From positions 1,488,001-1,552,000 of the forward strand of contig DASUNM010000023.1 in NCBI GenBank assembly GCA_036277115.1: 64,000 nucleotides of DNA. The letters are read 5' to 3'. The translations under genes and the position numbers were made by a program. The notes under the pieces were generated by a model, which was not told the origin of the DNA, did no database searches, and saw nothing but the letters and a program-made list of their open reading frames with translations. Shown here piece after piece: positions 1 to 64,000 of the stretch (its first letter is position 1; every line of letters begins with the position of its first letter). The stretch comes from Pyrinomonadaceae bacterium. GTDB taxonomy: Bacteria; Acidobacteriota; Blastocatellia; Pyrinomonadales; Pyrinomonadaceae.

Positions 1-416
1 TTCGCTTTCACTTTCATGCGGTTGGCTTTGACAATCTCGCGCTCGAAAATGTCCTGCTTGGCAATCTCGACGATTGAGCCATCCGGTTTAATGACGCGCG
101 CGGCGATATCCTTAATCTTCATGCCTTTGGAAAAAGTGATATCGAACTTGCTGTATTTCTCGCGGCCGCGCTCGGTAAAAATTTTGACGCGCACGTAATG
201 CTGCATCGACAGATTGTCATCAGAGCTATCGTCGATCCTGACTTCCCAAAAGATTGCCTCGGCGTCGGCGTCGGCCTCAACCTTAGCGGTCTTCATCGCA
301 ATCTCTTCCGGAGTTACCGGACGCCAGTCGTTATCTCCTGGGCCACCCAGCGCTGGAGTGAGGCTGAGTGCACACACGAATGCCAACCGGAGAGCTAAAA
401 AGTAGGGGGACTTCAT
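1..416 (-). CDS. Secreted DUF3857-type protein, 5' part only (cut by window edge)
   Basis: An open frame read leftward from the ATG at 414-416 runs off the window after at least 138 codons. The start is backed by a purine-rich ribosome site (GAGAGG about 10 bases upstream). The product opens with a signal peptide (MKSPYFLALRLAFVCAL, cleavage near ALG around residue 24). It continues with RPVTPEEIAMK, then segments such as KIFTERGREKYSKFDI and VIKPDGSIVEI. This pattern is typical of DUF3857, the N-terminal domain of exported transglutaminase-like proteins common in Acidobacteriota and Bacteroidota. The transglutaminase core would lie beyond the window, so enzymatic activity cannot be judged. 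It is read in the same direction as the lar genes but lies 170 bases beyond larC, so it is probably a separate unit. Confidence 0.8.
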   Translation of the reverse strand, partial: MKSPYFLALRLAFVCALSLTPALGGPGDNDWRPVTPEEIAMKTAKVEADADAEAIFWEVRIDDSSDDNLSMQHYVRVKIFTERGREKYSKFDITFSKGMKIKDIAARVIKPDGSIVEIAKQDIFEREIVKANRMKVKA

Positions 417-585
417 AGGCAGTACTACCTCTCTAGAATTGGTTCTTGGTTCGGGCTGTGAAAACCTTAGTCAGGAACAAGAGTCCGACCACTGGCTGGT
501 CTTATTCAGTCGGGAAATGCAGCGCGGATTGTAACTCACGCTTGGTAGGGGAGCAAGGCTTTTTGCAAGCTTGTCAGCCGCTCGC

Positions 586-1773
586 TTATTCACTTTGGTG
601 GGCTGCTTTAGCCTTCATGGCGACCGACCACACCTCGCTAACACTCACGCCATGTTCGTCCGCGCGCGCCACGCAATCCTCGTGTTCCGGGGACGCTTTA
701 ACTGAGCCATCCGGCAGCCGGGCCACTTTCATTCTTATGGCGCCGTAGAAGGTCTGAACGGTTTCCACATGTCGAGGCAGGCTGTGACGGGTGACCGCGG
801 TCTCGCGTACGCCGAGAGTCGTGCTGTGACGGAATAACATCTCACGAATTGCGCGCGCTGTTTCCGGCGGGCAGAGCACTTCGATAACTACCGCCGGCCG
901 ATTCTTCTTCATCTGTACCGGCGTCAACCAAACGTCGAGCGCGCCAGCATCGTTTAAGTGCTTCACCAGCGGCTCGTACAACTGCGGATTCATGTCATCG
1001 ATGTTGCATGAAAGGACGACTAACTGCTCGACGTTAAGTCCGGCTTCCAGGTCCGCGCTTTCGCCAATTGTCAGCCGCAAAACGTTCGGGCGATCCGGCC
1101 AGTCACGTTGACCCGCACCGTAGCCCACGCGTGCAACTCGCATCGCGGGCATCGTGCCGAATTGCTTCGCGAGTGTGCGCGCGAGCGTGGCGCCGGTTGG
1201 CGTGACTGTTTCGCCTTCAATGTCTGCGCCAACCACCGGAATGTTCCGCAGCAGCAAGGCGACGGCCGGAGGAGGCACGGGAAGAATTCCGTGTTCGGTT
1301 TTAACTGTGCCACGCGACCAGGGCAGCGCGCTGCAATGAACTTCGGTTACACCCAACTCCTCGAATCCGACGAGCGCGCCGACAATGTCAACAATCGTGT
1401 CCACCGCGCCGACCTCGTGAAAGTGAATTCGATCGACAGGCACGCCGTGCACCTGGCTTTCAGCTTCCGCCAGTAATCTGAGCGCAGAGATCGCGCGCTG
1501 CTGAATCGCTTCAGGTAATTCCGCCTGCATCACGATTGACGAAAGGTCGTGCAGGCCTCTGTGCGGTTGATGTGGTGAAGAGAGAATACTTACCTGCGTC
1601 GCAGCGAGGCCGCGCTTGCTGACGTGATCGACTTTTAGCTGGACGTCGCCGAGTTTTAGCTTCGAGATTAACTCGCGCAGCTTCTGCTCAGGCCAGCCCA
1701 CATCGATCAATGCGCCGAGCAGCATGTCGCCGCTAATGCCGGCGGGACAGTCGAGATAAGCAATCCGGCTCAT
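586..1773 (-). CDS. larC: Nickel-pincer cofactor nickel-insertion protein LarC
   Basis: LarC performs the last step of nickel-pincer nucleotide (NPN) cofactor synthesis, the CTP-dependent insertion of nickel into the bis-thiocarboxylated nucleotide. The 395-residue product begins MSRIAYLDCPAGISGDMLLGA, the conserved LarC N-terminus, followed by His-rich stretches (VDRIHFHEVGAVDTIVDI near residues 113-130) and the C-terminal ferredoxin-like part (LVVLSCNIDDMNPQLYEPL). Here it is one continuous frame. In Lactiplantibacillus plantarum the protein is made by a programmed frameshift between larC1 and larC2. Its ATG overlaps the larB stop as ATGA, suggesting translational coupling in the order larE-larB-larC. 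The cofactor's best-known user, lactate racemase LarA, is not in the window. Confidence 0.95.
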   Translation of the reverse strand: MSRIAYLDCPAGISGDMLLGALIDVGWPEQKLRELISKLKLGDVQLKVDHVSKRGLAATQVSILSSPHQPHRGLHDLSSIVMQAELPEAIQQRAISALRLLAEAESQVHGVPVDRIHFHEVGAVDTIVDIVGALVGFEELGVTEVHCSALPWSRGTVKTEHGILPVPPPAVALLLRNIPVVGADIEGETVTPTGATLARTLAKQFGTMPAMRVARVGYGAGQRDWPDRPNVLRLTIGESADLEAGLNVEQLVVLSCNIDDMNPQLYEPLVKHLNDAGALDVWLTPVQMKKNRPAVVIEVLCPPETARAIREMLFRHSTTLGVRETAVTRHSLPRHVETVQTFYGAIRMKVARLPDGSVKASPEHEDCVARADEHGVSVSEVWSVAMKAKAAHQSE

Positions 1774-2675
1774 CGAGCGACTGTCTCCTCTTCATTTCCC
1801 CTCTCCGCCAGCGGAGAGGGGTTAGGGGAGAGGTTGCCGTGGCTTGACCCCTCCCCCATCCCCTCTCCGCTTGCGGGGAAGGGTTCATGCAGAGATCCTC
1901 TTCTGGCGCGCTTGAGATCTGCTTGTCGAATGCGTGTGAGTAGACGATGCGCCGCGGTCGCCGCACCTAAACCGTTGTCGATATTGACGACCGTTACTCC
2001 CGTGGCGCAGCTATTCAGCATTCCCAGCAGCGCCGCGATTCCCTGGAAACTTGCGCCGTACCCGACGCTGGTGGGTACCGCGATCACCGGACTGTCGATT
2101 AGTCCGCCCACGACGCTGGGCAGCGCGCCTTCCATCCCGGCAACCACAATCACCACGTCGGCTTCCTGCAAATGGTTTGCGTACTCAAGCAGACGATGAA
2201 TTCCCGCAACCCCGACGTCGTAGACCGTTTGGGTTGAGTCACCCAGAAACTTCAACACTTCGGCAGCTTCTTCCGCGACCGGCACATCGGACGTTCCTGC
2301 CGCGATCACCAGAGCTCGTCCTGCATTCGACTTCGGAAAACTGTTGACTACGAGAATTCGCGCTTTCGCGTGATGCACAACGTCCGGCAGCAACGCGCGC
2401 GTGGCTTCGAAGTGCGCCGTCGTGACCCGCGTCGCCAGCGCCCTGCCCGTCCGCGCCACCATCGCGCTCATGATCGCCGCGAGTTGTTCCGGCGACTTGC
2501 CTTCGCCGTAAACGAACTCAGGCATGCTTTGACGCAACGCGCGATGGTGATCCAGCCGGGCAAAGTCGCCGATCGGCTCGATCGGCTGCCAGCGCAGTTT
2601 TTCCAGCGCTTCGCCGGGCGACAATTTGCCGCTCGCGACTTCCGCCAGCAGATTTGAAACAGTATCTCTATCCAT
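1770..2675 (-). CDS. larB: Pyridinium-3,5-biscarboxylic acid mononucleotide synthase LarB
   Basis: LarB carboxylates nicotinic acid adenine dinucleotide and hydrolyses the phosphoanhydride, the first step of NPN cofactor synthesis. The 301-residue product has the PurE-like C-terminal domain: VNSFPKSNAGRALVIAAGTSDVPVAEEA, DVVIVVAGMEGALPSVVGG and the late VNIDNGLGAA. The N-terminal region VSNLLAEVASGKLSPGEALEKL is also typical. The recognisable LarB fold ends near residue 255. Residues from about 264 on, rich in Pro, Gly, Ser and Glu, are the translation of a palindromic intergenic repeat (1798-1883), so the protein carries a non-homologous tail yet keeps its ATGA overlap with larC. The gene overlaps larE by 8 bases. 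Confidence 0.94.
   Translation of the reverse strand: MDRDTVSNLLAEVASGKLSPGEALEKLRWQPIEPIGDFARLDHHRALRQSMPEFVYGEGKSPEQLAAIMSAMVARTGRALATRVTTAHFEATRALLPDVVHHAKARILVVNSFPKSNAGRALVIAAGTSDVPVAEEAAEVLKFLGDSTQTVYDVGVAGIHRLLEYANHLQEADVVIVVAGMEGALPSVVGGLIDSPVIAVPTSVGYGASFQGIAALLGMLNSCATGVTVVNIDNGLGAATAAHRLLTRIRQADLKRARRGSLHEPFPASGEGMGEGSSHGNLSPNPSPLAERGNEEETVAR
1798..1883. repeat. Palindromic repeat family 5 (CCCTCTCC type), copy a, inside the larB 3' end
   Basis: Two facing arms: CCCTCTCCGCCAGCGGAGAG followed by GGGTTAGGGGAGAGG, then CCCCTCCCCCATCCCCTCTC with CGCTTGCGGGGAAGGG. Similar elements occur at 40101-40256, 60207-60292 and 63251-63412. This copy lies in the coding sequence and is translated as the tail of LarB. 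Confidence 0.8.
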
Positions 2676-3528
2676 GCTTAACGAATCCTTCGTTCATGCT
2701 GCCGTGCCGCAGCCCCGCCAGGTCGATGGTCACGTCCGTGTAGCCAACAGCGCGGACCGCGGCAACGATTTCATCGCGCTGCGCAAGTGCCCGCGGAATC
2801 ATTTGCTGTTCGACTTCCACGCGCGCGAGGTTGTCGTGATGACGGACTCGCAGATCGGCAAACCCAAGCCGGCGCAAGGCCATCTCCGCACGATCGACTT
2901 GAGACAAAATCTTGGGCGTGATCGTAATTCCGTATTCGACTCGGCTGGACAAGCAAGCCATCTGCGGCTTGTCCCAGTTGCTTAATCCCAGACGCCGCGC
3001 CAACTCGCGAATTTCATCTTTATTGAAGCCCACTTCGCAGAGTGGGCTGCGCACGCCCAGTTCGCGGCCGGCCTTGCGTCCCGGCCGAAAGTCGCTCGTG
3101 TCTTCGGCGTTAAAGCCATCAACTACAGTTTCGAATCCGTGCTGCCGCGCGACGTCAGTCAAAGCCGCGTAAACATGCTCCTTGCAAAAGTAACAACGGT
3201 TGATGGGATTCGCGGCGTAACGCTGGTCTTCAACTTCATTTGTTTCGACCGTGACGTGAGAAATTCCTATCTCACCGAGCATGCGAAGTGCGTCACGCTG
3301 TTCGTCCTGACCCAGACTCGGCGAAATCGCGATTGCGGCCAGCACGTGGTCACGGCCTAAAACATCAACCGCCACTTGCGCCACGAGCGTACTGTCTACA
3401 CCGCCTGAGAAGGCGACCAGCACCCGCTCGAAACCGGCGATGATCTCTTTCAAGCTCTCGAATTTGATTTGTAAATAGGCCGGCAGCGGTTCATTCTCGC
3501 GCCGCTCGGCCAGGCTCAGGTTGTTCAT
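2668..3528 (-). CDS. larE: ATP-dependent sulfur transferase LarE
   Basis: LarE adenylates the carboxylates of the LarB product and converts them to thiocarboxylates. The 286-residue product has the PP-loop SGGVDS at residues 41-46, the family motif NPINRCYFCKEHVYAAL around 108-123, GRKAGRELGVRSPL at 150-163, and KPQMACLSSRVEYG at 187-200. C192 in the last motif corresponds by context to the sulfur-donating Cys176 of the L. plantarum enzyme. C112 and C115 form an additional CxxC, so three cysteines could hold an iron-sulfur cluster as described for some LarE proteins (inference). It is the first gene of larE-larB-larC. No strong ribosome site precedes the ATG. Confidence 0.95.
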   Translation of the reverse strand: MNNLSLAERRENEPLPAYLQIKFESLKEIIAGFERVLVAFSGGVDSTLVAQVAVDVLGRDHVLAAIAISPSLGQDEQRDALRMLGEIGISHVTVETNEVEDQRYAANPINRCYFCKEHVYAALTDVARQHGFETVVDGFNAEDTSDFRPGRKAGRELGVRSPLCEVGFNKDEIRELARRLGLSNWDKPQMACLSSRVEYGITITPKILSQVDRAEMALRRLGFADLRVRHHDNLARVEVEQQMIPRALAQRDEIVAAVRAVGYTDVTIDLAGLRHGSMNEGFVKHG

Positions 3529-3593
3529 GATTCGTTTCGGCCGTCAGTTTAGCATTAACCTGGCGCGTGTTCATTTCCGCTCGCTCCAGATGA

Positions 3594-3599
3594 TATAAT
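3594..3599 (+). promoter_or_regulatory. Candidate -10 box for the aldolase gene
   Basis: A perfect TATAAT lies 67 bases before the aldolase ATG, in the gap between divergent larE and fbaB. No good -35 hexamer stands 16-18 bases upstream, so this is only a candidate. Confidence 0.4.
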
Positions 3600-3665
3600 T
3601 CGCGCCACTCGCAATAATTCAACTTAGTTCATGCGCGGCATGACGACGTCACTGGAGGAACAGGT

Positions 3666-4769
3666 ATGGCCACAGAAATGAAACGATCCACGGGAACAAT
3701 CGATCGGATTGAAGAACTGCTCGGGGACGATGCAAGAACGCTGCTCGACTTCAAATCGACGGTGATCCCAAAAGAGCAGTTGCACCTGCCCGGACCGGAT
3801 TACGTTGACCGCGTGGTGTCCGAAAGTGATCGTTCTCCCGCGGTGCTTCGTTCGTTGCAATCGTTAATCAGCAATGGACGTCTGGCCAACACCGGTTATG
3901 TTTCGATTCTGCCGGTTGATCAAGGCATCGAACACTCCGGCGGCGCTTCATTCGCGCCAAACCCGCAGTATTTCGATCCGGACAACATTGTGAAGCTCGC
4001 CATCGAAGGCGGTTGCAATGCGGTCGCTTCAACCTACGGCGTGCTGGGCAGCGTCGCCCGGAAATACGCCCACAAGATTCCATTTATCGTTAAGATCAAT
4101 CACAACGAACTGCTCACGCTGCCAAACAAATTCGATCAGATCATGTTCGGCACGATCAAAGAGGCGCGGGACCTGGGCGCGGTCGCTGTCGGCGCTACAA
4201 TCTATTTCGGTTCGGACGAATCGACGCGGCAAATCGTCGAAGTCTCAGAGGCATTCGCGCAGGCCCACGAACTTGGCATGGCGTGCATTCTCTGGTGCTA
4301 TCTGCGCAACTCAAAATTCAAAACTCCCGAGGGCGACATGCACTCGTCGGCGGATCTCACCGGCCAGGCGAACCATCTGGGCGTAACGATTCAAGCCGAC
4401 ATCGTCAAGCAGAAATTGCCCGAACGTAACGGCGGCTACCTGGCAGTCGAAAAAGAGCTGGGCAAATCGTACGGCAAGACAAGCAAGCTCGTTTACGAAA
4501 AACTCACCACCGATAATCCAATCGATCTGGTTCGCTATCAGGTCGCGAACGGCTACATGGGCCGGGTTGGGCTGATCAATTCCGGCGGCGAATCAAAAGG
4601 CGAGAGCGACATGGCCGAAGCTGTACGCACTGCGGTCATCAACAAACGCGGCGGCGGCATGGGCCTGATTTCCGGACGTAAAGCATTCCAACGTCCGATG
4701 AATGAAGGCGTCCAGCTCCTGAATGCGATTCAAGACGTTTATCTGTCCAAAGAAATTACGATCGCCTAA
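3666..4769 (+). CDS. fbaB: Class I fructose-bisphosphate aldolase (FbaB/DhnA type)
   Basis: Catalyses reversible cleavage of fructose 1,6-bisphosphate to dihydroxyacetone phosphate and glyceraldehyde 3-phosphate in cytosolic glycolysis and gluconeogenesis, through a Schiff-base lysine. The 367-residue protein follows E. coli FbaB almost block by block: [86 protein letters not shown]-like [18 protein letters not shown] and a C-terminal [10 protein letters not shown]. It has a slightly longer N-terminus than the 350-residue E. coli enzyme. A GGAGGA ribosome site lies 8 bases before the ATG. It stands alone between divergent larE and the next plus-strand gene. Confidence 0.97.
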
Positions 4770-4796
4770 ACATCGAAGCAAAACAATCGCTTTGCA

Positions 4797-4825
4797 TTGC
4801 GAAAGTGTGAGCGGATACCTATAAT
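4797..4825 (+). promoter_or_regulatory. Candidate sigma-70-type promoter for the metallophosphoesterase gene
   Basis: TTGCGA at 4797-4802 and TATAAT at 4820-4825 are separated by 17 bases. The gene's ATG at 4848 follows 22 bases after the -10 box, giving a short leader. The box also contains an in-frame TTG that could be misread as the start codon. Confidence 0.55.
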
Positions 4826-4847
4826 CCGCTCGCTTTCCCAAGCCGTC

Positions 4848-5711
4848 ATGCCAACTTCAATTCGGTGGAAACACGATCGCCCGGTGCGGCGCACAGTCAA
4901 GGCGCAACCGCGCCCGCTGAGTACGCTCAAGACTGTGCTCGCGCAAACCGCCAAACATGCGCTCACTGAGCCTTTCATGCTTTCGATCGAGCGGCAGGAG
5001 ATTCTGCTGAAGCGGCTGCCGCCAAAGCTGGACGGACTCCGAATCGTTCACCTTTCTGATTTCCACTATGGGCCGCTCGTCAACCCCCGGCATCTTGAGC
5101 GCGCCGTCAAAGCCGCCAACGACCTGCAGCCGGATGTGATCGCGTTAACCGGCGATTATATTTCGGTGGATCGAATGTATGCGGAGCCTTGCGCGGAAGT
5201 AGTTGGGAAACTGCGGGCGCCCCACGGCGTGTACGCGGTGCTGGGGAATCACGATCACTGGACCGACGCCACCTTGATAGCGGATTTGTTTCGCGCTGAA
5301 GGCGTTCGCGTCCTGATCAATGAAGGAACGCGCATGGACCTGCGCGGCGAGAGTTTTTGGCTGGCCGGTGTCGATGACACGATGGTCGGGCTGGAAGATC
5401 TGTCGCTGGCCCTGGCCGGTTCAAGCGACGACGAATTCAAGCTGCTGCTGGCCCACAATCCAATCATTTTGCGCAGGGCGGCCCGCGTTTCTGTCGACCT
5501 TGTGCTCAGTGGTCATACCCACGGCGGCCAAGTCACCTGGCGATCAGAAAAAAGCCGTTCAGGCCGCCCGCGACGAAGGATGCTGCGGGGACTGGGTCGT
5601 CGCGGCAACACGCAAATTTACGTGACCCGCGGCTTGGGAACCGTCGTGCTGCCGATTCGCTACGGTTGCCCGCCTGAGGTTTCAGTACTCGAGCTACGCA
5701 GCACAACTTAG
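4848..5711 (+). CDS. Metallophosphoesterase (YkuE/YaeI-like)
   Basis: A calcineurin-type binuclear metal phosphoesterase. The metal-binding blocks appear in order: LRIVHLSDFHYGP (DxH), VIALTGDYISVD (GD), YAVLGNHDHW (GNHD), LLLAHNP and VLSGHTHGGQV (GHxH). With this start the protein has 287 residues. An upstream in-frame TTG at 4797 sits inside the -35 box of the likely promoter and is rejected. An internal ATG at 4978 (MLSIERQE) is another option, because residues before it are basic and poorly conserved-looking. Relatives act as membrane-linked phosphodiesterases. The substrate is unknown. The neighbour is the phospholipid gene pgsA, which fits an envelope role but does not prove one. Confidence 0.85.
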   Translation: MPTSIRWKHDRPVRRTVKAQPRPLSTLKTVLAQTAKHALTEPFMLSIERQEILLKRLPPKLDGLRIVHLSDFHYGPLVNPRHLERAVKAANDLQPDVIALTGDYISVDRMYAEPCAEVVGKLRAPHGVYAVLGNHDHWTDATLIADLFRAEGVRVLINEGTRMDLRGESFWLAGVDDTMVGLEDLSLALAGSSDDEFKLLLAHNPIILRRAARVSVDLVLSGHTHGGQVTWRSEKSRSGRPRRRMLRGLGRRGNTQIYVTRGLGTVVLPIRYGCPPEVSVLELRSTT

Positions 5712-5756
5712 TTCAGGTTCCGGAATACGATTGATGCTACGACCACCTCCAGTCCG

Positions 5757-5848
5757 CAACTCGAAATTCGCATTTTGGAAATCTGAAATCTGAGATCTGA
5801 AATCGAAATCTTGAACTGTGAAATCTGAAATTTGAAATCTGAGATCTG
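5757..5848. repeat. Heptad tandem repeat locus A (AAATCTG/AGATCTG)
   Basis: About 13 consecutive degenerate 7-bp units with one slipped base: CAACTCG, AAATTCG, CATTTTG, then AAATCTG, AAATCTG, AGATCTG, AAATCGA, AATCTTG, AACTGTG, AAATCTG, AAATTTG, AAATCTG, AGATCTG. The array fills the gap between the phosphoesterase and pgsA and stops 8 bases before the pgsA start. Confidence 0.85.
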
Positions 5849-5856
5849 AGCTTCTT

Positions 5857-6438
5857 GTGTCCTCACGCATCGTCACCGTACCGAATCTGCTGACCGTGTT
5901 CCGGATGGCATTGACTCCGGTATTCGTATCGCTCCTCTTCTATCAAAAGTTCATGTTGGCCCTGGGGGCATTCGTCCTGGCGGGCATAACTGACGGTTTG
6001 GATGGATTGCTCGCCCGCCGGTTTGACCAGCAGTCGCCGCTGGGACGGATTCTGGATCCCATCGCCGACAAGCTGATGCTGGTAGCGTCGTTCATCGTTC
6101 TCTCGATGAAAGGCGTGTATCCCGCCCCCATTCCCAGTCACCTGCCAATCCCCTTTTGGGTCACCATTACGGTCATCAGCCGTGACGTCTTTATCCTGAT
6201 TGGCGCCGCCGCAATCAACATGGTCACGGGATTCCGCTCGTTCGAGCCCTCCCTCCTGGGAAAGATCAGCACCGTCGTACAAATCGTGGCCGTGGCCGTA
6301 GTCATGCTCTCCGCCCAAACCCGCATTGGCACCGGCTACTATCTCCCAACGGTTTATGCCGCCGTGTTCGCGCTGGCACTTCTCTCCGGTATCCACTACA
6401 TCTTCTTCGTTTCCCGCCGCCTCAACGACCGGCCTTAG
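5857..6438 (+). CDS. pgsA: CDP-diacylglycerol-glycerol-3-phosphate 3-phosphatidyltransferase
   Basis: Makes phosphatidylglycerol phosphate from CDP-diacylglycerol and glycerol 3-phosphate at the inner membrane. The CDP-alcohol phosphotransferase signature is complete: DG-LL-AR, then eight residues, G-RIL-D-PIA-D (residues about 49-71). The 193-residue length and several hydrophobic segments fit the family. The N-terminus VPNLLTVFRM is typical. The start is taken as GTG at 5857 (MSSRIVTVPNLL); no ATG fits, and no clear ribosome site is visible because the upstream DNA is a heptad repeat array. Confidence 0.94.
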   Translation: MSSRIVTVPNLLTVFRMALTPVFVSLLFYQKFMLALGAFVLAGITDGLDGLLARRFDQQSPLGRILDPIADKLMLVASFIVLSMKGVYPAPIPSHLPIPFWVTITVISRDVFILIGAAAINMVTGFRSFEPSLLGKISTVVQIVAVAVVMLSAQTRIGTGYYLPTVYAAVFALALLSGIHYIFFVSRRLNDRP

Positions 6439-6479
6439 CCGTGCGACCCCCAAACTCTGTTCTTTTGGGACTTTTAGAC

Positions 6480-6508
6480 CTTGACGTCAGACCCTCAACT
6501 GAAGTTGA
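6480..6508 (+). promoter_or_regulatory. Candidate heat-shock operator upstream of dnaK
   Basis: CTTGA at 6480-6484 and TCAA at 6495-6498 face each other with 10 bases between. The HspR-binding HAIR element (CTTGAGT-N7-ACTCAAG) has 11 between the same blocks, so the match is near but not exact. A perfect inverted repeat TCAACT-GA-AGTTGA (6495-6508) overlaps the -35 box. An HspR-like repressor gene lies in the same gene group. Confidence 0.35.
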
Positions 6509-6533
6509 CAGCAACGGACTCAGATATTATATT
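6505..6533 (+). promoter_or_regulatory. dnaK promoter
   Basis: A consensus -35 TTGACA (6505-6510), a 17-base spacer and TATATT (6528-6533) precede the dnaK ATG by 57 bases. It has the form of a strong housekeeping promoter and overlaps an inverted repeat that could bind a repressor. Confidence 0.65.
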
Positions 6534-6590
6534 GGGCAGGCATTTAACCCCGTTTCTTGGTAAGCGGAATCAATTTTTGGAGCGTTTAAA

Positions 6591-8516
6591 ATGAGCAAGA
6601 TCATAGGAATTGACTTAGGAACGACTAATTCGGTGGTCGCAGTCATGGAAGGCGGCGAGCCGACGGTTATCACCAACTCTGAGGGCGGTCGGACAACTCC
6701 GTCAGTCGTAGCGTTCGCCAAAGATGGCAACCGCCTGGTCGGCCAAGTCGCCAAGCGTCAGGCCGTAACCAACCCGGAAAACACGATTTATTCAATCAAA
6801 AGGTTCATGGGTCGGAAATTCAACGAGGTGTCCGAAGAAATCAAGCAGCATCCCTACAAAGTCCAGGGGACTGGAACCGGCGGCGATGTGCGTATTGTCG
6901 CGGGCGGCAAGGAATGGAGTCCGCCGGAAATCTCCGCGATGATCCTTCAGAAAATGAAGCAATCTGCCGAGGACTATCTCGGCCAGAAGGTCGAGAAGGC
7001 GGTCATTACCGTTCCGGCCTACTTTAACGACGCGCAGCGCCAGGCGACGAAGGATGCCGGCAAGATCGCCGGACTGGAAGTAATGCGCATCGTGAACGAG
7101 CCTACCGCGGCCGCGCTGGCCTACGGCCTCGACAAAAAGAAAGACGAAACCATTGCCGTGTTCGACTTTGGCGGTGGCACCTTCGACATCTCGATTCTCG
7201 AGGTTGGCGAAGGCGTCGTGGAAGTGAAATCCACGAACGGCGACACCCACCTGGGCGGCGACGACATCGATGAAGCGCTGGTCGATTGGATCATTGACGA
7301 GTTCAAGAAGGACCAGGGCATCGACTTGTCCAAAGACAAGATGGCTTTGCAGCGCCTCAAGGAAACGGCCGAGAAAGCCAAGATTGAGCTGTCGCACACG
7401 ATGGAGACGGAAATTAACCTTCCGTTCATCACCGCCGATCAGTCCGGACCGAAACACCTGGTGATGAAACTGACGCGAGCGCGGTTCGAGCAGCTAGGCG
7501 AACCACTCTTCAAGCGGCTGATGCCTCCGGTTGAGCAGGCTTTGAAAGATGCCGGCGTGGATGCGAAGAAAATCGATGAAGTAGTTCTGGTCGGCGGCTC
7601 GACGCGCATTCCGAAAGTACAGGAATTGGTGAAGGGCTTCTTCGGCAAAGAGCCCAATCGCAGTGTGAACCCCGATGAAGTGGTCGCCGTGGGCGCCGCG
7701 GTGCAAGCGGGCGTGCTGTCGGGTGAGAAGACCGACATCCTCTTGCTCGACGTGACTCCCCTCAGCCTCGGCATCGAAACACTTGGCGGCGTGGCCACGA
7801 AACTCATTGAGCGCAACACCACCATTCCGACGCGCAAGTCGGAAATCTTCTCGACGGCTTCTGACAACCAGACGTCGGTCGAAGTTCACGTGTTGCAGGG
7901 TGAACGCCCGATGGCGACGGACAATCGCACGCTCGGCAAGTTCCACCTGGTCGGCATTCCACCGGCGCCGCGCGGCATGCCGCAAATCGAAGTGGCCTTC
8001 GACATTGACGCGAACGGCATTGTGAACGTGTCAGCAAAAGACATGGGCACGGGCCGCGAACAGAAGATCACGATCACCGCTTCGTCGGGCCTCAGTAAAG
8101 ACGAAATCGACAAAATGATGCGCGACGCGGAATCGCACTCGACCGAGGACGCGACTAAGCGTGAAGAGATCGAATCGCGCAATCGCCTCGATGGTCTGGT
8201 TTATCAGATGGAGAAAACGCTGAACGAGAACCGCGAGAAAGTTGGCGCGGTCGCCGGCGAAGTCGAAACCGCCATTGCCGATGCGAAGAAGGCCGTCGAA
8301 GAAGGCGGCGTCGAGCGGATGAACAATGCGTTCAATACGCTGCAGACGGTTTCACACAAGATGGCCGAAGCGCTCTATCAGCAGACGTCCTCAACCCCGG
8401 GCGGTGAAACGACTGAGCAGTCATCGGCCGCAGGCGCATCGTCCACCGGTCAAACCGGCGGCGAAGACAATGTGATCGACGCGGAGTACGTGGACGTAGA
8501 CGAAGACAAGAAGTAA
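6591..8516 (+). CDS. dnaK: Chaperone DnaK (Hsp70)
   Basis: Cytosolic ATP-dependent chaperone that holds and refolds unfolded proteins with DnaJ and GrpE. The 641-residue length is standard. The nucleotide-binding domain shows [11 protein letters not shown] at residues 6-16, [28 protein letters not shown] and [13 protein letters not shown]. The substrate-binding domain shows [11 protein letters not shown] and EVHVLQGER. The end [15 protein letters not shown] carries the usual acidic C-terminal tail. The ribosome site GGAG lies 8 bases before the ATG. dnaJ and hspR follow; grpE, often between dnaK and dnaJ, is missing here and must be elsewhere. Regulation by HspR is likely from context. Confidence 0.98.
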
Positions 8517-8520
8517 CTTC

Positions 8521-8710
8521 TGGAGTGCGCCGGCAGATTGATCACCCCAGCGTGGCTGCCACGCTGGGGACCCCGTGAACGCGGCGACGGCGCTTTGGAT
8601 TTCGACAGAGACTTGGACTTGTCGAACTGAAACACGGCTGCTGAAAGCTGAAGCCCGTCGTTAAGAGATCCAAAGCGCTGTCGCCGCTCTGCTTTGCCAG
8701 CGCACTCCAA
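8521..8710. repeat. MITE-like element family 1, copy a, between dnaK and dnaJ
   Basis: About 190 bp with terminal inverted repeats: TGGAGTGCGCCGGCA at the left and TGCCAGCGCACTCCA at the right, with one mismatch. A second nested pair is GCGGCGACGGCGCTTTGGAT against ATCCAAAGCGCTGTCGCCGC. A separate perfect hairpin (11-bp stem, CCCCAGCGTGG) lies at 8545-8569. A related copy occurs at 46041-46168. No coding capacity is seen, so it would depend on a transposase in trans. Confidence 0.75.
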
Positions 8711-8719
8711 ATATGAACC

Positions 8720-9883
8720 GTGGCCAAAGAGGATTATTACAAAACCCTGGGCGTTAAGCGCGACGCCAAGCCGGACGAAATTAAGAAGGCGTACCGGCGG
8801 CTGGCGCGCAAGTACCACCCTGACGTCAACCCGGGCGACAAAGCCGCCGAGGAACGCTTCAAACAGATGAGCGAAGCGTTCGATGTTCTCTCAGATCCCA
8901 AAAAGAAAACTGTTTACGATCGCTTCGGGCAGTACTCGGACAATCTCGCCGACGCGGCGGCGCGCGGCGCCAGTCCCGGCGGGAGCTACACGCGCGGCGC
9001 TCCTCCTTTTGACTTCTCCGGATTTGACTGGGGATCCACGGCCAGCGGCGGCGGCGGCTCGAGCAGTAGCTTTCGCGACATCTTTGCGGACCTGTTCGGC
9101 GGCGCGAAAGCGGAACGCGAGCCACCCCGGCCGCAACCTCAGCGTGGCAACGACATCGAGATGCCGCTCTCGCTCAGTTTTGAAGAAGCGATCACCGGAC
9201 TCACGACCAATCTTACTGTCAATCGATCGGATCAGTGTTCGCGCTGCCACGGCGCGGGTGACACGGGTGGCGCCGTAACTACTTGTGCGACGTGCAAAGG
9301 AGCCGGGCAGGTACAACGTGCCGGCGGCCGTCTGCGCTTCACGCAGGAGTGTCCGGATTGCGGTGGCACCGGGAAAGCGCGTCCGCCCTGTGGACTCTGC
9401 AAAGGCCGAGGCACTCTGCCGAAGAGTGAAACGGTAAAAGTGCGCATTCCCGCCGGTGTTGACACCGGTTCGCGCGTGCGCGTGCCCGGCAAAGGCGCAG
9501 GCGGTCGTCTGGGCGCACCGCCGGGCGATCTTTTCATCATCACGAACGTCGGCCGTCACCAACACTTCACCCGAAAGGGCGACAACATTTATGTAACGGT
9601 TCCGATTACGGTCCCGGAGGCCGCGCTCGGCGCAAAGATCGAAGTGCCAACCGTTTCCGGCAAGGGACAGTTGCGAATTCCTCCGGGAACTCAGTCAGGC
9701 CAAAAGTTTCGGCTGCGCGGAAAAGGAGCGCCGTCGCTGCGCGATCCAAATGCGCACGGCGACCAATTCATTGAAGTGCAACTCGTGTTGCCGAAGGTGA
9801 TTTCAGAAGAGACGAAAGAGTTGCTGCGCAAATATGCGCAGATGAATGACGAAAATCCCAGAGTGGCGATGGGATTAGAGTGA
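8720..9883 (+). CDS. dnaJ: Chaperone DnaJ (Hsp40, type I)
   Basis: Co-chaperone that delivers substrates to DnaK and stimulates its ATPase. All domains of a type I DnaJ are present in 387 residues: J domain with HPD at 33-35, a Gly/Phe/Ser-rich linker to about 135, four CxxCxGxG zinc motifs at 173-180, 189-196, 211-218 and 224-231, then the C-terminal substrate domain. The start is GTG at 8720 ([11 protein letters not shown]); an ATG at 8713 is out of frame. The gap to dnaK is occupied by a MITE-like element, so co-transcription is likely only if that element does not terminate. Confidence 0.96.
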
Positions 9884-9885
9884 GA

Positions 9886-10003
9886 TGTATTTTGTGCTTT
9901 GTACTTCGTTCTTTGATGTTTTGACGAGAGGTCCAATCGATTTGCGGAATCAGCATCAACTGCGAACAGAGATCCAAGTACAAAGTACCAAGAACAAAGA
10001 ACG
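9886..10003. repeat. Heptad repeat locus B, facing inverted arms
   Basis: Left arm (9886-9926): TGTATTT, TGTGCTT, TGTACTT, CGTTCTT, TGATGTT. Right arm (9975-10003): AAGTACA, AAGTACC, AAGAACA, AAGAACG. The right arm is the reverse complement in style of the left one, so the pair can fold on itself around about 50 bases. It fills the dnaJ-hspR gap and ends 5 bases before the hspR ATG. Confidence 0.8.
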
Positions 10004-10008
10004 TTTTC

Positions 10009-10413
10009 ATGAAACGTAGAGCCAAGACCTACACCATCAGCGCCGTCGCGGAGCAATTCGAACTGCACCCGCAAACGTTGCGTCTGTACGAACGTGAAGG
10101 GCTGTTGAAGCCTTCGCGCTCTGAGGGAAACACGCGGCTTTACACCGACACTGATCTCGAACGCCTCGATGTAATTCTGTCTTTAACTCGCGACCTCGGT
10201 GTGAACCTCGCCGGCGTCGAAATCATTCTGAACATGCGCGAGAAGATGGATGCGATGCAGCGCGAGTTCGAGCGCTTCTTTGAATACCTGCAAAGTCACG
10301 CCGAAGAGTTTTCTCATTTCACTGAGGCGCCACCACCGGAAGCCGGCGCTCTCGTTCCGATCAGCCGCTTAAAACGTCCCGTCCCAGCCAAACGAACTGC
10401 CGCGAAGCGTTAG
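10009..10413 (+). CDS. hspR: MerR-family heat-shock repressor, HspR-like
   Basis: A 134-residue MerR-type regulator. The winged-helix DNA-binding part covers residues about 7-75: YTISAVAEQFELHPQTLRLY, EREGLLKPSRSEGNTRLY and LERLDVILSLTRDLGVNLAG. The blocks HPQTLRLYEREGLL and LGVNLAGVEIIL are hallmarks of HspR, which with DnaK as co-repressor silences heat-shock genes through HAIR operators. A helix (about 76-105) follows as a likely dimerisation coil. The tail is Pro/Lys/Arg-rich. Location directly after dnaJ supports the call and suggests autoregulation of the whole group. No clear ribosome site, since the leader is a heptad array. Confidence 0.88.
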   Translation: MKRRAKTYTISAVAEQFELHPQTLRLYEREGLLKPSRSEGNTRLYTDTDLERLDVILSLTRDLGVNLAGVEIILNMREKMDAMQREFERFFEYLQSHAEEFSHFTEAPPPEAGALVPISRLKRPVPAKRTAAKR

Positions 10414-10597
10414 ATCTGATGTAGTGGTGATCTCAGCATGGCGAGCTAAATCCAGTGGCCGCCACGAATGTGGAAATCCGCACGCAACAACTTGCGCTGT
10501 CATTTTCAAGCCGTGATATAAGCGCCAGCCCTGAGGTAGCAGCGCGGTTTTCGCGACTGGTTTAGCGCCCTTGTTTTCAGCGACAAAGGAGTTCCCG

Positions 10598-11359
10598 ATG
10601 CGCACCCCACGCACCTCCCAAAAGTTCGCCTCCCACACTGCGATCGCGGCGTTGTTTTTTTTCGCCGCGATCGCTTTTCCAGTAGCGGCGCAGAAGAAGC
10701 GCGTTCCGCCCGGTGGAAACATTGCCGTCATCGCTGACGAACGGCTCGCGGCTTTGCGAGTCGCGCCTAATCTTTCTGCGCGTCTGATTCGCCGGCTCGG
10801 CCGGGGGAAATTCGTGTCGGTCCGGACAACGCGCCGTAACCATGAAGGCATTTCTTTCTCTCATGTTGTGGTCACGCGCCGCACCTCCGGCTGGCTACAA
10901 AGCGAGGCGCTCGTGATGTCGAGCCGCAACGGTGACGATCGCCGGTTGGCTCACTTAATTGGCGGTACAGACGAATTCGATCGCATCGCACGAAGCCGCA
11001 TCTTTCTGGATCACTTCCCACGTTCATCTTTGCGACCGAAAGTCCTGCTCGCCCTCGGCGACGCGGCCGAAGAAGCGGCTCCGCAACTCTCCCGCGAAGC
11101 TACGCGACGATTTGAACGGCGCGAGATTCCCACGGACGGCGCGCCGGAGCACTCGTACTACATGAATTACAACGGACTTGATCGGTACAACCGCCAGGGC
11201 GTCACCTTCACCTTTGACCCCGGGACAAAGCAGTTTCACTACGACGGCGCCGCCTGGCGCGAGATCGTGCGGAAATATCCGAACAGTCCTGAGGCTGCAG
11301 AAGCCCGGAAACGAATTGAAAAGTTAACGGCGCACAGTCGGGAACCTCGACTGCTTTGA
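10598..11359 (+). CDS. Secreted SH3-like domain protein, function unknown
   Basis: The ATG at 10598 has a good ribosome site (AAAGGAG, about 7 bases before) and is preferred over an upstream TTG at 10571. The 253-residue product has a signal peptide (hydrophobic AALFFFAAIAFPVAAQ, cleavage after AAQ). A bacterial SH3-like region follows: NIAVIADERLAALRVAPN, then KFVSVRTT and GWLQSEALV. The second half is helical, with KVLLALGDAAEEAAPQLSREA and a final YPNSPEAAEARKRIEKL, resembling the end of a TPR repeat. SH3-like domains often bind cell-wall material, so a periplasmic or wall-linked role is plausible. I recognise no specific family. Confidence 0.7.
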   Translation: MRTPRTSQKFASHTAIAALFFFAAIAFPVAAQKKRVPPGGNIAVIADERLAALRVAPNLSARLIRRLGRGKFVSVRTTRRNHEGISFSHVVVTRRTSGWLQSEALVMSSRNGDDRRLAHLIGGTDEFDRIARSRIFLDHFPRSSLRPKVLLALGDAAEEAAPQLSREATRRFERREIPTDGAPEHSYYMNYNGLDRYNRQGVTFTFDPGTKQFHYDGAAWREIVRKYPNSPEAAEARKRIEKLTAHSREPRLL

Positions 11360-11389
11360 TCCTTGTCCTGGTAGCCGGGAGAGAATAAT

Positions 11390-11761
11390 GTGAATGTAAT
11401 TGGATTGACTCACGTCACGGTCAGATTAAGGAGTTTTGCCACGCCAAGCGGCGCATACGAAGCGGACTTTCTCGTTGACACTTGGGAAACTCACTCGATA
11501 GCCCCGGCCGCAGAGCTGCGCAATGCCGGCATTCACCCGGCGGGCCAAACTACGTATGAACTCGCTAACGGTCGATTGGAAGAATATGAGTTCGGACTAG
11601 CCGAAATCAGTGTCATGGGCGAAATTACGGCTGGGCGCATAATCTTCGGGCCTGACAATATCGATCCAATTCTAGGAGCGACGACGTTGGAATCGGTTGG
11701 CATCACCATCGATCCAGTTACCCGAACGCTTAAGCGATTGCCCGCAATTCCCTTAAAGTGA
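11390..11761 (+). CDS. Clan AA (retropepsin-like) aspartic protease relative with altered active site
   Basis: A 123-residue single-domain protein starting at GTG with GGGAGAG about 7 bases before it. The region YEADFLVDTWETHSIAPAAEL aligns by eye with the active-site loop of small bacterial retropepsin-like proteins, usually FLVDTGA. The family end IIFGPDNIDPILGATTLESVG, which resembles the flap and C-terminal part of such proteins, is kept. Here the catalytic DTG reads DTW (residues about 31-33) and the following Ala is Glu. The aspartate remains but the glycine needed for the tight turn is lost. It is therefore either a non-proteolytic relative or an enzyme with changed geometry. No signal peptide or membrane segment is seen. 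Confidence 0.65.
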   Translation: MNVIGLTHVTVRLRSFATPSGAYEADFLVDTWETHSIAPAAELRNAGIHPAGQTTYELANGRLEEYEFGLAEISVMGEITAGRIIFGPDNIDPILGATTLESVGITIDPVTRTLKRLPAIPLK

Positions 11762-11867
11762 TCGCATTTCGCCTTGCTGAATACAATCCAACCTGTTGAC
11801 CGCAATTATTGAGTGAATCCTTGAGCTAGGCCTCCGCGAATGCTAAAGTCTGCCGCCTAAGCAATCC

Positions 11868-11902
11868 AATTCAGGTTCCAAGTTTCAAATCTCAAGTTCC
11901 GG
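11868..11902. repeat. Heptad repeat locus C, abutting the receptor start codon
   Basis: Five 7-bp units, AATTCAG, GTTCCAA, GTTTCAA, ATCTCAA, GTTCCGG, run directly into the ATG of the next gene at 11903. They occupy the place where a ribosome binding site would be expected. Confidence 0.7.
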
Positions 11903-14900
11903 ATGCAGCGACTCCTTAACAACTCATGGATGGCCGTCCTGTTGTTTTTGCTCGCTCTGACATCGCCAACCTTTGCGCAGGATCTCGACAACGTGACGAT
12001 TTCCGGTCGCGTCATGGATCAGAATGGCGCGGTGATTCCCGGCGCGTCAGTGACGACGACGCTCGTCAAGACCAAGAGGGAACGTACGGTCGTGGCGGAT
12101 GACGATGGGCGCTACAAGATCATTCAGCTTGAGCCCGGTGTATATACGGTCAAGGCTTCTTTCGCGAACTTTGCCGCCGAAGAAAAAACGGATCTCGTTA
12201 CGGTTGCGGGGCAGAATGTGCAGCTCGATTTCACCCTGAAGCCGGCCGGTGTCACTGCCGAAACAGTGGTGGTCACGCAAGCGAGTGTGCCGGAAGTTGA
12301 CACGTCGCGGACGGTGGTCGGCGGAACCATCACCACCCAGGAAGTTGAATCGCTGCCCAACAGTTCGCGCTCGCCACTGGATTTGATTTTCACCCTGGGG
12401 GGCGTCAGTGAAGAGGCGCTCTCAACGCGCGGTCTCGCTGAAGATCGCACTGGGGCGCAATCCACGCCTGAGGAATCCGGCAACTTTTCTCTGTCCGGCG
12501 GGCCGGCTTACTCAAACAACATCACGATTGACGGTTTGGACAACAACGATGACCGGGCGGCGCGCGAACGATTCACGCCGTCATTGGAAGCTGTCGAGGA
12601 AGTTCAAGTCATTCGCAACCAGTTCGCCGCCGAGTATGGGCGCGCGTCTGGCGGGCGCATCAACCTGCGCACGCGTGGCGGCTCGAACAAATTTCACGGC
12701 CGCGTTTACGAGTTCTATCGGAACGACATCTTTAACGCGAACACCTTCAACAACAAGCGGCTCGGCTTCGTGCGACCGCCCTACGAAGAACACAATCCAG
12801 GCGGGACAATAAGCGGCCCCGTCGTGCTGCCGTTTTTCAACGGCCGCAACCGCACTCACTTTTTTTCTTCGTACGAATACAACACCATCCTCGATTCGAC
12901 GACGATCGACACTCTCGTGCCGGTCGATCAGAATCCGTTGTTTCCTCTGCCGCCGCCCACCGGCACCGGTTTAACGAGAGCGGAAAATCCTTCTGCCCCC
13001 GCGTTAATCGCCGCGAATGGAATTGCGCCTTTCATCGAAGGCGTCAGCACGCCGCAAACCAGTCACATATTCACGACGCGCGTCGATCATAAGTTCACCG
13101 ACATGCACAACGGGCAGGTCAATTTTCAACTTGGCCGGTTCAAGAATTTGCGCCAGTTCGGCGGCGGCAGTCGACTCGCTGAATCTCTGCAAGCGCGCAC
13201 CCGAAATACCGATTCGATTGCCTACCTCGACAATTACGTCATCTCTTCGAAAGCGGTCGCCCAGACGCGTGTTCAATGGTCCAGTCTAACACCCGCCCTC
13301 GCCGCGCAGGGTGGCGGGAGCCCCGTCGTGCTCATCGACATCAACGATTCACAAAGCCTCGTGACGGGGACTCTGGTGGCGGGCAGCTCAACCACCGGCG
13401 CGACTGATCGAAGTGAGACTCGCTGGCAAGGGCAGGAAATTTTCGCCTATCTCACCGGCAACCATTCGCTGAAGTTCGGCGGCGATGTGCAATGGATCAA
13501 ATCCACCTTCATTGATCTGTCAGATGCTTCGGGCACCTTTGACTTCGATAGCTTCGGAGATTTCTTGGCGAACCGCCCCAGCCGTTTCCGGCAGAACTTT
13601 CTGACGACCTCGACGCAGCGGAACACTTACGTCGGCGTTTTTGCGCAGGACGATTGGCGCGTGCGTCCAAATCTGCTGATTAGTTACGGCCTGCGTTGGG
13701 AGAACGAAAGCATTGTTCGAGATCGGAACAACTTCGGACCACGGTTCGCCTTTGCCTACGACCCGTTCAAGTCGGGCAAGACTGTGATCCGGGGCGGCGC
13801 GGGAATTTTTTACAACCGCGCACTGTTGCGCACGATTGATGACTTCACGTTAGGAGCGCAGCAACTGTTTCTCGACACGGACGACATTCCGGTCGCGCAA
13901 CGTGCCGCGGTGCTGGCGCAGATTACTTTTCCGCAGCCGTTGACGGAGAGTTCGCCGCTGGTCACGCAATTCGGCAGTTTGAATGCGGGATTTTCGCGCC
14001 GTCTTGATCCGACTTTGCGCATTCCCGAAAGCTACCAGGCGAATGTCGGCATTGAGCGAGAGCTGCCGAAGCGTTGGGTGGCCGAGGCAAATTACACTTA
14101 CAACCGCGGCATTCATCTCTGGCGTGAATTCAACGTTAACGCGCCGCGTCTGCCGGCGGGATTCAACAGCTTCACGCAATTTCTTTCGACGCGCGACTTT
14201 CCGAATTTCCTGAGTGGCCCCGGCGGTACCCGGCCCATTCTGAATACCACCACGGCCGGAGATATCGTCCGGTTTGTTCTCAGTCCACCTAATCCGGCCG
14301 ATCCAAATGCGACCGTGCGCATTTTTGAGTTAGGCGTGCCGGTGTCGCTGATCAATCTCAATGCGTTCACGTCCACTACCCAGGTGAATGCGGCACTCGG
14401 CGCACTGAATTCTCTACGCCCTGACCCGGCCCGCACCGAAGTTGAGCAATTGATCTCCGTCGGCGACAGTTTTTATCACGGACTGACCTTTGAAGTGCGT
14501 AATCGCTGGCGGCAGAAAGCGAGCGGCGCCGGCTTTTCTTTCCGGGCCGTTTACACTCTGTCGTTTATGAAGGATGACGGCATCGTAAACACTTCGGACG
14601 CGCTGGTTCCGGGTGATTTCAATCGCGAATTGTCGCGCAGCCTGCTCGATCGGCGCCATCGTTTCGCCTTCTCGGGAACTTTCGACACGCCGCGCATTCT
14701 TGGTCTTTTGCGTATTTCACCGATCGTGCGCCTCGCGTCCGGCGCGCCTTTCAACCTCAGCCTCGGCGGAGTCGATCGAAACCTCGATGATGTCAGCAAC
14801 GACCGTCCGAACTTCACCGGCGACCTGAGCTTGCTGCAATGGCGACGGCCGGGTGAGCCAATCGATCCTTCGATCCTCAATTTCTTTTCGCTGCCAACGA

Positions 14901-15199
14901 TCGGCCAATCAGGAAATCTGCCGCGCAATGCCGGCACTGGCCCCGGTCAGTTTATTTTCGATTTGAATGTCTCGCGCGAGTTCCGTTTGAACGAGAAAAT
15001 GCGCATGCGCTGGAGCGTTGAATTCGACAACGTGCTAAACACCACGGTCTTCAGTTTCGGCAGCGAGTTCATCGACTTCAACGCGTTCGGTCCGACCGCT
15101 ACCCCGGCACAGAGACAAGCCTTCCTCGATCAGTTCCTCGTCACCACCCGCACCATGCGTCCGAGACAAATTCGGCTCGGAGTAAAATTCGATTTCTAA
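11903..15199 (+). CDS. Oar-like TonB-dependent outer-membrane receptor with carboxypeptidase-regulatory N-terminus
   Basis: A 1098-residue outer-membrane protein. It has a signal peptide ending about PTFAQ (residue 26), a carboxypeptidase-regulatory-like domain at about 31-113 (TISGRVMDQNGAVIPGASV), and a plug region with NITIDGLDNNDDRA and EVQVIRNQFAAEYGRASGG. A long beta-barrel follows, ending in LGVKFDF with the terminal aromatic residue used by the BAM machinery. The order and size fit the Oar-like/CarboxypepD-TonB family, very abundant in Acidobacteriota and thought to import oligomers or large substrates. The substrate is not predictable here. The start codon directly follows a heptad repeat and has no visible ribosome site. 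A palindromic element and a terminator separate it from the convergent next gene. Confidence 0.9.
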   Translation: MQRLLNNSWMAVLLFLLALTSPTFAQDLDNVTISGRVMDQNGAVIPGASVTTTLVKTKRERTVVADDDGRYKIIQLEPGVYTVKASFANFAAEEKTDLVTVAGQNVQLDFTLKPAGVTAETVVVTQASVPEVDTSRTVVGGTITTQEVESLPNSSRSPLDLIFTLGGVSEEALSTRGLAEDRTGAQSTPEESGNFSLSGGPAYSNNITIDGLDNNDDRAARERFTPSLEAVEEVQVIRNQFAAEYGRASGGRINLRTRGGSNKFHGRVYEFYRNDIFNANTFNNKRLGFVRPPYEEHNPGGTISGPVVLPFFNGRNRTHFFSSYEYNTILDSTTIDTLVPVDQNPLFPLPPPTGTGLTRAENPSAPALIAANGIAPFIEGVSTPQTSHIFTTRVDHKFTDMHNGQVNFQLGRFKNLRQFGGGSRLAESLQARTRNTDSIAYLDNYVISSKAVAQTRVQWSSLTPALAAQGGGSPVVLIDINDSQSLVTGTLVAGSSTTGATDRSETRWQGQEIFAYLTGNHSLKFGGDVQWIKSTFIDLSDASGTFDFDSFGDFLANRPSRFRQNFLTTSTQRNTYVGVFAQDDWRVRPNLLISYGLRWENESIVRDRNNFGPRFAFAYDPFKSGKTVIRGGAGIFYNRALLRTIDDFTLGAQQLFLDTDDIPVAQRAAVLAQITFPQPLTESSPLVTQFGSLNAGFSRRLDPTLRIPESYQANVGIERELPKRWVAEANYTYNRGIHLWREFNVNAPRLPAGFNSFTQFLSTRDFPNFLSGPGGTRPILNTTTAGDIVRFVLSPPNPADPNATVRIFELGVPVSLINLNAFTSTTQVNAALGALNSLRPDPARTEVEQLISVGDSFYHGLTFEVRNRWRQKASGAGFSFRAVYTLSFMKDDGIVNTSDALVPGDFNRELSRSLLDRRHRFAFSGTFDTPRILGLLRISPIVRLASGAPFNLSLGGVDRNLDDVSNDRPNFTGDLSLLQWRRPGEPIDPSILNFFSLPTIGQSGNLPRNAGTGPGQFIFDLNVSREFRLNEKMRMRWSVEFDNVLNTTVFSFGSEFIDFNAFGPTATPAQRQAFLDQFLVTTRTMRPRQIRLGVKFDF

Positions 15200-15208
15200 C
15201 CGTGGAGG

Positions 15209-15300
15209 CAGTACCGGGAGCGGTAGCGACCGGGTCCTCTTTCATCGAACGATGAAGATTCGCCTCGGGGGCACCCGGTCGCCACCGCTCCCGGTACTGA
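15209..15300. repeat. Palindromic element family 2, copy a
   Basis: A 92-bp inverted repeat. CAGTACCGGGAGCGGTAGCG continuing ACCGGGT at the left is mirrored by ACCCGGTCGCCACCGCTCCC continuing GGTACTG at the right, with one mismatch in about 27. A second copy at 36180-36272 has the same arms and a different centre. Both copies sit between convergent genes. Confidence 0.85.
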
Positions 15301-15318
15301 CCTCATCGCCCAACCTTC

Positions 15319-15357
15319 CAAAAAAAACAAAAAGCCTCTGCCGAAATCGACAGAGGC
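15319..15357 (-). terminator. Rho-independent terminator of the 115-aa secreted protein gene
   Basis: On the minus strand a 7-bp stem (GCCTCTG with CAGAGGC, 15334-15357) is followed by a long T-rich run (15319-15333). It lies 25 bases after the stop codon of the minus-strand gene. In the plus direction the T run is weaker, so it may also stop the receptor gene only partly. Confidence 0.8.
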
Positions 15358-15381
15358 CTTAGTTACCTATCTTTTTTGATA

Positions 15382-15729
15382 CTACTTAAATTCGAGTACG
15401 AGATTCTTTTCGCAAAAATCGAATTCTACCGGCTCGGACTCTTCGCCGTCCGCGAAAACTGCTTTGAAAATCCATTCGCAGTTTCCGTTGTCGGTCGATT
15501 TGTCCCAAACAAGTTCTTCCGTGTCACCGGCACCAATGCCAGAGCCAATATCAAAATAGCCCCACTTCTTTCCGTCTTCAGACACAAGAATCTTCTTGAT
15601 CTTCTGAGCGGTGTTGTTGTGGACTTTGAATTTATAATCCGCAGCGTGAGCAAAACTTGTGTTAAAGCTCGCGAGCGTCAAGACCATTGCAAACACAACG
15701 GCCTTAGCTAATTTCGTATAAACGTACAT
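15382..15729 (-). CDS. Small secreted protein, function unknown
   Basis: A 115-residue protein whose ATG is preceded by GGAG 7 bases away. The signal peptide runs to about residue 30 (VVFAMVLTLASFNTSFAHA, cleavage at AHA-ADY). The mature part starts YKFKVHNNTAQKIKKILVS and holds SEDGKKWGYFDIGSGIGAG, a pattern of short beta strands. Two cysteines (in NGNCEW and FDFCEKN) could form a disulfide. The content is acidic and hydrophilic. I do not recognise the family. It stands alone, with its own terminator. Confidence 0.75.
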   Translation of the reverse strand: MYVYTKLAKAVVFAMVLTLASFNTSFAHAADYKFKVHNNTAQKIKKILVSEDGKKWGYFDIGSGIGAGDTEELVWDKSTDNGNCEWIFKAVFADGEESEPVEFDFCEKNLVLEFK

Positions 15730-15951
15730 TCATTTTCTCCAGTTGATTTTTTACTGCCGAGGTTTAAGCGGCGGGTGCCGGTTTAGAACATCCGGCTCGG
15801 CGATAATACGGAACGAAGGCGGGATCGCCAAGCTGACAAGTATTTTTGCGACGGCGGGACGCTGGAAATTGGGCGTTGTGATCAATGTTTAGCGAGCTTC
15901 CGCCAAAACTTCCTTATGCTAAACTTCGCCAAGTTCTAGTCACCGCGATTC

Positions 15952-16677
15952 ATGGCAAACGATCAAAAAGAGGCAGTGGGTGAGGTCGAGACCGCGTTGC
16001 TCGACGCTGATTTGTTTCTCAAGTATGGCTCGGCGGATCGGGCCATGAAGCGCTTGAAGACGGCGCTCGAACGCGCGCCTCGATCGATTAGCCTGCGCGA
16101 GCGCATGCGAGAAATCGCTTCGGCACACAAGCACCCTGAAGAAGCTGCTCGTCACTGCCTGGCGCTGGCCAGCCTTTACATCGAACGTGACAATTTTGAC
16201 GCCGCGCACGATCGCTTGCTGGAAGCGAAGCAACTCGACACCCGCATTTCGATAGCCTCAGGTCTCGAGGCTATTCGCCGCGCGCGCCATCCGGAAATAA
16301 AAGCCGAAACCGTTGCGCCCCGAAGCACGCCGTTCACGCGAAAGACCAGCGTTACGTTTGCCGGCGACTTGTCGGTAATCAGCGTCTTTGACGCGATTCA
16401 GGCGATCGAGAATTCGCGGCAGACAGGTGTGCTGACGCTGCAGAACAGCACGCAAACCGCGACGGTTTTCTTTAACGATGGGCAAATCGTGGGCGCCGAA
16501 TGCGGCAAGCTCGTAGCGCAGGAAGGCTTTCGACAGATTGTCGAAATCACCGGCGGCACATTCGATTTTGAGAAATCAGTGCAGCCTCATCCGGTGACTA
16601 TCGAAGCAGCGAGCAACACCAACCTGATTCTCGATAGCTTACGTCAGATGGACGAAGAAGCAGTGAGCAGTGAGTAG
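15952..16677 (+). CDS. TPR-like and DUF4388 domain protein
   Basis: A cytosolic 241-residue protein. Residues about 8-110 form helical TPR-like pairs (ETALLDADLFLKYGSADRAM, LALASLYIERDNFDAAHDRL). Residues about 135-225 are a DUF4388 domain (FAGDLSVISVFDAIQAIEN, RQTGVLTLQNS, VFFNDGQIVGAECG), as found in PatA-like and gliding-related regulators in Myxococcota and Acidobacteriota. DUF4388 proteins are generally linked to signalling or motility assemblies, but no such gene is adjacent here. The last residues AVSSE and the stop codon come from two CAGTGAG heptads, so the C-terminus was probably rewritten by repeat DNA. Confidence 0.78.
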   Translation: MANDQKEAVGEVETALLDADLFLKYGSADRAMKRLKTALERAPRSISLRERMREIASAHKHPEEAARHCLALASLYIERDNFDAAHDRLLEAKQLDTRISIASGLEAIRRARHPEIKAETVAPRSTPFTRKTSVTFAGDLSVISVFDAIQAIENSRQTGVLTLQNSTQTATVFFNDGQIVGAECGKLVAQEGFRQIVEITGGTFDFEKSVQPHPVTIEAASNTNLILDSLRQMDEEAVSSE

Positions 16678-16681
16678 TTGC
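16661..16681. repeat. Heptad repeat locus F (CAGTGAG), forming the stop of the preceding gene
   Basis: CAGTGAG, CAGTGAG, TAGTTGC. The TAG that ends the DUF4388 gene is the first three bases of the third unit. The same monomer CAGTGAG reappears at 18055-18089. Confidence 0.55.
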
Positions 16682-16710
16682 CTGTTTTTGGAACGTAGCT
16701 TTAACTCTCC

Positions 16711-17247
16711 TTGGACTACACAATCCGCAAAGCTAGCCTGGATGATCGAGACGCGATTCAAGAACTGATTGCGGCGTCAGCGCGGGGCTTGAGCCAAACC
16801 GATTACTCAGACCAACAGATCGAATCGGCGATCAGCGATGTCTTCGGCGTGGATACGTCACTAATCGCAGACGGAACGTACTTTGTCGCCGAGCACAACG
16901 ACGGATTAGTCGCGTGCGGAGGCTGGAGCAAGCGGAAGACGCTGTTTGGCGGCGACCAATTTGCGACACGCGACACGACGGAACTTGATCCCCGGTCCGA
17001 GCCGGCAAAGATCCGCGCATTCTTCGTTCATCCGCAATGGGCGAGGAAAGGACTGGCGCAGGCAATTTTGTCGCGCTGCGAAGCTGAAGCGCGCGCGGCC
17101 GGTTTTCGCTCAGTCGAACTAATGGCCACGCTGCCCGGAGTTAAGTTTTACGCAGCCTGCGGATACGAGGAAGCGGAACAGTTCGATTACGAAATGGCGA
17201 GTGGCGGCACGTTGCGGTTGGTGCCGATGAGTAAGGAATTGTTATAG
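16711..17247 (+). CDS. GNAT-family N-acetyltransferase
   Basis: A 178-residue acyl-CoA-dependent acetyltransferase. The acetyl-CoA pocket motif is IRAFFVHPQWARKGLAQAIL (about residues 94-113), with the Q/R-x-x-G-x-A pattern seen as ARKGLA. The C-terminal strand-helix VKFYAACGYEEAEQF is also family-typical. The start is TTG at 16711 (DYTIRKASLDD), because the conserved first strand begins there and no ATG fits. The acceptor is unknown. It follows the DUF4388 gene by 33 bases. Confidence 0.85.
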   Translation: MDYTIRKASLDDRDAIQELIAASARGLSQTDYSDQQIESAISDVFGVDTSLIADGTYFVAEHNDGLVACGGWSKRKTLFGGDQFATRDTTELDPRSEPAKIRAFFVHPQWARKGLAQAILSRCEAEARAAGFRSVELMATLPGVKFYAACGYEEAEQFDYEMASGGTLRLVPMSKELL

Positions 17248-17283
17248 GACAAGGTCAAGCTGCCTGCGCTCCCAACGCTGCAG

Positions 17284-18045
17284 CTAATCAACCAGCACAC
17301 GAGTCTCGAGCGCTTCCGCTCGCTCGAACGCGGATAGCAGGCGCACATACTGAATGAAGTTACGGCTGCGCTCATGTAAACGCGTCGCTTCCAACTCGCT
17401 GACCTCGTTGCGAAGAATCAGATCAAGAAAGTCGTAGTAGTCAGCCGTAGCCATAGTCGGAAACTCCCGCGTGTAAGTCGTCACTTCTGCGTCTTCCGAA
17501 CGAAAGCCGGCAAGCACATCAAAGATATTGTCGGTGGTGAGCTGCCTACCTGCGCGCGCGAGCTTAATCGGTAATCGCAGTTCAAAGAACCGCAACCCGG
17601 CGGCCGTCGTAACGCGCCGTAGTTCCTTGGTGGCTTCACCGTCAAAAGGCGATTCGGGATCGATCAGGATGTGAAGCAGGCGTGGCCAGTCGGCGGTGTC
17701 GAGAGTGTCCAACGCTAATTGCACGCGGTTGGCAATAAACTTCTCGAACTCGACATCAATCGGGTAGTTGATACGTCCCAGGCAACCGAGTGCTTCACCC
17801 TGACCGGCAACTTCAAGCGGCAGGCACGCCGGGCAATCTGCGCAGATCACACTTTCTGCTTGCAACCGGTCGATGTCGGCCGCTGCATCTTGAATCCATT
17901 TCAACTTGTCTTCAGTCGGAGCGGAGCGGTCGCCGGTCGTGATGGCCGCATGCAAGCTGCTCAAACGACCCCAATCGCGCAAGTGCTGTTCCGAGTAGCG
18001 GGCGCGCAAGATGCAGGGATACTGAACGGCGAATTCCAGCGACAT
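17284..18045 (-). CDS. Uncharacterised protein with four-cysteine motif
   Basis: A 253-residue soluble protein I do not recognise. Its notable feature is a cysteine group, C68-x2-C71-x2-C74-x13-C88 (ICADCPACLPLEV and GEALGCLGRI), which looks like a zinc or iron-sulfur site. The rest is mixed alpha/beta, with a helical C-terminus containing YDFLDLILRNEVSELEATRL. No signal peptide or membrane segment is seen. It converges with the GNAT gene and is preceded by a large heptad repeat block. A regulatory or metal-sensing role would be guesswork. Confidence 0.7.
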   Translation of the reverse strand: MSLEFAVQYPCILRARYSEQHLRDWGRLSSLHAAITTGDRSAPTEDKLKWIQDAAADIDRLQAESVICADCPACLPLEVAGQGEALGCLGRINYPIDVEFEKFIANRVQLALDTLDTADWPRLLHILIDPESPFDGEATKELRRVTTAAGLRFFELRLPIKLARAGRQLTTDNIFDVLAGFRSEDAEVTTYTREFPTMATADYYDFLDLILRNEVSELEATRLHERSRNFIQYVRLLSAFERAEALETRVLVD

Positions 18046-18054
18046 GGGGTCAAT

Positions 18055-18239
18055 CAGTGAGCGGTGGGCGGTGGGCAGTGAGCAGTCAAACTCTTCTTGG
18101 TCTTACGGTCTTAGGTCTTTGGTCTCAGTTCTTTGGTCTTAGGTCTTAGGTCTTAGGTCTTAGGTCTTTGGACTTTGTTGTACTACAAATCACTGCCCAC
18201 TGCTTCCTGCCCACCGCCCACTGACCACTGCCCACTGAC
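18055..18239. repeat. Heptad repeat locus D, composite of three arrays
   Basis: Left (18055-18089): CAGTGAG, CGGTGGG, CGGTGGG, CAGTGAG, CAGTCAA. Middle (about 18096-18177): eleven units around TAGGTCT and TTGGTCT, four TAGGTCT in a row. Right (18191-18239): CACTGCC, CACTGCT, TCCTGCC, CACCGCC, CACTGAC, CACTGCC, CACTGAC. The right array is inverted relative to the left one. The whole block fills the gap between two minus-strand genes. Confidence 0.88.
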
Positions 18240-18457
18240 TACTTATTGTGATCGATGATTTCGACGATCGCCGAAAAAGGGACTTTGACGATTTGGCCGT
18301 CGGCGCGTTCCACTTTTACGCTGGGCGTCGTCAGCGCCTGAGTTGTCTTCATACTGCGGACAATCCCCCGGACACGCGCGCCATCACGCGTAACGACTTC
18401 AACATTGCCTTTGCCGTAGAGCGGCTGCAGCGCGGCGAGAGCTTTGGTAACTTCCAT
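18239..18457 (-). CDS. Small SH3/Sm-like protein, function unknown
   Basis: A 72-residue protein when started at the ATG at 18455-18457 (MEVTKALAALQPLYGKG). Longer readings up to 18610 exist but add a residue stretch that overlaps the divergent gene's leader. The body alternates short beta strands: NVEVVTRDGARVRGIV, SVKVERADGQIVKV and PFSAIVEII, like a small beta barrel. No family is recognised with confidence. The stop codon touches the end of a heptad array. Confidence 0.5.
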   Translation of the reverse strand: MEVTKALAALQPLYGKGNVEVVTRDGARVRGIVRSMKTTQALTTPSVKVERADGQIVKVPFSAIVEIIDHNK

Positions 18458-18609
18458 TGTTTTACGATTAGGTTTAATGAATACTACTCGCTCCGATTCG
18501 AATCCGGAAACGGCGCGTGTGCTAAGGACTGGAACACCGGGAATTTCGACGCAACCATTCCATCCAAGTAGTCGTATAATTTTGCGCGGTTCACTAAACC
18601 CAGGAATCA

Positions 18610-19599
18610 ATGCAGCCTCAGGACAATTTGAACAATCCGTCAGGCGGAACGGGTGACACCGGAGGGATCATCTGCTCCGAATGTGGCGCCCCCATGCCCC
18701 AGGGCATGCGTTTCTGCCGCGCGTGCGGACATCGCCTGGGCGAAGGCTCAGCGGAGTACACCGAAACCGTGCGGTTTCCACACGCCACGGCGACAGGAGG
18801 AGGGCAAGGAGCTCCCTTCACTCCGAATTACGCAGGCGCGATCGCTCAACAACCCGGCGCCGGTTTTCCTTACAAGAAGAAGCGAAGAATTAGCGGCATG
18901 GCCTGGATCATCATCCTGATCGCCGCGCTGTTCGTGTTGGGCGGGGTGTTGACCGCTGTGCGCAGGAGCGTTAGTCGCCCACCCTTTTCAGCGGGTGCCC
19001 CAGCAACGCGTTCTTACTTCGGCGTCAACGGATTTGAAGATGGCACGGGTGGCGTCACATTTGACAATGTCGAACCACCCGGAAGCCCTGCCGACAAGGC
19101 CGGCCTGGTTGGTGGCGATATCATCACCAGCTTCGATGGCCAGTCCATCACTGATGAAGACGACATGATGAGGGTGTTGCAAAGGACGCCAATCGGCAAG
19201 ACTGTCCCGCTCACTTATCTTCGTGACGGCGAGCTAAAGACGACATCATTGACGACGTTTTCTCGAGAAGAATCGAATGGGCTTGAGAGTATGTTTGCCA
19301 ACCGGCCTGAGGGGATCGGCCAATTCGGTTTTGAGGAAGACGACTCGAAACCGGTGACGGTGCCGGGAGAAAAGTTTCGTGGTGTGCGAGTTGGTGGCAT
19401 TAGTCCGAGCGGACCGGCAGCACTGGCCGGAATTCAAGACGGTGACATCGTTACTGAGTTTGACGGGATTCCAATTCGAACGGTCAGTGAACTCGTCGCG
19501 CGCGTGCGCCGCGCTCTGCCCTACAGCACCGTCAAGGTTAAGCTCTTCCGTGGATCAGGACCGCTGGAGATCCCGGTAAAGATTGGAAAACGCGGCTAG
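18610..19599 (+). CDS. Membrane-anchored protein with zinc ribbon and two PDZ domains
   Basis: A 329-residue protein. Residues 22-39 form a zinc ribbon (C22-x2-C25, C36-x2-C39: ICSECGAPM and RFCRACGHRL). A basic stretch KKKRR precedes one membrane helix at about 96-116. Two PDZ domains follow outside the membrane: about 135-215 (FDNVEPPGSPADKAGLVGGD) and about 255-325 (GISPSGPAALAGIQDGDIV). There is no protease domain, so it is probably an adaptor that links a cytosolic zinc-ribbon end to an extracytoplasmic PDZ end. A closely related gene without the ribbon follows at 19745, the product of tandem duplication. Confidence 0.82.
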   Translation: MQPQDNLNNPSGGTGDTGGIICSECGAPMPQGMRFCRACGHRLGEGSAEYTETVRFPHATATGGGQGAPFTPNYAGAIAQQPGAGFPYKKKRRISGMAWIIILIAALFVLGGVLTAVRRSVSRPPFSAGAPATRSYFGVNGFEDGTGGVTFDNVEPPGSPADKAGLVGGDIITSFDGQSITDEDDMMRVLQRTPIGKTVPLTYLRDGELKTTSLTTFSREESNGLESMFANRPEGIGQFGFEEDDSKPVTVPGEKFRGVRVGGISPSGPAALAGIQDGDIVTEFDGIPIRTVSELVARVRRALPYSTVKVKLFRGSGPLEIPVKIGKRG

Positions 19600-19744
19600 G
19601 CGATGCGCCGCAAGTGATGTGGTCTCGCGCATCGGATTCCCCTTCTCACATCACAGTTTTGGAGCAGGCCTTCCGATTCATAAATCGACTCAAGTTGAGC
19701 CGAGGTGTAAGCAGGTCCGCTGTTCGCTAAACTCCTAAACATAT

Positions 19745-20497
19745 ATGGAAGCTCCGAAAAACCTGGATCATCCCATTCCCAACAAACGCAGGCGTCGGGT
19801 TGGCGGAATGACATGGATTCTGATTGGTATCGCGCTGCTTTTCGCGGTCGGTGGTGTTATGACCGCATTGCGCAAGAACGTCGTCCCTCCCACGACAATT
19901 TCGACGCCGCCCCAATCGTATTTAGGCATCAATGAATTTGAAGATGCTACTGGAGGCGTGACGTTCCAGGACGTATGGCCACCTGATGGGCCCGCGGACA
20001 AAGCCGGTCTGGTGGGCGGCGACGTCATCACCGTTTTCGATGGTCATGCAACCGTGGATGAAAAAGAGATGAGGCGGTTGCTTGCCACCACGCCGTCCGG
20101 TAAGACGGTCGAAATCGTTTACATCCGCGACGGCGAGACAAAAACGGCCAGCCTGACGACTTTGTCTCGCTCGGAAGTAGAAGATCTCGACGGAGCCTTT
20201 ACCAACCGTGGCACGTCGCGCGGTCAACTTGGATTTGAAGATATCGACACCGTGCCGGTGCCCGGCAAAAACATCAAAGGGGTACTACTCGAACGTATTA
20301 ACCCCAGTGGTCCGGCCGCGCTCGCTGGGCTGGTAGAGGGAGATATCATCATCGAATTCGACGGCGTGCCGATTCGCACGGTAAGCGAACTTGTGGTGCG
20401 GGCCCGGCGGGCAGTTCCCTACAGCACGGTAAAAGTCATTGTCATCCGCGGGAATGAACAGCTCGAGATTCCCGTGAAGGTCGGCAAGCGAGGGTAG
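19745..20497 (+). CDS. Membrane-anchored double-PDZ protein (paralogue lacking the zinc ribbon)
   Basis: A 250-residue paralogue of the preceding gene. It begins with a short basic head (NKRRRRVGG), one membrane helix at about 23-41 and the same two PDZ domains: QDVWPPDGPADKAGLVGGDV and ERINPSGPAALAGLVEGDII. The shared block IRTVSELV-RARRA-PYSTVKV shows recent common descent. The zinc-ribbon segment of the neighbour is absent. The 145-base gap shows no remnant of it that I can read. It lies 3 bases before the convergent stop of the next gene. Confidence 0.82.
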   Translation: MEAPKNLDHPIPNKRRRRVGGMTWILIGIALLFAVGGVMTALRKNVVPPTTISTPPQSYLGINEFEDATGGVTFQDVWPPDGPADKAGLVGGDVITVFDGHATVDEKEMRRLLATTPSGKTVEIVYIRDGETKTASLTTLSRSEVEDLDGAFTNRGTSRGQLGFEDIDTVPVPGKNIKGVLLERINPSGPAALAGLVEGDIIIEFDGVPIRTVSELVVRARRAVPYSTVKVIVIRGNEQLEIPVKVGKRG

Positions 20498-20499
20498 CC

Positions 20500-20820
20500 T
20501 CAGGCACCGGCCGGCTTCGCGTGCTCGCGCATCCGATTCTCCATTTCAAGCCGCGCTTCTTCTCGATCTTCTTCCGATTCATCGGCTTCAAAAGCTTCGA
20601 ACAGTGCGAAAGGCTGTTCCGCGATCAAGCGCAATTCCCATGCTTCGCGGCCCGCGTGTGACGCACGCGCAAACCAGAGCGCGTCGAAATCTGATTCGCG
20701 AATTTCCGCGTCGCGGACGAGATCGGCTGCTTGTGAAACCTGTGAAAAGGTTTCCGGTCGCGCCAGCACGCGGCGCAATTTCCAGCCATGTAGCTCATAA
20801 GTGGCGATAATATCCTTCAT
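20500..20820 (-). CDS. Conserved-looking small acidic protein, function unknown
   Basis: A 106-residue cytosolic protein started at ATG 20818-20820 (MKDIIATYELHGWKLRRV) with GGAG three bases before, closer than usual. A TTG nine bases upstream is less likely. The sequence contains ESDFDALWFARASHAGREAW and an acidic tail FEADESEEDREEARLEME. A helical fold is likely. I recognise no family. Confidence 0.6.
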   Translation of the reverse strand: MKDIIATYELHGWKLRRVLARPETFSQVSQAADLVRDAEIRESDFDALWFARASHAGREAWELRLIAEQPFALFEAFEADESEEDREEARLEMENRMREHAKPAGA

Positions 20821-20907
20821 TAGCTCCAATGAATCGCTGACCGTTGAGTATAACGCGCGGTTGGCGGATACGCCCGAGGCGATTATTATTGCTCGTCCCT
20901 GACACGC

Positions 20908-21702
20908 GTGCTTAACCCCCGTTCACAGTTCCATCGAGTCCTTCAAGAAGCGCTCACTGCGCGCGGTTTGACGCTGGCGGAGATTTGTCCGGCGGACGAT
21001 GCGATCGCGCAACGCGTGCTGTGCGACTACGGCGCGATACATGTTGGGGGCAAAGAGATTCTGGCCCCACCCAGCTGTGTGTTCACTTCAGAAGAAGCGG
21101 TCGCAGATTTTCAGAAGGACGCCGGTTGGGCCACCGCGCGAATCGACGAGCACCTGATCGAGTTACAGCCAGCCGCGATGAAGGCGCTGTTGAAAGCGCG
21201 CTCGGTGGCGTTGGCCGAAGGGTTGAACATTTCTCCGCGCGATGGAGCTGAAGGAACCCGCCGCACCTACAGCGACACGGTGCGGCTTTGGAATACGCGT
21301 TTTCTGCCGGCCCTGGATCATTGGCAAGAACTTGGGCGCTTAACGCGGCAGCAGACTGAGCGGCTGCGAAGCTTGCCCGTCATCGAGCAGGTGGGTGAAG
21401 TGTTGGAGCTGGAGAAGGACGGGATATTCTTCAGCAAAGACTTTTCCAAATCGGTGCTGTACTCGATTGCGGCGCCGGGCACCTCGCAACACATCGCCAT
21501 GCTGGCGTTCGACGCGAACGAATTCCCTGATCCACGAGTGCGTGAGATTTTTGCCGATCACGGATGGTTCCAAACGGTCCTGAGCGACCTGCCCCATTTC
21601 ACGTTCCTGGGCCTGAAGGAAGCGGAACTGCCGGCGCGCGGGTTGAAAGCCGTAGAAGTTCAGGGGCAGAAATTCTGGATTCCCGACGTGGATTGCCCCT
21701 GA
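20908..21702 (+). CDS. Peptidase M15-like (VanY/D-Ala-D-Ala carboxypeptidase fold) protein
   Basis: A 264-residue protein whose second half shows the zinc-site spacing of M15 peptidases: S193-x-H195 then A200-x-D202 (TSQHIAMLAFD), and DLPHFTFLG with H230 where these enzymes have W-H-F/Y. HGWFQTVLSDLPHFTFLG is especially like bacterial D,D-carboxypeptidases, which trim peptidoglycan stem peptides. Two odd points are that the usual Gly in SxHxxGxAxD is Met, and no signal peptide is visible, although peptidoglycan enzymes act outside the cytoplasm. The start is GTG at 20908. The N-terminal half (VLQEALTARGLTL) is of unknown type. Call by motif only. Confidence 0.55.
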   Translation: MLNPRSQFHRVLQEALTARGLTLAEICPADDAIAQRVLCDYGAIHVGGKEILAPPSCVFTSEEAVADFQKDAGWATARIDEHLIELQPAAMKALLKARSVALAEGLNISPRDGAEGTRRTYSDTVRLWNTRFLPALDHWQELGRLTRQQTERLRSLPVIEQVGEVLELEKDGIFFSKDFSKSVLYSIAAPGTSQHIAMLAFDANEFPDPRVREIFADHGWFQTVLSDLPHFTFLGLKEAELPARGLKAVEVQGQKFWIPDVDCP

Positions 21703-21807
21703 TCGGTCGCATTTGGCATCCACCGGCGTCCCGGGCTCATCTGACTTTTCGACCATTTGGAAGTCATTAACGCATCCGCTAACATCATCAATTCCTGAAC
21801 CGCACAA

Positions 21808-23637
21808 ATGTTTAAGCGATTTTCTTTTGCTCTAGTTTTCACGGCCTGCGCGCTGGGTATCGCTCATGCGCAAACTGCCGCACCGGCGCAAACGCCACGA
21901 CCCAACGCCCCGGCGCAAAATACTCAGGCGGCATTCGACTTAGCCGAATACGGCGTTCGGCTTGAACCAGACCAGCGGCTGATCGTGGTGATGGCTGCAT
22001 TGGATGCTGCCGGATTCGATCCCACGGCGGCGGGCAAAGAGCGTTCAGCATTTCGCTCGCTCGTGCGCAAGGATAATGAGTCGCTCGACCCGGGTTTGCG
22101 CGAGCGCTTGAAGACGTTTTTTGAACGCAACAAATTGCCGGCCACAGCTACCGCAGCGCAACAGGCCGCGCGTTACGTTTCGCTGGCCTACGCGCTTGGG
22201 CCTGTGCCTTCACTCGAGCCCCCCGACCGTTCAGACGATTTGCCAGGAGGTGTGCTCGAAGTGCTCGATTTCGCGCCGCTCGTGCGCGAGTACTATCAGA
22301 AATCAGGCATCGATGAGCGATTAGTCTCGTATCTTCGGGCGTATCAGGCCGAAGGTGATCGCATTCGCAAACCGGCCGGAGAAATGGTGCGCGCGGTTCT
22401 GTCTTACCTGCACACGCGGCCCATTACCACGACGCTCGAGCGTGTGCGAGTGCAGAGTCCCGACAACAAAAAGAACGCGAAGACGGCGACGACCACTGTG
22501 GAACATGAGCGCCGCTTTTTCATCGTTCCGGATTTGTTGGCAACGCCTGGCGTAATCAACTTACGGATCATCACCGACGACTATTACGCCATCGTTCCCG
22601 AGGGGACTGATCCTACTTCTTCTGAATTACGCCGCGCATACATTCAGTACGTGATGGACGCGCTGGTGCTGCGTAACAACAAAGCAATCGCCGCGCGCCG
22701 CGAGCAAGTCAAGCAGTTGATTGACGCACGCACCAAAGAAGGCGCGACTATTTCGCCGGACGTGTTCGTGGTGGTGGCGCGATCTCTGGTCGCCGGCGCC
22801 GATGCCCGATTTGAGGAAGCAAATCGTTTGGCCAACGTGGATGCGTTGCAACGCGCGCGATTGGCTCGCGCGAAAGACGAGGCTACCCGGGCCAGCATTG
22901 CTCGTGATGCGCAATCTGCGCGGGCGGCGATCGCCGACGAAGCTGTCGCTCGCTTGGCTGAGGATTACGAAAACGGCGCCGCGCTTGCATTTTATTTTGG
23001 AGATCAAATACGAGACGTGGCCACCTCGGGATTCGATCTCTCGAACTTTCTCGCGGACATGATCAATGGTTTCGATCCGGCGCGCGAGACCAGGCGGCTG
23101 GCTGATGTGGCTGCTGCGCGCGATCGGGCCATTGCGGCCCGGAAAGCTCACCCCAGGTATTCCGCCTGGCTTATCGATCCGTCGTCGGAAACTCGCGGGC
23201 CGGTTGATAACGGGCGCACGGCCGCCCTGACGCGCTCGCTCAAAGAAGTCGAGACGCTTTTGCAGACCAGGAGCTATCCGGCAGCCGAAACCAAACTGAA
23301 GGCTCTGTTAACGGAAAATCCGGGCGACGCACGTCTGCTGTTTGCCATGGGCCAAACCGCCAGTCTTTGGGCACGTGATACGACCGACGATGATTTGCAG
23401 GAGCAGAGGTTGAATGCGGCCCTGGCAAATTACGGTTTTGCGGTTCAGGCCGCGTCGCCGGAAACAGATCGCGCGTTGCTGTCCCGCGCACACGAAGCAA
23501 TGGGGCGGATTCTTGCTTTTCTCGAGCGCAACGATGAGGCGACCAAAGAATTCGAAGCGGCAATCAAGATCGGTGAAGTTGCCGGGGGAGCTTACAAAGA
23601 TGCGGTTGAAGGCAAGCGGAAACTAGCGCAGCCTTAG
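21808..23637 (+). CDS. Secreted TPR-containing protein, function unknown
   Basis: A 609-residue exported protein. The signal peptide ends at about AHAQ (residue 21) and is followed by a Pro/Ala-rich linker (TAAPAQTPRPNAPAQ). The middle is a long alpha-helical domain without a recognised name (YGVRLEPDQRLIVVMAALDA, RRFFIVPDLLATPGVINLRI). The last 150 residues are TPR-like (YPAAETKLKALLTENPGD, RAHEAMGRILAFLERNDEAT). Proteins of this shape are common in Acidobacteriota and are thought to be periplasmic scaffolds. It converges with the polymerase gene at 23656. Confidence 0.75.
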   Translation: MFKRFSFALVFTACALGIAHAQTAAPAQTPRPNAPAQNTQAAFDLAEYGVRLEPDQRLIVVMAALDAAGFDPTAAGKERSAFRSLVRKDNESLDPGLRERLKTFFERNKLPATATAAQQAARYVSLAYALGPVPSLEPPDRSDDLPGGVLEVLDFAPLVREYYQKSGIDERLVSYLRAYQAEGDRIRKPAGEMVRAVLSYLHTRPITTTLERVRVQSPDNKKNAKTATTTVEHERRFFIVPDLLATPGVINLRIITDDYYAIVPEGTDPTSSELRRAYIQYVMDALVLRNNKAIAARREQVKQLIDARTKEGATISPDVFVVVARSLVAGADARFEEANRLANVDALQRARLARAKDEATRASIARDAQSARAAIADEAVARLAEDYENGAALAFYFGDQIRDVATSGFDLSNFLADMINGFDPARETRRLADVAAARDRAIAARKAHPRYSAWLIDPSSETRGPVDNGRTAALTRSLKEVETLLQTRSYPAAETKLKALLTENPGDARLLFAMGQTASLWARDTTDDDLQEQRLNAALANYGFAVQAASPETDRALLSRAHEAMGRILAFLERNDEATKEFEAAIKIGEVAGGAYKDAVEGKRKLAQP

Positions 23638-23655
23638 CTGCTCCTCAGTCGATAA

Positions 23656-24660
23656 CTAACGTCCCAACTTCAGCGTCTGCGCAGTCGCAAAAAATTCTTT
23701 CCACGCATCGCCGTTTTTGCTCACCAACTGCGGGACATTCTGGATCGTGAAGTCTGAGATCTTCACTCCCTTCTCAACCTGTTTCCACGTTAAGGGCATT
23801 GAGACAGTGGCGCCGGGTTTCGCGCGCGCGCTGTAAGGCGCAGCGATCGTCTTGCCGCGTGCATTCTGCATCGCATCCACGTAAACCTGCTGTTTCTGAC
23901 GTTTCGCCAGCGAGCGTTGAATCGTCGCGATCTTCGGGGCCCGCTGTGCGACTTCGGCGGCCAAAGCTTCCACCAGGGCCGCGACTTTTCGGAATTCGTA
24001 TTTCGGTTTCAAAGGCAGATAGATGTGAATGCCGGACGACCCGGATGTTTTTGGAAACGCCGGCAGCTCGAGCTCATCAAGCACTTCTTTGCACACCAGG
24101 GCAACACGCAGAACGTTCTCCCAGGGCGCCTGCTTCGGATCAAGATCCAGCATCACGTAGTCCGGCTTGTCCGGATGCTTCACGGTCGAGTGCCACGGAT
24201 GCTGTTCGATGTTTCCCTGATTCACAAAGTGCAGCATTGAACCGATAGTCGTAAACACTGCGTAATCCAGTTCACGGCCTTCCTGATTGGTGCGGCGAAT
24301 CGTTTTGACGAAGGCCGGCGCGCTTTCCAAATCCTGCTGGAAAAACATTGGCGCCTTAATCCCCCGTGGGTAACGCTGCAGGATCGCAGGACGATTTTTC
24401 AAGAACGGGAGAATGTGCGGTCCGATTTCAAGGTAGTAACGAATCAGATCAAACTTGGTCAGCTTCTCATCCGGCCAATAGACCCGATCCAAACTGGTGA
24501 GAGACACACGTTCGCCTTCAACGGCGAGAATGGCATCGCCTTTAGGCTTTTTGAGCTTCAGAAATTCTTCGACGGAAATCGCCGTTCCCGTTTTCTCGCG
24601 GGTCTGCTTCACGCCGGTCTCTTTCTTTAGACTCGATCGCTCTGTCTTACGGGGTACCAT
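23656..24660 (-). CDS. Stand-alone LigD-type primase-polymerase domain protein
   Basis: A 334-residue protein of the archaeo-eukaryotic primase fold, equal to the polymerase module of DNA ligase D. The catalytic blocks are DYVMLDLDP (D172 and D174 in this numbering) and SGSSGIHIYLP (H212), with family landmarks SLDRVYWPDE, QRYPRGI and TIGSMLHFVNQGNIEQHPW. Such domains fill short gaps or add nucleotides in Ku-dependent end joining. No Ku, ligase or phosphoesterase module is adjacent, so partners must be encoded elsewhere. The start is ATG 24658-24660. A longer reading from 24789 crosses the divergent Fur-box promoter and is rejected. Confidence 0.9.
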   Translation of the reverse strand: MVPRKTERSSLKKETGVKQTREKTGTAISVEEFLKLKKPKGDAILAVEGERVSLTSLDRVYWPDEKLTKFDLIRYYLEIGPHILPFLKNRPAILQRYPRGIKAPMFFQQDLESAPAFVKTIRRTNQEGRELDYAVFTTIGSMLHFVNQGNIEQHPWHSTVKHPDKPDYVMLDLDPKQAPWENVLRVALVCKEVLDELELPAFPKTSGSSGIHIYLPLKPKYEFRKVAALVEALAAEVAQRAPKIATIQRSLAKRQKQQVYVDAMQNARGKTIAAPYSARAKPGATVSMPLTWKQVEKGVKISDFTIQNVPQLVSKNGDAWKEFFATAQTLKLGR

Positions 24661-24728
24661 TCGGAAAATCTTAGCATTCCGGGAGACAGATCCCCGCGAG
24701 GAGACAAAGTTTCTCCCCCATCGATCGC

Positions 24729-24757
24729 TTGACAACTCGTGAGCTCCGCGGTAAAAA
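24729..24757 (+). promoter_or_regulatory. Promoter of the iron-acquisition operon
   Basis: TTGACA (24729-24734), 17 bases, then TAAAAA (24752-24757). The downstream Fur-like palindrome begins at the base after the -10 box, so repressor binding would cover the transcription start. Confidence 0.5.
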
Positions 24758-24772
24758 TGAAAACGGTTTTCA
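24758..24772 (+). promoter_or_regulatory. Candidate Fur box
   Basis: A perfect 7-1-7 inverted repeat, TGAAAAC-G-GTTTTCA. It has the spacing and the TGA...TCA ends of the Fur 7-1-7 consensus (TGATAAT-N-ATTATCA). Gene context is strong, with two siderophore-type receptors, PiuC and a PepSY protein directly downstream. Confidence 0.6.
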
Positions 24773-24869
24773 AAATCAATACCGCCCAAACCTAAAGAAG
24801 ATCATGCTAAAGAGAATCCCTCCTCTCCAATACAGGGTCCATACCACCCTCATTTCAGTCGAAACATCT

Positions 24870-27287
24870 ATGTTCGTTCGAACTTCTCTCTTTGCATTTG
24901 TCTTTGGAATTTGCGCGTTGGCCACCATGGGGCGCTCTGCCGATCCCCGCACGGCGGTCCTTTCCGGGCGCGTTGTCGATGCGAATGGGCACGCAATCAG
25001 CGGCGCCCTCATCAGGCTGCAACTAAAGAGTGGCGTTTTTCATCGCTCCGCTACAACTGACGACGCCGGATCTTTTGAGTGCACGTCTCTGCCGCCTGGC
25101 ACCTACGTACTCACCGCCGATGCGAGAGGGTTTGCTCCCCTTTCACAGGAACTGGCACTTACAGCCGGTGATACTCGGTCAGTAGATCTCACTTTGCAGC
25201 TCGGTTCGATCGCAGAAGAGGTTATCGTGGGCACAACACGACTGGCAGCCACACCTGAGGACGCAGAAGGAATTCCTGGTTCCGTCGAAATTATCGAACG
25301 CGCGACGATCGAGAGTAGTCGGCCGGTTACTTCCACCGAGGTGCTTCGCAAAGTATCGGGAATACACGTCAGGGACGAAGAAGGACTGGGATTGCGGCCA
25401 AACATCGGCATCCGCGGCTTGAATCCTACGCGTTCGACGAAGGTGTTACTACTCGAAGATGGAATCCCGCTGACGTACGCTCCGTACGGTGACAACGCTT
25501 CTTACTACCATCCTCCGATTGAACGCTTCGAAGGCGCCGAAGTGCTGAAAGGATCCGGACAAATCGTTTACGGTCCACAGACGGTCGGCGGAGTGATTAA
25601 TTACGTAACTCCGAATCCACCTACCAACTGGTTGGGTTCGCTGACTGTTGTGGGCGGCAACCGTGATTACTTCAACGGGCACATAAACTACGGCGGTACC
25701 GTCAAAAACACAGGCTTGCTCTTCGGATTCACACGTAAACAGGGCAAAGGCGCGCGCGCGGACATTCGCTCGGGGATGAACGATTTCAATTTTAAGTCCG
25801 TGACAACTATTGGTGATAAGCAGGCCGTCACCACAAAATTCAATCACTATGGTGAAGATTCACAGGTCACTTATTCGGGTTTGACTGAGGCCGAATTTCA
25901 AGCGAATCCTCGCCAGAATCCGTTCCGCAACGATCACTTTAATGGTCGCCATTTCGATGCGTCGGTAGCGCATGCATTCGTTTTCAATCCAAAAGTTGTA
26001 TTAACCACGAGTATTTATGGCGCGTATTTCCGTCGTCATTGGTGGAGACAATCAAGCAATTCTGGCGAGCGGCCGAACCGGCTGCGAACGCTTCCGGGTG
26101 GCGACCCCGACTGCACCGGAATGGCAGATTTGAACACGGCGTGCGGCAATCAGGGCCGGTTGCGCAAGTACCACTTCGTCGGAGTTGAGCCGCGTCTCCA
26201 CGTCACCAAACGGCTGTTTGGGCTGAAGACCGAGACCGATTTCGGTTTCCGCGCGCATTTCGAGACGCAGCAGCGACGCCAGGAGAATGGCGACTTGCCC
26301 ACTTCACGCAGCGGCGCACTGGTCGAACATAATGAGCGACGAAACGGCGCCTATTCGGGTTTCATTCAGCCGAGATTCATTGCGGGTAACTGGACAATCA
26401 CTCCGGGAATCCGGGTTGAGCACATTCGCTACGAACGCACCAATCGCCTCGGGGCCGGTGGCGCCATCATCGGCCATACGCAGATGACGCAATTGATCCC
26501 CGGGCTGGGCGTTTCTTATTCACCCAGCAGGCGTCTGACCGTGTTCGGCGGTGTGCATCGTGGCTTTGCGCCGCCCCGCACAGAAGACGTCATCAACAAT
26601 AATTCGGGCGCCAGTGTGGACCTCGACGCCGAGTTAAGCTGGAATTACGAAGTAGGAATGCGAAGCGTGCCGGTTGATGGTCTGAGGCTTGAAGCGACTT
26701 TCTTCCGAATGGATTATGAAAACCAGATCGTGCCGGCCACTGTTGCCGGTGGGGTCGGAGCCACCTTCACCAACGGCGGTTCAACCATGCATCAGGGAAT
26801 CGAGTTGAGCGGCAGATTCGATGCTGGAACTTTCTTTAGGTCCACGCACAATTTTTATTTTCGCGGTGCTTACACGTTCCTGCCGGATGCGTACTTTACA
26901 GGGACGCGATTCAGCAGCGTCGGCGGTTTCACCAACGTCAGCGTTAGCGGCAATCGTCTGCCCTATGCTCCAAGACACCTGGCGAATGCAACCTTCGGCT
27001 ATTCGCATCCGAAGGGCTTCGACGCGCTGTTGGAAGCTGTTCATGTCGCCAATCAGTTCAGTGACGATTTGAGTACGATTGTGCCAACGGCAAACGGGCA
27101 ACGCGGCCTAATCCCCAGCTATACCGTTTGGAACTCAACACTGAACTACAACGTCGAAAGCCTGCATACGACCTTCTTCGTGACCATCAAAAACGTATTT
27201 GATGAAACCTACATCGTCGATCGTTCGCGCGGACTCCTGCCGAGTCCACCGCGCATGATTCAGGCCGGATTAAAGGTGAAGTTTTAA
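24870..27287 (+). CDS. FecA-like TonB-dependent iron-chelate receptor
   Basis: An outer-membrane importer, 805 residues from the ATG at 24870 (MFVRTSLFAFVFG). Earlier in-frame starts would put charged residues ahead of the signal peptide and overlap the promoter. Signal peptide cleavage falls near GRSA. A carboxypeptidase-regulatory domain covers about 33-115 (SGRVVDANGHAISGALI). The plug carries RGLNPTRSTKVLLLEDGIPL and APYGDNASYYHPPIERFEG, blocks shared with Fe(III)-dicitrate receptor FecA. The barrel ends in LKVKF. No FecIR pair is present. It is the first gene of the operon behind a Fur-box-like palindrome, so repression under iron-rich conditions is likely. Confidence 0.9.
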   Translation: MFVRTSLFAFVFGICALATMGRSADPRTAVLSGRVVDANGHAISGALIRLQLKSGVFHRSATTDDAGSFECTSLPPGTYVLTADARGFAPLSQELALTAGDTRSVDLTLQLGSIAEEVIVGTTRLAATPEDAEGIPGSVEIIERATIESSRPVTSTEVLRKVSGIHVRDEEGLGLRPNIGIRGLNPTRSTKVLLLEDGIPLTYAPYGDNASYYHPPIERFEGAEVLKGSGQIVYGPQTVGGVINYVTPNPPTNWLGSLTVVGGNRDYFNGHINYGGTVKNTGLLFGFTRKQGKGARADIRSGMNDFNFKSVTTIGDKQAVTTKFNHYGEDSQVTYSGLTEAEFQANPRQNPFRNDHFNGRHFDASVAHAFVFNPKVVLTTSIYGAYFRRHWWRQSSNSGERPNRLRTLPGGDPDCTGMADLNTACGNQGRLRKYHFVGVEPRLHVTKRLFGLKTETDFGFRAHFETQQRRQENGDLPTSRSGALVEHNERRNGAYSGFIQPRFIAGNWTITPGIRVEHIRYERTNRLGAGGAIIGHTQMTQLIPGLGVSYSPSRRLTVFGGVHRGFAPPRTEDVINNNSGASVDLDAELSWNYEVGMRSVPVDGLRLEATFFRMDYENQIVPATVAGGVGATFTNGGSTMHQGIELSGRFDAGTFFRSTHNFYFRGAYTFLPDAYFTGTRFSSVGGFTNVSVSGNRLPYAPRHLANATFGYSHPKGFDALLEAVHVANQFSDDLSTIVPTANGQRGLIPSYTVWNSTLNYNVESLHTTFFVTIKNVFDETYIVDRSRGLLPSPPRMIQAGLKVKF

Positions 27288-27327
27288 GCGGACTTTGACC
27301 ATTATTTCGCGCGAGACCTGTGTTTCT

Positions 27328-29730
27328 ATGACAACCACACAAGAAAAGAGCCGAAAGAGGCGTCTGCGGGGCCCCCGGTACTGGATCGTGGCGATGGGCA
27401 CGATGGGAATGCTGGTCGCCTACTGCCCCGCCAAAAGCCACCAGGTCATTCTGGGCAAAGCCCGTCTCAGTGAGGACTCGACCGGCCAAACGCCCCAGCA
27501 GATCCAGTTTGATATTCCGGCAGGCAATCTGGAATCCGTCTTTACCGTTTTCCAAAAGATCTCAGGACTACAGATTGTCATACCGAATGAAGCCATGCGC
27601 GCGATTGCTTCCCCCGGCGTCACGGGCCGCTATTCTCGCGAACAAGCGCTGCGCGAAATTCTTCGCGGCACCGGGATCGGTTATCGCTTCAGCGATAAGC
27701 AAACCGTAATTCTCGAGATTCAGGCAAAGACCGAGTCAGTCGAGGTAAAAGATGACTCAGGTGTGGTCCTCTCCTCAACGAAATACACAGCACCGCTACT
27801 CGACACGCCGCAAACCATCACCGTTATTTCTAAAGAAGTAATCGAGCAACAAGGCGCGACGACCCTGCGTGATGTGCTGAAAAATGTTCCCGGGCTGACG
27901 ATCGCGGCTGGTGAAGGCGGCAATCCCGCCGGCGACAATCTCACCTTGCGAGGTTTTAGCGCGCGTAGCGATATCTTCGTCGATGGCGTAAGAGACCTAA
28001 GTCCCGTATCGAGAGATCCTTTCAACCTCGAACAGGTTGAGGTGGTTAAAGGACCCGGATCTGTATATACCGGTCGAGGCTCTACCGGCGGCTCGATAAA
28101 TTTACTCAACAAGACTCCCGGCCTAAAACGTTCCTTCGCAGGCACACTCGATTTTGGAAGTGACAGCACCCGCCGCGCCACCGCCGACATAAACACACCG
28201 ATCGGCGACAGTGTTGCTTTTCGCCTGAACCTGCTGGCCCATCATTCAGGCGTCGCGGGTCGAGACGTAGTGGAGTTTGGACGGTGGGGCGTCGCGCCAT
28301 CGCTTACTTTAGGTCTCGGCAAACCAACACGGGCGACTATCAGTTATTACAAACTGAAGCAGAACAATCTTTCCGACTACGGAATTCCCTGGGTCCCCGT
28401 CACCAACAACGCGCTGGTTGAGTTTCGTGATCGTCCCGCGCCCGTTCCGCGCAACACTTTTTACGGGCTGCGCAACCGCGATTTCGAAGCGCTGGACTCT
28501 GATCTTTTCACCTTAAAGTTCGAACGCGACTTTAACGACAAACTCTCTCTGCGAAACCAACTGCGTTTCAGCAACTCGTCGCGCGACTCGATCGCAACGC
28601 CGCCGCGGTTTGCGAATAACAATTCAACCGACATCAATCGTGAGATGCGATCGTGGATCACGGAAGACAAAGTCTGGGACAACCAAACCGACTTTATGGC
28701 GCGCTTTTCAACCGGAACCGTTGAGCACGTACTGGTCACCGGCGTCGACTTCATGCGCGAAAATAACGTGCGCCGAACGCGCACCGCCGGCAATATGCCG
28801 ACGACGCTGTTAAATCCTAATCCTGACGACGTTTTCACCGGTCCGATCACGATTAGTCCAATAGTCGGCGACGTCACGGCAAATTCGCAGGCACTTTACT
28901 TGTTTGATACCGCGAAGCTGGGAACAAAATGGGAATTGAATGGCGGTCTTCGCTGGGATCGATTCGATGCCGACGGAATTACTATTACCGGCGTGCCCGT
29001 TTCTCGGGTCGATCGCATGCTGAGTGTTCGTGCCGGTGTGGTTTTCAAACCTCTCCCGCAGGGGGCGGTTTACGCTTCTTACGGAAATTCACTCAATCCG
29101 TCGCTCGAAGGCCTGTCTTACAACACGGCTAACATAGTTATCGATCCTGAAAAGACTTACACCGTTGAAGCAGGCAGCAAGTGGAACTTCTTCAATGGAC
29201 GTATGCTGGTGAGTGGCGCGGTCTTTCGCGTTGAAAAACTGAACGCGCGAACGCCCGGCATTCTCCCAGGGGATCCGCCACAGGTCCTGGAGGGCAAACA
29301 ACGCGTCGACGGATTGGAATTAAGTGTGGAAGGAAACGTCACGAAAGACTGGCACCTGCTCGCCGGTTATACATTTCTCGACAGTCAGACCCTCGCCTCG
29401 AATGTTCCCGCGGAAATCGGGAAGGAGCTGGTCAATACACCCCGAAGTTCGTTCAACGTATGGTCCACATATCGCTTGCCTTCGGGTGTTCATTTCGGTG
29501 GGGGTGCGAGGTTCGTAGATCGCCGTTTCGGCAACACCATCAATACTCGTTTCGTCGATGCCTATTGGACGATTGACGCTATGGCGTCATATCCAATTTC
29601 GAAACACATCGATTTAAAGCTCAACCTGTTCAACCTTTCGGACACGTATTATTTCGACCGAATCGGCGGCGGACACATCGTGCCGGGACCCGGTCGCGCC
29701 GCGATGTTGAGCACCAGTTTCAGGTTCTAA
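27328..29730 (+). CDS. TonB-dependent siderophore receptor with STN domain (FpvA/FhuE-like)
   Basis: An 800-residue outer-membrane receptor. The ATG at 27328 is preferred to an upstream TTG at 27295. After a basic head and signal segment ([17 protein letters not shown]), residues about 59-130 form a secretin/TonB short N-terminal domain ([20 protein letters not shown]). That domain lets transducing receptors talk to a FecR-type anti-sigma factor, but no such partner is adjacent. The plug follows ([58 protein letters not shown]). The barrel ends in TSFRF. The start is 41 bases after the previous stop, so co-transcription is likely. Confidence 0.93.
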
Positions 29731-29734
29731 ATCG

Positions 29735-30415
29735 ATGCTGTTGCAGATCCCAGAAGTGTTGACGGGTGAACAACTCGCCAAGTGTCGCAAGTTGCTCGAG
29801 ACAGATGGCTGGGTAGACGGGCTCATCACCGCCGGGCACCAGTCCGCGCGCACTAAAGACAATCTCCAACTCCCGGAAGATTGCGATGAGGCAAAACAAA
29901 TCGGCAATGTCATTCTCGCGGCGCTCGAAGAAAATCCTTTGTTCATGTCCGCCGCCCTGCCGTTGAAAGTTTTTCCGCCGCTCTTCAACCGCTATCAAAA
30001 CGGCCACTCGTTCGGAAACCACGTGGACAACGCCATCCGTCAGGTGACGGGAACGCCGCATCGAGTGCGTACCGATCTTTCAGCCACGTTGTTCTTTAGT
30101 GATCCTGACGACTACGACGGCGGCGAACTCGTCGTCGAAGATACTTACGGCGTTCATTCGGTGAAACTGGCGGCGGGTCACTTGATTCTGTATCCGTCCT
30201 CCAGCCTCCACCACGTTCGTCCGGTCACCCGTGGAGCGCGCACCGCTTCGTTCTTCTGGATACAGAGCATGGTGCGAGACGACGGTGAACGCACGATACT
30301 TTTCGACCTTGACGTTGCGATTCAGCGGCTGATGTCAGATGTTCCTGAGCATCCGTCAATCGTGGCGCTCACCTCCCTCTATCACAACCTGCTTCGCCGC
30401 TGGGCGGATGCTTAA
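29735..30415 (+). CDS. piuC: Fe(II)/2-oxoglutarate-dependent PKHD-type hydroxylase PiuC
   Basis: A 226-residue oxygenase of the PiuC/YbiX family, regularly found beside siderophore receptors and repressed by Fur. The iron triad and 2-oxoglutarate arginine fall at the family positions: H96 and D98 (GNHVDN), H159 (SLHHVRP) and R169 (TRGART). The N-terminus [20 protein letters not shown] and the segment [17 protein letters not shown] are characteristic. The substrate is not known, although modification of a siderophore or receptor has been suggested. It starts 4 bases after the receptor stop, indicating tight coupling. Confidence 0.96.
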
Positions 30416-30423
30416 GTCTACGA

Positions 30424-31614
30424 ATGAAAAAGTTACGCAAAATAATCTTTTGGTGTCATCTGCCGGTAGGCGTCATCGCCGGGCTGGTGATTCTCAACAT
30501 GTGCGTTACCGGAGTCCTGCTGACTTACGAAAAGCAGATTATTTCCTGGGCCGACACGCGCGGTTACAGATCTGCACCGGCACCCGGCGCGCAACGGCTT
30601 CCGATCGAAACGTTGATAACGAAGGCACGAGAGTCACGTAGCGGAAATCCAACTGCGGTAACGCTCAAGTCAGATCCTGTGGCGCCCGCTGAGATCGCGT
30701 TCGGTCGTGAATCGACTCTCTTCGTCAATCCATACACGGGATTCATCTACGGTGAGGGCTCGCAAAAGGTCAGGAGTTTTTTCCGAGGCGTAACGGACTG
30801 GCATCGATGGCTGGGCGCCAAAGGCGACAATCGCAATGTCGCCCGCGCTATCACCGGCGCTTGTAACCTGGGTTTTCTGTTTCTGGTGATGAGCGGATTT
30901 TATTTGTGGTGGCCACGAAGCTGGAACTTAAAGTCGCTGCGGAAAGTCACCTGGTTTAGGCGTGGACTGCCGTCTAAGGCCCGCGATTTCAACTGGCACA
31001 ACGTCATCGGATTTTGGTCTGCCGTGCCGCTGTTTATCGTTGTCTTGTCAGCGGTGGTGATCTCGTATACGTGGGCCGGTAACCTGGTGTATCGCATTGT
31101 CGGCGAGACGCCTCCCACGCCCCGCGCGAATCAGCCGCCTCAGTCAGGCGCAAACAACAAGCCCGAAGCCGGCCTTCCAACCAACATTAACTCGGCATGG
31201 CTTCGCGCCGAACAACAAGTCAGCGATTGGCAAAGCATCACGATGCAGTTGCCAACGTCGGCGACCGGCCACTTTACCTACAACATTGATAGCGGCAGCG
31301 GCGGACAACCACAGAAGCGTGCTCAGCTTGTTCTTAACCCTTCGAGTGGCGAGGTCGTTCGTTGGGAACCGTTCTCATCTTACACACGCGGCCGTCAGCT
31401 TCGTTCAATCTTGCGTTTTGCTCATACGGGTGAGGTCGCAGGAATTCCCGGGCAAACGATCGCAGGTCTCGTCTCAATTGGGGGTGCGTTTCTGGTCTGG
31501 ACCGGACTCGCTCTCGCGTTCCGGCGTTCCCTGGCGTTCGCAAAGCGTTGGCGAGCTTCAAAACCGACTCGGCAGGATGTCTCGAATCCAATTGCTGATG
31601 CGGTGGGCGACTAG
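30424..31614 (+). CDS. PepSY-associated membrane protein (PiuB-like, iron-uptake linked)
   Basis: A 396-residue inner-membrane protein with four predicted helices: about 15-36 (LPVGVIAGLVILNMCVTGVL), 145-163, 197-220 and near 340-365. The first helix region KIIFWCHLPVGVIAG and the segment DWHRWLGAKGDNRNVARAI with conserved histidines are typical of PepSY_TM proteins. Relatives are thought to reduce ferric siderophores at the inner membrane. The C-terminal part has FAHTGEVAGIPGQTIAGLVS. It ends the operon and converges with the next gene, with no terminator I can identify in the 7-base gap. Confidence 0.9.
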   Translation: MKKLRKIIFWCHLPVGVIAGLVILNMCVTGVLLTYEKQIISWADTRGYRSAPAPGAQRLPIETLITKARESRSGNPTAVTLKSDPVAPAEIAFGRESTLFVNPYTGFIYGEGSQKVRSFFRGVTDWHRWLGAKGDNRNVARAITGACNLGFLFLVMSGFYLWWPRSWNLKSLRKVTWFRRGLPSKARDFNWHNVIGFWSAVPLFIVVLSAVVISYTWAGNLVYRIVGETPPTPRANQPPQSGANNKPEAGLPTNINSAWLRAEQQVSDWQSITMQLPTSATGHFTYNIDSGSGGQPQKRAQLVLNPSSGEVVRWEPFSSYTRGRQLRSILRFAHTGEVAGIPGQTIAGLVSIGGAFLVWTGLALAFRRSLAFAKRWRASKPTRQDVSNPIADAVGD

Positions 31615-31621
31615 CGGCGCG

Positions 31622-32377
31622 TTACTTCACGCGAAAAACCAAAAAATAATCGACGTTGTCGGCCTTGACGAAGTCATGCTCTCCAACGAGCACGAAACCG
31701 GCGCGGCCGGCTTCCTCGATCACTGTTGCCTTTTCAATACCGTGGTCGTCAGGCTCGTCGTTCCGATCGATGATGCCGAGCAAACCTCCGGCGCGCATTG
31801 CTTGGCGGACCTTGATTAACAAGCGAACGGGCTGCGCCACTTCGTGATACGTCTTCAATAACAGCACGGCATCGACGCTGTTCGCGCTCAGCAGAGGGTC
31901 ATCTTCTTTGCCGAGAATCGTCCGGATGTTCGGCAGGTTTTCGCGCTTCGCGCGGTCCTCGATGTGCTTCAGGTATTCGGAATTAATTTCGACTGCGTAA
32001 ACTGCTCCATTGTTTCCGACGCGCCGGGCGGCGCGAACGGTGAACCAGCCAGAGCCCGCGCCGATGTCTGCGACGCTTGAGCCTTCCTTGATTCCCAAAA
32101 CATCCATCACGCGATCCGGTTGGAGTTTTTCGTCGCGCTTCGGATCTTCGAATTGGGACAGACTGCCGGTGTAAGGCTCGCTGGTGGGCCGATCGATCTT
32201 GTCTGCTTGTTTCTGAGGAGTCGCCGCCGGAGTCGGCGTCGGTGTGGCTGGCGGAGACGCTGCGCCGTTAACTGCCCGACGGCCGAATTGAGTGGCGCAA
32301 CCCAGGGCCAACGCCACCAGCAAAACTAGCGCGCTGCGAAATAAAAGTGGGTTAAGCGAACGTTGGCTTCTGAACAT
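31622..32377 (-). CDS. Class I SAM-dependent methyltransferase with lipoprotein-type export signal
   Basis: A 251-residue protein combining an export signal with a methyltransferase fold. The N-terminus has LLFRSALVLLVALALGC, a lipoprotein signal with the acceptor cysteine at residue 27, then a Pro/Thr/Ala-rich linker to about 60. The methyltransferase domain follows: SSVADIGAGSGWFTVRAARR (SAM motif I, about 100-119), AVYAVEINSEYL, VDAVLLLKTYHEV and GGLLGIIDRND. SAM is not known to be supplied outside the cytoplasm, so its real activity is an open question. Its ATG overlaps the stop of the DUF2752 gene (TAATG), showing coupling with that membrane protein. Confidence 0.85.
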   Translation of the reverse strand: MFRSQRSLNPLLFRSALVLLVALALGCATQFGRRAVNGAASPPATPTPTPAATPQKQADKIDRPTSEPYTGSLSQFEDPKRDEKLQPDRVMDVLGIKEGSSVADIGAGSGWFTVRAARRVGNNGAVYAVEINSEYLKHIEDRAKRENLPNIRTILGKEDDPLLSANSVDAVLLLKTYHEVAQPVRLLIKVRQAMRAGGLLGIIDRNDEPDDHGIEKATVIEEAGRAGFVLVGEHDFVKADNVDYFLVFRVK

Positions 32378-32811
32378 TACGACACAAACGGATACCAGGG
32401 CGTGTTGCGAAAGATCCAGAAGAGGATCATTACAACCAGCCAGGCCCAGAGGTAAAGCGGCGGAATGAAAAGGCGTCGCTGCGGTTGACCCGTGAGCACG
32501 CTCTTGGTGTAACCCAACAACCCGTAGATGATGAACGGCAGCGTTAGCACCATGAGCGGGTTCAGCTTAAATGCGGCGATTAGATCGAGATGGAGCAAGT
32601 GATGGCACGCGCGTGTCGATCCGCAGCCCGGACACTGCAAGCCGGTTACCAATCGAAAGGGGCACTTTGGAAAGAACTGATTTGCCGGACTCGCCGGATT
32701 GAAGAAGAAGAGAAAAACGGAGATCGCGGCGAGACCGAGCCAGACACCGCCCGCGATCATCATTTGGCGTCCGCGGTCGGCCGCGACGGGAACGAAATAA
32801 AAACCCTTCAT
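32377..32811 (-). CDS. DUF2752 membrane protein
   Basis: A 144-residue inner-membrane protein. The family signature is clear: FPKCPFRLVTGLQCPGCGST followed by RACHHLLHLD and FKLNPL. Membrane helices lie at about 17-35, 77-95 and 112-132. The paired cysteines in CPGCGSTRA suggest metal or disulfide chemistry, but the family has no assigned function. The start is ATG at 32809-32811; a TTG two codons upstream is less likely. A terminator for the preceding TM2 gene ends directly in front of this start. Confidence 0.9.
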   Translation of the reverse strand: MKGFYFVPVAADRGRQMMIAGGVWLGLAAISVFLFFFNPASPANQFFPKCPFRLVTGLQCPGCGSTRACHHLLHLDLIAAFKLNPLMVLTLPFIIYGLLGYTKSVLTGQPQRRLFIPPLYLWAWLVVMILFWIFRNTPWYPFVS

Positions 32812-32814
32812 GAT

Positions 32815-32856
32815 CAAAAAACCGCAGCGACTATTCTAAAGCTTAAGCCGCTGCGG
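32815..32856 (-). terminator. Terminator of the TM2-domain gene
   Basis: On the minus strand an 8-bp perfect stem, CCGCAGCG with CGCTGCGG (32822-32856), is followed by six T residues. It lies 30 bases after the TM2 stop and just before the DUF2752 start, so the two genes are probably separate units or attenuated. Confidence 0.75.
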
Positions 32857-32885
32857 AACTAAATCCGCACAACTAATTTCGAAAG

Positions 32886-33266
32886 TTAGAACCAGCCCTT
32901 CTTGTTCTGAATGTAGGTGCGGACGAAGTCCTCGTCTGACTTGGTGAGGTAAATGATGCCTTCAATCAGTCCAATGATGCTGCCGATGCCGCAGGTGACG
33001 AAAGTAATTACGATTTGAATGATCCCTTCGGTGGTGTAGCCGAGGATGAATTTGTGTATCCCGAAGCCTCCGGCCAGAACCCCGAGCAAACCGGCCACGA
33101 TTTTCTTGTCGGCGCCCTGTTGTCTCCAGTCGGGCACTCCTCCGTAAGCGGGCGGCGGTTGAATCGGTTGATAGCCACCAATCTGCGGCAGTGGCGCCTG
33201 ACAGTGCGCACACGTCTGCGCGTAATCATCATTCGCCGAGCCACACTTGGTGCAATACAGAGCCAT
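32886..33266 (-). CDS. TM2-domain protein with N-terminal zinc ribbon
   Basis: A 126-residue membrane protein. The zinc ribbon uses C5-x2-C8 and C19-x2-C22 (LYCTKCGSAN, QTCAHCQAPL). A Pro/Gln/Tyr-rich linker follows. The TM2 domain covers about 52-115, with KKIVAGLLGVLAGGFGIHKF, the GxHKF-Y turn, and TCGIGSIIGLIEGIIYL. It ends with a cytosolic tail ending in KKGWF. TM2 proteins have no agreed function in bacteria. It is flanked by terminators on both sides and looks like a single-gene unit. Confidence 0.9.
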   Translation of the reverse strand: MALYCTKCGSANDDYAQTCAHCQAPLPQIGGYQPIQPPPAYGGVPDWRQQGADKKIVAGLLGVLAGGFGIHKFILGYTTEGIIQIVITFVTCGIGSIIGLIEGIIYLTKSDEDFVRTYIQNKKGWF

Positions 33267-33278
33267 CTTAGATCACCG

Positions 33279-33320
33279 AAAAACATGAGGAACCCCTCGA
33301 GTTGACTCAAGGGATTCCTC
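33279..33320 (-). terminator. Terminator of the CD225-domain gene
   Basis: On the minus strand, GAGGAATCCCTTGAG pairs with CTCGAGGGGTTCCTC, with a few mismatches, and is followed by a run of T (33279-33283). It lies 100 bases after the CD225 stop codon. Confidence 0.7.
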
Positions 33321-33419
33321 GATTCCGCAAACGACGCTGGTTAGTTAACGCCACGGCAAAACCCTGCCGCCGCATCGCGGTAATGGCGTCCTGCAAATCA
33401 GCTCAGCAGGTAAGACGCA

Positions 33420-33716
33420 TTAGGCGTTCATCGCGCTGAGACCCACACCCAGCACCAGCATGATGACGTAAATCAAAATGCCGAGCAGGCCCAGGCCGAT
33501 GGCGATAAAGGCGAACATCTTCGCCTTTTTCGAAGCTTCCTGCGCGCCGGCAATGTCGCCGGCCGCCACTTTGCCGTTAACCTGAGTAGCGAAAATAATC
33601 GCCGGAATAGCCAGCGGCCAGCAACAGAAAATCGAAATGATCGCCGGCACAAGATAGTTTGGAACGGTGGCCGAACCGCCGGCTGACGGTGGTGGCGGAG
33701 TCCAGTTTTGCGACAT
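33420..33716 (-). CDS. CD225/dispanin-family small membrane protein
   Basis: A 98-residue protein with a Pro/Gly-rich head (WTPPPPSAGG) and two hydrophobic segments at about 20-43 and 70-95. The core YLVPAIISIFCCWPLAIPAI followed by IFATQVNGKVAAGDIAGAQEASKKAK is the CD225/dispanin signature, including the double cysteine and the small loop between helices. Relatives in eukaryotes are the IFITM proteins. Bacterial members are uncharacterised. It may share a functional setting with the adjacent TM2 gene, as both combine small membrane domains with flexible heads. Confidence 0.9.
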   Translation of the reverse strand: MSQNWTPPPPSAGGSATVPNYLVPAIISIFCCWPLAIPAIIFATQVNGKVAAGDIAGAQEASKKAKMFAFIAIGLGLLGILIYVIMLVLGVGLSAMNA

Positions 33717-34040
33717 GTTTTAGTTCTCCTGTGAAATTAGATTCTGAGTGCGAATTCGAAAATCGATGAGAGCTGACGAACTTTTTCCCGCGTTCGTGGC
33801 TGCCCAAGCGGTCAGCGCCGCGAGCGATCCAGCTTACAAAACCGCATTCGTTGATTAGTACTGCGAAATCGCGGAGCATAACTAACAAAAGATGTGGCCG
33901 ATTGTCAATCTATCTGGCTGAAAACTTTGATTTGAGCCGTGCGCAGCGACGCTAAATCCGTGCTGAATTGACTTGGGCAAACTCAATCAGGGATAGTCTC
34001 AGCCGACCCTTGGCCAGTAAAAGGCACTGCGAAACCTTGA
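33717..34040. other. Intergenic region of 324 bases between divergent genes
   Basis: No open frame, repeat or RNA gene is supported here. A possible promoter for the plus-strand gene lies near its right end. A TTGACA on the minus strand (33903-33908) could serve the CD225 gene, but no good -10 box follows at normal distance. Confidence 0.6.
33968..33997 (+). promoter_or_regulatory. Candidate promoter for the bi-domain oxidoreductase gene
   Basis: TTGACT (33968-33973), 18 bases, GATAGT (33992-33997), 44 bases before the ATG. Only four of six bases fit in the -10 box, so confidence is low. Confidence 0.35.
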
Positions 34041-36179
34041 ATGAAACAGATTCTCCAGAACGTTAAGACGGGGGCGGTCGCGGTGACCGAAGTTCCGACG
34101 CCGGTCGCGCGTCCCGGCTATGTCCTCGTGCGCTCAGCCGCATCGTTAATTAGCGCGGGTACGGAGCGGTCAACCGTCGAAGCCGGACAGAAAGGCCTGG
34201 TCGGGCGTGCGATCGAACAGCCGGCGCTCGTTAAGAAGGTGATCGACAAGGCGCGCAACGAAGGCGTAGTCGCTACGTTCGATGCCGTCCGATCGAAGCT
34301 TGGGTCGTTGAGCGCGCTCGGATACAGCGCCGCGGGGATAGTTGTTGACGTCGGCGACGATACGACCGGGTTTCGCGTCGGCGATCGCGTGGCGTGCGCA
34401 GGTGTCGGTTACGCATCTCATGCGGAAGTGCTGGCCGTACCAAAGAACCTCTGCGTGCGGCTGCCCGACGCAGTGACTTTCGATGCGGCCGCGTTCGGCA
34501 CGGTCGGCGCAATCGCGCTGCAGGGCGTGCGTTTAGCTGAACCGACACTCGGTGAATCTGCGGTCGTGATTGGGTTGGGTTTGATCGGCCAACTGGCAGT
34601 TCAACTGCTGAACGCGAATGGCTGCCGCGTGTTCGGAATTGATCTCGATGAAAAGAAGATACAACTCGCGAAGCGTTTCGGGGCCGAAGACGGCTGTCCG
34701 CCGAACGTGGGTGCGAAGCAACGCGTTCTCGAATGGTCGCGTGGGCGGGGCGCCGATGCGGTTCTGATCACCGCAGGAACCTCATCGAATGAACCGGTGG
34801 AACTCGCCGGCGAAATCTCGCGCGCGCAAGGTCGCGTGATCGTGGTCGGCGCGGTTGGCTTAAACCTTCCTCGAAAGCCTTACTATGATCGCGAGCTGAC
34901 ATTTAAGATTTCGATGTCCTATGGCCCCGGCCGTTACGATCGCGAATACGAAGAGCGCGGGCACGACTATCCGATCGGCTACGTTCGGTGGACCGAAGGG
35001 CGAAATATCGAGTCCTTTCTCGATATGGTCGCGAATGGTCGCGTCGATGTCGAGCCGCTCATCACTCATCGCTTCAAGATCGACGAAGGAGAGCGTGCGT
35101 ACGAATTACTCACGGGCGATCAGCCTTACCTCGGCGTGCTTTTGCAATACGACACAGATCGGCCGGTTGAGTCTCGCGTCGCGTTGCCAACGAAAACGGC
35201 AAATGCTCCCGCGAAGACCGTTCGCCTTGGTTTGATTGGGGCCGGCGATTACGCCAAGTCGATGCTGCTGCCGAACTTCAAGACTTTCGGCGCTGAATTT
35301 CAGTCAGTCGCCACTGCGTCCGGCGTTACCGCCCGCGCTGTCGGCGAGCAATACGGATTTAGCTTCTGCGCTTCGGGCGCGGATGAAGTAGTTAGTGATG
35401 CGGACGCCAATCTGATTGTCATCGCCACGCGGCCGGCGTCGCACGGAGACCTGGCGCGGCGCTCTTTGGAGGCCGGCAAACACGTGTTCGTGGAAAAGCC
35501 GCTCGCAGTCACCGAAGATGAATTGAACAGTGTCCTGGCAGCGGCCACGTCAGGGGGCGAGTTAATGGTCGGTTTCAATCGTCGCTTTTCCCCGCTCGCG
35601 CAAGCCGCCCTGGACTTTTTCAAAGGCCGGCAGACTCCGCTTTCAATAAATTATCGCGTGAATGCCGGCCGCTTTTCGCCAAATCATTGGGTGCAGGATC
35701 CACAGGAAGGCGGACGCATCATCGGTGAAGTTTGCCACTTCGTTGACTTTGTCCATTTCCTGACCGGCTCGCTCACCACGCGTGTGTTTGCTGAATCGAC
35801 CGCCGGTCGCAACGGGGAAACGACGGACGAGGATTCGGTTTTCATCACGCTGCGACTGGCAGACGGCTCGAACGCTTCGATCGCTTACCTGGCTGAAGGA
35901 GACAAAGCACTCGCGAAGGAACGTATCGAAATTTTCGGCGGCGGAAGGTCTTTCGTGATCGATGATTTTCGCAGTGCCACCGCTTACGAAAACGGACGCG
36001 AAAAGACGAGGAAGCTGCGCGAGCAGGACAAGGGCCAGCGCGACGAAATCAAGGCAGTGATGGCGGTGGTTCTCGAGGGAAAGCCCGCGCCGATCTCAAT
36101 CCAGGACCTGGCGACCACGACGCGCGCGACATTTCGAATTAGGGAATCGCTGCGGACCGGTTTGCCGGTTGAGGTCTAG
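34041..36179 (+). CDS. Bi-domain oxidoreductase: MDR (zinc dehydrogenase-like) fused to Gfo/Idh/MocA
   Basis: A 712-residue fusion. Residues about 1-370 are a medium-chain dehydrogenase/reductase (SLISAGTERSTVEAGQKGLV, LGYSAAGIVVDVG, GLGLIGQLAVQLLNANGC as the nucleotide-binding turn). Residues about 393-712 are Gfo/Idh/MocA-like (VRLGLIGAGDYAKSMLLPNF, HVFVEKPLAVTEDEL, VGFNRRFSPLA). Such fusions usually accompany heparinase-like genes in polysaccharide loci, as here, and may oxidise or epimerise a sugar during glycan synthesis. The substrate is unknown. A family-2 palindrome starts right after the stop. I consider the domain call firm and the role inferred. Confidence 0.9.
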   Translation: MKQILQNVKTGAVAVTEVPTPVARPGYVLVRSAASLISAGTERSTVEAGQKGLVGRAIEQPALVKKVIDKARNEGVVATFDAVRSKLGSLSALGYSAAGIVVDVGDDTTGFRVGDRVACAGVGYASHAEVLAVPKNLCVRLPDAVTFDAAAFGTVGAIALQGVRLAEPTLGESAVVIGLGLIGQLAVQLLNANGCRVFGIDLDEKKIQLAKRFGAEDGCPPNVGAKQRVLEWSRGRGADAVLITAGTSSNEPVELAGEISRAQGRVIVVGAVGLNLPRKPYYDRELTFKISMSYGPGRYDREYEERGHDYPIGYVRWTEGRNIESFLDMVANGRVDVEPLITHRFKIDEGERAYELLTGDQPYLGVLLQYDTDRPVESRVALPTKTANAPAKTVRLGLIGAGDYAKSMLLPNFKTFGAEFQSVATASGVTARAVGEQYGFSFCASGADEVVSDADANLIVIATRPASHGDLARRSLEAGKHVFVEKPLAVTEDELNSVLAAATSGGELMVGFNRRFSPLAQAALDFFKGRQTPLSINYRVNAGRFSPNHWVQDPQEGGRIIGEVCHFVDFVHFLTGSLTTRVFAESTAGRNGETTDEDSVFITLRLADGSNASIAYLAEGDKALAKERIEIFGGGRSFVIDDFRSATAYENGREKTRKLREQDKGQRDEIKAVMAVVLEGKPAPISIQDLATTTRATFRIRESLRTGLPVEV

Positions 36180-36272
36180 TCAGTACCGGGAGCGGTAGCG
36201 ACCGGGTCTCAAGGTTTTTTAGGAATTACGAGGAGCGTACTTTCACCCGGTCGCTACCGCTCCCGGTACTGA
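36180..36272. repeat. Palindromic element family 2, copy b
   Basis: The same 27-base arms as 15209-15300 (CAGTACCGGGAGCGGTAGCG at left, mirrored at right) with an unrelated centre of about 38 bases. It begins one base after the oxidoreductase stop and ends just before the convergent asnB stop. Confidence 0.85.
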
Positions 36273-36277
36273 CGTCA

Positions 36278-38224
36278 TCACGTTAGCACCTGGTCAATAA
36301 ACTCCCGATGCCACAGCTCCAGGTTCAGTAGCTGGAAGACCTGAAGGTTGTAGTCTTCCCGCCCGGACAAATTCAAATCTATAATTCGCCTCACTTCTTT
36401 CGTCTTAAACAAACCTCGTCGCCGGACAGCGTCTTCAGACAGAAGCTCTTCCACCATCGGCTGCAAAGGCCCGCGCAGCCAGGAACGAATCGGTGCGCCA
36501 AAGCCGGCTTTCTTTCGCCACACAACTTCACGCGGCAACAGCGTTTCCGCGGCCTTCTTCAAAATGTACTTTCGTTTGAGTCCCCGCAGTTTCAGACTGG
36601 TAGGCATGCGCGCCGCGAGTTCGAGCATCTCGACATTCAAAAACGGCACGCGCACTTCGAGATTCGCAGCCATCGAAGTCTTGTCCGTTGTCATCAGGTT
36701 CAGACACGGCAGAAACGTCTTCAAATCGACATACAACAATTGATTCAGCGCGGCGGCGTTTTCAGCTTTCGCAAAGTAGCGCCGGTGCGCAGCATAAGCA
36801 TCGACGCCACGTGTCGAGTCGCGGACGTCATCCGTGTACAACCGGGCCTTCGCTTTGTCGGTGAAGTAAGTTTCGAAGCCAAGGTAGCGGTCTTGAAACT
36901 CCAGCGCCGCGCTGCGCGCAAATTTCTTCGCGTTGCGCAGAGGTGCAGTCAGCCGGCCCGGCATGCCGCCCGGCAGAACCGCGGCAACTGTTTTCATCAA
37001 CGGCCGTCGCAGAAGCTGCGGCACCGGATCGAACGCGCCGGCGAGTTTCATCGCCATCTGCCGCGGATAGCCGGCAAAGACCTCATCACCGCCCATGCCG
37101 GACAGCATCACGCGCATCGATTCGCGGGCGGCGCGGCTAATGAGATAACTCGGAATCGCCATGTCGATGGCGGGCTCGTCCATGTGGCGCACCAGCATCG
37201 GCAGCAGCTGGGCGACTTCAGGCGTCAACATGATCTCGTGATAGTCGGTCGCGAGTTGTTGATTTACGCGGCGCGCCCACTTTACGTCGTCGGGAATGAT
37301 GTCGTAACGCAGGTCTTCAGCTTCGATGCCAATAGCATAGGTGCCCACCTGCCGGCCGTTGCTGTGCTGCTTCATCATCGCGACGATCGACGACGAATCG
37401 ACACCGCCCGAAAGAAACGAGCCCAGCGGCACATCGGCGACCATTTCGAGCTTTACGACGCGATGAAGCGTTTCGAGCACGCGTTCCTGCCACCACGCGT
37501 CGTCTTTTCCCTCTTCAATCTCATCGAACGAAATGTCCCACCATTCATGAACAGTCGCGTTTCCGTTCTGCACTTTCACGAAATGTCCCGGCGGCACGGT
37601 CTTAATGTCTTTGAAGAGAGTGTTGGGATCGGGCGCCCAAAGAAACGTAAGGAACTGATGCAATGATTCGTGATCGAGTTCAGGCTTGATCAGGCTGCTC
37701 GCGAGAATCGATTTGATTTCTGAGGCGAAGGCGAGCGATCCGAGTGCGCGGGCATCCTGGCCGCAAAAGTAGTAAAGGGGTTTGATGCCGACGCGATCGC
37801 GCACGAGGAACAGCGCCCGCTCTTTGTTGTCCCAGAGCGCGAAGGCGAACATTCCGTTCAACCGATCGAAAGACTTTTCCCCCCATTCTGCCCAGGCGGC
37901 GAGCAGAACTTCTGTGTCGGTGTGGGTTCGAAATTGATGGCCTTTAGCGGTGAGTTCAGTGCGGAGTTCGCGATAGTTGTAGATTTCGCCATTCAGGATC
38001 ACGACGAAGCGGCCGTCGTGCGAGAGCATTGGCTGATGGCCGGCGCTGCTGGTATCGATGATCGACAGGCGGCGATGGCCGAAGCAGACGCGTTGCCCCT
38101 CGTCATTGATCGCTGACGAAGTCCACACACCTTCGTCATCGCGCCCGCGATGCTCGATAGCTTTCAGCATCGCGCCAATACGCGCTTCAGGATTTGCGTC
38201 AATCAGGCCGGCGATTCCGCACAT
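36278..38224 (-). CDS. asnB: Asparagine synthase-type glutamine amidotransferase (first copy)
   Basis: A 648-residue class II amidotransferase. The N-terminal glutaminase starts MCGIAGL with the nucleophile Cys2 and continues YNYRELR and FNGEIYN-like LNGEIYNYR. The synthetase domain holds the PP-loop SFLSGGVDSSSIVAM (about 263-277). The C-terminus has VWRKKAGFGAPIRSWL. In polysaccharide loci such proteins amidate uronic acids (as WbpS does) rather than free aspartate, and a UDP-sugar dehydrogenase lies in this locus. A second copy is at 51974-53899. The gene is divergent from a GT39 gene, and their shared gap is filled by a palindromic element. Confidence 0.92.
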   Translation of the reverse strand: MCGIAGLIDANPEARIGAMLKAIEHRGRDDEGVWTSSAINDEGQRVCFGHRRLSIIDTSSAGHQPMLSHDGRFVVILNGEIYNYRELRTELTAKGHQFRTHTDTEVLLAAWAEWGEKSFDRLNGMFAFALWDNKERALFLVRDRVGIKPLYYFCGQDARALGSLAFASEIKSILASSLIKPELDHESLHQFLTFLWAPDPNTLFKDIKTVPPGHFVKVQNGNATVHEWWDISFDEIEEGKDDAWWQERVLETLHRVVKLEMVADVPLGSFLSGGVDSSSIVAMMKQHSNGRQVGTYAIGIEAEDLRYDIIPDDVKWARRVNQQLATDYHEIMLTPEVAQLLPMLVRHMDEPAIDMAIPSYLISRAARESMRVMLSGMGGDEVFAGYPRQMAMKLAGAFDPVPQLLRRPLMKTVAAVLPGGMPGRLTAPLRNAKKFARSAALEFQDRYLGFETYFTDKAKARLYTDDVRDSTRGVDAYAAHRRYFAKAENAAALNQLLYVDLKTFLPCLNLMTTDKTSMAANLEVRVPFLNVEMLELAARMPTSLKLRGLKRKYILKKAAETLLPREVVWRKKAGFGAPIRSWLRGPLQPMVEELLSEDAVRRRGLFKTKEVRRIIDLNLSGREDYNLQVFQLLNLELWHREFIDQVLT

Positions 38225-38263
38225 GAGTTGTCGAATCGGTTAGCGAATAATATCCTGCGTCCA

Positions 38264-38335
38264 GTTTAGAGGCGGGCTACTGCCCGCCGTTAGCCTATGC
38301 AAAAAGAATTGGCGGGCGGTAGCCCCCCTCTAAAC
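38264..38335. repeat. Palindromic element family 7
   Basis: GTTTAGAGGCGGGCTACTGC continuing CCGCC at the left faces GGCGGGCGGTAGCCCCCCTC continuing TAAAC at the right. The loop of about 20 bases contains the ATG used by the GT39 gene at 38297. Confidence 0.75.
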
Positions 38336-40138
38336 GCTCCAGGCCGCTCACGCTCACTCCGAGCATACGTTCTCGTTGGGATCGCGATCTTCCTCCTGGC
38401 CTTCAGCGTGCGTTCACTTACCTGGCATGATACTCGTTTTGAAGTCGGAAAAGTACAGAGCTCAGTCGTAGGTGATTATCAGCGTGTTGCCGAACTTTTG
38501 CGACAGGAAGGTCTACGCGGCTTCTTTAGCTCGTCTTCATCGTTGGCGGATTTGAATAATCTCGGCCACCCGCCAGGTTACTCGATTCTAATCGCATTGG
38601 TGCGTGCAATTTTCGGTAGCTCGAACGCCGCGATTCAGTTCACCCAGATTGTTTTTGACAGCCTCGCTGCCGTGCTGCTCTTTCTAATCGTCTTCGAATT
38701 GTTTTCGCTCGCGCCCGCGACAATTGCCGGCCTCTTCGCGGCGCTCTCGCCACAGCTTGTTTGGAATTCCGTGCTGCTATTGCCGGATTCACTCGCGACC
38801 TTTCCGATTCTGCTGGCAGTGTTTTTGCTGGCGCGAAGCCGTGAGAAGCCGAGATTGACTGCGTTCGTCATGATGGGCGCCCTCGTGGGTCTCTCCTGTT
38901 GGCTGCGAGCTAATGCCATGTTGTTGACTGGGTTTATCGCCGTCGCCGTGTTGCTCCTACACGGCAAGAAGCATTGGCGATATTCGCTGGCGGTCATTGC
39001 CGGCACGCTGCTGATTGTTCTGCCGCTGACGATTCGTAATGCGATAGCGACCCGTCACTTCATCCCGGTCTCGCTCGGCGCCGGGCAAACGCTGCTTGAA
39101 GGCATCGCGGATTACGACACGAATAATCGCTTCGGAATTCCGAACACTGACATGGGCATCATGAAGCAGGAAGCTGAAGTTCATCAGCGGCCCGAATACT
39201 ACGGCACGTTATTCAATCCTGACGGAGTTCAACGCGAGCGGGCCCGGATGAAGCGCGGCGCCGGCGTGATTGCGTCCAATCCGGTCTGGTTTGCGAGCGT
39301 GATGGTGCGCCGGGCGGCGTCAATGACGCGTCTGGAAAGGACGCGACTCCTTTCGAGTTCACCGGCAGTCACGCATTCGCCGGACACCGCCAATTCGTCC
39401 CGGCTGGTGGACGACACCACGACTCTCATGCGACGTTGCAGCGCTGAGTCGCCACAAGCGAAATTCACATTCGACCCTGCTAACGCAGAGTCACTTATCT
39501 TGTTAGGCGATGCTTCTAAGTACGGCGACCAATTCTTGTGCGAACGTGTGCCTCTGAAAGAAAACACCGATTATTTGCTCGAACTTTCTTTCCGAATCCC
39601 TCAGGGTCGCATGAGAGTCTCAGTAAACGATACCGTTTCTGATGTTCTCGAGCCGCTCGAGGTAAAGCAGCCTGCTGAGCAGCCCGTCCAAACAATTCGG
39701 CTACCCTTCGCTTCGATGGCCGCGTCAGCGCGGGTTGATTTCAGCAATGAGGCTTCGAATGCGCCGCCCATCGTCCATGTCGATGCGATGAACCTTTATG
39801 AACTCGGTCCCGCGCGCTATCTGTGGACCCGTTATCCACGCCTGCTTCTTCATCTTCTCCAGCGGGTATTCGTAACCGCCGTTTTCCTGCCGCTGGCGCT
39901 CATCGGCGTCGGCCTCACGATCTTTCGCAAGCGAACCGCGGCGCTAATCGTTCTTGCCGTTGTGCCGGTGTACTACTTCACCGTCCAGTCGGCATTTCAT
40001 ACGGAGTACCGATACGTGCTGGCGGTAAATTACTCTCTGTTTGCGTTTGCGGCGGTTGCGATTGGCTGGGTAGTGCGGTTTGCCTATCGCAAGGTGAGTT
40101 CCCTCTCCGTTTGGGAGAGGGTTAGGGTGAGGGCTTAG
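38297..40138 (+). CDS. GT39-type membrane glycosyltransferase with inserted beta domain
   Basis: A 613-residue multi-pass protein of the ArnT/PMT fold, which moves a sugar from a polyprenyl-phosphate carrier on the outer face of the inner membrane. The first periplasmic loop has GDYQRVAELL, likely with the catalytic acid, and HPPGYSILIALV. Between membrane helices an extracytoplasmic stretch at about 385-520 looks beta-rich (FLCERVPLKENTDYLLEL, RIPQGRMRVSVNDT), like a small carbohydrate-binding module. It is also present in the paralogue at 46985 but not in that at 44678. Both ends derive from repeats: the ATG lies in family 7, and the tail SLSVWERVRVRA is encoded by family 5. Confidence 0.87.
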   Translation: MQKELAGGSPPLNAPGRSRSLRAYVLVGIAIFLLAFSVRSLTWHDTRFEVGKVQSSVVGDYQRVAELLRQEGLRGFFSSSSSLADLNNLGHPPGYSILIALVRAIFGSSNAAIQFTQIVFDSLAAVLLFLIVFELFSLAPATIAGLFAALSPQLVWNSVLLLPDSLATFPILLAVFLLARSREKPRLTAFVMMGALVGLSCWLRANAMLLTGFIAVAVLLLHGKKHWRYSLAVIAGTLLIVLPLTIRNAIATRHFIPVSLGAGQTLLEGIADYDTNNRFGIPNTDMGIMKQEAEVHQRPEYYGTLFNPDGVQRERARMKRGAGVIASNPVWFASVMVRRAASMTRLERTRLLSSSPAVTHSPDTANSSRLVDDTTTLMRRCSAESPQAKFTFDPANAESLILLGDASKYGDQFLCERVPLKENTDYLLELSFRIPQGRMRVSVNDTVSDVLEPLEVKQPAEQPVQTIRLPFASMAASARVDFSNEASNAPPIVHVDAMNLYELGPARYLWTRYPRLLLHLLQRVFVTAVFLPLALIGVGLTIFRKRTAALIVLAVVPVYYFTVQSAFHTEYRYVLAVNYSLFAFAAVAIGWVVRFAYRKVSSLSVWERVRVRA

Positions 40139-40256
40139 CGCGCCCGTTTACCCTTTTACACCTTCGCGAGGCGTAGCCTCGCGAGGAAGTAATCTTGAGA
40201 GGTTCGCGGTAAGCTTCGCACCCTCACCCCGGCCCTCTTCCAGAGGCAGAGGGGAT
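40101..40256. repeat. Palindromic repeat family 5, copy b
   Basis: CCCTCTCCGTTTGGGAGAGG with GTTAGGGTGAGGG at the left faces CCCTCACCCCGGCCCTCTTC at the right, with a central palindrome GCGAGGCGTAGCCTCGC. The left arm encodes the end and stop of the GT39 protein. The right arm encodes the end and stop of the convergent GT4 protein. Confidence 0.8.
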
Positions 40257-41432
40257 TGTGGACCGAAGGGCCTGCTCAATCAAATCACTGGCCCATTCAG
40301 CCCGCGCATCCCAGGTACCGGCGCGCACGGCAGACTGACGCCGTTGCGCTAGTTCCGTTCCCTGCTCGCGCAGCGCTTCATCCACCAACTCGAGAAACTG
40401 CTCGCGGCTGCGGCCGATGCGCAAGACCTCACTCATGGATTCGTACTCGGGCAAAGGAGAAATCACCACGGGTTTTCCCGAGGCGAGATATTCGCGGACC
40501 TTAATCGCGGAGCCGTAACTCGTGAACGGCACTTCCGTGTTCCACGGCAACACGCACACATCAAAGCCGGCGGCGTAACGCGGCAGCTCGTCGTAAGTTA
40601 CCGGCGGCAGAAAATGAACATTCGGCAGGTCTTCGATCTCCAGGCCGCGAGATTTGTTGCCGATGAAGATCCAGTTCCATCCGGAACGTTCGCGAGACGC
40701 TAGCTTGATTAGTTCCTGATCGATGAGCCAGGGTTCGATCGCGCCGAAATAGCCGATGCGCGGCTGCGGAATGTGCGCGACGGCTTCCGCGATCTTCAAA
40801 TCACCGTTGCCAATCCTCGACCAGTGATCGAAGTCCACGGCCTGTTCGAGAAGGTGAGATTTCTCGCGCCCGCTGGTTGCTTCGTCCCGCAGCTTTCGGC
40901 TTGAATAGAACACCAGATCCGCGGCTTCGATCGCGCGCTCGTGCAACTTACGAATGAATGCCGGGTCAGTCGCATGATCCATTGTGTTGGCGTCGTACTT
41001 GTCGGAAACGTGATAGATGACGAGCGATTCGTCCATGCGGCCGACAACTTCGACCGCCGTCGGAATCGCGATCCACAGAATTGGCTTTGTCAGGCCGCGC
41101 CGCTTAGCGAGAGAGGTGATCTGCGCCGTCAGCAGACGACGATTCGTCGCGGTGGCCGCCGCGCTGCCGAAGAAAGGCACGACCGCGGGCGAGACAACGG
41201 TGATTCCCTCTTCGGTCGTCCGCGCGAGCTTCGCATAGCTCTTCAGCTTGCGCGTAATGCGCGGTAACAGCTCGCCGCTTTTCATGGGCGCCAGGCCCAT
41301 CGAAATCGAATTGACGAAGATGACTTTGTTGCCGGCGCGCGCGAACCGGCGCATCAGATGGTTCTTCGAGTGCGGATGGTGATACCACCAATCCTCGCCA
41401 CCAAAACAGATTATTGATGCTCCGGAAATCAT
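40224..41432 (-). CDS. GT4-like glycosyltransferase
   Basis: A 402-residue cytosolic transferase of the GT-B fold, started at ATG 41430-41432 (MISGASIICFGGEDWWYHHP). The 102 bases upstream are an in-frame read-through of repeats and are rejected. The N-terminal domain includes NKVIFVNSISMGLAP. The C-terminal nucleotide-sugar site has SYGSAIKVREYLASGKPVVI with the E-x7-E-like pattern, and ADLVFYSSRKLRDEA. The family is the one often annotated next to teichuronic or exopolysaccharide genes. The last residues STIPSASGRGPG come from palindromic repeat family 5. Donor and acceptor are unknown. Confidence 0.85.
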   Translation of the reverse strand: MISGASIICFGGEDWWYHHPHSKNHLMRRFARAGNKVIFVNSISMGLAPMKSGELLPRITRKLKSYAKLARTTEEGITVVSPAVVPFFGSAAATATNRRLLTAQITSLAKRRGLTKPILWIAIPTAVEVVGRMDESLVIYHVSDKYDANTMDHATDPAFIRKLHERAIEAADLVFYSSRKLRDEATSGREKSHLLEQAVDFDHWSRIGNGDLKIAEAVAHIPQPRIGYFGAIEPWLIDQELIKLASRERSGWNWIFIGNKSRGLEIEDLPNVHFLPPVTYDELPRYAAGFDVCVLPWNTEVPFTSYGSAIKVREYLASGKPVVISPLPEYESMSEVLRIGRSREQFLELVDEALREQGTELAQRRQSAVRAGTWDARAEWASDLIEQALRSTIPSASGRGPG

Positions 41433-41471
41433 TTCGGGCTCGACGCTCGCGATACTACAATACGGCTTATT

Positions 41472-41487
41472 GTGGCACAGACTTTCA
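41472..41487. repeat. Partial copy of palindromic family 3
   Basis: GTGGCACAGACTTTCAG matches the outer arm of the element at 50539-50599 with one extra T. It directly adjoins a family-4 element. Confidence 0.5.
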
Positions 41488-41532
41488 GGTACGCACGCCT
41501 CCGGCGTAAAAGCATGCCTGAGGCATAAGTAC
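41488..41532. repeat. Palindromic repeat family 4, copy a
   Basis: GGTACGCACGCCTCCGGCGT then AAAAGCATGCCTGAGGCATAAGTAC, two adjacent small hairpins. Related copies are at 51928-51972 and 57321-57365. Confidence 0.75.
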
Positions 41533-41561
41533 ATGACACATCGGCTGTCGGGAGAGATCTT

Positions 41562-42722
41562 ATGAGCAAACTGTTTCCAGCTTTGTGTTTATGTGTAAGC
41601 TTGATCCTGACTTCGAGTTGTCAGGCTCAAACCCGGCAAAACGCCGCCCAGAATTCTCTCTTTACGATCGCTCCCGGTTTCCCGCTTAACCTTGGCAGTC
41701 GCCCCAGTGACCTGGCGGTCGGTGATCTGAACAAAGATGGCAGGATCGATGTTGTGACGTGCAACGACGACGATACCGTCAAGGTTTTACTGAATGACGG
41801 GCGCGGCAGCTTTGTCCCGGCGCCCGGTTCGCCGATTAAGGCAGCGGCACATCTCATCGACCTCGGCGATGTGAACAATGATCGAAACCTGGACATCGCG
41901 CTGACACATCATGACAGCCTCGGGGTGCAGATCTTTTTGGGCGCCGGCAACGGCAGATTCTCCGCCGCCCCCGGCTCGCCCTTCATCGCCCATCCAGGCG
42001 ACAAGGCCCACAACCATGGACTCACTTTGAGCGATCTAAACTCCGACAGAAACCTGGATATCACCACCTCCAATCAGGACGACAACAGTGTTTCAGTTTT
42101 GTTAGGCAATGGCCGAGGCAGCTTTGCGCCTGCGGCCGGTTCTCCGTTTGCGGTTGGGCGCGCGCCATACCCGCACGCCGTAGGCGACGTGAACAAGGAT
42201 GGCAACCTCGACATTGTCGCACCGAACGTGGGAGGCAATAGTGTGAGCGTCTTAGTAGGAAATGGACGCGGCGAGTTCAGGAACGCGCCGAATTCACCTA
42301 TCTCAGTCGCCGGCCGTCCCTTCTACGCCGCCATCGGAGACGTAAACGGAGACAGCCACGCGGACTTAATGACGACGCATGACGACATCAACCTCATGAC
42401 CACTCTGTTAGGTGATGGCCGCGGAGGGTTTACCCCCGCGCGCGGCTCGCCGTTTGATCTTGGGCGGCGTGGTTACGCAATTCTTGCCGCCGACTTGATG
42501 GGAGATGCGCGGACCGAAGTGATCGTCAATCTTATCGGACGCGATTCCTTGATAGTTTTGCTCAGTACTGAGAGCGGCGGGTACACCCTTGCGGCAGGCT
42601 CTCCGTACCAGGCGGGCCTAAATCCGAAATTAGCCACCGCCGATTTCAACGGCGACGGCAAGCTCGACATCATTACCGCCGGTAACGAGTCTTCGGATCT
42701 CACGGTCCTGCTTCAGAAGTAG
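41562..42722 (+). CDS. FG-GAP/VCBS-repeat beta-propeller lipoprotein
   Basis: A 386-residue exported protein. GGGAGAG sits 8 bases before the ATG. The signal peptide is of lipoprotein type (LCVSLILTSSC, lipid-modified Cys at about 20). The rest is a run of about seven repeats of roughly 47 residues, each containing a calcium-binding DxNxDGxxD loop: GDLNKDGRIDVV, GDVNNDRNLDIA, SDLNSDRNLDIT, GDVNKDGNLDIV, GDVNGDSHADLM and ADFNGDGKLDII, with GNGRG-F linkers. It probably folds into a seven-bladed surface beta-propeller for binding proteins or glycans. It is the only plus-strand gene inside a long minus-strand run, which suggests it is independent. Confidence 0.93.
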   Translation: MSKLFPALCLCVSLILTSSCQAQTRQNAAQNSLFTIAPGFPLNLGSRPSDLAVGDLNKDGRIDVVTCNDDDTVKVLLNDGRGSFVPAPGSPIKAAAHLIDLGDVNNDRNLDIALTHHDSLGVQIFLGAGNGRFSAAPGSPFIAHPGDKAHNHGLTLSDLNSDRNLDITTSNQDDNSVSVLLGNGRGSFAPAAGSPFAVGRAPYPHAVGDVNKDGNLDIVAPNVGGNSVSVLVGNGRGEFRNAPNSPISVAGRPFYAAIGDVNGDSHADLMTTHDDINLMTTLLGDGRGGFTPARGSPFDLGRRGYAILAADLMGDARTEVIVNLIGRDSLIVLLSTESGGYTLAAGSPYQAGLNPKLATADFNGDGKLDIITAGNESSDLTVLLQK

Positions 42723-42756
42723 CCTAGACTTTGGTCTGTGTTGCTACGTTGGGAAT

Positions 42757-42774
42757 CACAGACTGAAGTCTGTG
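42757..42774. repeat. Short palindrome, family 3 core
   Basis: CACAGACT-GA-AGTCTGTG, a perfect 18-base palindrome between convergent genes. The same core appears twice in 50539-50599. Confidence 0.7.
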
Positions 42775-42798
42775 CGACGAAGTCTGCGCCCCGGCTGG

Positions 42799-43800
42799 TT
42801 ACTCAGGCAGCCTTCCAAACCCGCGCCAGCTGTTTCGATTGTGCCAGTCGATGACGACACCGGTAGCACGGATGTCGCGCCACCACTCTTCAAACTCTTC
42901 GCGGGAAATGTAGAACGCGGTGGGCGCCACCAAGTGATCGAAGACGATCAAATGCTGGTCGCGCCAATTGAACTGCGAAATGTAATTCAGGTAGTCGTTG
43001 TAGAACAGATGCTGCGCGAGCTGTGCGCCGCGAGGGCCACGGTTGAGCGGCCGGTAAATTACTTTAGTCGTCGAATACATGATCGCCGCGGGAATCTTGG
43101 CCAGGTGATACAAGAGCCTCCGGCTCATTCGCGACGTTATGCTCCGCACGGGATTCACAAAGCGAACAATCCATTCGTTGTTTTCGGCGCCATAGACCCA
43201 TGCTGAGGCATGCCCGCCGGGTTTGAGTCGCGAGACGAGCGACTTGAAACCCTCGCGCGGATTGGGCAGGTGATGGAGGACGCCGACTGAGAAAGCGTAG
43301 TCGAAGACGCGCTGCAGCGGCAGATGATAAATGTCGGCCTGAATCACGTGCGCGTTCGCGAGCCCTTGCGTGGCGGCGAAAGCGACTTCCACAGCGGCGC
43401 TCAAATCGACTGCAACAACGTCCTTAGCCCCCCAGCGCGCCATGCGTTGCGTGTGACGACCTTTCCCGCATCCGCCTTCGAGCACGATTTTCCCGGCCAC
43501 GAACTCCGGACGCACGGGTGCGATCCAATCGAGAAGTTGTTGTTCGTATTTCTCGTCATCGTGCGAAAACTGTTGCCACGACCAGCCGAAACTGTCGGCC
43601 GTGGCCCGCTTCTCTTCTTCGACGTCGGGCAGCTCGGCAAAGCGAGGAACGCCCCGCACCACCGGAAAACTCTTCGCGCACGCGGCACACTGAAGTTCGC
43701 CGGATAAGATCTCAATGCCTTCTTCCGCTGAGACTGTGGCGAGATTTATGTCGCCGCCGCACGCCGGACAGGCGAGGTAATCCAGGAGAGTTCTCTTCAT
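42799..43800 (-). CDS. Methyltransferase with N-terminal Trm112-like zinc site
   Basis: A 333-residue protein. Residues 11-14 and 38-41 give a Trm112-like zinc site (LACPACGG, QCAACAK). The methyltransferase domain follows with VLEGGCGKGRHTQRM (SAM motif I, about 106-120), VVAVDLSAAVEV and YAFSVGVLHHLPNP. Such fusions are widespread in surface-polysaccharide loci and probably methylate sugars or lipid-linked intermediates. Its ATG overlaps the stop of the upstream methyltransferase gene by ATGA (43797-43800), so the two are translationally coupled. Confidence 0.88.
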   Translation of the reverse strand: MKRTLLDYLACPACGGDINLATVSAEEGIEILSGELQCAACAKSFPVVRGVPRFAELPDVEEEKRATADSFGWSWQQFSHDDEKYEQQLLDWIAPVRPEFVAGKIVLEGGCGKGRHTQRMARWGAKDVVAVDLSAAVEVAFAATQGLANAHVIQADIYHLPLQRVFDYAFSVGVLHHLPNPREGFKSLVSRLKPGGHASAWVYGAENNEWIVRFVNPVRSITSRMSRRLLYHLAKIPAAIMYSTTKVIYRPLNRGPRGAQLAQHLFYNDYLNYISQFNWRDQHLIVFDHLVAPTAFYISREEFEEWWRDIRATGVVIDWHNRNSWRGFGRLPE

Positions 43801-44615
43801 TGGCGGCTGGGGTTTACGTCCTCTATCACGGGCGGGCTACTGACAACGCGTGCGACGCACAGGCCGGAAACTCCGACGGGAAAATTCATGAAGCGCAGGA
43901 GTGTCGCCTCGGCGCCCAGGAGGCGCGCGAATAGCGGATTGAGTGCGGCGATGTTGATGTGGCTTTCGCTCTCGGGTTTGATTCCCGTCCAGCGCATGAA
44001 CACGCGACCCAGAAACGTCGGCGGCAGAAAAGTGATGTTCGCGTACGTGGTTCGTTCGACTTCAAATCCTGCCTCGATCATCGCGCGCCGCAACTCCGGG
44101 AGGCGATAACGACGGCGATGATGGCTGATGTCATCCTGCACTCCCCATAGCCACATGAACGTGGGCACGAAAATCAGAATCCGCCCGCCCGGACGCAAGA
44201 CGCGGCGCATTTCGCTCAATCCGGCAACGTCGTCGTCGAGATGCTCAACCACATCCAGTGCCGTCACCAAATCGAACGTCGCGTCTTCGTAAGGGAGATC
44301 TTCCGCCGCGCCCGCCTTCACTTCCAAGCCGCGTTCCCGGCAAAAGGCGAGTGCGTCTGCGGAAATATCAACCCCTTCAGCATTCCCAAACTGCGAAAGC
44401 AGTTTGAGATTGCCGCCGGTGCCGCAACCAACGTCGAGGATGCGCGGATGGCGGTCAGAGACTTGCGCGCAAATCTCCTTCACGAAACTTCCGATGATGC
44501 GCCGCCTGCCGATATGCCACCAATGCGACTCCTCAAGCTCATAGAGGATCGCGTAGGTGTGCTGCATCATTTCGCGCGGCAGCGTTCCCTTAACCGTTTC
44601 AGCGTTCGTGGACAT
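43797..44615 (-). CDS. Class I SAM-dependent methyltransferase
   Basis: A 272-residue enzyme. SAM motif I is PRILDVGCGTGGNLKLLSQF (about 57-76), then AEGVDISADAL, DLVTALDVVEHLDDDVAGL and GGRILIFVPTFMWLWG. The N-terminal ESHWWHIGRRRII is usual in glycan-locus methyltransferases. No membrane anchor is seen, although hydrophobic residues ANITFLPPTFLGRVFM near the C-terminus may touch the membrane. It is followed by a coupled methyltransferase and preceded by a GT39 gene, 62 bases upstream. Confidence 0.88.
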   Translation of the reverse strand: MSTNAETVKGTLPREMMQHTYAILYELEESHWWHIGRRRIIGSFVKEICAQVSDRHPRILDVGCGTGGNLKLLSQFGNAEGVDISADALAFCRERGLEVKAGAAEDLPYEDATFDLVTALDVVEHLDDDVAGLSEMRRVLRPGGRILIFVPTFMWLWGVQDDISHHRRRYRLPELRRAMIEAGFEVERTTYANITFLPPTFLGRVFMRWTGIKPESESHINIAALNPLFARLLGAEATLLRFMNFPVGVSGLCVARVVSSPPVIEDVNPSRQ

Positions 44616-44677
44616 CTGACCTGAATGTTAGCCCAGAAGTGGTTTCCGCGGCGAAGCCCGGCGTGACAGGTAATCGT

Positions 44678-46162
44678 TCACTCGGCGCGAGCAAGCCAAC
44701 TCTTGCGCACGAAACGAGCCAATGCGTCGAGAGCCACGGCCGCAAAGACCAAGAGCAGCGCCTGCATCGGCAGCCCGTAACGAATTTCCGAGTGACCAAT
44801 TCCCAGGGTGAACAAATAATAAGCGACCGTCACCATGAGCAGCACCGTCATGCGCCAATTTTTGCGCCCCGCGATCAACATCCCCACGAGCGTCAGCGGC
44901 ACAATGATCGTCCGCACGACGCTCTGAATCATACCGAGTACCTTTACTAGAAACGCGATCGCCCCGCCTTGTCGCGCCGGTGAAAGGGTCTTCTCAGCAG
45001 TCACGTTAATGCCCGCAGTACCGACGTGCGGCGCCGGCTTGCCGAACAATTTCAGATGCGCGCCGATGCGTCGCAGCACGACGCCCGAAAACCACAGCGG
45101 ATGCGAAGCGATAACGCGCAAAGCTTTCCGTCCACGTTCGCGGTCGCGCCGAATGCCGTCCGGGAAATACAAACCAATCTCTGCGCCGGACGGAAGTTTC
45201 ATGTTGCTCCGGTCCTGCTCAATCATCTCGGCGTCGCAACAGGGCGCGCCGAATTCGGGTCCACGGCTAGTCTCGCCAATACCGGCCCACAAGTTCCAAC
45301 CGAAGCCAAGGCCCGTCGGCGCAATCTGTGGATAGAAAATCACGACGTTACGGATAACCACGGGTGAGATAACCAGTAAAGTAGCGAGAGCGACTGCCGC
45401 GCCCACTACCAGCCGTTTCCGCCACACGTCGCGAAACACCCAAGCCAGAACGGCCGCCCACGGCAAAAACAGAAACAGCGGATTCAGTCGCAGCCAACAT
45501 GCGAGGCCGAGGAACGCGCCGGATGCTATCGCCCAGCGAATTGATTTCGTTTTGGCGGCAAGGATCAAACACCAGGCCCCGCCCAGCACCAACCAACTAG
45601 TGGGCGAGTCCGCGTTCGGTGTCGCGCCGGAAAAGGCGAGCAAGGGCGACAGCGCCGCCAGGCCACCCGCCATCAGACCAACCGGCCACCCAAACGCGCT
45701 GACGCCAATGCCAACCACCAGCAGCACCGCGAGCGAGTCGAGCGCCATCTGCACATACTGCACGGCGACCGGCGATCGGTTGCCGGTTAATTTGTAAATC
45801 ACTGCAAGCCACAGCGGATATCCCGGCGGGTAAACGATCCGATCGGTTCGCGCGGCATCGGCAATCCAGAAGGCAGGCTGCTTTCGATCGACAATGTCTT
45901 GTGCCTGCCGATCAAAGACCGCATAAGAGCCAAACTGAAACCACGACGCATCGTTCAAGTGGGCGCGTATGAAATTCGCCGTCAGCGCACGCACGGTGAA
46001 TGAGAGCGCGACTATCAGGAGTAGTGCGAAAAGACGTCTTTTGGAGTGCGCCGGCAGAGTCCCGACGCGTCGGGAACGACGGCGCTCTGGATCGCTGTGT
46101 GAGAAAACTTTGTTACTGCGGTGAAAAGACAATGAAACGAAAGCGCCGCCAGGCGGGCGCAC
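44678..46162 (-). CDS. GT39-type membrane glycosyltransferase, short form
   Basis: A 494-residue multi-pass protein related to those at 38297 and 46985 but without their inserted beta domain. Family landmarks are YPPGYPLWLAVIYKL, LGLACWLRLNPLFLFLPWA and YFPDGIRRDRERGRKAL. About the first 40 residues (MRPPGGAFVSLSFHRS to RRSRRVGTLPAHS) are the translation of a MITE-like element that also supplies the ATG. The conserved part starts at KRRLFALLLIVALSF. No other start codon lies between, so the repeat-derived start is probably real unless a non-standard codon is used. Confidence 0.82.
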   Translation of the reverse strand: MRPPGGAFVSLSFHRSNKVFSHSDPERRRSRRVGTLPAHSKRRLFALLLIVALSFTVRALTANFIRAHLNDASWFQFGSYAVFDRQAQDIVDRKQPAFWIADAARTDRIVYPPGYPLWLAVIYKLTGNRSPVAVQYVQMALDSLAVLLVVGIGVSAFGWPVGLMAGGLAALSPLLAFSGATPNADSPTSWLVLGGAWCLILAAKTKSIRWAIASGAFLGLACWLRLNPLFLFLPWAAVLAWVFRDVWRKRLVVGAAVALATLLVISPVVIRNVVIFYPQIAPTGLGFGWNLWAGIGETSRGPEFGAPCCDAEMIEQDRSNMKLPSGAEIGLYFPDGIRRDRERGRKALRVIASHPLWFSGVVLRRIGAHLKLFGKPAPHVGTAGINVTAEKTLSPARQGGAIAFLVKVLGMIQSVVRTIIVPLTLVGMLIAGRKNWRMTVLLMVTVAYYLFTLGIGHSEIRYGLPMQALLLVFAAVALDALARFVRKSWLARAE

Positions 46163-46168
46163 TCCAAA
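46041..46168. repeat. MITE-like element family 1, copy b
   Basis: About 128 bp bounded by TTGGAGTGCGCCGGCA and GCGGGCGCACTCCAAA, with the inner CGACGGCGCTCTGGAT pair. It is related to 8521-8710. Its right end touches the stop codon (46169-46171) of the upstream methyltransferase gene, and its left end enters the GT39 coding frame. Confidence 0.75.
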
Positions 46169-46978
46169 TTACTTTCGCGCAGAGATAATCACATTCCAAC
46201 CAACGCCGCGGCCCAGCGCGCGCAGCATGCTTTGCGGTAAGAGTCGTCCAGGAAAATAGAAGTCTCCGCGCGTCAACTGCTGCACCTCGGTCTTTACTTC
46301 GCGAAACATCGAAAACAGCTCGCGCGCCTGCCGTCGCGTGTAAGCCTTCACCAGCGGCCGGCCTTCGCCTTCGTTGACTTCAACATAACGGCTCATGATC
46401 TCTTCCGCCGTTTGGCCGCGCAACAACTGCGCGCGCAACAAGCCGCGATGCAGAACGATCTCAAACCAATAGTTCCATGAATTGCGATGGTACAGCATCA
46501 CCCGGGCCAAACCGCCCGGACGCAGCACTCGATGAATCTCGCGAACGGCTTCAGCCGTGTCGGGCGTGTGATGCAGCACGCCGTTGGAATACGCTACGTC
46601 GAAACTCTCGTCGGCGAAGGGCAGCTTCTCGGCGTCCGTGAGCGCGAAGTCACCGCTGAGACCGTACAGCTCAAGATGACGGCGCGAGGTTTCGATGGAA
46701 CGCGGCGTGAGATCGACACCGGTCACGCGCGCGCCGCCACGTGCAAACTGCAAAAGATCCGTCCCCATGCCACAGCCGACTTCTAACAAACGCTGGCCGG
46801 AGAAATCCTTGAAGCCCATGACGTGCGGCATCCACGGCGCGTAATCCTGGTAACGGTGACGCTCGACCTCATCAAAAAACTCCCGCGTGGCGAATTCATA
46901 TTCCCGACCGTAAACCGCGCCGGCCGGATCGGCAGACCATTGCTCGCGCGCTTTTTGCTTTTCGTCAGCCACAGCCAT
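46169..46978 (-). CDS. Class I SAM-dependent methyltransferase
   Basis: A 269-residue enzyme of the UbiE-like group. Motif I is RLLEVGCGMGTDLLQFARG (about 63-81), followed by VTGVDLTPRSIE, AYSNGVLHHTPDTAEAVREI and HRVLRPGGLARVML. The N-terminus EQWSADPAGAVYGREYEF is typical of sugar or lipid methyltransferases in polysaccharide loci. The gene starts 6 bases after the stop of the GT39 gene at 46985, so they are probably co-transcribed. The following MITE-like element could alter expression of the next gene. Confidence 0.88.
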   Translation of the reverse strand: MAVADEKQKAREQWSADPAGAVYGREYEFATREFFDEVERHRYQDYAPWMPHVMGFKDFSGQRLLEVGCGMGTDLLQFARGGARVTGVDLTPRSIETSRRHLELYGLSGDFALTDAEKLPFADESFDVAYSNGVLHHTPDTAEAVREIHRVLRPGGLARVMLYHRNSWNYWFEIVLHRGLLRAQLLRGQTAEEIMSRYVEVNEGEGRPLVKAYTRRQARELFSMFREVKTEVQQLTRGDFYFPGRLLPQSMLRALGRGVGWNVIISARK

Positions 46979-46984
46979 TTTGCT

Positions 46985-48868
46985 TTAATTAATTCTTCGG
47001 GGTTTCAATGCCCGCTTCGCGCCGAGGAACAGACGCCCCGCGGTAATCGAAATGAGATAAAGCGACGTCGCGACCAGCATTGCCCAAAAGTAATGAATCG
47101 GCAGAATGTATCTTAGTTCCAAATGCAGCGGCGCATGCGTGAGCAGGAAATACAACGGCACGGCACAAGCGATCGCCAGAGCGTCAAACCGCCGCGCGAG
47201 CGCTAATAGGACGACCCCGAACAAAGCGAGCGGCAACATCCAACCTGTCGTGAAAAACTTTTGCAGGGCCTTCACCGGTACCCGTGGATATTTTGTCCAT
47301 AGGTACGACGACGGACCTAAACGGTACAGGTCTATTGGCCCCGTCTCGATCACGCTGCGACTCGAGTGGTGTTCACCGCCGGCCACTACGATTTTCAATT
47401 GGTCCGCGTCGGGATTAACGAAAGGCAGGCTCAGAACCGTGAACTCACCGTCCTTCGGCGCGCTCGGATCTAATGAATCGGGAACGGTCGCCGAGGCGAC
47501 GGTCTTTCCATTGTCGATCCGAGTCACGTTTATCGTCATTCGGCCTTCGACTGGTCGCACCGGCACCGCGAGAAGATAGTCCGATTGCGGCTGAACGCTG
47601 ATCGTCGCCAGTGAAAAAATGTTTTGTTGAGCGTCGCCAGTAATCCGCAAAGTTTGACCGAACCGCGACGCCTGTTTTCGAGCAGCGTCGTCGTTACTGG
47701 CAGCCAAATCAAACGGTGACCCCCGCCACGCCAATTCCGCGCTGCTCGTGTTCGGTGAGTTAGTGATAGACGGCTCAACGGCGATGATGGCGACCGGCTC
47801 ATAGGTCAACATCTTCCCGGCCCTTCGCGCCATCACTCCCATGAACCAAATCTTGTTACCTCTGATGACGGCCCATACCCGCCCCACGCGCAGACGTTCT
47901 CGGAGAATCCCGTCAGGACGATATAAGTCTTCCGCATAATCCGGACGATTGTAGAGAGCAGCCTCTTGTTGCGAGACCTTGTGATCGTGCTGCTCCATGG
48001 CAAAAAGTTTCTCCGGATCGTAATCCGCAATTCCTTCCATCAGATTAGTACCGGTGCCCAGCGTGAGCGGGATGAATGACTTGAACACGAATGCGTTGCG
48101 AATGGTAATTGGCATGATGGTGAGCACGGCGGCCGTGACCAGCAGTACGGCGTACCGCCACCACTTGTCACGCGGAAACAACAGCGGAATGAAGAGGCAG
48201 AGGAAGGGCGCGAGCACCAGGACGTTGGCGCGCAACCAGCAAGAGATGCCGAGACAAACTCCGGCGCCAATGATCATTAGTTGATGCGGCTGGCGACGGG
48301 CGCGGACCAGCAAATAGATGCCGAGCAGGATCGTCAGGCCAATGATCGAGTCAGGCAACAAGACCAGCGAGTAAAAAGACAACTGGGGAGAAACTGCCGC
48401 GAACAACGCCGCCAGGATCGCCACGCCGGTGGGCAGTAGCTCGAGAACAATGAGCAGCACCAGAACGGCCGCCGCGGCGCCACCCGCGATGTGAACCAAA
48501 CGCAGCGCGACATTTGAATTACGTGAGACCGCGTGAACGACCGCGACAAAAATCGGGTACCCGGGAGTGTGAATCAGCATGCCCGTGTCCGGTTCCTGAG
48601 AGTGCCCACGTACGAATGAAGTGAAGTCGCGGTCAGTTAAGAACTGCGCCTCTTCCTGATAACGCGCAGCCGTTTTGTCCATCAGGTTATCGATCGTCAG
48701 CCAATTGTTCTGCCAGTGAAGCAGTCTTACGCCGACGGCAACTGCAAACACGACGAAGCAGAGCACCAACAAGCGCCTCCGAGGGATTTCACTCGGCTGG
48801 AGCGTTTTGCTGATCCAGTCACCGATGTTCCCGAATCGCATTTGCTCAGCAGTTTGCTTCAATGACAT
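46985..48868 (-). CDS. GT39-type membrane glycosyltransferase with inserted beta domain
   Basis: A 627-residue paralogue of the protein at 38297. Landmarks are HTPGYPIFVAVVHAV, LGISCWLRANVLVLAPFLCL, ITIRNAFVFKSFIPLTLGTG and YRPDGILRERLRVGRV. Residues about 400-535 form an extracytoplasmic beta-rich insert (QTLRITGDAQQNIFSLATIS, DYLLAVPVRPVEGRMTINV) before the last membrane helices. The role is inferred as sugar transfer from an undecaprenyl-phosphate carrier outside the inner membrane. It is followed within 6 bases by a methyltransferase gene. Confidence 0.87.
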   Translation of the reverse strand: MSLKQTAEQMRFGNIGDWISKTLQPSEIPRRRLLVLCFVVFAVAVGVRLLHWQNNWLTIDNLMDKTAARYQEEAQFLTDRDFTSFVRGHSQEPDTGMLIHTPGYPIFVAVVHAVSRNSNVALRLVHIAGGAAAAVLVLLIVLELLPTGVAILAALFAAVSPQLSFYSLVLLPDSIIGLTILLGIYLLVRARRQPHQLMIIGAGVCLGISCWLRANVLVLAPFLCLFIPLLFPRDKWWRYAVLLVTAAVLTIMPITIRNAFVFKSFIPLTLGTGTNLMEGIADYDPEKLFAMEQHDHKVSQQEAALYNRPDYAEDLYRPDGILRERLRVGRVWAVIRGNKIWFMGVMARRAGKMLTYEPVAIIAVEPSITNSPNTSSAELAWRGSPFDLAASNDDAARKQASRFGQTLRITGDAQQNIFSLATISVQPQSDYLLAVPVRPVEGRMTINVTRIDNGKTVASATVPDSLDPSAPKDGEFTVLSLPFVNPDADQLKIVVAGGEHHSSRSVIETGPIDLYRLGPSSYLWTKYPRVPVKALQKFFTTGWMLPLALFGVVLLALARRFDALAIACAVPLYFLLTHAPLHLELRYILPIHYFWAMLVATSLYLISITAGRLFLGAKRALKPRRIN

Positions 48869-48902
48869 CGAGGATGATTGCTGATTCGACTTAGCAAGTC
48901 TC

Positions 48903-50528
48903 TTACTTTGAAAGCTCGCGGTATGCGTCTATCACCCTTTGCGCGTTGTGCTTCCAGGTGTGGCGCTCGACGGCTGTGCGACGCGCCGCCGCGCCCAAAC
49001 TTTCACGCAATTCCGGGGACGTCGTCAGCCGCAGGATCGCGCCGGTTAGTTCCTCTACATTGCCCGGCTCAACCAGCAGCGCGGTCTCTTCGTGTTGCAG
49101 CACCTCGCCGATTTGTCCCAGGCGGCTGGCGACAATTCCCTTGCCCATCGCCATGTATTCGAACAGCTTTGTCGGCGAGCCAAAGAATTCCGCGCCCGCG
49201 TCGAGCGGCACATGGGGCGACACCAGGACATCGCATGCGTCAAGCAGCGACGGCACGCGATCGTGCGCCACAGCGCCGGGCATCAAGACACGATCGGCAG
49301 CTCCAGCTTCGCGCAGAATCTCTTCGACGCGCGCGCGCAAGGCGCCGCTGCCGATTAAAAGAAACCGCACCGGCGAATCTAATGGAATGTTCGTAATCGC
49401 TTGGGCGAGAACTTCAACGCCGTGCCACGGTCCGAATGTGCCGATAAAGCCGACTACGATTTCATCGGGCGTCAGACCTAATTCGCGCCGGGCTTCGTCG
49501 CCGCCGATGCCGGGTTTGAATTTATCGGCGTCAACACCGTTCGGATTGACGATGATCTTTTCCGGCTCGATGCCTGCTTGCAAAAGATTTTGTCGCTCTA
49601 CTTCTGAAACGACGAAGATTCGAGCGGCGGCGGTTAAGTTCAGACGTTCATATCGCGCCAGCAGATCCAGCTTGTCCACGCGATCCCAGTGCCGTCCGAC
49701 CCAAACCTCGGATCCGTTGTATTCAAGAAACAACGGCCGTTGCGTGCGCAGAGCGGCCGCGACGCCGGCCCAACTGAATCGCGCGTAGCGCTGATAGATA
49801 AAGTCGGGTGGTTCGTTTTGAATCTCCAAGACGGCGCGCTCGGTGAAATGCAGGTTGTTGTAGATGTCGAAGGCCGCGCGCGTTGAGCCAATCGGTTCGG
49901 GCCAAATAATTTTCGTCGGAACCCTCGTTTGATCGAGCCCGGCTATCTCGTCGTTGCTGATCAACGAAACGTTTGTCCCGAGTTGCAACGCTGCGTTCAC
50001 GAATCCATTGATGTGACTGGCGGCGCCCCCCGCTTGCGTCCCCGGGCCGGGCGAAGCGCGCAGGTAAATCATTTGCGGATTAATCGCGGGCTCAGCGGGC
50101 GCCCATTCCCGATGCTTATCGCGCGTGACCGCAGCTTCGAGCGCGCGCAGCTCCTTTGCCGCACGCCGCATGGCCGCACTACTCAATGCTGCTTCGCGCG
50201 TCACGCGCACGGGCGCGGAGGCGATGGCCCGGCTTTTTGACTCCTCGCGCCAACCAGAATGCGCGTCGAAGATTATCGTGCGACGCGCGCCGGCCAGCGC
50301 GCCCAGCAGGAGAAACTGATCCTGTCCGCGCTGCCAAACCAAACGTTCCGTCGCCACGGCAAAAATTTCCGGACTCATTCCGCGCAACACGCGAATGCGC
50401 AGCGCCGAGCCGGCTTTTTCCAACTGCTCTCTGGAAATTGAGTTGATGGTCGCGTCCGGATAGCGGCTTTTCAAAGTTTCATGCGCGCGGGCCGCGTCAC
50501 CGCTCAGCGTTAGGAGGACTATCTTCAT
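48903..50528 (-). CDS. GT4-type glycosyltransferase
   Basis: A 541-residue cytosolic enzyme of the GT-B fold, started at ATG 50526-50528 (MKIVLLTLSGDAARAHETL). Thirteen codons further upstream are repeat DNA. The N-terminal half has an extra region of about 140 residues before PGPGTQAGGAASHINGFVNA, where a standard GT4 begins. The C-terminal half has VNPNGVDADKFKPGIG, VVGFIGTFGPWHGVEVLAQA and SPTKLFEYMAMGKGIVAS, the nucleotide-sugar site. Together with the flippase directly upstream it probably builds the repeat unit on the cytosolic face. Donor sugar unknown. Confidence 0.87.
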   Translation of the reverse strand: MKIVLLTLSGDAARAHETLKSRYPDATINSISREQLEKAGSALRIRVLRGMSPEIFAVATERLVWQRGQDQFLLLGALAGARRTIIFDAHSGWREESKSRAIASAPVRVTREAALSSAAMRRAAKELRALEAAVTRDKHREWAPAEPAINPQMIYLRASPGPGTQAGGAASHINGFVNAALQLGTNVSLISNDEIAGLDQTRVPTKIIWPEPIGSTRAAFDIYNNLHFTERAVLEIQNEPPDFIYQRYARFSWAGVAAALRTQRPLFLEYNGSEVWVGRHWDRVDKLDLLARYERLNLTAAARIFVVSEVERQNLLQAGIEPEKIIVNPNGVDADKFKPGIGGDEARRELGLTPDEIVVGFIGTFGPWHGVEVLAQAITNIPLDSPVRFLLIGSGALRARVEEILREAGAADRVLMPGAVAHDRVPSLLDACDVLVSPHVPLDAGAEFFGSPTKLFEYMAMGKGIVASRLGQIGEVLQHEETALLVEPGNVEELTGAILRLTTSPELRESLGAAARRTAVERHTWKHNAQRVIDAYRELSK

Positions 50529-50538
50529 CGCAATCGAA

Positions 50539-50599
50539 GTGGCACAGACTTCAGTCTGTGATTTCATTGCGCTTGATCACAGACTGAAGTCTGTGCCAC
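50539..50599. repeat. Palindromic element family 3, copy b
   Basis: GTGGCACAGACTTCAGTCTG TG faces CACAGACTGAAGTCTGTGCC AC, each arm itself a palindrome. It supplies the last codons and stop of the flippase gene (50551) and the leader of the GT4 gene. Confidence 0.8.
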
Positions 50600-51915
50600 T
50601 GCTTGCGCAATTCATGTGTCCGCAGCACAAACGTCTCCACCGGCCCGCGACCGGTCTTCATGCTGAAATAGATAGCAACGAGAAAGAAGATTAGCGCATA
50701 GCTCAGAGTCGAAGTTACCGCTGCCCCACGCGCGCCAAACGCGGGCACCATCAGGAGATTCAATCCTATATTGAACGCCAGCGTGACAATCCAGAACACC
50801 GGAATGATCGCGGGCAAGCCGGTGCCGGTGAAGTGTTGTACGAGCACTGATTCCAGGCCGACGAAGAAAATTCCGGGCAAAAGGATCAGCAACTGGATGG
50901 TCGCATCGCTAAATCGCGGCCCGTAGATCAACGGGAGCACAAACGAGAACGCCGCCGCGGCCAGACACATCAAGAGCATCACGAGAGTCGTGTGTCTCGT
51001 CACTTGCACGGCGAACTCGCCACGCTCGTCCTGTGATGCGGCCACTCGCGGAAACAAAAGCGTCGCGATCACGCCCGGCAACATCAGCAACAAAAAGGAA
51101 AATTGCGAAGCGACGGCATACACGCCGGCTTCCGCAGCGCCACGAAAGCGATTCACAATTAACACGTCCGCGCGAAAGATGATTGCGCCGGCCATGATCG
51201 AAATGTAGAACTTCACGCCGTAACGAATCATCGCATTAAGCAGTTGAACGTCAACCCGCGCTTTCCCCTTCGAAACTTCGCGGCCAATGTACAGAGCCAG
51301 CAGCAGGCCCAGGACAATCGCGGCGCCGGTATTCGCAGAGACGAGAGTAAAAAGCCGTTCGCGCAGGATGATTAGTACGACGACGGCGTTCGCGAACACC
51401 CAGGCCGGCAACAGCGCGTCGAACAAATTCAACTGACGGATGCGATCGATGGCGAGCAATATGTTTAAGCCGAGAAGGATCAGCAGTTGAAAAGGTATTG
51501 AGACTGCTGCGACGGCAACCAGTTGCGCGGAAACCTTGCCGAAGACTGACGGTTTGACCCAATTAAGTCCCAGCACCCCCACCGCGATGATGCTTCCAAC
51601 CACGAGCGCGAAAACGAGCGCATTCGCGAAGATCGGACCGAGCGTGGTTCGGTCGCGCGCGAGAAAGAACGTGTTCGCGGATGGCAGACCGGCGCTGCCG
51701 ATTTGTACAGCCAGTGCGACCATCACGCTCAACACCGCGTACGTCCCGAAACCCTCATCACCGAGCCAGCGCGCCGCAACAACGCCCGAGCCGAACACCC
51801 CGACCATCATCAGGAGGCGAGTGCCGAACGTCAGCACGACTCCCGAGACAAAGCTGCTGATGACCGGCGTCTCGTCCAGTGGAACGGTGGCGGCGGTTTC
51901 GGTTGGGATAGGCAT
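50551..51915 (-). CDS. Wzx-like polysaccharide flippase
   Basis: A 454-residue inner-membrane protein with about 12-14 helices of the MOP/Wzx superfamily, which flips lipid-linked sugar units outward. It is started at ATG 51913-51915 (MPIPTETAATVPLDE), because the 29 codons upstream are an in-frame palindromic repeat. Landmarks are VLTFGTRLLMMVGVFGSGVV, ARWLGDEGFGTYAVLSVMVA, FRADVLIVNRFRGAAEAGVY and LLPGIFFVGLESVLVQ. The C-terminal residues after KQWHRLQ are encoded by palindrome family 3. This identifies a Wzx-type export route, although no Wzy polymerase was found. Confidence 0.9.
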   Translation of the reverse strand: MPIPTETAATVPLDETPVISSFVSGVVLTFGTRLLMMVGVFGSGVVAARWLGDEGFGTYAVLSVMVALAVQIGSAGLPSANTFFLARDRTTLGPIFANALVFALVVGSIIAVGVLGLNWVKPSVFGKVSAQLVAVAAVSIPFQLLILLGLNILLAIDRIRQLNLFDALLPAWVFANAVVVLIILRERLFTLVSANTGAAIVLGLLLALYIGREVSKGKARVDVQLLNAMIRYGVKFYISIMAGAIIFRADVLIVNRFRGAAEAGVYAVASQFSFLLLMLPGVIATLLFPRVAASQDERGEFAVQVTRHTTLVMLLMCLAAAAFSFVLPLIYGPRFSDATIQLLILLPGIFFVGLESVLVQHFTGTGLPAIIPVFWIVTLAFNIGLNLLMVPAFGARGAAVTSTLSYALIFFLVAIYFSMKTGRGPVETFVLRTHELRKQWHRLQSVIKRNEITD

Positions 51916-51927
51916 GAGTTGTCGGTC

Positions 51928-51972
51928 GGTACGCACGCCTCCGGCGTGCTGCATGCCAGAGGCATGCGTGCC
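51928..51972. repeat. Palindromic repeat family 4, copy b
   Basis: GGTACGCACGCCTCCGGCGT then GCTGCATGCCAGAGGCATGC then GTGCC, 45 bases between the asnB stop and the flippase start. It reads through in frame ahead of the flippase gene. Confidence 0.8.
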
Positions 51973-51973
51973 C

Positions 51974-53899
51974 TTATTTAATCCAGCGGTCGTACCAAAC
52001 ACTCACATTTAGCAATGCCCAAAGGTGCGCGCTCCAGTCCTGTCGTTCGCGCCGATGCTCGTCCGCCAGCTGCTCGACGAATTTGTAATCAAAGAAATTT
52101 CGGCCTCGCATGCGCGAACTCATGATCAGTTGCACCAGCTCGTCAGCTTGCGGTCCGCGAAACCATTCGCGAGCCGGCGCCCCGAAGCCGCGCTTGGGTT
52201 TGTAAAGCAAGTCCTTCGGCAGAATCGCTTCAAGTGCGCGCTTGAGAATGTGCTTACCGGTCGTGCCCTTCACTTTAAGATCGCGTGGCAAGCCCAGCGC
52301 GTACTCAATTAAATGATGATCGAGAAAAGGCACGCGCGCCTCCACCGATGTCGCCATCGTGATCTTATCGACCCTCATCAGCAGAAGCTCCGGCAGGCGC
52401 AGTTTTAATTCGAGATATGTCATTCGGGCCGCGAAATCTGAATCGGGCCGTTCGCGCGCGATGTGATCCAGGTATTGCCGCACGACGTCGTGAGTCGATA
52501 ATCCGTTGTGACGCGCGCGCAGTTCTGCAGAGAGCACTTTCGGCTTCGTCGTTTCGTCGAACACACCAACGCCGCCCCAAAACAGTGCTTGATCCTTCCC
52601 GAGACGCCGGATCAACTCACCGGCTTTTTGTTTCTTAAACGTCTTCTGCGCGAGGGGAACCGCCACCGCGGCCGCCGCCCGACGCGCCGCCAAAGGCGCC
52701 CGCTCGGCATAACGCCAGAACCTCTCTTCAATCCGCAAATACGTTCCGAACCAATCATAGCCGCCGAAGATTTCGTCAGAGCCTTCGCCCACCTGCACTA
52801 CGATTGTTCCCGAGTCGCGCGCAAGTTTGGAAACGTAATAAAGCGGCACGCAGACCGGATCGGCGATGGGCTCGTCCTGATGAAAGACGAGTTCGGGAAG
52901 AAACTTCTCCATCTCGTCACGGCCGATGATCACTTCGTGATGGTCGGTGTTGTAGCGTTTCGAGAGCGCGCGCGCAGCTTCCAACTCGTTCAATTCTTCC
53001 GTGTCGTGGAAACCGACCGTAAAAGTGCGCACGGGCTGCGTCATCAACTCAGACATCAAAGCGACGTTCGCTGAAGAGTCCACGCCACCGGAAAGAAAGA
53101 CGCCGAATGGCACATCGGCCATCATGCGTTTCTTGATCGAGTCGCGCAGCAACTCGAGAATTCTCTGTTGATGTTCTTCTTCCGAAACGCCGGCGACGGT
53201 CGACTGAGGAGGCAGCGCGTCCCAGTACTGCGTCAGGCGCGTTTCACCATTACGCTCGACCACCAGCATGTGGCCCGCCGGTATTTTCTGAATGCCACGA
53301 AAAAGGGTGTGGGGCGCGGGCGTCGTCAGGAGCGTGAGATAGTGATAGAGGGCTTCTTCGTTGACCTCAGCCGTGACTGCCGGATGTTGCAGGATGGCTT
53401 TGATTTCAGACGCGAAGATGAAGCGGCCATCAGTCTGGTAAAAGTAAAGCGGCTTCACGCCCGCCCGATCGCGCGCCAGCACCAGCCGTTCGCGATCCGC
53501 ATCCCAAATCGCAATCCCGAAATCACCTTCGATGTCCTGAACAAAGTCGAGCTCGCGCTCTTCGTAGAGATGAAGAATCGTCTCGGAATCGGTGCGCGAC
53601 GCGTAGGTGTGACCGCGTTGTTCTAATCCCTCGCGCAACGCCGCGTGGTTGTAAATCTCTCCATTGAAAACCAGCCAGACTCGATCCGTACAAGCGCGCA
53701 TCGGTTGATGACCGGCTTCTGAGAGATCGATGATCGACAAACGGCGAAATCCAAAACCGCCACGAGCATCGTCGAAAACCAGCTCACCGGAGTCATCCGG
53801 CCCGCGGTGGGTCATCACGTCGCGCATCGACACGAGTAGCTCGCGCCCGACATTGCCGCGCGCCGCGCCGTATTCCCAGACTCCGCAGATGCCACACAT
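51974..53899 (-). CDS. asnB: Asparagine synthase-type glutamine amidotransferase (second copy)
   Basis: A 641-residue paralogue of the protein at 36278-38224. It starts MCGICGVWEYG with Cys2 as nucleophile and includes LVFNGEIYNHAALRE. The PP-loop is GVFLSGGVDSSANVAL (about 256-271). The C-terminus has KPKRGFGAPAREWFRG. The two copies differ widely in sequence and probably amidate different acceptors. Uronate amidation is favoured by the adjacent formyltransferase, lyase and UDP-sugar dehydrogenase, but ordinary asparagine synthesis cannot be excluded. The ATG follows directly after a heptad array. Confidence 0.92.
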   Translation of the reverse strand: MCGICGVWEYGAARGNVGRELLVSMRDVMTHRGPDDSGELVFDDARGGFGFRRLSIIDLSEAGHQPMRACTDRVWLVFNGEIYNHAALREGLEQRGHTYASRTDSETILHLYEERELDFVQDIEGDFGIAIWDADRERLVLARDRAGVKPLYFYQTDGRFIFASEIKAILQHPAVTAEVNEEALYHYLTLLTTPAPHTLFRGIQKIPAGHMLVVERNGETRLTQYWDALPPQSTVAGVSEEEHQQRILELLRDSIKKRMMADVPFGVFLSGGVDSSANVALMSELMTQPVRTFTVGFHDTEELNELEAARALSKRYNTDHHEVIIGRDEMEKFLPELVFHQDEPIADPVCVPLYYVSKLARDSGTIVVQVGEGSDEIFGGYDWFGTYLRIEERFWRYAERAPLAARRAAAAVAVPLAQKTFKKQKAGELIRRLGKDQALFWGGVGVFDETTKPKVLSAELRARHNGLSTHDVVRQYLDHIARERPDSDFAARMTYLELKLRLPELLLMRVDKITMATSVEARVPFLDHHLIEYALGLPRDLKVKGTTGKHILKRALEAILPKDLLYKPKRGFGAPAREWFRGPQADELVQLIMSSRMRGRNFFDYKFVEQLADEHRRERQDWSAHLWALLNVSVWYDRWIK

Positions 53900-53902
53900 C
53901 GT

Positions 53903-53971
53903 AAGTTTCGAGTTTCGAGTTCCGAGTTGGAGCTTGCCGAGTTAACTCGAAACTCGGAACTCGGAACTCGG
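53903..53971. repeat. Heptad repeat locus E, facing inverted arms
   Basis: Left (53903-53930): AAGTTTC, GAGTTTC, GAGTTCC, GAGTTGG. Right (53944-53971): AACTCGA, AACTCGG, AACTCGG, AACTCGG. The right arm is the inverse of the left. It supplies the C-terminal codons of the formyltransferase and the leader of asnB. Confidence 0.85.
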
Positions 53972-54649
53972 AACCGATTTTGAAAGGCGCTGTTGCGCTA
54001 CATCCTGGAACAACTTCGACATCACGTAATAACGTTTGCCGGATCCATCGTTGACTTGAAACGACTCTTCTTCCTGCTGAAGCTTTTCGAGCGCGCGTCG
54101 ATAAAGCCGCGCGTCGCAATCGAACAGATACTGCTTCGCTTCAGCGGTCGTCTGACAGTGCGAAACGTCCACTGTTTCAGACAGAACAATGCGCGCGCCG
54201 GTATCGATTCCCGCGTCAACAAAGAAAACTGAAATGCCGGTCGGATCGCCTTGCACGAGCGACCATTCCATCACGCTTCGTCCACGATACTTCGGCAGAA
54301 GGCCAATGTGCGCGTTTAGAATTCCCAGACGAAAACATTCAATCGTAGCGCTCGAATAGATGCTTCCAGATTTGTGCAAGCCAACGTCGAGCTCTAGCTC
54401 CTGCAGTCGCGAAATGGTCTCGCGATCGTCCAGCGGCTTGCGAAAGGTAACAACGGCGCGCTTACCGACGAGCTTAAGTGATTTCCTCCGCCCTGATTTC
54501 GCCACAAAGCGCGCGACATGTTCAAACAATCCACCGTCGATGCCCAACGGCGCGAGTAAAACGAACACTTCTGCACCCGGCAGGCCTCTGGCTTCGTCGT
54601 AGATCTTCAACGCGGCGGGAAGCGAATTTGCCAGTATGCCGATCCGCAT
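53942..54649 (-). CDS. Formyltransferase-family protein (sugar N-formyltransferase-like)
   Basis: A 235-residue enzyme of the formyltetrahydrofolate-dependent transferase fold. The catalytic set is N112 and H114 (NAHIGLLPKYRG) and D149 (VDAGIDTG). The N-terminus MRIGILANSLPAALKIYDEA is the first Rossmann strand. Relatives in glycan loci transfer formyl groups to 4-amino sugar nucleotides, which fits here, but an aminotransferase is not visible. The sequence is shorter than tRNA formyltransferase and lacks its C-terminal domain. The last eleven residues (SVPSSEFRVSS) are translated heptad repeat, so the natural end is unknown. Confidence 0.85.
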   Translation of the reverse strand: MRIGILANSLPAALKIYDEARGLPGAEVFVLLAPLGIDGGLFEHVARFVAKSGRRKSLKLVGKRAVVTFRKPLDDRETISRLQELELDVGLHKSGSIYSSATIECFRLGILNAHIGLLPKYRGRSVMEWSLVQGDPTGISVFFVDAGIDTGARIVLSETVDVSHCQTTAEAKQYLFDCDARLYRRALEKLQQEEESFQVNDGSGKRYYVMSKLFQDVAQQRLSKSVPSSEFRVSS

Positions 54650-54656
54650 GAATAGG

Positions 54657-55316
54657 TTATGACCAGGAGTTAAGTGCGCGCGCGTAAAGTGCGAACCAGG
54701 AAATCAAAAGCCACCCGTGCTGCGATTCGGGGCGCCAGTTCACGGGTAGCAACTCGTAATAGTAGTTCAGCGCATCGAGGAACCTCAAATCAGTCGCAGT
54801 TGCAGCATGGACGCTGATCAAATTCAGTTTCAGCAACAAATCATCAGGATTCACGGCGCCAGCTGAATTGCTTTCGATGCGCGCGCGGTCGGCGGTCATC
54901 AAGCGCATCAGCACATACTCACGAATGGCGTCCTCAGGCGGAAACGAAAAGTTCAGCGGCCACGCATATCTCTCCACCAACGGATCGAACGCAGCTTCGG
55001 GCGAGCCGGTCCTTACTCTGAGCTGATCCCAAAAATTATCCAGCGATGGGTGCTGGGCCCGCGGCATAGTTTTGGTTCCATGCAAAGCGAGCACTCGTAA
55101 AGAAGTGAGACACTCGGTATCAGCCGCGACCCACTCGGCGGGCGATGAAAAAGGAGTCAGGCTTGAGACTCGAGTCGGATGATCGAGCAGAAGCTCTTTG
55201 ATCGAGGTCAGGAAGAAGCCTGCGTCTCCGAACGTTTCCGGATCAAATCGGTTAACGCGCTCGCGTACTTCATTGAGACGTCGAGACACCGCTGTCGAAA
55301 TTAGCTCTTTGTTCAT
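54657..55316 (-). CDS. Uncharacterised protein in the polysaccharide locus
   Basis: A 219-residue soluble, mostly helical protein. It contains SRRLNEVRERVNRFDPETFG, WVAADTECLTSLRVLALHG and a Trp/Tyr-rich end YYELLPVNWRPESQHGWLLI. No membrane segment or signal is evident. I recognise no family. Its ATG overlaps the stop of the deacetylase-like gene (ATGA at 55313-55316) and it ends 8 bases before the formyltransferase start, so it belongs to the same transcription unit and may assist one of those enzymes. Confidence 0.75.
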   Translation of the reverse strand: MNKELISTAVSRRLNEVRERVNRFDPETFGDAGFFLTSIKELLLDHPTRVSSLTPFSSPAEWVAADTECLTSLRVLALHGTKTMPRAQHPSLDNFWDQLRVRTGSPEAAFDPLVERYAWPLNFSFPPEDAIREYVLMRLMTADRARIESNSAGAVNPDDLLLKLNLISVHAATATDLRFLDALNYYYELLPVNWRPESQHGWLLISWFALYARALNSWS

Positions 55317-56461
55317 TGCGGCTGCCGGGTCTTAATCGTGAAACGGCCGGACTGCAAATCGTCGGCAATTTCGGTAAGCGTTACGCAACGAATGTCTGCA
55401 GCGGTCGCCACATCGCTCACAAATTGCTCGATGTGCGAAAAGTCGTGCAGGTCTTTGGTGTGATTCTCGAGAATCACCGGCACATCTTTTAAGCCGCTGG
55501 CCCGCGCCCGGCGGCGAATCGATTCAAGCATCTCGGTCATCAGCGAGTAATCCAGTTGCGCTAGATCCGAAATCAGATGGCGCCCGATCACGTAGGGCAC
55601 AATTCCCTTGTCGTAAACGCGTCGCCAAGTCGAATCATGACTGGTCTGCGCCCATTCGTGACCATACGTTTTGACTGAGCGGGCGGAAGCCTTCGAATCG
55701 TCTGCAGATGAAGCTCGATTCTTCAATCTTGCGAACAGCTTTCCGACATGGTGCTGCAAAGTGCTGCGACGCGAGCCATAAAAATGGTTCGTCGGCAAGC
55801 ATACAATCGGTTCCGGTTTGTCAGAGACCTGGCGCGCGTCCGACATCACCGGATAGTACGGCAGGAAGTCTTCTTCGCAATTTGAGTAGTCGAGTTCGAT
55901 GCGGCGGGTCTGGTAGCGCACGCCTCCGACGATGCTCATGTCGAACACGATCCCAAAATCCGCCAGCAGGGTAAGCATGAAAGGCGACGGCGCGATGCAC
56001 CACGAGCCGGAACGAAAGGAAACTGAAGCGTAATTTGGATCAACCGGCCGCAGCAGATTTTCGAGATATTGTTTGCCGCGTTCTATTAATGCGCGCGCTT
56101 GTTCGGCAGAGTAGTTAAGAATCGACCAGTCCCCGGTCAGCTTCCACTTGCCATCGATGTACTCGGCGCTGCTCCACTGCGGATGAATGTGCAGTTGCAC
56201 GTCGTGACCCTGACGAAACGTCTCGCGGATCGAGTCGTCCCATTCATCGGCCAGCGCCTGCAACTCTGGATGTGCGTCTTGAAACTCTCGAAAGGTGAGT
56301 TGTTGCAGGACCTCGGCATTGAACGAACCGCGAATTCCATGGGCGTTATAGATCTCGACAAGCTTGCGCATCGGCGCGAACTGCAACTCGTGCGGATCGC
56401 CGGACCCGTCGCCGCTCAGTTCCCAGTCATCCACAAACGCGAGATGAATCGTTGGCTGCAT
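55313..56461 (-). CDS. Polysaccharide deacetylase-like (NodB-fold) protein
   Basis: A 382-residue protein. The N-terminal AFVDDWEL (D11, D12) replaces the TFDD motif of NodB enzymes, and GHDVQLHIHPQW (H91, H93) fits the metal-binding H-x-H type found in some members. SVSFRSGSWCIAPSPFMLTL and VILENHTKDLHDF provide the later motifs. The central part is a long insert. It would remove acetyl groups from glycan, and it is unusual in lacking a signal peptide. It precedes and overlaps the unknown 219-residue gene and follows the lyase by 4 bases, so it belongs with both. Confidence 0.78.
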   Translation of the reverse strand: MQPTIHLAFVDDWELSGDGSGDPHELQFAPMRKLVEIYNAHGIRGSFNAEVLQQLTFREFQDAHPELQALADEWDDSIRETFRQGHDVQLHIHPQWSSAEYIDGKWKLTGDWSILNYSAEQARALIERGKQYLENLLRPVDPNYASVSFRSGSWCIAPSPFMLTLLADFGIVFDMSIVGGVRYQTRRIELDYSNCEEDFLPYYPVMSDARQVSDKPEPIVCLPTNHFYGSRRSTLQHHVGKLFARLKNRASSADDSKASARSVKTYGHEWAQTSHDSTWRRVYDKGIVPYVIGRHLISDLAQLDYSLMTEMLESIRRRARASGLKDVPVILENHTKDLHDFSHIEQFVSDVATAADIRCVTLTEIADDLQSGRFTIKTRQPQ

Positions 56462-56465
56462 TTGT

Positions 56466-58565
56466 TTACTTCAAAAGTTCTTCAATCGAATCCAGGCGTC
56501 CCCGCTCGTGCTCGCCCGCACAGAGCGGCAATAAAAGCCAACGCAACTTCAGCGGCACCGCTGCTTCAACCGCCCAGCTGGCCGTCATCGAACGCTGCTT
56601 TTCGCCGTAATCACGCGAAGTGCATTGCTCTTCGGAGTTCGGCGGTCGCTGAACGTCGAGGGCCTGAACCAACAGGCGCGCACCAGTCTGCGAGTTTTGG
56701 GCGACCATTGCAGATTCATTGTAAGCGCTTAGCTCAAGCCCTGCATTGAAGTGAAAACGCGTGATGAACTGATGTTTGCCGGCGCCGGTGAACTCGTCCT
56801 CGATCAGCCAAAACCGATTCGACCTGTCGAAACGGATTGAGCGACGATGCGTGACCGGTTGAGAGAGTCGCTGATAACCGTCGTGTTCAGCAATGAGGTA
56901 ATCGAACTCGTCGTTCGTTTCCCATTTCAAGACGCGGGGGTGGGCTTCGTCGCCAATGACAAACGGCGTCTTTTCGTCGGTCGTGTTTTGCTCAACGCCA
57001 TCGATTTGAACCGTCGAATGGTACGCGGTCGAGCGAAACAAGTGACGCTCGCGCAAGTCGTGCGTGTAAACGTATGAGCCAGGATCGACGATGAACGAGG
57101 TTCCGCACGCCGAAACTTCGATGCTCAACGCGTTGTTGTGACCGTGCGAGCCGCGACCGTTCAAGCCGCACCCGCTCGCGTTGAATAGCAAATAAAGATC
57201 ATTGTCGCGGAGGATGTAAATCCCGGCATCCGGTAACGCCTGAGATGTTGCCGGCGGCGCGGCAGATAGAGATTCATAGTCGCGCCCGCCTTGCTCGCCG
57301 AGAATCCAAAGAAGTTCTTCGGTACGCGCGCCTCCTGCGCGCTGCATGCCAGAGGCGTGCGAACCCAACGCCGCGTCGGCGATCGCCGCGAGGTACGCAT
57401 GATCATCGCCCGCCCGTTTTACAATCGGTAAGATCTGCCCGCTGTCTGAATCGCCGATCAGCGGCGCTCGCCCGTCCGGTCGCAGGTAAGCGCGCATGTA
57501 ATCCGCCATCGCGCTCAGCTTCTGCCAATACTTCTGCTCGATTTCGATTCCGTTTTCGCGGCACAGAATCAGCGAGTAAAGCAGCAGTTCGAGTTTCAGA
57601 CGATGGTAACCGGTCGAGCTTTCAGAGTCCGCGCCATCGGCCAGAATCTGCTTGTCCATTTCATTCAACAGCTCGCGCAAACCAAATTCGCGCCACGCGC
57701 GCGCAGCTCGCAATTCGGGCAACATGATTCCCATCCAAAGCAGTCCGGCAACGTCGCACATGTAATGGTTGCTGGTGGCGATGTGCGAGTACTCGAGATT
57801 GCGACGAATGTGCGCGCCATGCTGATCGAAGATCATCAGCATCTCTGCCAGCGCATCTTCATCGACAAGTGTTGACGGCAGAAACAAAGCGAACGCGGCA
57901 AGCAGATTCATCGACCGTAGCGCTACTTCCATGGCGCAACTCCAGTTGGCTCCGCGGGCAACGGGATTTTGCTGCCGCCAGCTTCTAAGTTGTCTCAGGA
58001 ACGCAGCCGCAAAATTTTCATCGCTGGAAACAGCGTACGACCGGCCCAGCGTGATCAGATGCGCCAGCCGATTCAGTTCCCAGAGGACCCGAGCGTCCGA
58101 ACCGTCCCCGCGGAACAGGTTGATGTCCGCGTGATAGTCGAGCGGCCAATCAACTCCGGAAAGCGGATCGCGGTTCCAGTTAATCTCTGACGAGCTGAAA
58201 CATTTTTCGCCGAAGCCGAGCAGGGACCAACAATGCTCGTCAGCTATCCGTTTGGCCACGACCAGCAGTTGATCTGTTTCGCGCGGGAACAACTCCTTCT
58301 GCAACGCGGCAGTTTTGGTGGTGTCAACAAAACCAGGAAAAAACTTTGGCGATGAGCGTGCTCGAAAATGTTCGAGGAGTTGCGCGCGCGACAGACGAGC
58401 AAACTCCGGCGTCAAACGCGCCGGTTGATGGTTAAGCTTTTGAAGGCGTTGTCGCTCACGGCGCCGTTGCAGACGAAGGTTGACGCGTCGAAGCGCTTCG
58501 AGCGCAGCGGTCCCTGCGCTGACTTCGCCGCGCAGCATTCGTTTGATTGCTGAGAGTCCCCTCAT
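56466..58565 (-). CDS. Heparinase II/III-like (polysaccharide lyase) protein with repeat-derived insert
   Basis: A 699-residue protein. The helical toroid domain covers about 60-390 (WELNRLAHLITLGRSYAVSS, ATSNHYMCDVAGLLWMGIML). The C-terminal beta-sandwich is the heparinase II/III domain, with the conserved block GRGSHGHNNALSIEVSACG and VDPGSYVYTHDL. Such proteins cut or process uronate-containing polymers by beta-elimination. In biosynthetic loci they are linked with bi-domain oxidoreductases like that at 34041. Residues 401-415 (GSHASGMQRAGGART) are encoded by a 45-base palindromic element inserted in frame. No signal peptide is evident. Confidence 0.87.
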   Translation of the reverse strand: MRGLSAIKRMLRGEVSAGTAALEALRRVNLRLQRRRERQRLQKLNHQPARLTPEFARLSRAQLLEHFRARSSPKFFPGFVDTTKTAALQKELFPRETDQLLVVAKRIADEHCWSLLGFGEKCFSSSEINWNRDPLSGVDWPLDYHADINLFRGDGSDARVLWELNRLAHLITLGRSYAVSSDENFAAAFLRQLRSWRQQNPVARGANWSCAMEVALRSMNLLAAFALFLPSTLVDEDALAEMLMIFDQHGAHIRRNLEYSHIATSNHYMCDVAGLLWMGIMLPELRAARAWREFGLRELLNEMDKQILADGADSESSTGYHRLKLELLLYSLILCRENGIEIEQKYWQKLSAMADYMRAYLRPDGRAPLIGDSDSGQILPIVKRAGDDHAYLAAIADAALGSHASGMQRAGGARTEELLWILGEQGGRDYESLSAAPPATSQALPDAGIYILRDNDLYLLFNASGCGLNGRGSHGHNNALSIEVSACGTSFIVDPGSYVYTHDLRERHLFRSTAYHSTVQIDGVEQNTTDEKTPFVIGDEAHPRVLKWETNDEFDYLIAEHDGYQRLSQPVTHRRSIRFDRSNRFWLIEDEFTGAGKHQFITRFHFNAGLELSAYNESAMVAQNSQTGARLLVQALDVQRPPNSEEQCTSRDYGEKQRSMTASWAVEAAVPLKLRWLLLPLCAGEHERGRLDSIEELLK
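57321..57365. repeat. Palindromic repeat family 4, copy c, inside the lyase gene
   Basis: GGTACGCGCGCCTCCTGCGC then GCTGCATGCCAGAGGCGTGC then GAACC. It is 45 bases long, a multiple of three, and lies between the toroid and sandwich domains of the lyase. Compare 41488-41532 and 51928-51972. Confidence 0.85.
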
Positions 58566-58587
58566 CGAACGTGAGGGAGAAGGTTAA

Positions 58588-58755
58588 CAGGTCAGAACCA
58601 CCTGCGGTAGCGATATGAGGTCAGAACCACCTGCGTTAGCGGGTGGGTTAAGCGGTCAACATAAAGCTTGAGTCCCTTGACCCATCCACTCACGCAGATG
58701 GTACCGACTTCATTACCAACCGCCCGCTATCCGACATATCGGATTCTGACTGCGT
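58588..58755. repeat. Repeat block family 6
   Basis: Two direct units AGGTCAGAACCACCTGCG (58589 and 58618), each followed by GTAGCGATATG or TTAGCGGGTGGGTTA. Then come diverged inverted units (CTTGACCCATCCACTCACGC and ACCGCCCGCTATCCGACAT). No open frame is seen. It lies between the dehydrogenase stop and the lyase start. Confidence 0.7.
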
Positions 58756-58759
58756 GAGC

Positions 58760-60097
58760 TTACAACCTAACAATCCGCGCCTTACTTCCGCGCCGCAAAT
58801 CCCCGTTCAACGCGTTGCGCGTATCGACGACGAGCGGCGCCAGCTCGATCACGCGCGCGTAGTTTATGCCGCTGTGGTCGGTGACGATGACCACGCAATC
58901 AGCCTCGCTAATTTCCCGGTCGTTCAACCCCACAGACGACAAGGGCTCGCCGCCGCTTTCCGTGTGCGCATCGTCGAACCGGATTTCGGCCACGAAGGGA
59001 TCGTGGTAACGAACGTCGCAGCCTTTTAGCCGCAGCCGATCAATGATGGAAAGCGCCGGACTCTCGCGCACGTCGTCGATGTCTTTTTTATACGCCACTC
59101 CGAGCAGCAAAATGCGCGACCCGTTCATCGCCTTGCGTGCGTCGTTTAAGCCGTCCGACACGAGCTGCACCACGTGCTCGGGCATGCGCGAATTCACTTC
59201 CTCGGCCAGGCCGATGAAACGCGAGTCAAAACCGTGTTGCCGCGCTTTCCATGAAAGGTAATGCGGGTCGAGCGGAATGCAGTGGCCGCCGATTCCGGGA
59301 CCGGGATAAAACGGCATGAATCCGAAAGGCTTGGTGGCGGCAGCGCGAATAACTTCCCAAGTGTCGATGCCGAGCGCGTAACACAGCCGCGCCATTTCGT
59401 TCGCCATGCCGATGTTCACCGCGCGAAAGGTGTTTTCCAGAAGCTTGGCGGCTTCCGCCACCCGCGCCGAGCTGACGGCGTGCACGTCGTCGACGATCTG
59501 CCCGTACAGCATCGCGGCCGCTTCAGTCGAATCATCGGTTACGCCGCCGACTACTTTCGGAATGTTGTGCGTCTTGAATTCGGGATTGCCTGGATCGACG
59601 CGCTCAGGCGAGAACGCGAGCAGAAAGTCTTCGTCGAGTTTCAGTCCCGTGCCTTCCAGCATCGGCAACAAAACTTCATCGGTGGTGCCGGGGTACGTGG
59701 TTGACTCGAGAATAATTAGTTGGCCACGACGCAGCCGCTTCTGGATCTCTTCAGCGGCGGCGAGGATGTACGACACATCCGGCTCTTTGGTTTTCCGTAG
59801 CGGCGTGGGCACGCAGATGATGATCGCGTCGCAATCCTTCAACTCGTCGAAATTCGTCGTGGCATGCAGCTTCCCGTTGTCGATTAGCTCTTTGACCTGA
59901 GACGATTCCACATCGCCGATGTAAGATTCGCCGCCGTTTATCTTCGCGGCTTTCTCTTCATCTACTTCGAAGCCTGTTCCGTTGAAGCCGCTGCGCGCGA
60001 ATTCCGTCACCAGCGGCAAACCGACGTAACCCAGACCAATCACACCCACGCGGGCGCGGTGGTTCTTAATTGAATTAATAAGTTCGTTTTTGATCAT
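58760..60097 (-). CDS. UDP-N-acetylhexosamine/UDP-sugar 6-dehydrogenase
   Basis: A 445-residue NAD-dependent enzyme that oxidises the C6 alcohol of a UDP-sugar to a uronate in two steps. The Rossmann turn is GLGYVG at 21-26. The acid loop has LESTTYPGTTDEVLLPMLEG. The catalytic thiol is C273 in GPGIGGHCIPLDPHYLSWKA. Blocks FSPERVDPGNPEF and AEAAKLLENTFRAVNIGMAN fit the WbpA/WecC group acting on UDP-GlcNAc or UDP-ManNAc rather than the UDP-glucose enzyme, but specificity is not certain. It is the first gene of the long minus-strand part of the polysaccharide locus and would supply the uronate that an AsnB-type enzyme could amidate. Confidence 0.92.
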   Translation of the reverse strand: MIKNELINSIKNHRARVGVIGLGYVGLPLVTEFARSGFNGTGFEVDEEKAAKINGGESYIGDVESSQVKELIDNGKLHATTNFDELKDCDAIIICVPTPLRKTKEPDVSYILAAAEEIQKRLRRGQLIILESTTYPGTTDEVLLPMLEGTGLKLDEDFLLAFSPERVDPGNPEFKTHNIPKVVGGVTDDSTEAAAMLYGQIVDDVHAVSSARVAEAAKLLENTFRAVNIGMANEMARLCYALGIDTWEVIRAAATKPFGFMPFYPGPGIGGHCIPLDPHYLSWKARQHGFDSRFIGLAEEVNSRMPEHVVQLVSDGLNDARKAMNGSRILLLGVAYKKDIDDVRESPALSIIDRLRLKGCDVRYHDPFVAEIRFDDAHTESGGEPLSSVGLNDREISEADCVVIVTDHSGINYARVIELAPLVVDTRNALNGDLRRGSKARIVRL

Positions 60098-60206
60098 GAA
60101 ATTGTCTTAGCAGCAGAGCCTGAATTCATAAAGGCAGGAAATGAACGAGTCACCCAAGCGTAATGAGCAGCGCCATCAGAGTCAAGGTTCGGCTGGCGAG
60201 CGCTTC

Positions 60207-60292
60207 GCCCCTCCCCACGTGTGGGGAGGGGTTGGGGTGGGGTTAAGGCGCAGCCAACCTCTCCCTTCCCGCTCTCAACTTGCGGAGAGGGG
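60207..60292. repeat. Palindromic repeat family 5, copy c
   Basis: CCCCTCCCCACGTGTGGGGA continuing GGGGTTGGGGTGGGGTTA faces AACCTCTCCCTTCCCGCTCT continuing CAACTTGCGGAGAGGG. It lies in the gap between divergent genes (60098-60335), where no other feature is seen. Confidence 0.75.
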
Positions 60293-60335
60293 GTCTGGCT
60301 GATTTCATTTACTTTTCCTCGCGCGCAAATCGATA

Positions 60336-61490
60336 ATGACGTCAATGGGAGCGCCAAAGACCTGCGATGTCGTTGTTGTGGGCGCCGGAGTCTTCGGCGC
60401 CTGGACGGCTTATCAGCTTCGCCAAGCGGGCAAAAGCGTTACGTTGATCGACGGTTACGGCGCCGGAAACAGCCGGTCAAGTTCGGGCGATGAGTCGCGC
60501 ATCATCCGCATGGGTTACGGCGCCGATGAGATTTACTCGCGGTCAGCCTGGCGCTCACTGCAATTATGGAAGGAGTTCTTCGCCCAAACTGGTGACAACC
60601 TCTTTCGCGAGACTGGCGTTCTTTGGCTGGCGCACGAGGGTGACCCTTACCCGGTCAGCACCTTCGAGACTCTTACAAAACTCCGCTTCCCGGTCGAAAA
60701 GTTGACGCTGCCGGAAGTCTCAACCCGATATCCGCAGTTTGGCTATGAAGGAATCGGCGGCGCTTTCCTCGAACCGGAGAGCGGCGTGTTGCTCGCGCGA
60801 CGGGCGGTGCAGGCGGTCGTACGCGAGGCGTTGAAGTCCGGCGTTGAATATCTCCAGGACTCCGTCGAGCCGGCCAATGTGCGCCGCTTCGACGAAGTCG
60901 TCACCACGAGCGGCGAGCGTATCTCGGCCGCCGTTTATGTGTTCGCGTGCGGCGCATGGCTGCCGAAAGTTTTTCCTGAGGTGCTCGCCGGAAGAATTCA
61001 TCCGACCCGCCAGGATGTTTTCTACCTCGGCGCGCCCGGAATGCGTTTTCAATCGCCGGCTTTGCCGGTGTGGATTGATTTCAAAACTGAAGCTTATGGC
61101 TTGCCGGATATTGAGGGCCGCGGAGTCAAAGTGGCGATAGATCGCCACGGCGAAGCATTTGATCCAGATACGAGAGACCGCGTCGTCAGCAGTGAGAGTC
61201 TCGCCGAAGTGCGCCGGTATCTTGCCCGCAGAGTTCCGGAACTTCAGAACGCGCCAGTGAACGAGACGCGCGTCTGCCAATACGAAAACACTTCGAACGG
61301 CGACTTCCTAATCGATCGCCATCCGGAGTTTGAGAATGTGTGGCTGGTGGGCGGCGGTTCAGGTCACGGTTTCAAGCACGGGCCGTTCGTGGGCGAGTAT
61401 GTGGCGGCGAGAATTGAGGGACGAGTTGAAGGAGAACCGCGGTTTAGTCTGGCGACGAAATTAGACGAGCATCAACGTGCGGTCTACTAA
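60336..61490 (+). CDS. FAD-dependent amine oxidase, monomeric sarcosine oxidase-like
   Basis: A 384-residue flavoenzyme of the MSOX/MTOX group, which oxidises N-methyl amino acids or similar secondary amines. The FAD-binding turn is GAGVFG at 16-21, followed by GAGNSRSSSGDESRIIRMGY. C314 in RVCQYENTSNGDFLIDRHP lies where these enzymes attach FAD covalently. GGGSGHGFKHGPFVGEYVA closes the family pattern. A second in-frame ATG at 60345 would shorten the head by three residues. It is not obviously part of the polysaccharide locus. The convergent phosphatase gene follows after 10 bases. Confidence 0.88.
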   Translation: MTSMGAPKTCDVVVVGAGVFGAWTAYQLRQAGKSVTLIDGYGAGNSRSSSGDESRIIRMGYGADEIYSRSAWRSLQLWKEFFAQTGDNLFRETGVLWLAHEGDPYPVSTFETLTKLRFPVEKLTLPEVSTRYPQFGYEGIGGAFLEPESGVLLARRAVQAVVREALKSGVEYLQDSVEPANVRRFDEVVTTSGERISAAVYVFACGAWLPKVFPEVLAGRIHPTRQDVFYLGAPGMRFQSPALPVWIDFKTEAYGLPDIEGRGVKVAIDRHGEAFDPDTRDRVVSSESLAEVRRYLARRVPELQNAPVNETRVCQYENTSNGDFLIDRHPEFENVWLVGGGSGHGFKHGPFVGEYVAARIEGRVEGEPRFSLATKLDEHQRAVY

Positions 61491-61500
61491 CAGGTTTCGA

Positions 61501-63228
61501 TTATTCTGCCACGCCGGCCGCTACAGCTGATCCTTCAGCCAACCGTTTCACAATCACCATTGTGATGTCGTCACCGGCCGGAGTGCCTTTGGCAAACTTG
61601 GTGAGCGCCGATTCGATTCGATCGCGAATGCCCGCCGCGGAAGCGTCCAGATTGCGCGCGACGGCTTCGTACAAACGCGTCGGTCCGAATTCTTCTCCCG
61701 TGGGGCTGACCGCTTCAGAGACTCCATCCGAATAAATGACCAGCACATCGCCGGCGTTCAAAGTCGTGCGACCTTCGCGGAAATCCGCGTCCGCCATGAT
61801 TCCCAGCGGCAACCCGCCGGCAGCCAATTGCTCCATTGTGCCGCTGGCGTGAACGATAAGCGGCGGATTGTGGCCCGCGTTCAGAAAAGCCAGCTCGCCT
61901 GTTTTCGGATTCAAATCGGCATAGAACAGGGTGACAAAGCGATTGGCGGGAATACTCTCGACCAGATAGCGATTGATTGACGAGATCGTTTCGGCCAGCG
62001 AGTTGTGCGTGTCGAACTGCGCGTGCACCGCCGCATGCAAAGACGACATCAGGAGAGCCGCGGCCGTGCCTTTGCCCGATACATCGCCGAGCGCCACTAC
62101 TAAATTGCCATTGCCCTTGTGAATGAAGTCGTAGTAGTCGCCGCCAATTTCGTAACACGGAAAGCTGATGCCTTGCAGTTCGTACCCGGGCACTTGCGGC
62201 GCGGAGGCCGGCTGAAAACGCTGCTGAATCTCGCTGGCAACTTGCAGTTCGCGCTCGAGTCGTTCGCGTTCGAACTGCTCTTCAGTGAGGCGCGCATTCT
62301 CAACCCGAATCGCGGCGACCGATGCCAGCGTCGTCAAAACCTTCAGGTGATCTTCCGTGAAGCGGCCTTCGGCAATCGGCGAGTCCGCATAGATGATTCC
62401 GAAGACGTTCTCACCGACACCCAACGGCACGGCGAGCACCGAGCGCACGCCTTGCAGGACGACTGTGCCGCCCATGAAGCGCGGATCCGACTGCGCGTCC
62501 GAAGTAAGGACGGATTTACCGTTGTTGACGACTTCATCGATGACTGAACGGCTGATGCGAATTTCGCCGACGTCGCCGTGGCGATCACGCAGACGCGCCA
62601 CGGCAACCTTCAACTCCGGATTGTCCTTATCGCGCATCATGATCATGCAACGATCGCCAGGCACGGATTCGAAGACGAGCGTCACGATCTGCTCGAGCGT
62701 TTCGTTCAACGTCACAGAGGCGAGCAACGCGACGCCCACTTTGCTGATCAATGCGAGCAGGTCAGTTTTCTGTTCGATCTTCTCTTGCGCGGCGGAATCG
62801 TGAGAACGCGACAGCGCGCCTTCGATTTGTTGAAACAGACCTGAGGTGGTTCGATCCGCGGACGACAGCGCAATGGTGGCTTCGGGCACGGACGTGCTCT
62901 GCTCGGTGATCATGGTCGAGCCGCTGCTGAGCGGATACGGGCCGTCGTTAAAGACGATTTCGGTCTCGCCGATCTGAATGCGGCCGCCGCGCGTCAGAGG
63001 AATGGCAGCGTCGACAATCGAACCGTTGTAGAGCGTGCCGTTCGCTGAACCCAAATCCTGAAGGTAGTACTCGTCGCCTTCGTTGCGCACTTCGGCGTGG
63101 ACACGCGACGCGAACGGATCGGGGATGCACAGATCGTTGCGCGCCGAGCGGCCGATCGTGATGCGCAGACGGTTCAGCGGAAAATGCTCCGCCGTCCGAT
63201 CGGGATATCTGACAACTAACTCAGCCAT
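61501..63228 (-). CDS. FHA-GAF-PP2C (SpoIIE/RsbU-type) signalling phosphatase
   Basis: A 575-residue cytosolic regulator. Residues about 23-95 are an FHA domain that binds phosphothreonine (RITIGRSARNDLCIPDPFAS and LQDLGSANGTLYNGS). Residues about 165-320 are a GAF sensor domain (LNETLEQIVTLVFESVPGDR, AVPLGVGENVFGIIYADSPI). A coiled-coil linker (ERERLERELQVASEIQQRF) leads to the PP2C-like phosphatase (EIGGDYYDF, VALGDVSGKGTAAALLMSS, FLNAGHNPPL, LVIYSDGVSEA). Such proteins dephosphorylate anti-anti-sigma factors, linking stress signals to sigma factor release. No partner STAS or kinase gene is adjacent. Confidence 0.95.
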   Translation of the reverse strand: MAELVVRYPDRTAEHFPLNRLRITIGRSARNDLCIPDPFASRVHAEVRNEGDEYYLQDLGSANGTLYNGSIVDAAIPLTRGGRIQIGETEIVFNDGPYPLSSGSTMITEQSTSVPEATIALSSADRTTSGLFQQIEGALSRSHDSAAQEKIEQKTDLLALISKVGVALLASVTLNETLEQIVTLVFESVPGDRCMIMMRDKDNPELKVAVARLRDRHGDVGEIRISRSVIDEVVNNGKSVLTSDAQSDPRFMGGTVVLQGVRSVLAVPLGVGENVFGIIYADSPIAEGRFTEDHLKVLTTLASVAAIRVENARLTEEQFERERLERELQVASEIQQRFQPASAPQVPGYELQGISFPCYEIGGDYYDFIHKGNGNLVVALGDVSGKGTAAALLMSSLHAAVHAQFDTHNSLAETISSINRYLVESIPANRFVTLFYADLNPKTGELAFLNAGHNPPLIVHASGTMEQLAAGGLPLGIMADADFREGRTTLNAGDVLVIYSDGVSEAVSPTGEEFGPTRLYEAVARNLDASAAGIRDRIESALTKFAKGTPAGDDITMVIVKRLAEGSAVAAGVAE

Positions 63229-63250
63229 GAAGTCTTAAGAATCAAGCTTG

Positions 63251-63412
63251 CCCTCCCTCTCACTTCGGAGAGGGCCGGGGTGAGGGTTTACAGCGCGACC
63301 AGCGATTGCCGTACTGTTTCCTTCGCGAGGCACAGCCTGCGAAGAAGAAAAAAAACCTTGTGTCCGCTAAAGCTTCGCTCCCTCACCTAACCCTCTCCCA
63401 AAGTGAGAGGGA
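63251..63412. repeat. Palindromic repeat family 5, copy d
   Basis: CCCTCCCTCTCACTTCGGAG continuing AGGGCCGGGGTGAGGG faces CCCTCACCTAACCCTCTCCC continuing AAAGTGAGAGGG. It fills the gap between two minus-strand genes, and no gene is seen in it. Confidence 0.8.
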
Positions 63413-63424
63413 AAAGAATCTGCG

Positions 63425-63964
63425 TTATTCCGGCGGACGCGGGCGTCGCGTCGGAGCCGGCGACGACCCGTACTCGCGAATCACCACCGTGCGCGCGATC
63501 AGATCATGCAGCGTGCGCCCGGTGGGATTTACGATCGCCATTAAAAACCCGATTCCGAGCAGGAAAAAAGAAACCGGATAACCCACGAAGTGACGCAACA
63601 GCGCCCAGCCTATGCCGGGCACGCTGCCGTCGGTGCTCTCCATCCGCAGACCCGTCGTCCACTTGCCCAGAGTCTTTCCGGTCAGTCCCGCGAGAACGCC
63701 CAAATCTAACACAGCCGCCACCAGCGTGAAGAAGATCCCGACCTTTTCCGCCGTGCCTCCCGCCAAACGCGCGCCGCCGCCCATCATGCGCGCCACCATC
63801 GTGCTGAAAGTCATGATCAGCATCAGCATGATGTAGTCGATCAGAATCGCGCCGCAACGCAGCGCGAAGGGCGCGCGATAGCGCACCTGGATGCGCTCCA
63901 GACGCTTCGACGTCGGGCGCGAGGCTTTCCCCGATTCGATTTTAGCCGGCACTGTCGCTTGCAT
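63425..63964 (-). CDS. RDD-family membrane protein
   Basis: A 179-residue inner-membrane protein of the RDD family (named for Arg-Asp-Asp). It has a basic head to about residue 30 (RPTSKRLERIQVRYRAPFA), then helices at about 34-58 (LRCGAILIDYIMLMLIMTFS), 78-97 and 128-148. The family core is LTGKTLGKWTTGLRM and GRTLHDLIARTVVI. The LRCGAILIDYI block carries the conserved Arg and Asp. Members are proposed ion or small-molecule transporters, without proof for this one. It ends with a Pro/Arg-rich tail. The start is ATG 63962-63964. Confidence 0.88.
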   Translation of the reverse strand: MQATVPAKIESGKASRPTSKRLERIQVRYRAPFALRCGAILIDYIMLMLIMTFSTMVARMMGGGARLAGGTAEKVGIFFTLVAAVLDLGVLAGLTGKTLGKWTTGLRMESTDGSVPGIGWALLRHFVGYPVSFFLLGIGFLMAIVNPTGRTLHDLIARTVVIREYGSSPAPTRRPRPPE

Positions 63965-64000
63965 TGTGTCTGCGAAATGTCAGAAGTCCGCCGTCATCCG

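Follow-up and report, generated by a model that had tools for sequence, protein, structure and literature searches.

The REP pair and its host gene

The window analysed here is a stretch of 64,000 nucleotides from a Pyrinomonadaceae genome. The element of interest lies within a minus-strand gene assigned to the heparinase II/III family from its Pfam domains and orthologues and called the lyase below. The features are as follows, in window coordinates.

41488..41533, no strand assigned: intergenic decayed REP pair of the same family, 46 bp, degenerate
51928..51972, no strand assigned: intergenic REP pair of the same family, 45 bp, 90% identity over 41 nt
56466..58565, minus strand: host gene, heparinase II/III-family protein, 699 aa
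56580..57257, minus strand: Hepar_II_III_C, residues 437-662 (Pfam E=6e-41)
57321..57365, no strand assigned: REP pair, 45 bp; minus-strand translation GSHASGMQRAGGART, residues 401-415
57326..57342, plus strand: hairpin 1, GCGCGCC-TCC-TGCGCGC (sequence and family alignment)
57344..57360, plus strand: hairpin 2, GCATGCC-AGA-GGCGTGC, with one G-T pair (sequence and family alignment)
57435..58208, minus strand: Hepar_II_III_N, residues 120-377 (Pfam E=3e-41)

The element at 57321-57365 is composed of head-to-head REP hairpins, GGTACGCACGCCTCCGGCGTGC and its inverse, in the layout GGTACGCGCGCCTCCTGCGCGC-T-GCATGCCAGAGGCGTGCGAACC. Each REP is 22 nt long and begins with GGTAC, followed by a hairpin with a 7-bp stem and a 3-nt loop, and a single nucleotide joins the two inverted REPs. 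In the consensus of the family alignment the two GGTAC ends of the pair are mutually complementary. The initial annotation, which described a palindromic repeat inside the lyase gene, was exact in position, length (45 bp) and frame, but the element is two inverted 22-nt REPs rather than one palindrome. The further copies that it placed between genes, at 41488 and 51928, were both found and are both intergenic. Another short repeat, GGTCAGAACCACCTGCGGTAGCG, occurs twice at window positions 58588-58650, just upstream of the lyase gene.

Translation of the minus strand confirmed that the element encodes residues 401-415 in frame. An AlphaFold2 model of the lyase built on 25 orthologues (mean pLDDT 84, pTM 0.87) predicts that these residues form a loop flanked by helices 390-400 and 416-431; pLDDT falls below 50 across residues 406-412, and the first strand of the beta domain starts at residue 440. 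This low-confidence loop just before the beta domain agrees with the earlier placement of the insert between the helical and beta domains.

The lyase was aligned with 29 orthologues from other genomes, 23 from outside the genus and six from congeners, and no REP was found in any of the 23 or in five of the six congeners. The same 15 residues in distant genera, which would have told against an insertion, were present in none of those 23. In nearly all orthologues a native stretch of about 13 residues, F-x-EPxFKx...P, stands in place of the 15, and one orthologue lacks the region. Between DDHAY and WILG there are 37 residues in the window protein and 35 in the congeners. The prediction that the 15 residues would be missing from most orthologues therefore holds for the insert itself, absent from 28 of 29, but the net gain is only two residues and the orthologues offer no clean empty site. 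The alignment points to a replacement, or to an insertion after which native sequence was lost, rather than a pure addition. Together, the 28 insert-free orthologues and the modelled loop placement support the view that a repeat entered coding DNA and was probably tolerated in a linker.

In the sixth congener (G117), FQEPRFKL is retained and followed by GTHASGVPHLETTDNGAQHAGGVRT, encoded by a different REP pair of 75 bp that accounts for 25 residues at the same linker and whose spacer is 30 bp longer. In a congener tree built from nine concatenated proteins, G117 groups with G115 (support 1.0) and the window's own genome (G000) adjoins G118. Because the lyases of these two tree neighbours, G115 and G118, both lack an insert, the inserts of G000 and G117 would most simply represent two independent insertions, a single old insertion with several losses being the less simple alternative. 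The G116 orthologue (L043, G116:C34:51208-55515) is split by a frameshift and a small deletion at residues 439-453, beside the variable linker, which reflects either an assembly error or decay.

The repeat family and its probable transposase

It is scarcely credible that residues 401-415 are simply native linker, similar to the repeat by coincidence or because of a shared composition. Linker length and sequence do vary among the orthologues, and the near absence of a net gain would fit such an origin, but the best non-self BLAST match of 57321-57365 in its own genome shows 91% identity over 43 nt (E=2e-10), the element scores 65 bits against the family covariance model, nearly all orthologues carry an unrelated native motif, and the same type of peptide is encoded in many other genes. 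The genome-wide extent of the family rules this reading out. BLAST places the family at 24 sites in the genome at E<=1e-3, and the covariance model gives at least 150 two-strand matches, corresponding to at least about 75 places, at E<=0.01. A 610-kb sample of the genome, chosen around matches and screened with a purpose-built pair finder, contains 51 pairs and 33 singles; shuffled sequence yielded no pairs. These counts show that the family match at 57321-57365 is not due to chance. The shortest pairs in the sample measure 45 bp (19 copies) and the longest 81 bp. Dispersed imperfect palindromes of 20-50 nt, many of them arranged as inverted pairs, are the form expected of REPs and REPINs, and the pairs and singles counted here take that form.

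At the covariance-model threshold of E<=0.01, five congeners have fewer places than the window's own genome, and the family is absent from a sixth, G113. Among the 119 Pyrinomonadaceae genomes, matches at E<=1e-6 occur in six of the seven members of the genus and in two of the 112 others, both isolated genomes. The family hardly occurs outside this genus.

The same REP flanks a gene for a RAYT, a REP-associated Y1/HUH transposase, in three genomes. In G114 (L106) the RAYT reading frame is intact (Y1_Tnp E=4e-7), with an HxH motif, a C-terminal tyrosine and a REP pair on each side, the REP halves being identical to the consensus at 21-22 of 22 nt; the gene adjoins one resembling mnmA. A broken RAYT occupies the same neighbourhood in G117 (L111). 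The window's own genome has a truncated RAYT between two perfect inverted REPs (L060/L107; L060:3823-4296, G000:C23:16822-17295), which stops before the C-terminal part holding the catalytic tyrosine, and this genome yielded no intact cognate RAYT. Two other candidates there were rejected. The RAYT at L013/L099 (G000:C27:242404-242931) is flanked by a sister REP with loop CATCCTGC, and its 5' end is frameshifted; the five IS200-like TnpA genes are flanked by hairpins of the same shape and another sequence. These five transposase genes (L009-L012, L014) are near-identical to one another, and their conserved flanks comprise the hairpin GCACCCC-TCC-GGGGTGC together with CAACCCGAAGGGTTG and CCGGTGGTCGGAGTCCGCGGAGACCACCGG.

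No GTAG was found 5' of the hairpin; nearly all copies carry the tag GGTAC, and the family is not filed within the GTAG or CGTC superfamilies. Because its REP flanks a RAYT, intact in a congener and truncated here, the family is, as judged from sequence, a RAYT-type REP/REPIN family with GGTAC in place of GTAG, and this RAYT is the likely mobiliser of the REP pair. In the window's own genome movement may have stopped, or a sister-family RAYT may act in trans. The requirement for an exact tag varies among TnpA-REP enzymes (PMC8266576).

Copies in other genes, reading frame and reuse of loops

Genes were called with a simple purpose-built gene finder (coding fraction 0.84). In the 610-kb sample, 18 of the 51 pairs lie inside 17 genes, and the frame is kept in all 18, so that further translated copies, which the initial annotation expected, are present in at least 16 genes besides the lyase. 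The 17 decorated genes, named by Pfam except for the P-loop and membrane proteins, which had no Pfam hit and were named from sequence, encode the heparinase-like protein, xanthine dehydrogenase (XDH) large subunit, XdhC, HemW, a winged-helix/hydrolase fusion (two copies), ribonucleotide reductase (RNR), an FAD amine oxidase, ThiC, a P-loop protein, AroB, MurE, MalQ, an exosortase, an acyl-CoA synthetase, a membrane protein, a Rieske oxygenase and UvrA. In addition, a TetR regulator carries one REP pair as a C-terminal extension. In-frame insertion is seen, then, in several unrelated conserved genes. A stricter test, which judges the flank on each side by its coding statistics, retains 13 copies in the window's own genome and seven in congeners; it drops the window copy, one flank of which scores low, and for the lyase the Pfam domains and orthologues settle the matter. 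One gene (L057:9699-9815) has two element copies 72 bp apart, amounting to 39 residues including the spacer, probably through internal duplication.

Intragenic positions are occupied by 11 of the 19 copies of 45 bp and by 7 of the 32 others (Fisher p=0.015). Overall, 35% of pairs lie in genes, below the 84% of the genome that genes occupy, as expected if selection removes most landings.

The insert is cleanly absent from relatives in HemW, MurE, RNR, MalQ, the P-loop protein and the TetR regulator. The 45-bp copies add 16 residues to HemW (a gap in all five congeners and also in two PDB chains) and 14 to MurE (against five congeners), and the gains are about 14 residues in RNR, 16 in MalQ and about 16 in the P-loop protein; none of the congeners compared has these residues. 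XdhC and AroB resemble the lyase, the element having taken the place of native loop residues. Comparison of XDH, XdhC and RNR with PDB sequences gave no informative gap, and a MurE structure model from six sequences was poor (pLDDT 52).

All six frames of the consensus element are free of stop codons, and open frames make up 86% over the 51 real pairs, against 73% after shuffling. A length divisible by three, given in the initial annotation as a property of the element, applies to the 45-bp window copy but is not required: in-frame gene copies include ones of 46, 47 and 49 bp, and copies of 45 bp differ in their yield between HemW and MurE. Divisibility is therefore not what allows tolerance, and the frame appears to be kept by changes at the junctions together with selection on the outcome.

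One reading of the element predominates. Phase 0 (GTHASG...RT, either strand) is used by 12 of 18 independent coding copies (p=0.004) and by 9 of 11 coding copies of 45 bp (p=0.001), both small counts, and the usual peptide, GTHASG(V/M)xHAxG(V/M)RT, consists of small and polar residues. We infer that this bias is caused by selection rather than by insertion preference, though it could also arise if insertion itself favoured particular targets. Mutations at second codon positions number 6 of 36 in coding copies and 10 of 25 in intergenic copies, few events in either set.

We consider it highly improbable that the inserts inactivated their hosts and that frames stay open merely because the element lacks stops. 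An in-frame landing of the stop-free consensus would indeed leave an open reading frame, but each of the 18 internal copies is embedded in a long open frame, the hosts include usually essential functions (MurE, RNR), and copies of lengths not divisible by three are in frame as well. The decorated proteins are, on this sequence evidence, likely to work.

It is somewhat less improbable, but still unlikely, that the coding copies are old insertions from the genus ancestor, now decaying, instead of later independent arrivals. Related inserts are present in UvrA of G000, G117 and G118 and in the amine oxidase of G000, G114 and G117, as common descent would have it. Against this, the inserts in HemW, MurE, RNR, MalQ and the P-loop protein occur only in the window's own genome, the lyase insert is missing from G117's sister and from G000's tree neighbour, and G113 lacks the family.

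The same loops also receive other repeats. ThiC carries the GGTAC family in G000 and G114, a 66-bp pair of the TTTGGAGTGCG family in G113, in frame at the site that the GGTAC family occupies in the window's own genome, and a single hairpin resembling the TTTGGAGTGCG family in G118. Other palindromic inserts are found in the membrane protein of L150 in three congeners, and UvrA of G115 has another palindromic insert. Shared sites could mean either hotspot insertion or that only these loops tolerate inserts. The idea that the peptide was selected as an adaptive linker improving its host, beyond tolerance, draws on the predominance of one reading frame and on the repeated striking of the same loops, other repeat families included; since repeated strikes are expected too if few loops tolerate inserts, and codon-position counts give no clear constraint, we regard it as improbable.

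Two observations concern these other repeats. The second REP-pair family, TTTGGAGTGCG...CGCACTCCAAA, has dozens of copies in G113 and was noted at G113:C10:7519-7584 (L205) and in the ThiC orthologue L178. In the window's own genome a Y1 transposase gene is bordered by a repeat resembling GCCCGACCGTNAGGGAGGG, and GCCCGACCGTNAGGGAGGG-like sequence stands in frame in an acyl-CoA synthetase of G118 and a membrane protein of G117 (L016; L185; L202).

The element is very probably a non-autonomous REPIN spread within the genus by a RAYT, and translated and tolerated in loops when the frame is kept. This reading builds on the observed REP pair and its frame, its absence from orthologues, the size of the family, the REP-flanked RAYT and the reuse of sites. 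The RAYT would spread the REPIN through the genus; a copy landing in a protein loop would be translated and tolerated, given the stop-free consensus and a net change that keeps the frame; and in the lyase the copy would form the loop joining the helical domain to the beta domain, standing in for about 13 native residues of the linker. More tentatively, and with less than even confidence, REP insertion may be a recurrent source of loop sequence across the genus, with REP families unrelated to one another, several of them accompanied by a Y1 transposase of their own, rewriting the same loops independently in different species and the translated frame selected for a flexible small-residue peptide.

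Comparison with known repeat systems

Rickettsia palindromic elements (RPE) were reportedly described by Ogata in 2000 and 2002, and coding palindromes of Wolbachia by Ogata in 2005. Coding palindromes have been discussed mainly in these obligate intracellular bacteria, where weak selection could account for them. The present host is an acidobacterium with a genome of normal size (4.8 Mb), and its 17 decorated genes, for which a likely transposase has been identified, include cell-wall, DNA-repair and nucleotide-synthesis enzymes. The decorated enzymes form a natural linker-insertion set whose effects could be measured, and the system offers a direct way to examine whether new protein sequence arises from REPs.

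The likeness to RPE and the Wolbachia palindromes, palindromic repeats in frame in many unrelated conserved genes, is one of behaviour only. The best-known RPE are 105-146 bp long and the element here is 45 bp; the same REP here flanks a RAYT, and we know of no RAYT link for RPE. Unlike Rickettsia, the Acidobacteriota host is not known as intracellular. In-frame palindromes are on record from both Rickettsia and Wolbachia (PMC2229807, PMC10969869), and a decorated guanylate kinase has been shown to be active (PMC2229807).

The family shares with the REPIN/RAYT (TnpA-REP) systems of E. coli, Pseudomonas and Stenotrophomonas its inverted REP pairs, dispersed singles and a transposase gene flanked by the same REPs, but in those systems most repeats lie between genes and have GTAG in front of them (PMC8266576).

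A literature search of open-access papers found none linking in-frame REPs to Pyrinomonadaceae. Intragenic GTAG and CGTC REPs have been described in several phyla (Di Nocera et al. 2013, PMC3733652). Those REPs likewise form head-to-head dimers within open reading frames. Several lie in genes for DNA repair, uvrA among them, and UvrA is decorated here too; loops and linkers were proposed as their tolerant sites, and in one case, recB of Xanthomonas, different REPs occupy the same site in two species (PMC3733652). The present family differs in its GGTAC tag, in a dimer encoding 15 rather than 20-30 residues, in having more than half of its 45-bp copies inside genes, and in the reuse of sites by unrelated families in several proteins. 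In-frame REPs are thus already known, and the GGTAC-tagged family is a variant on that theme.
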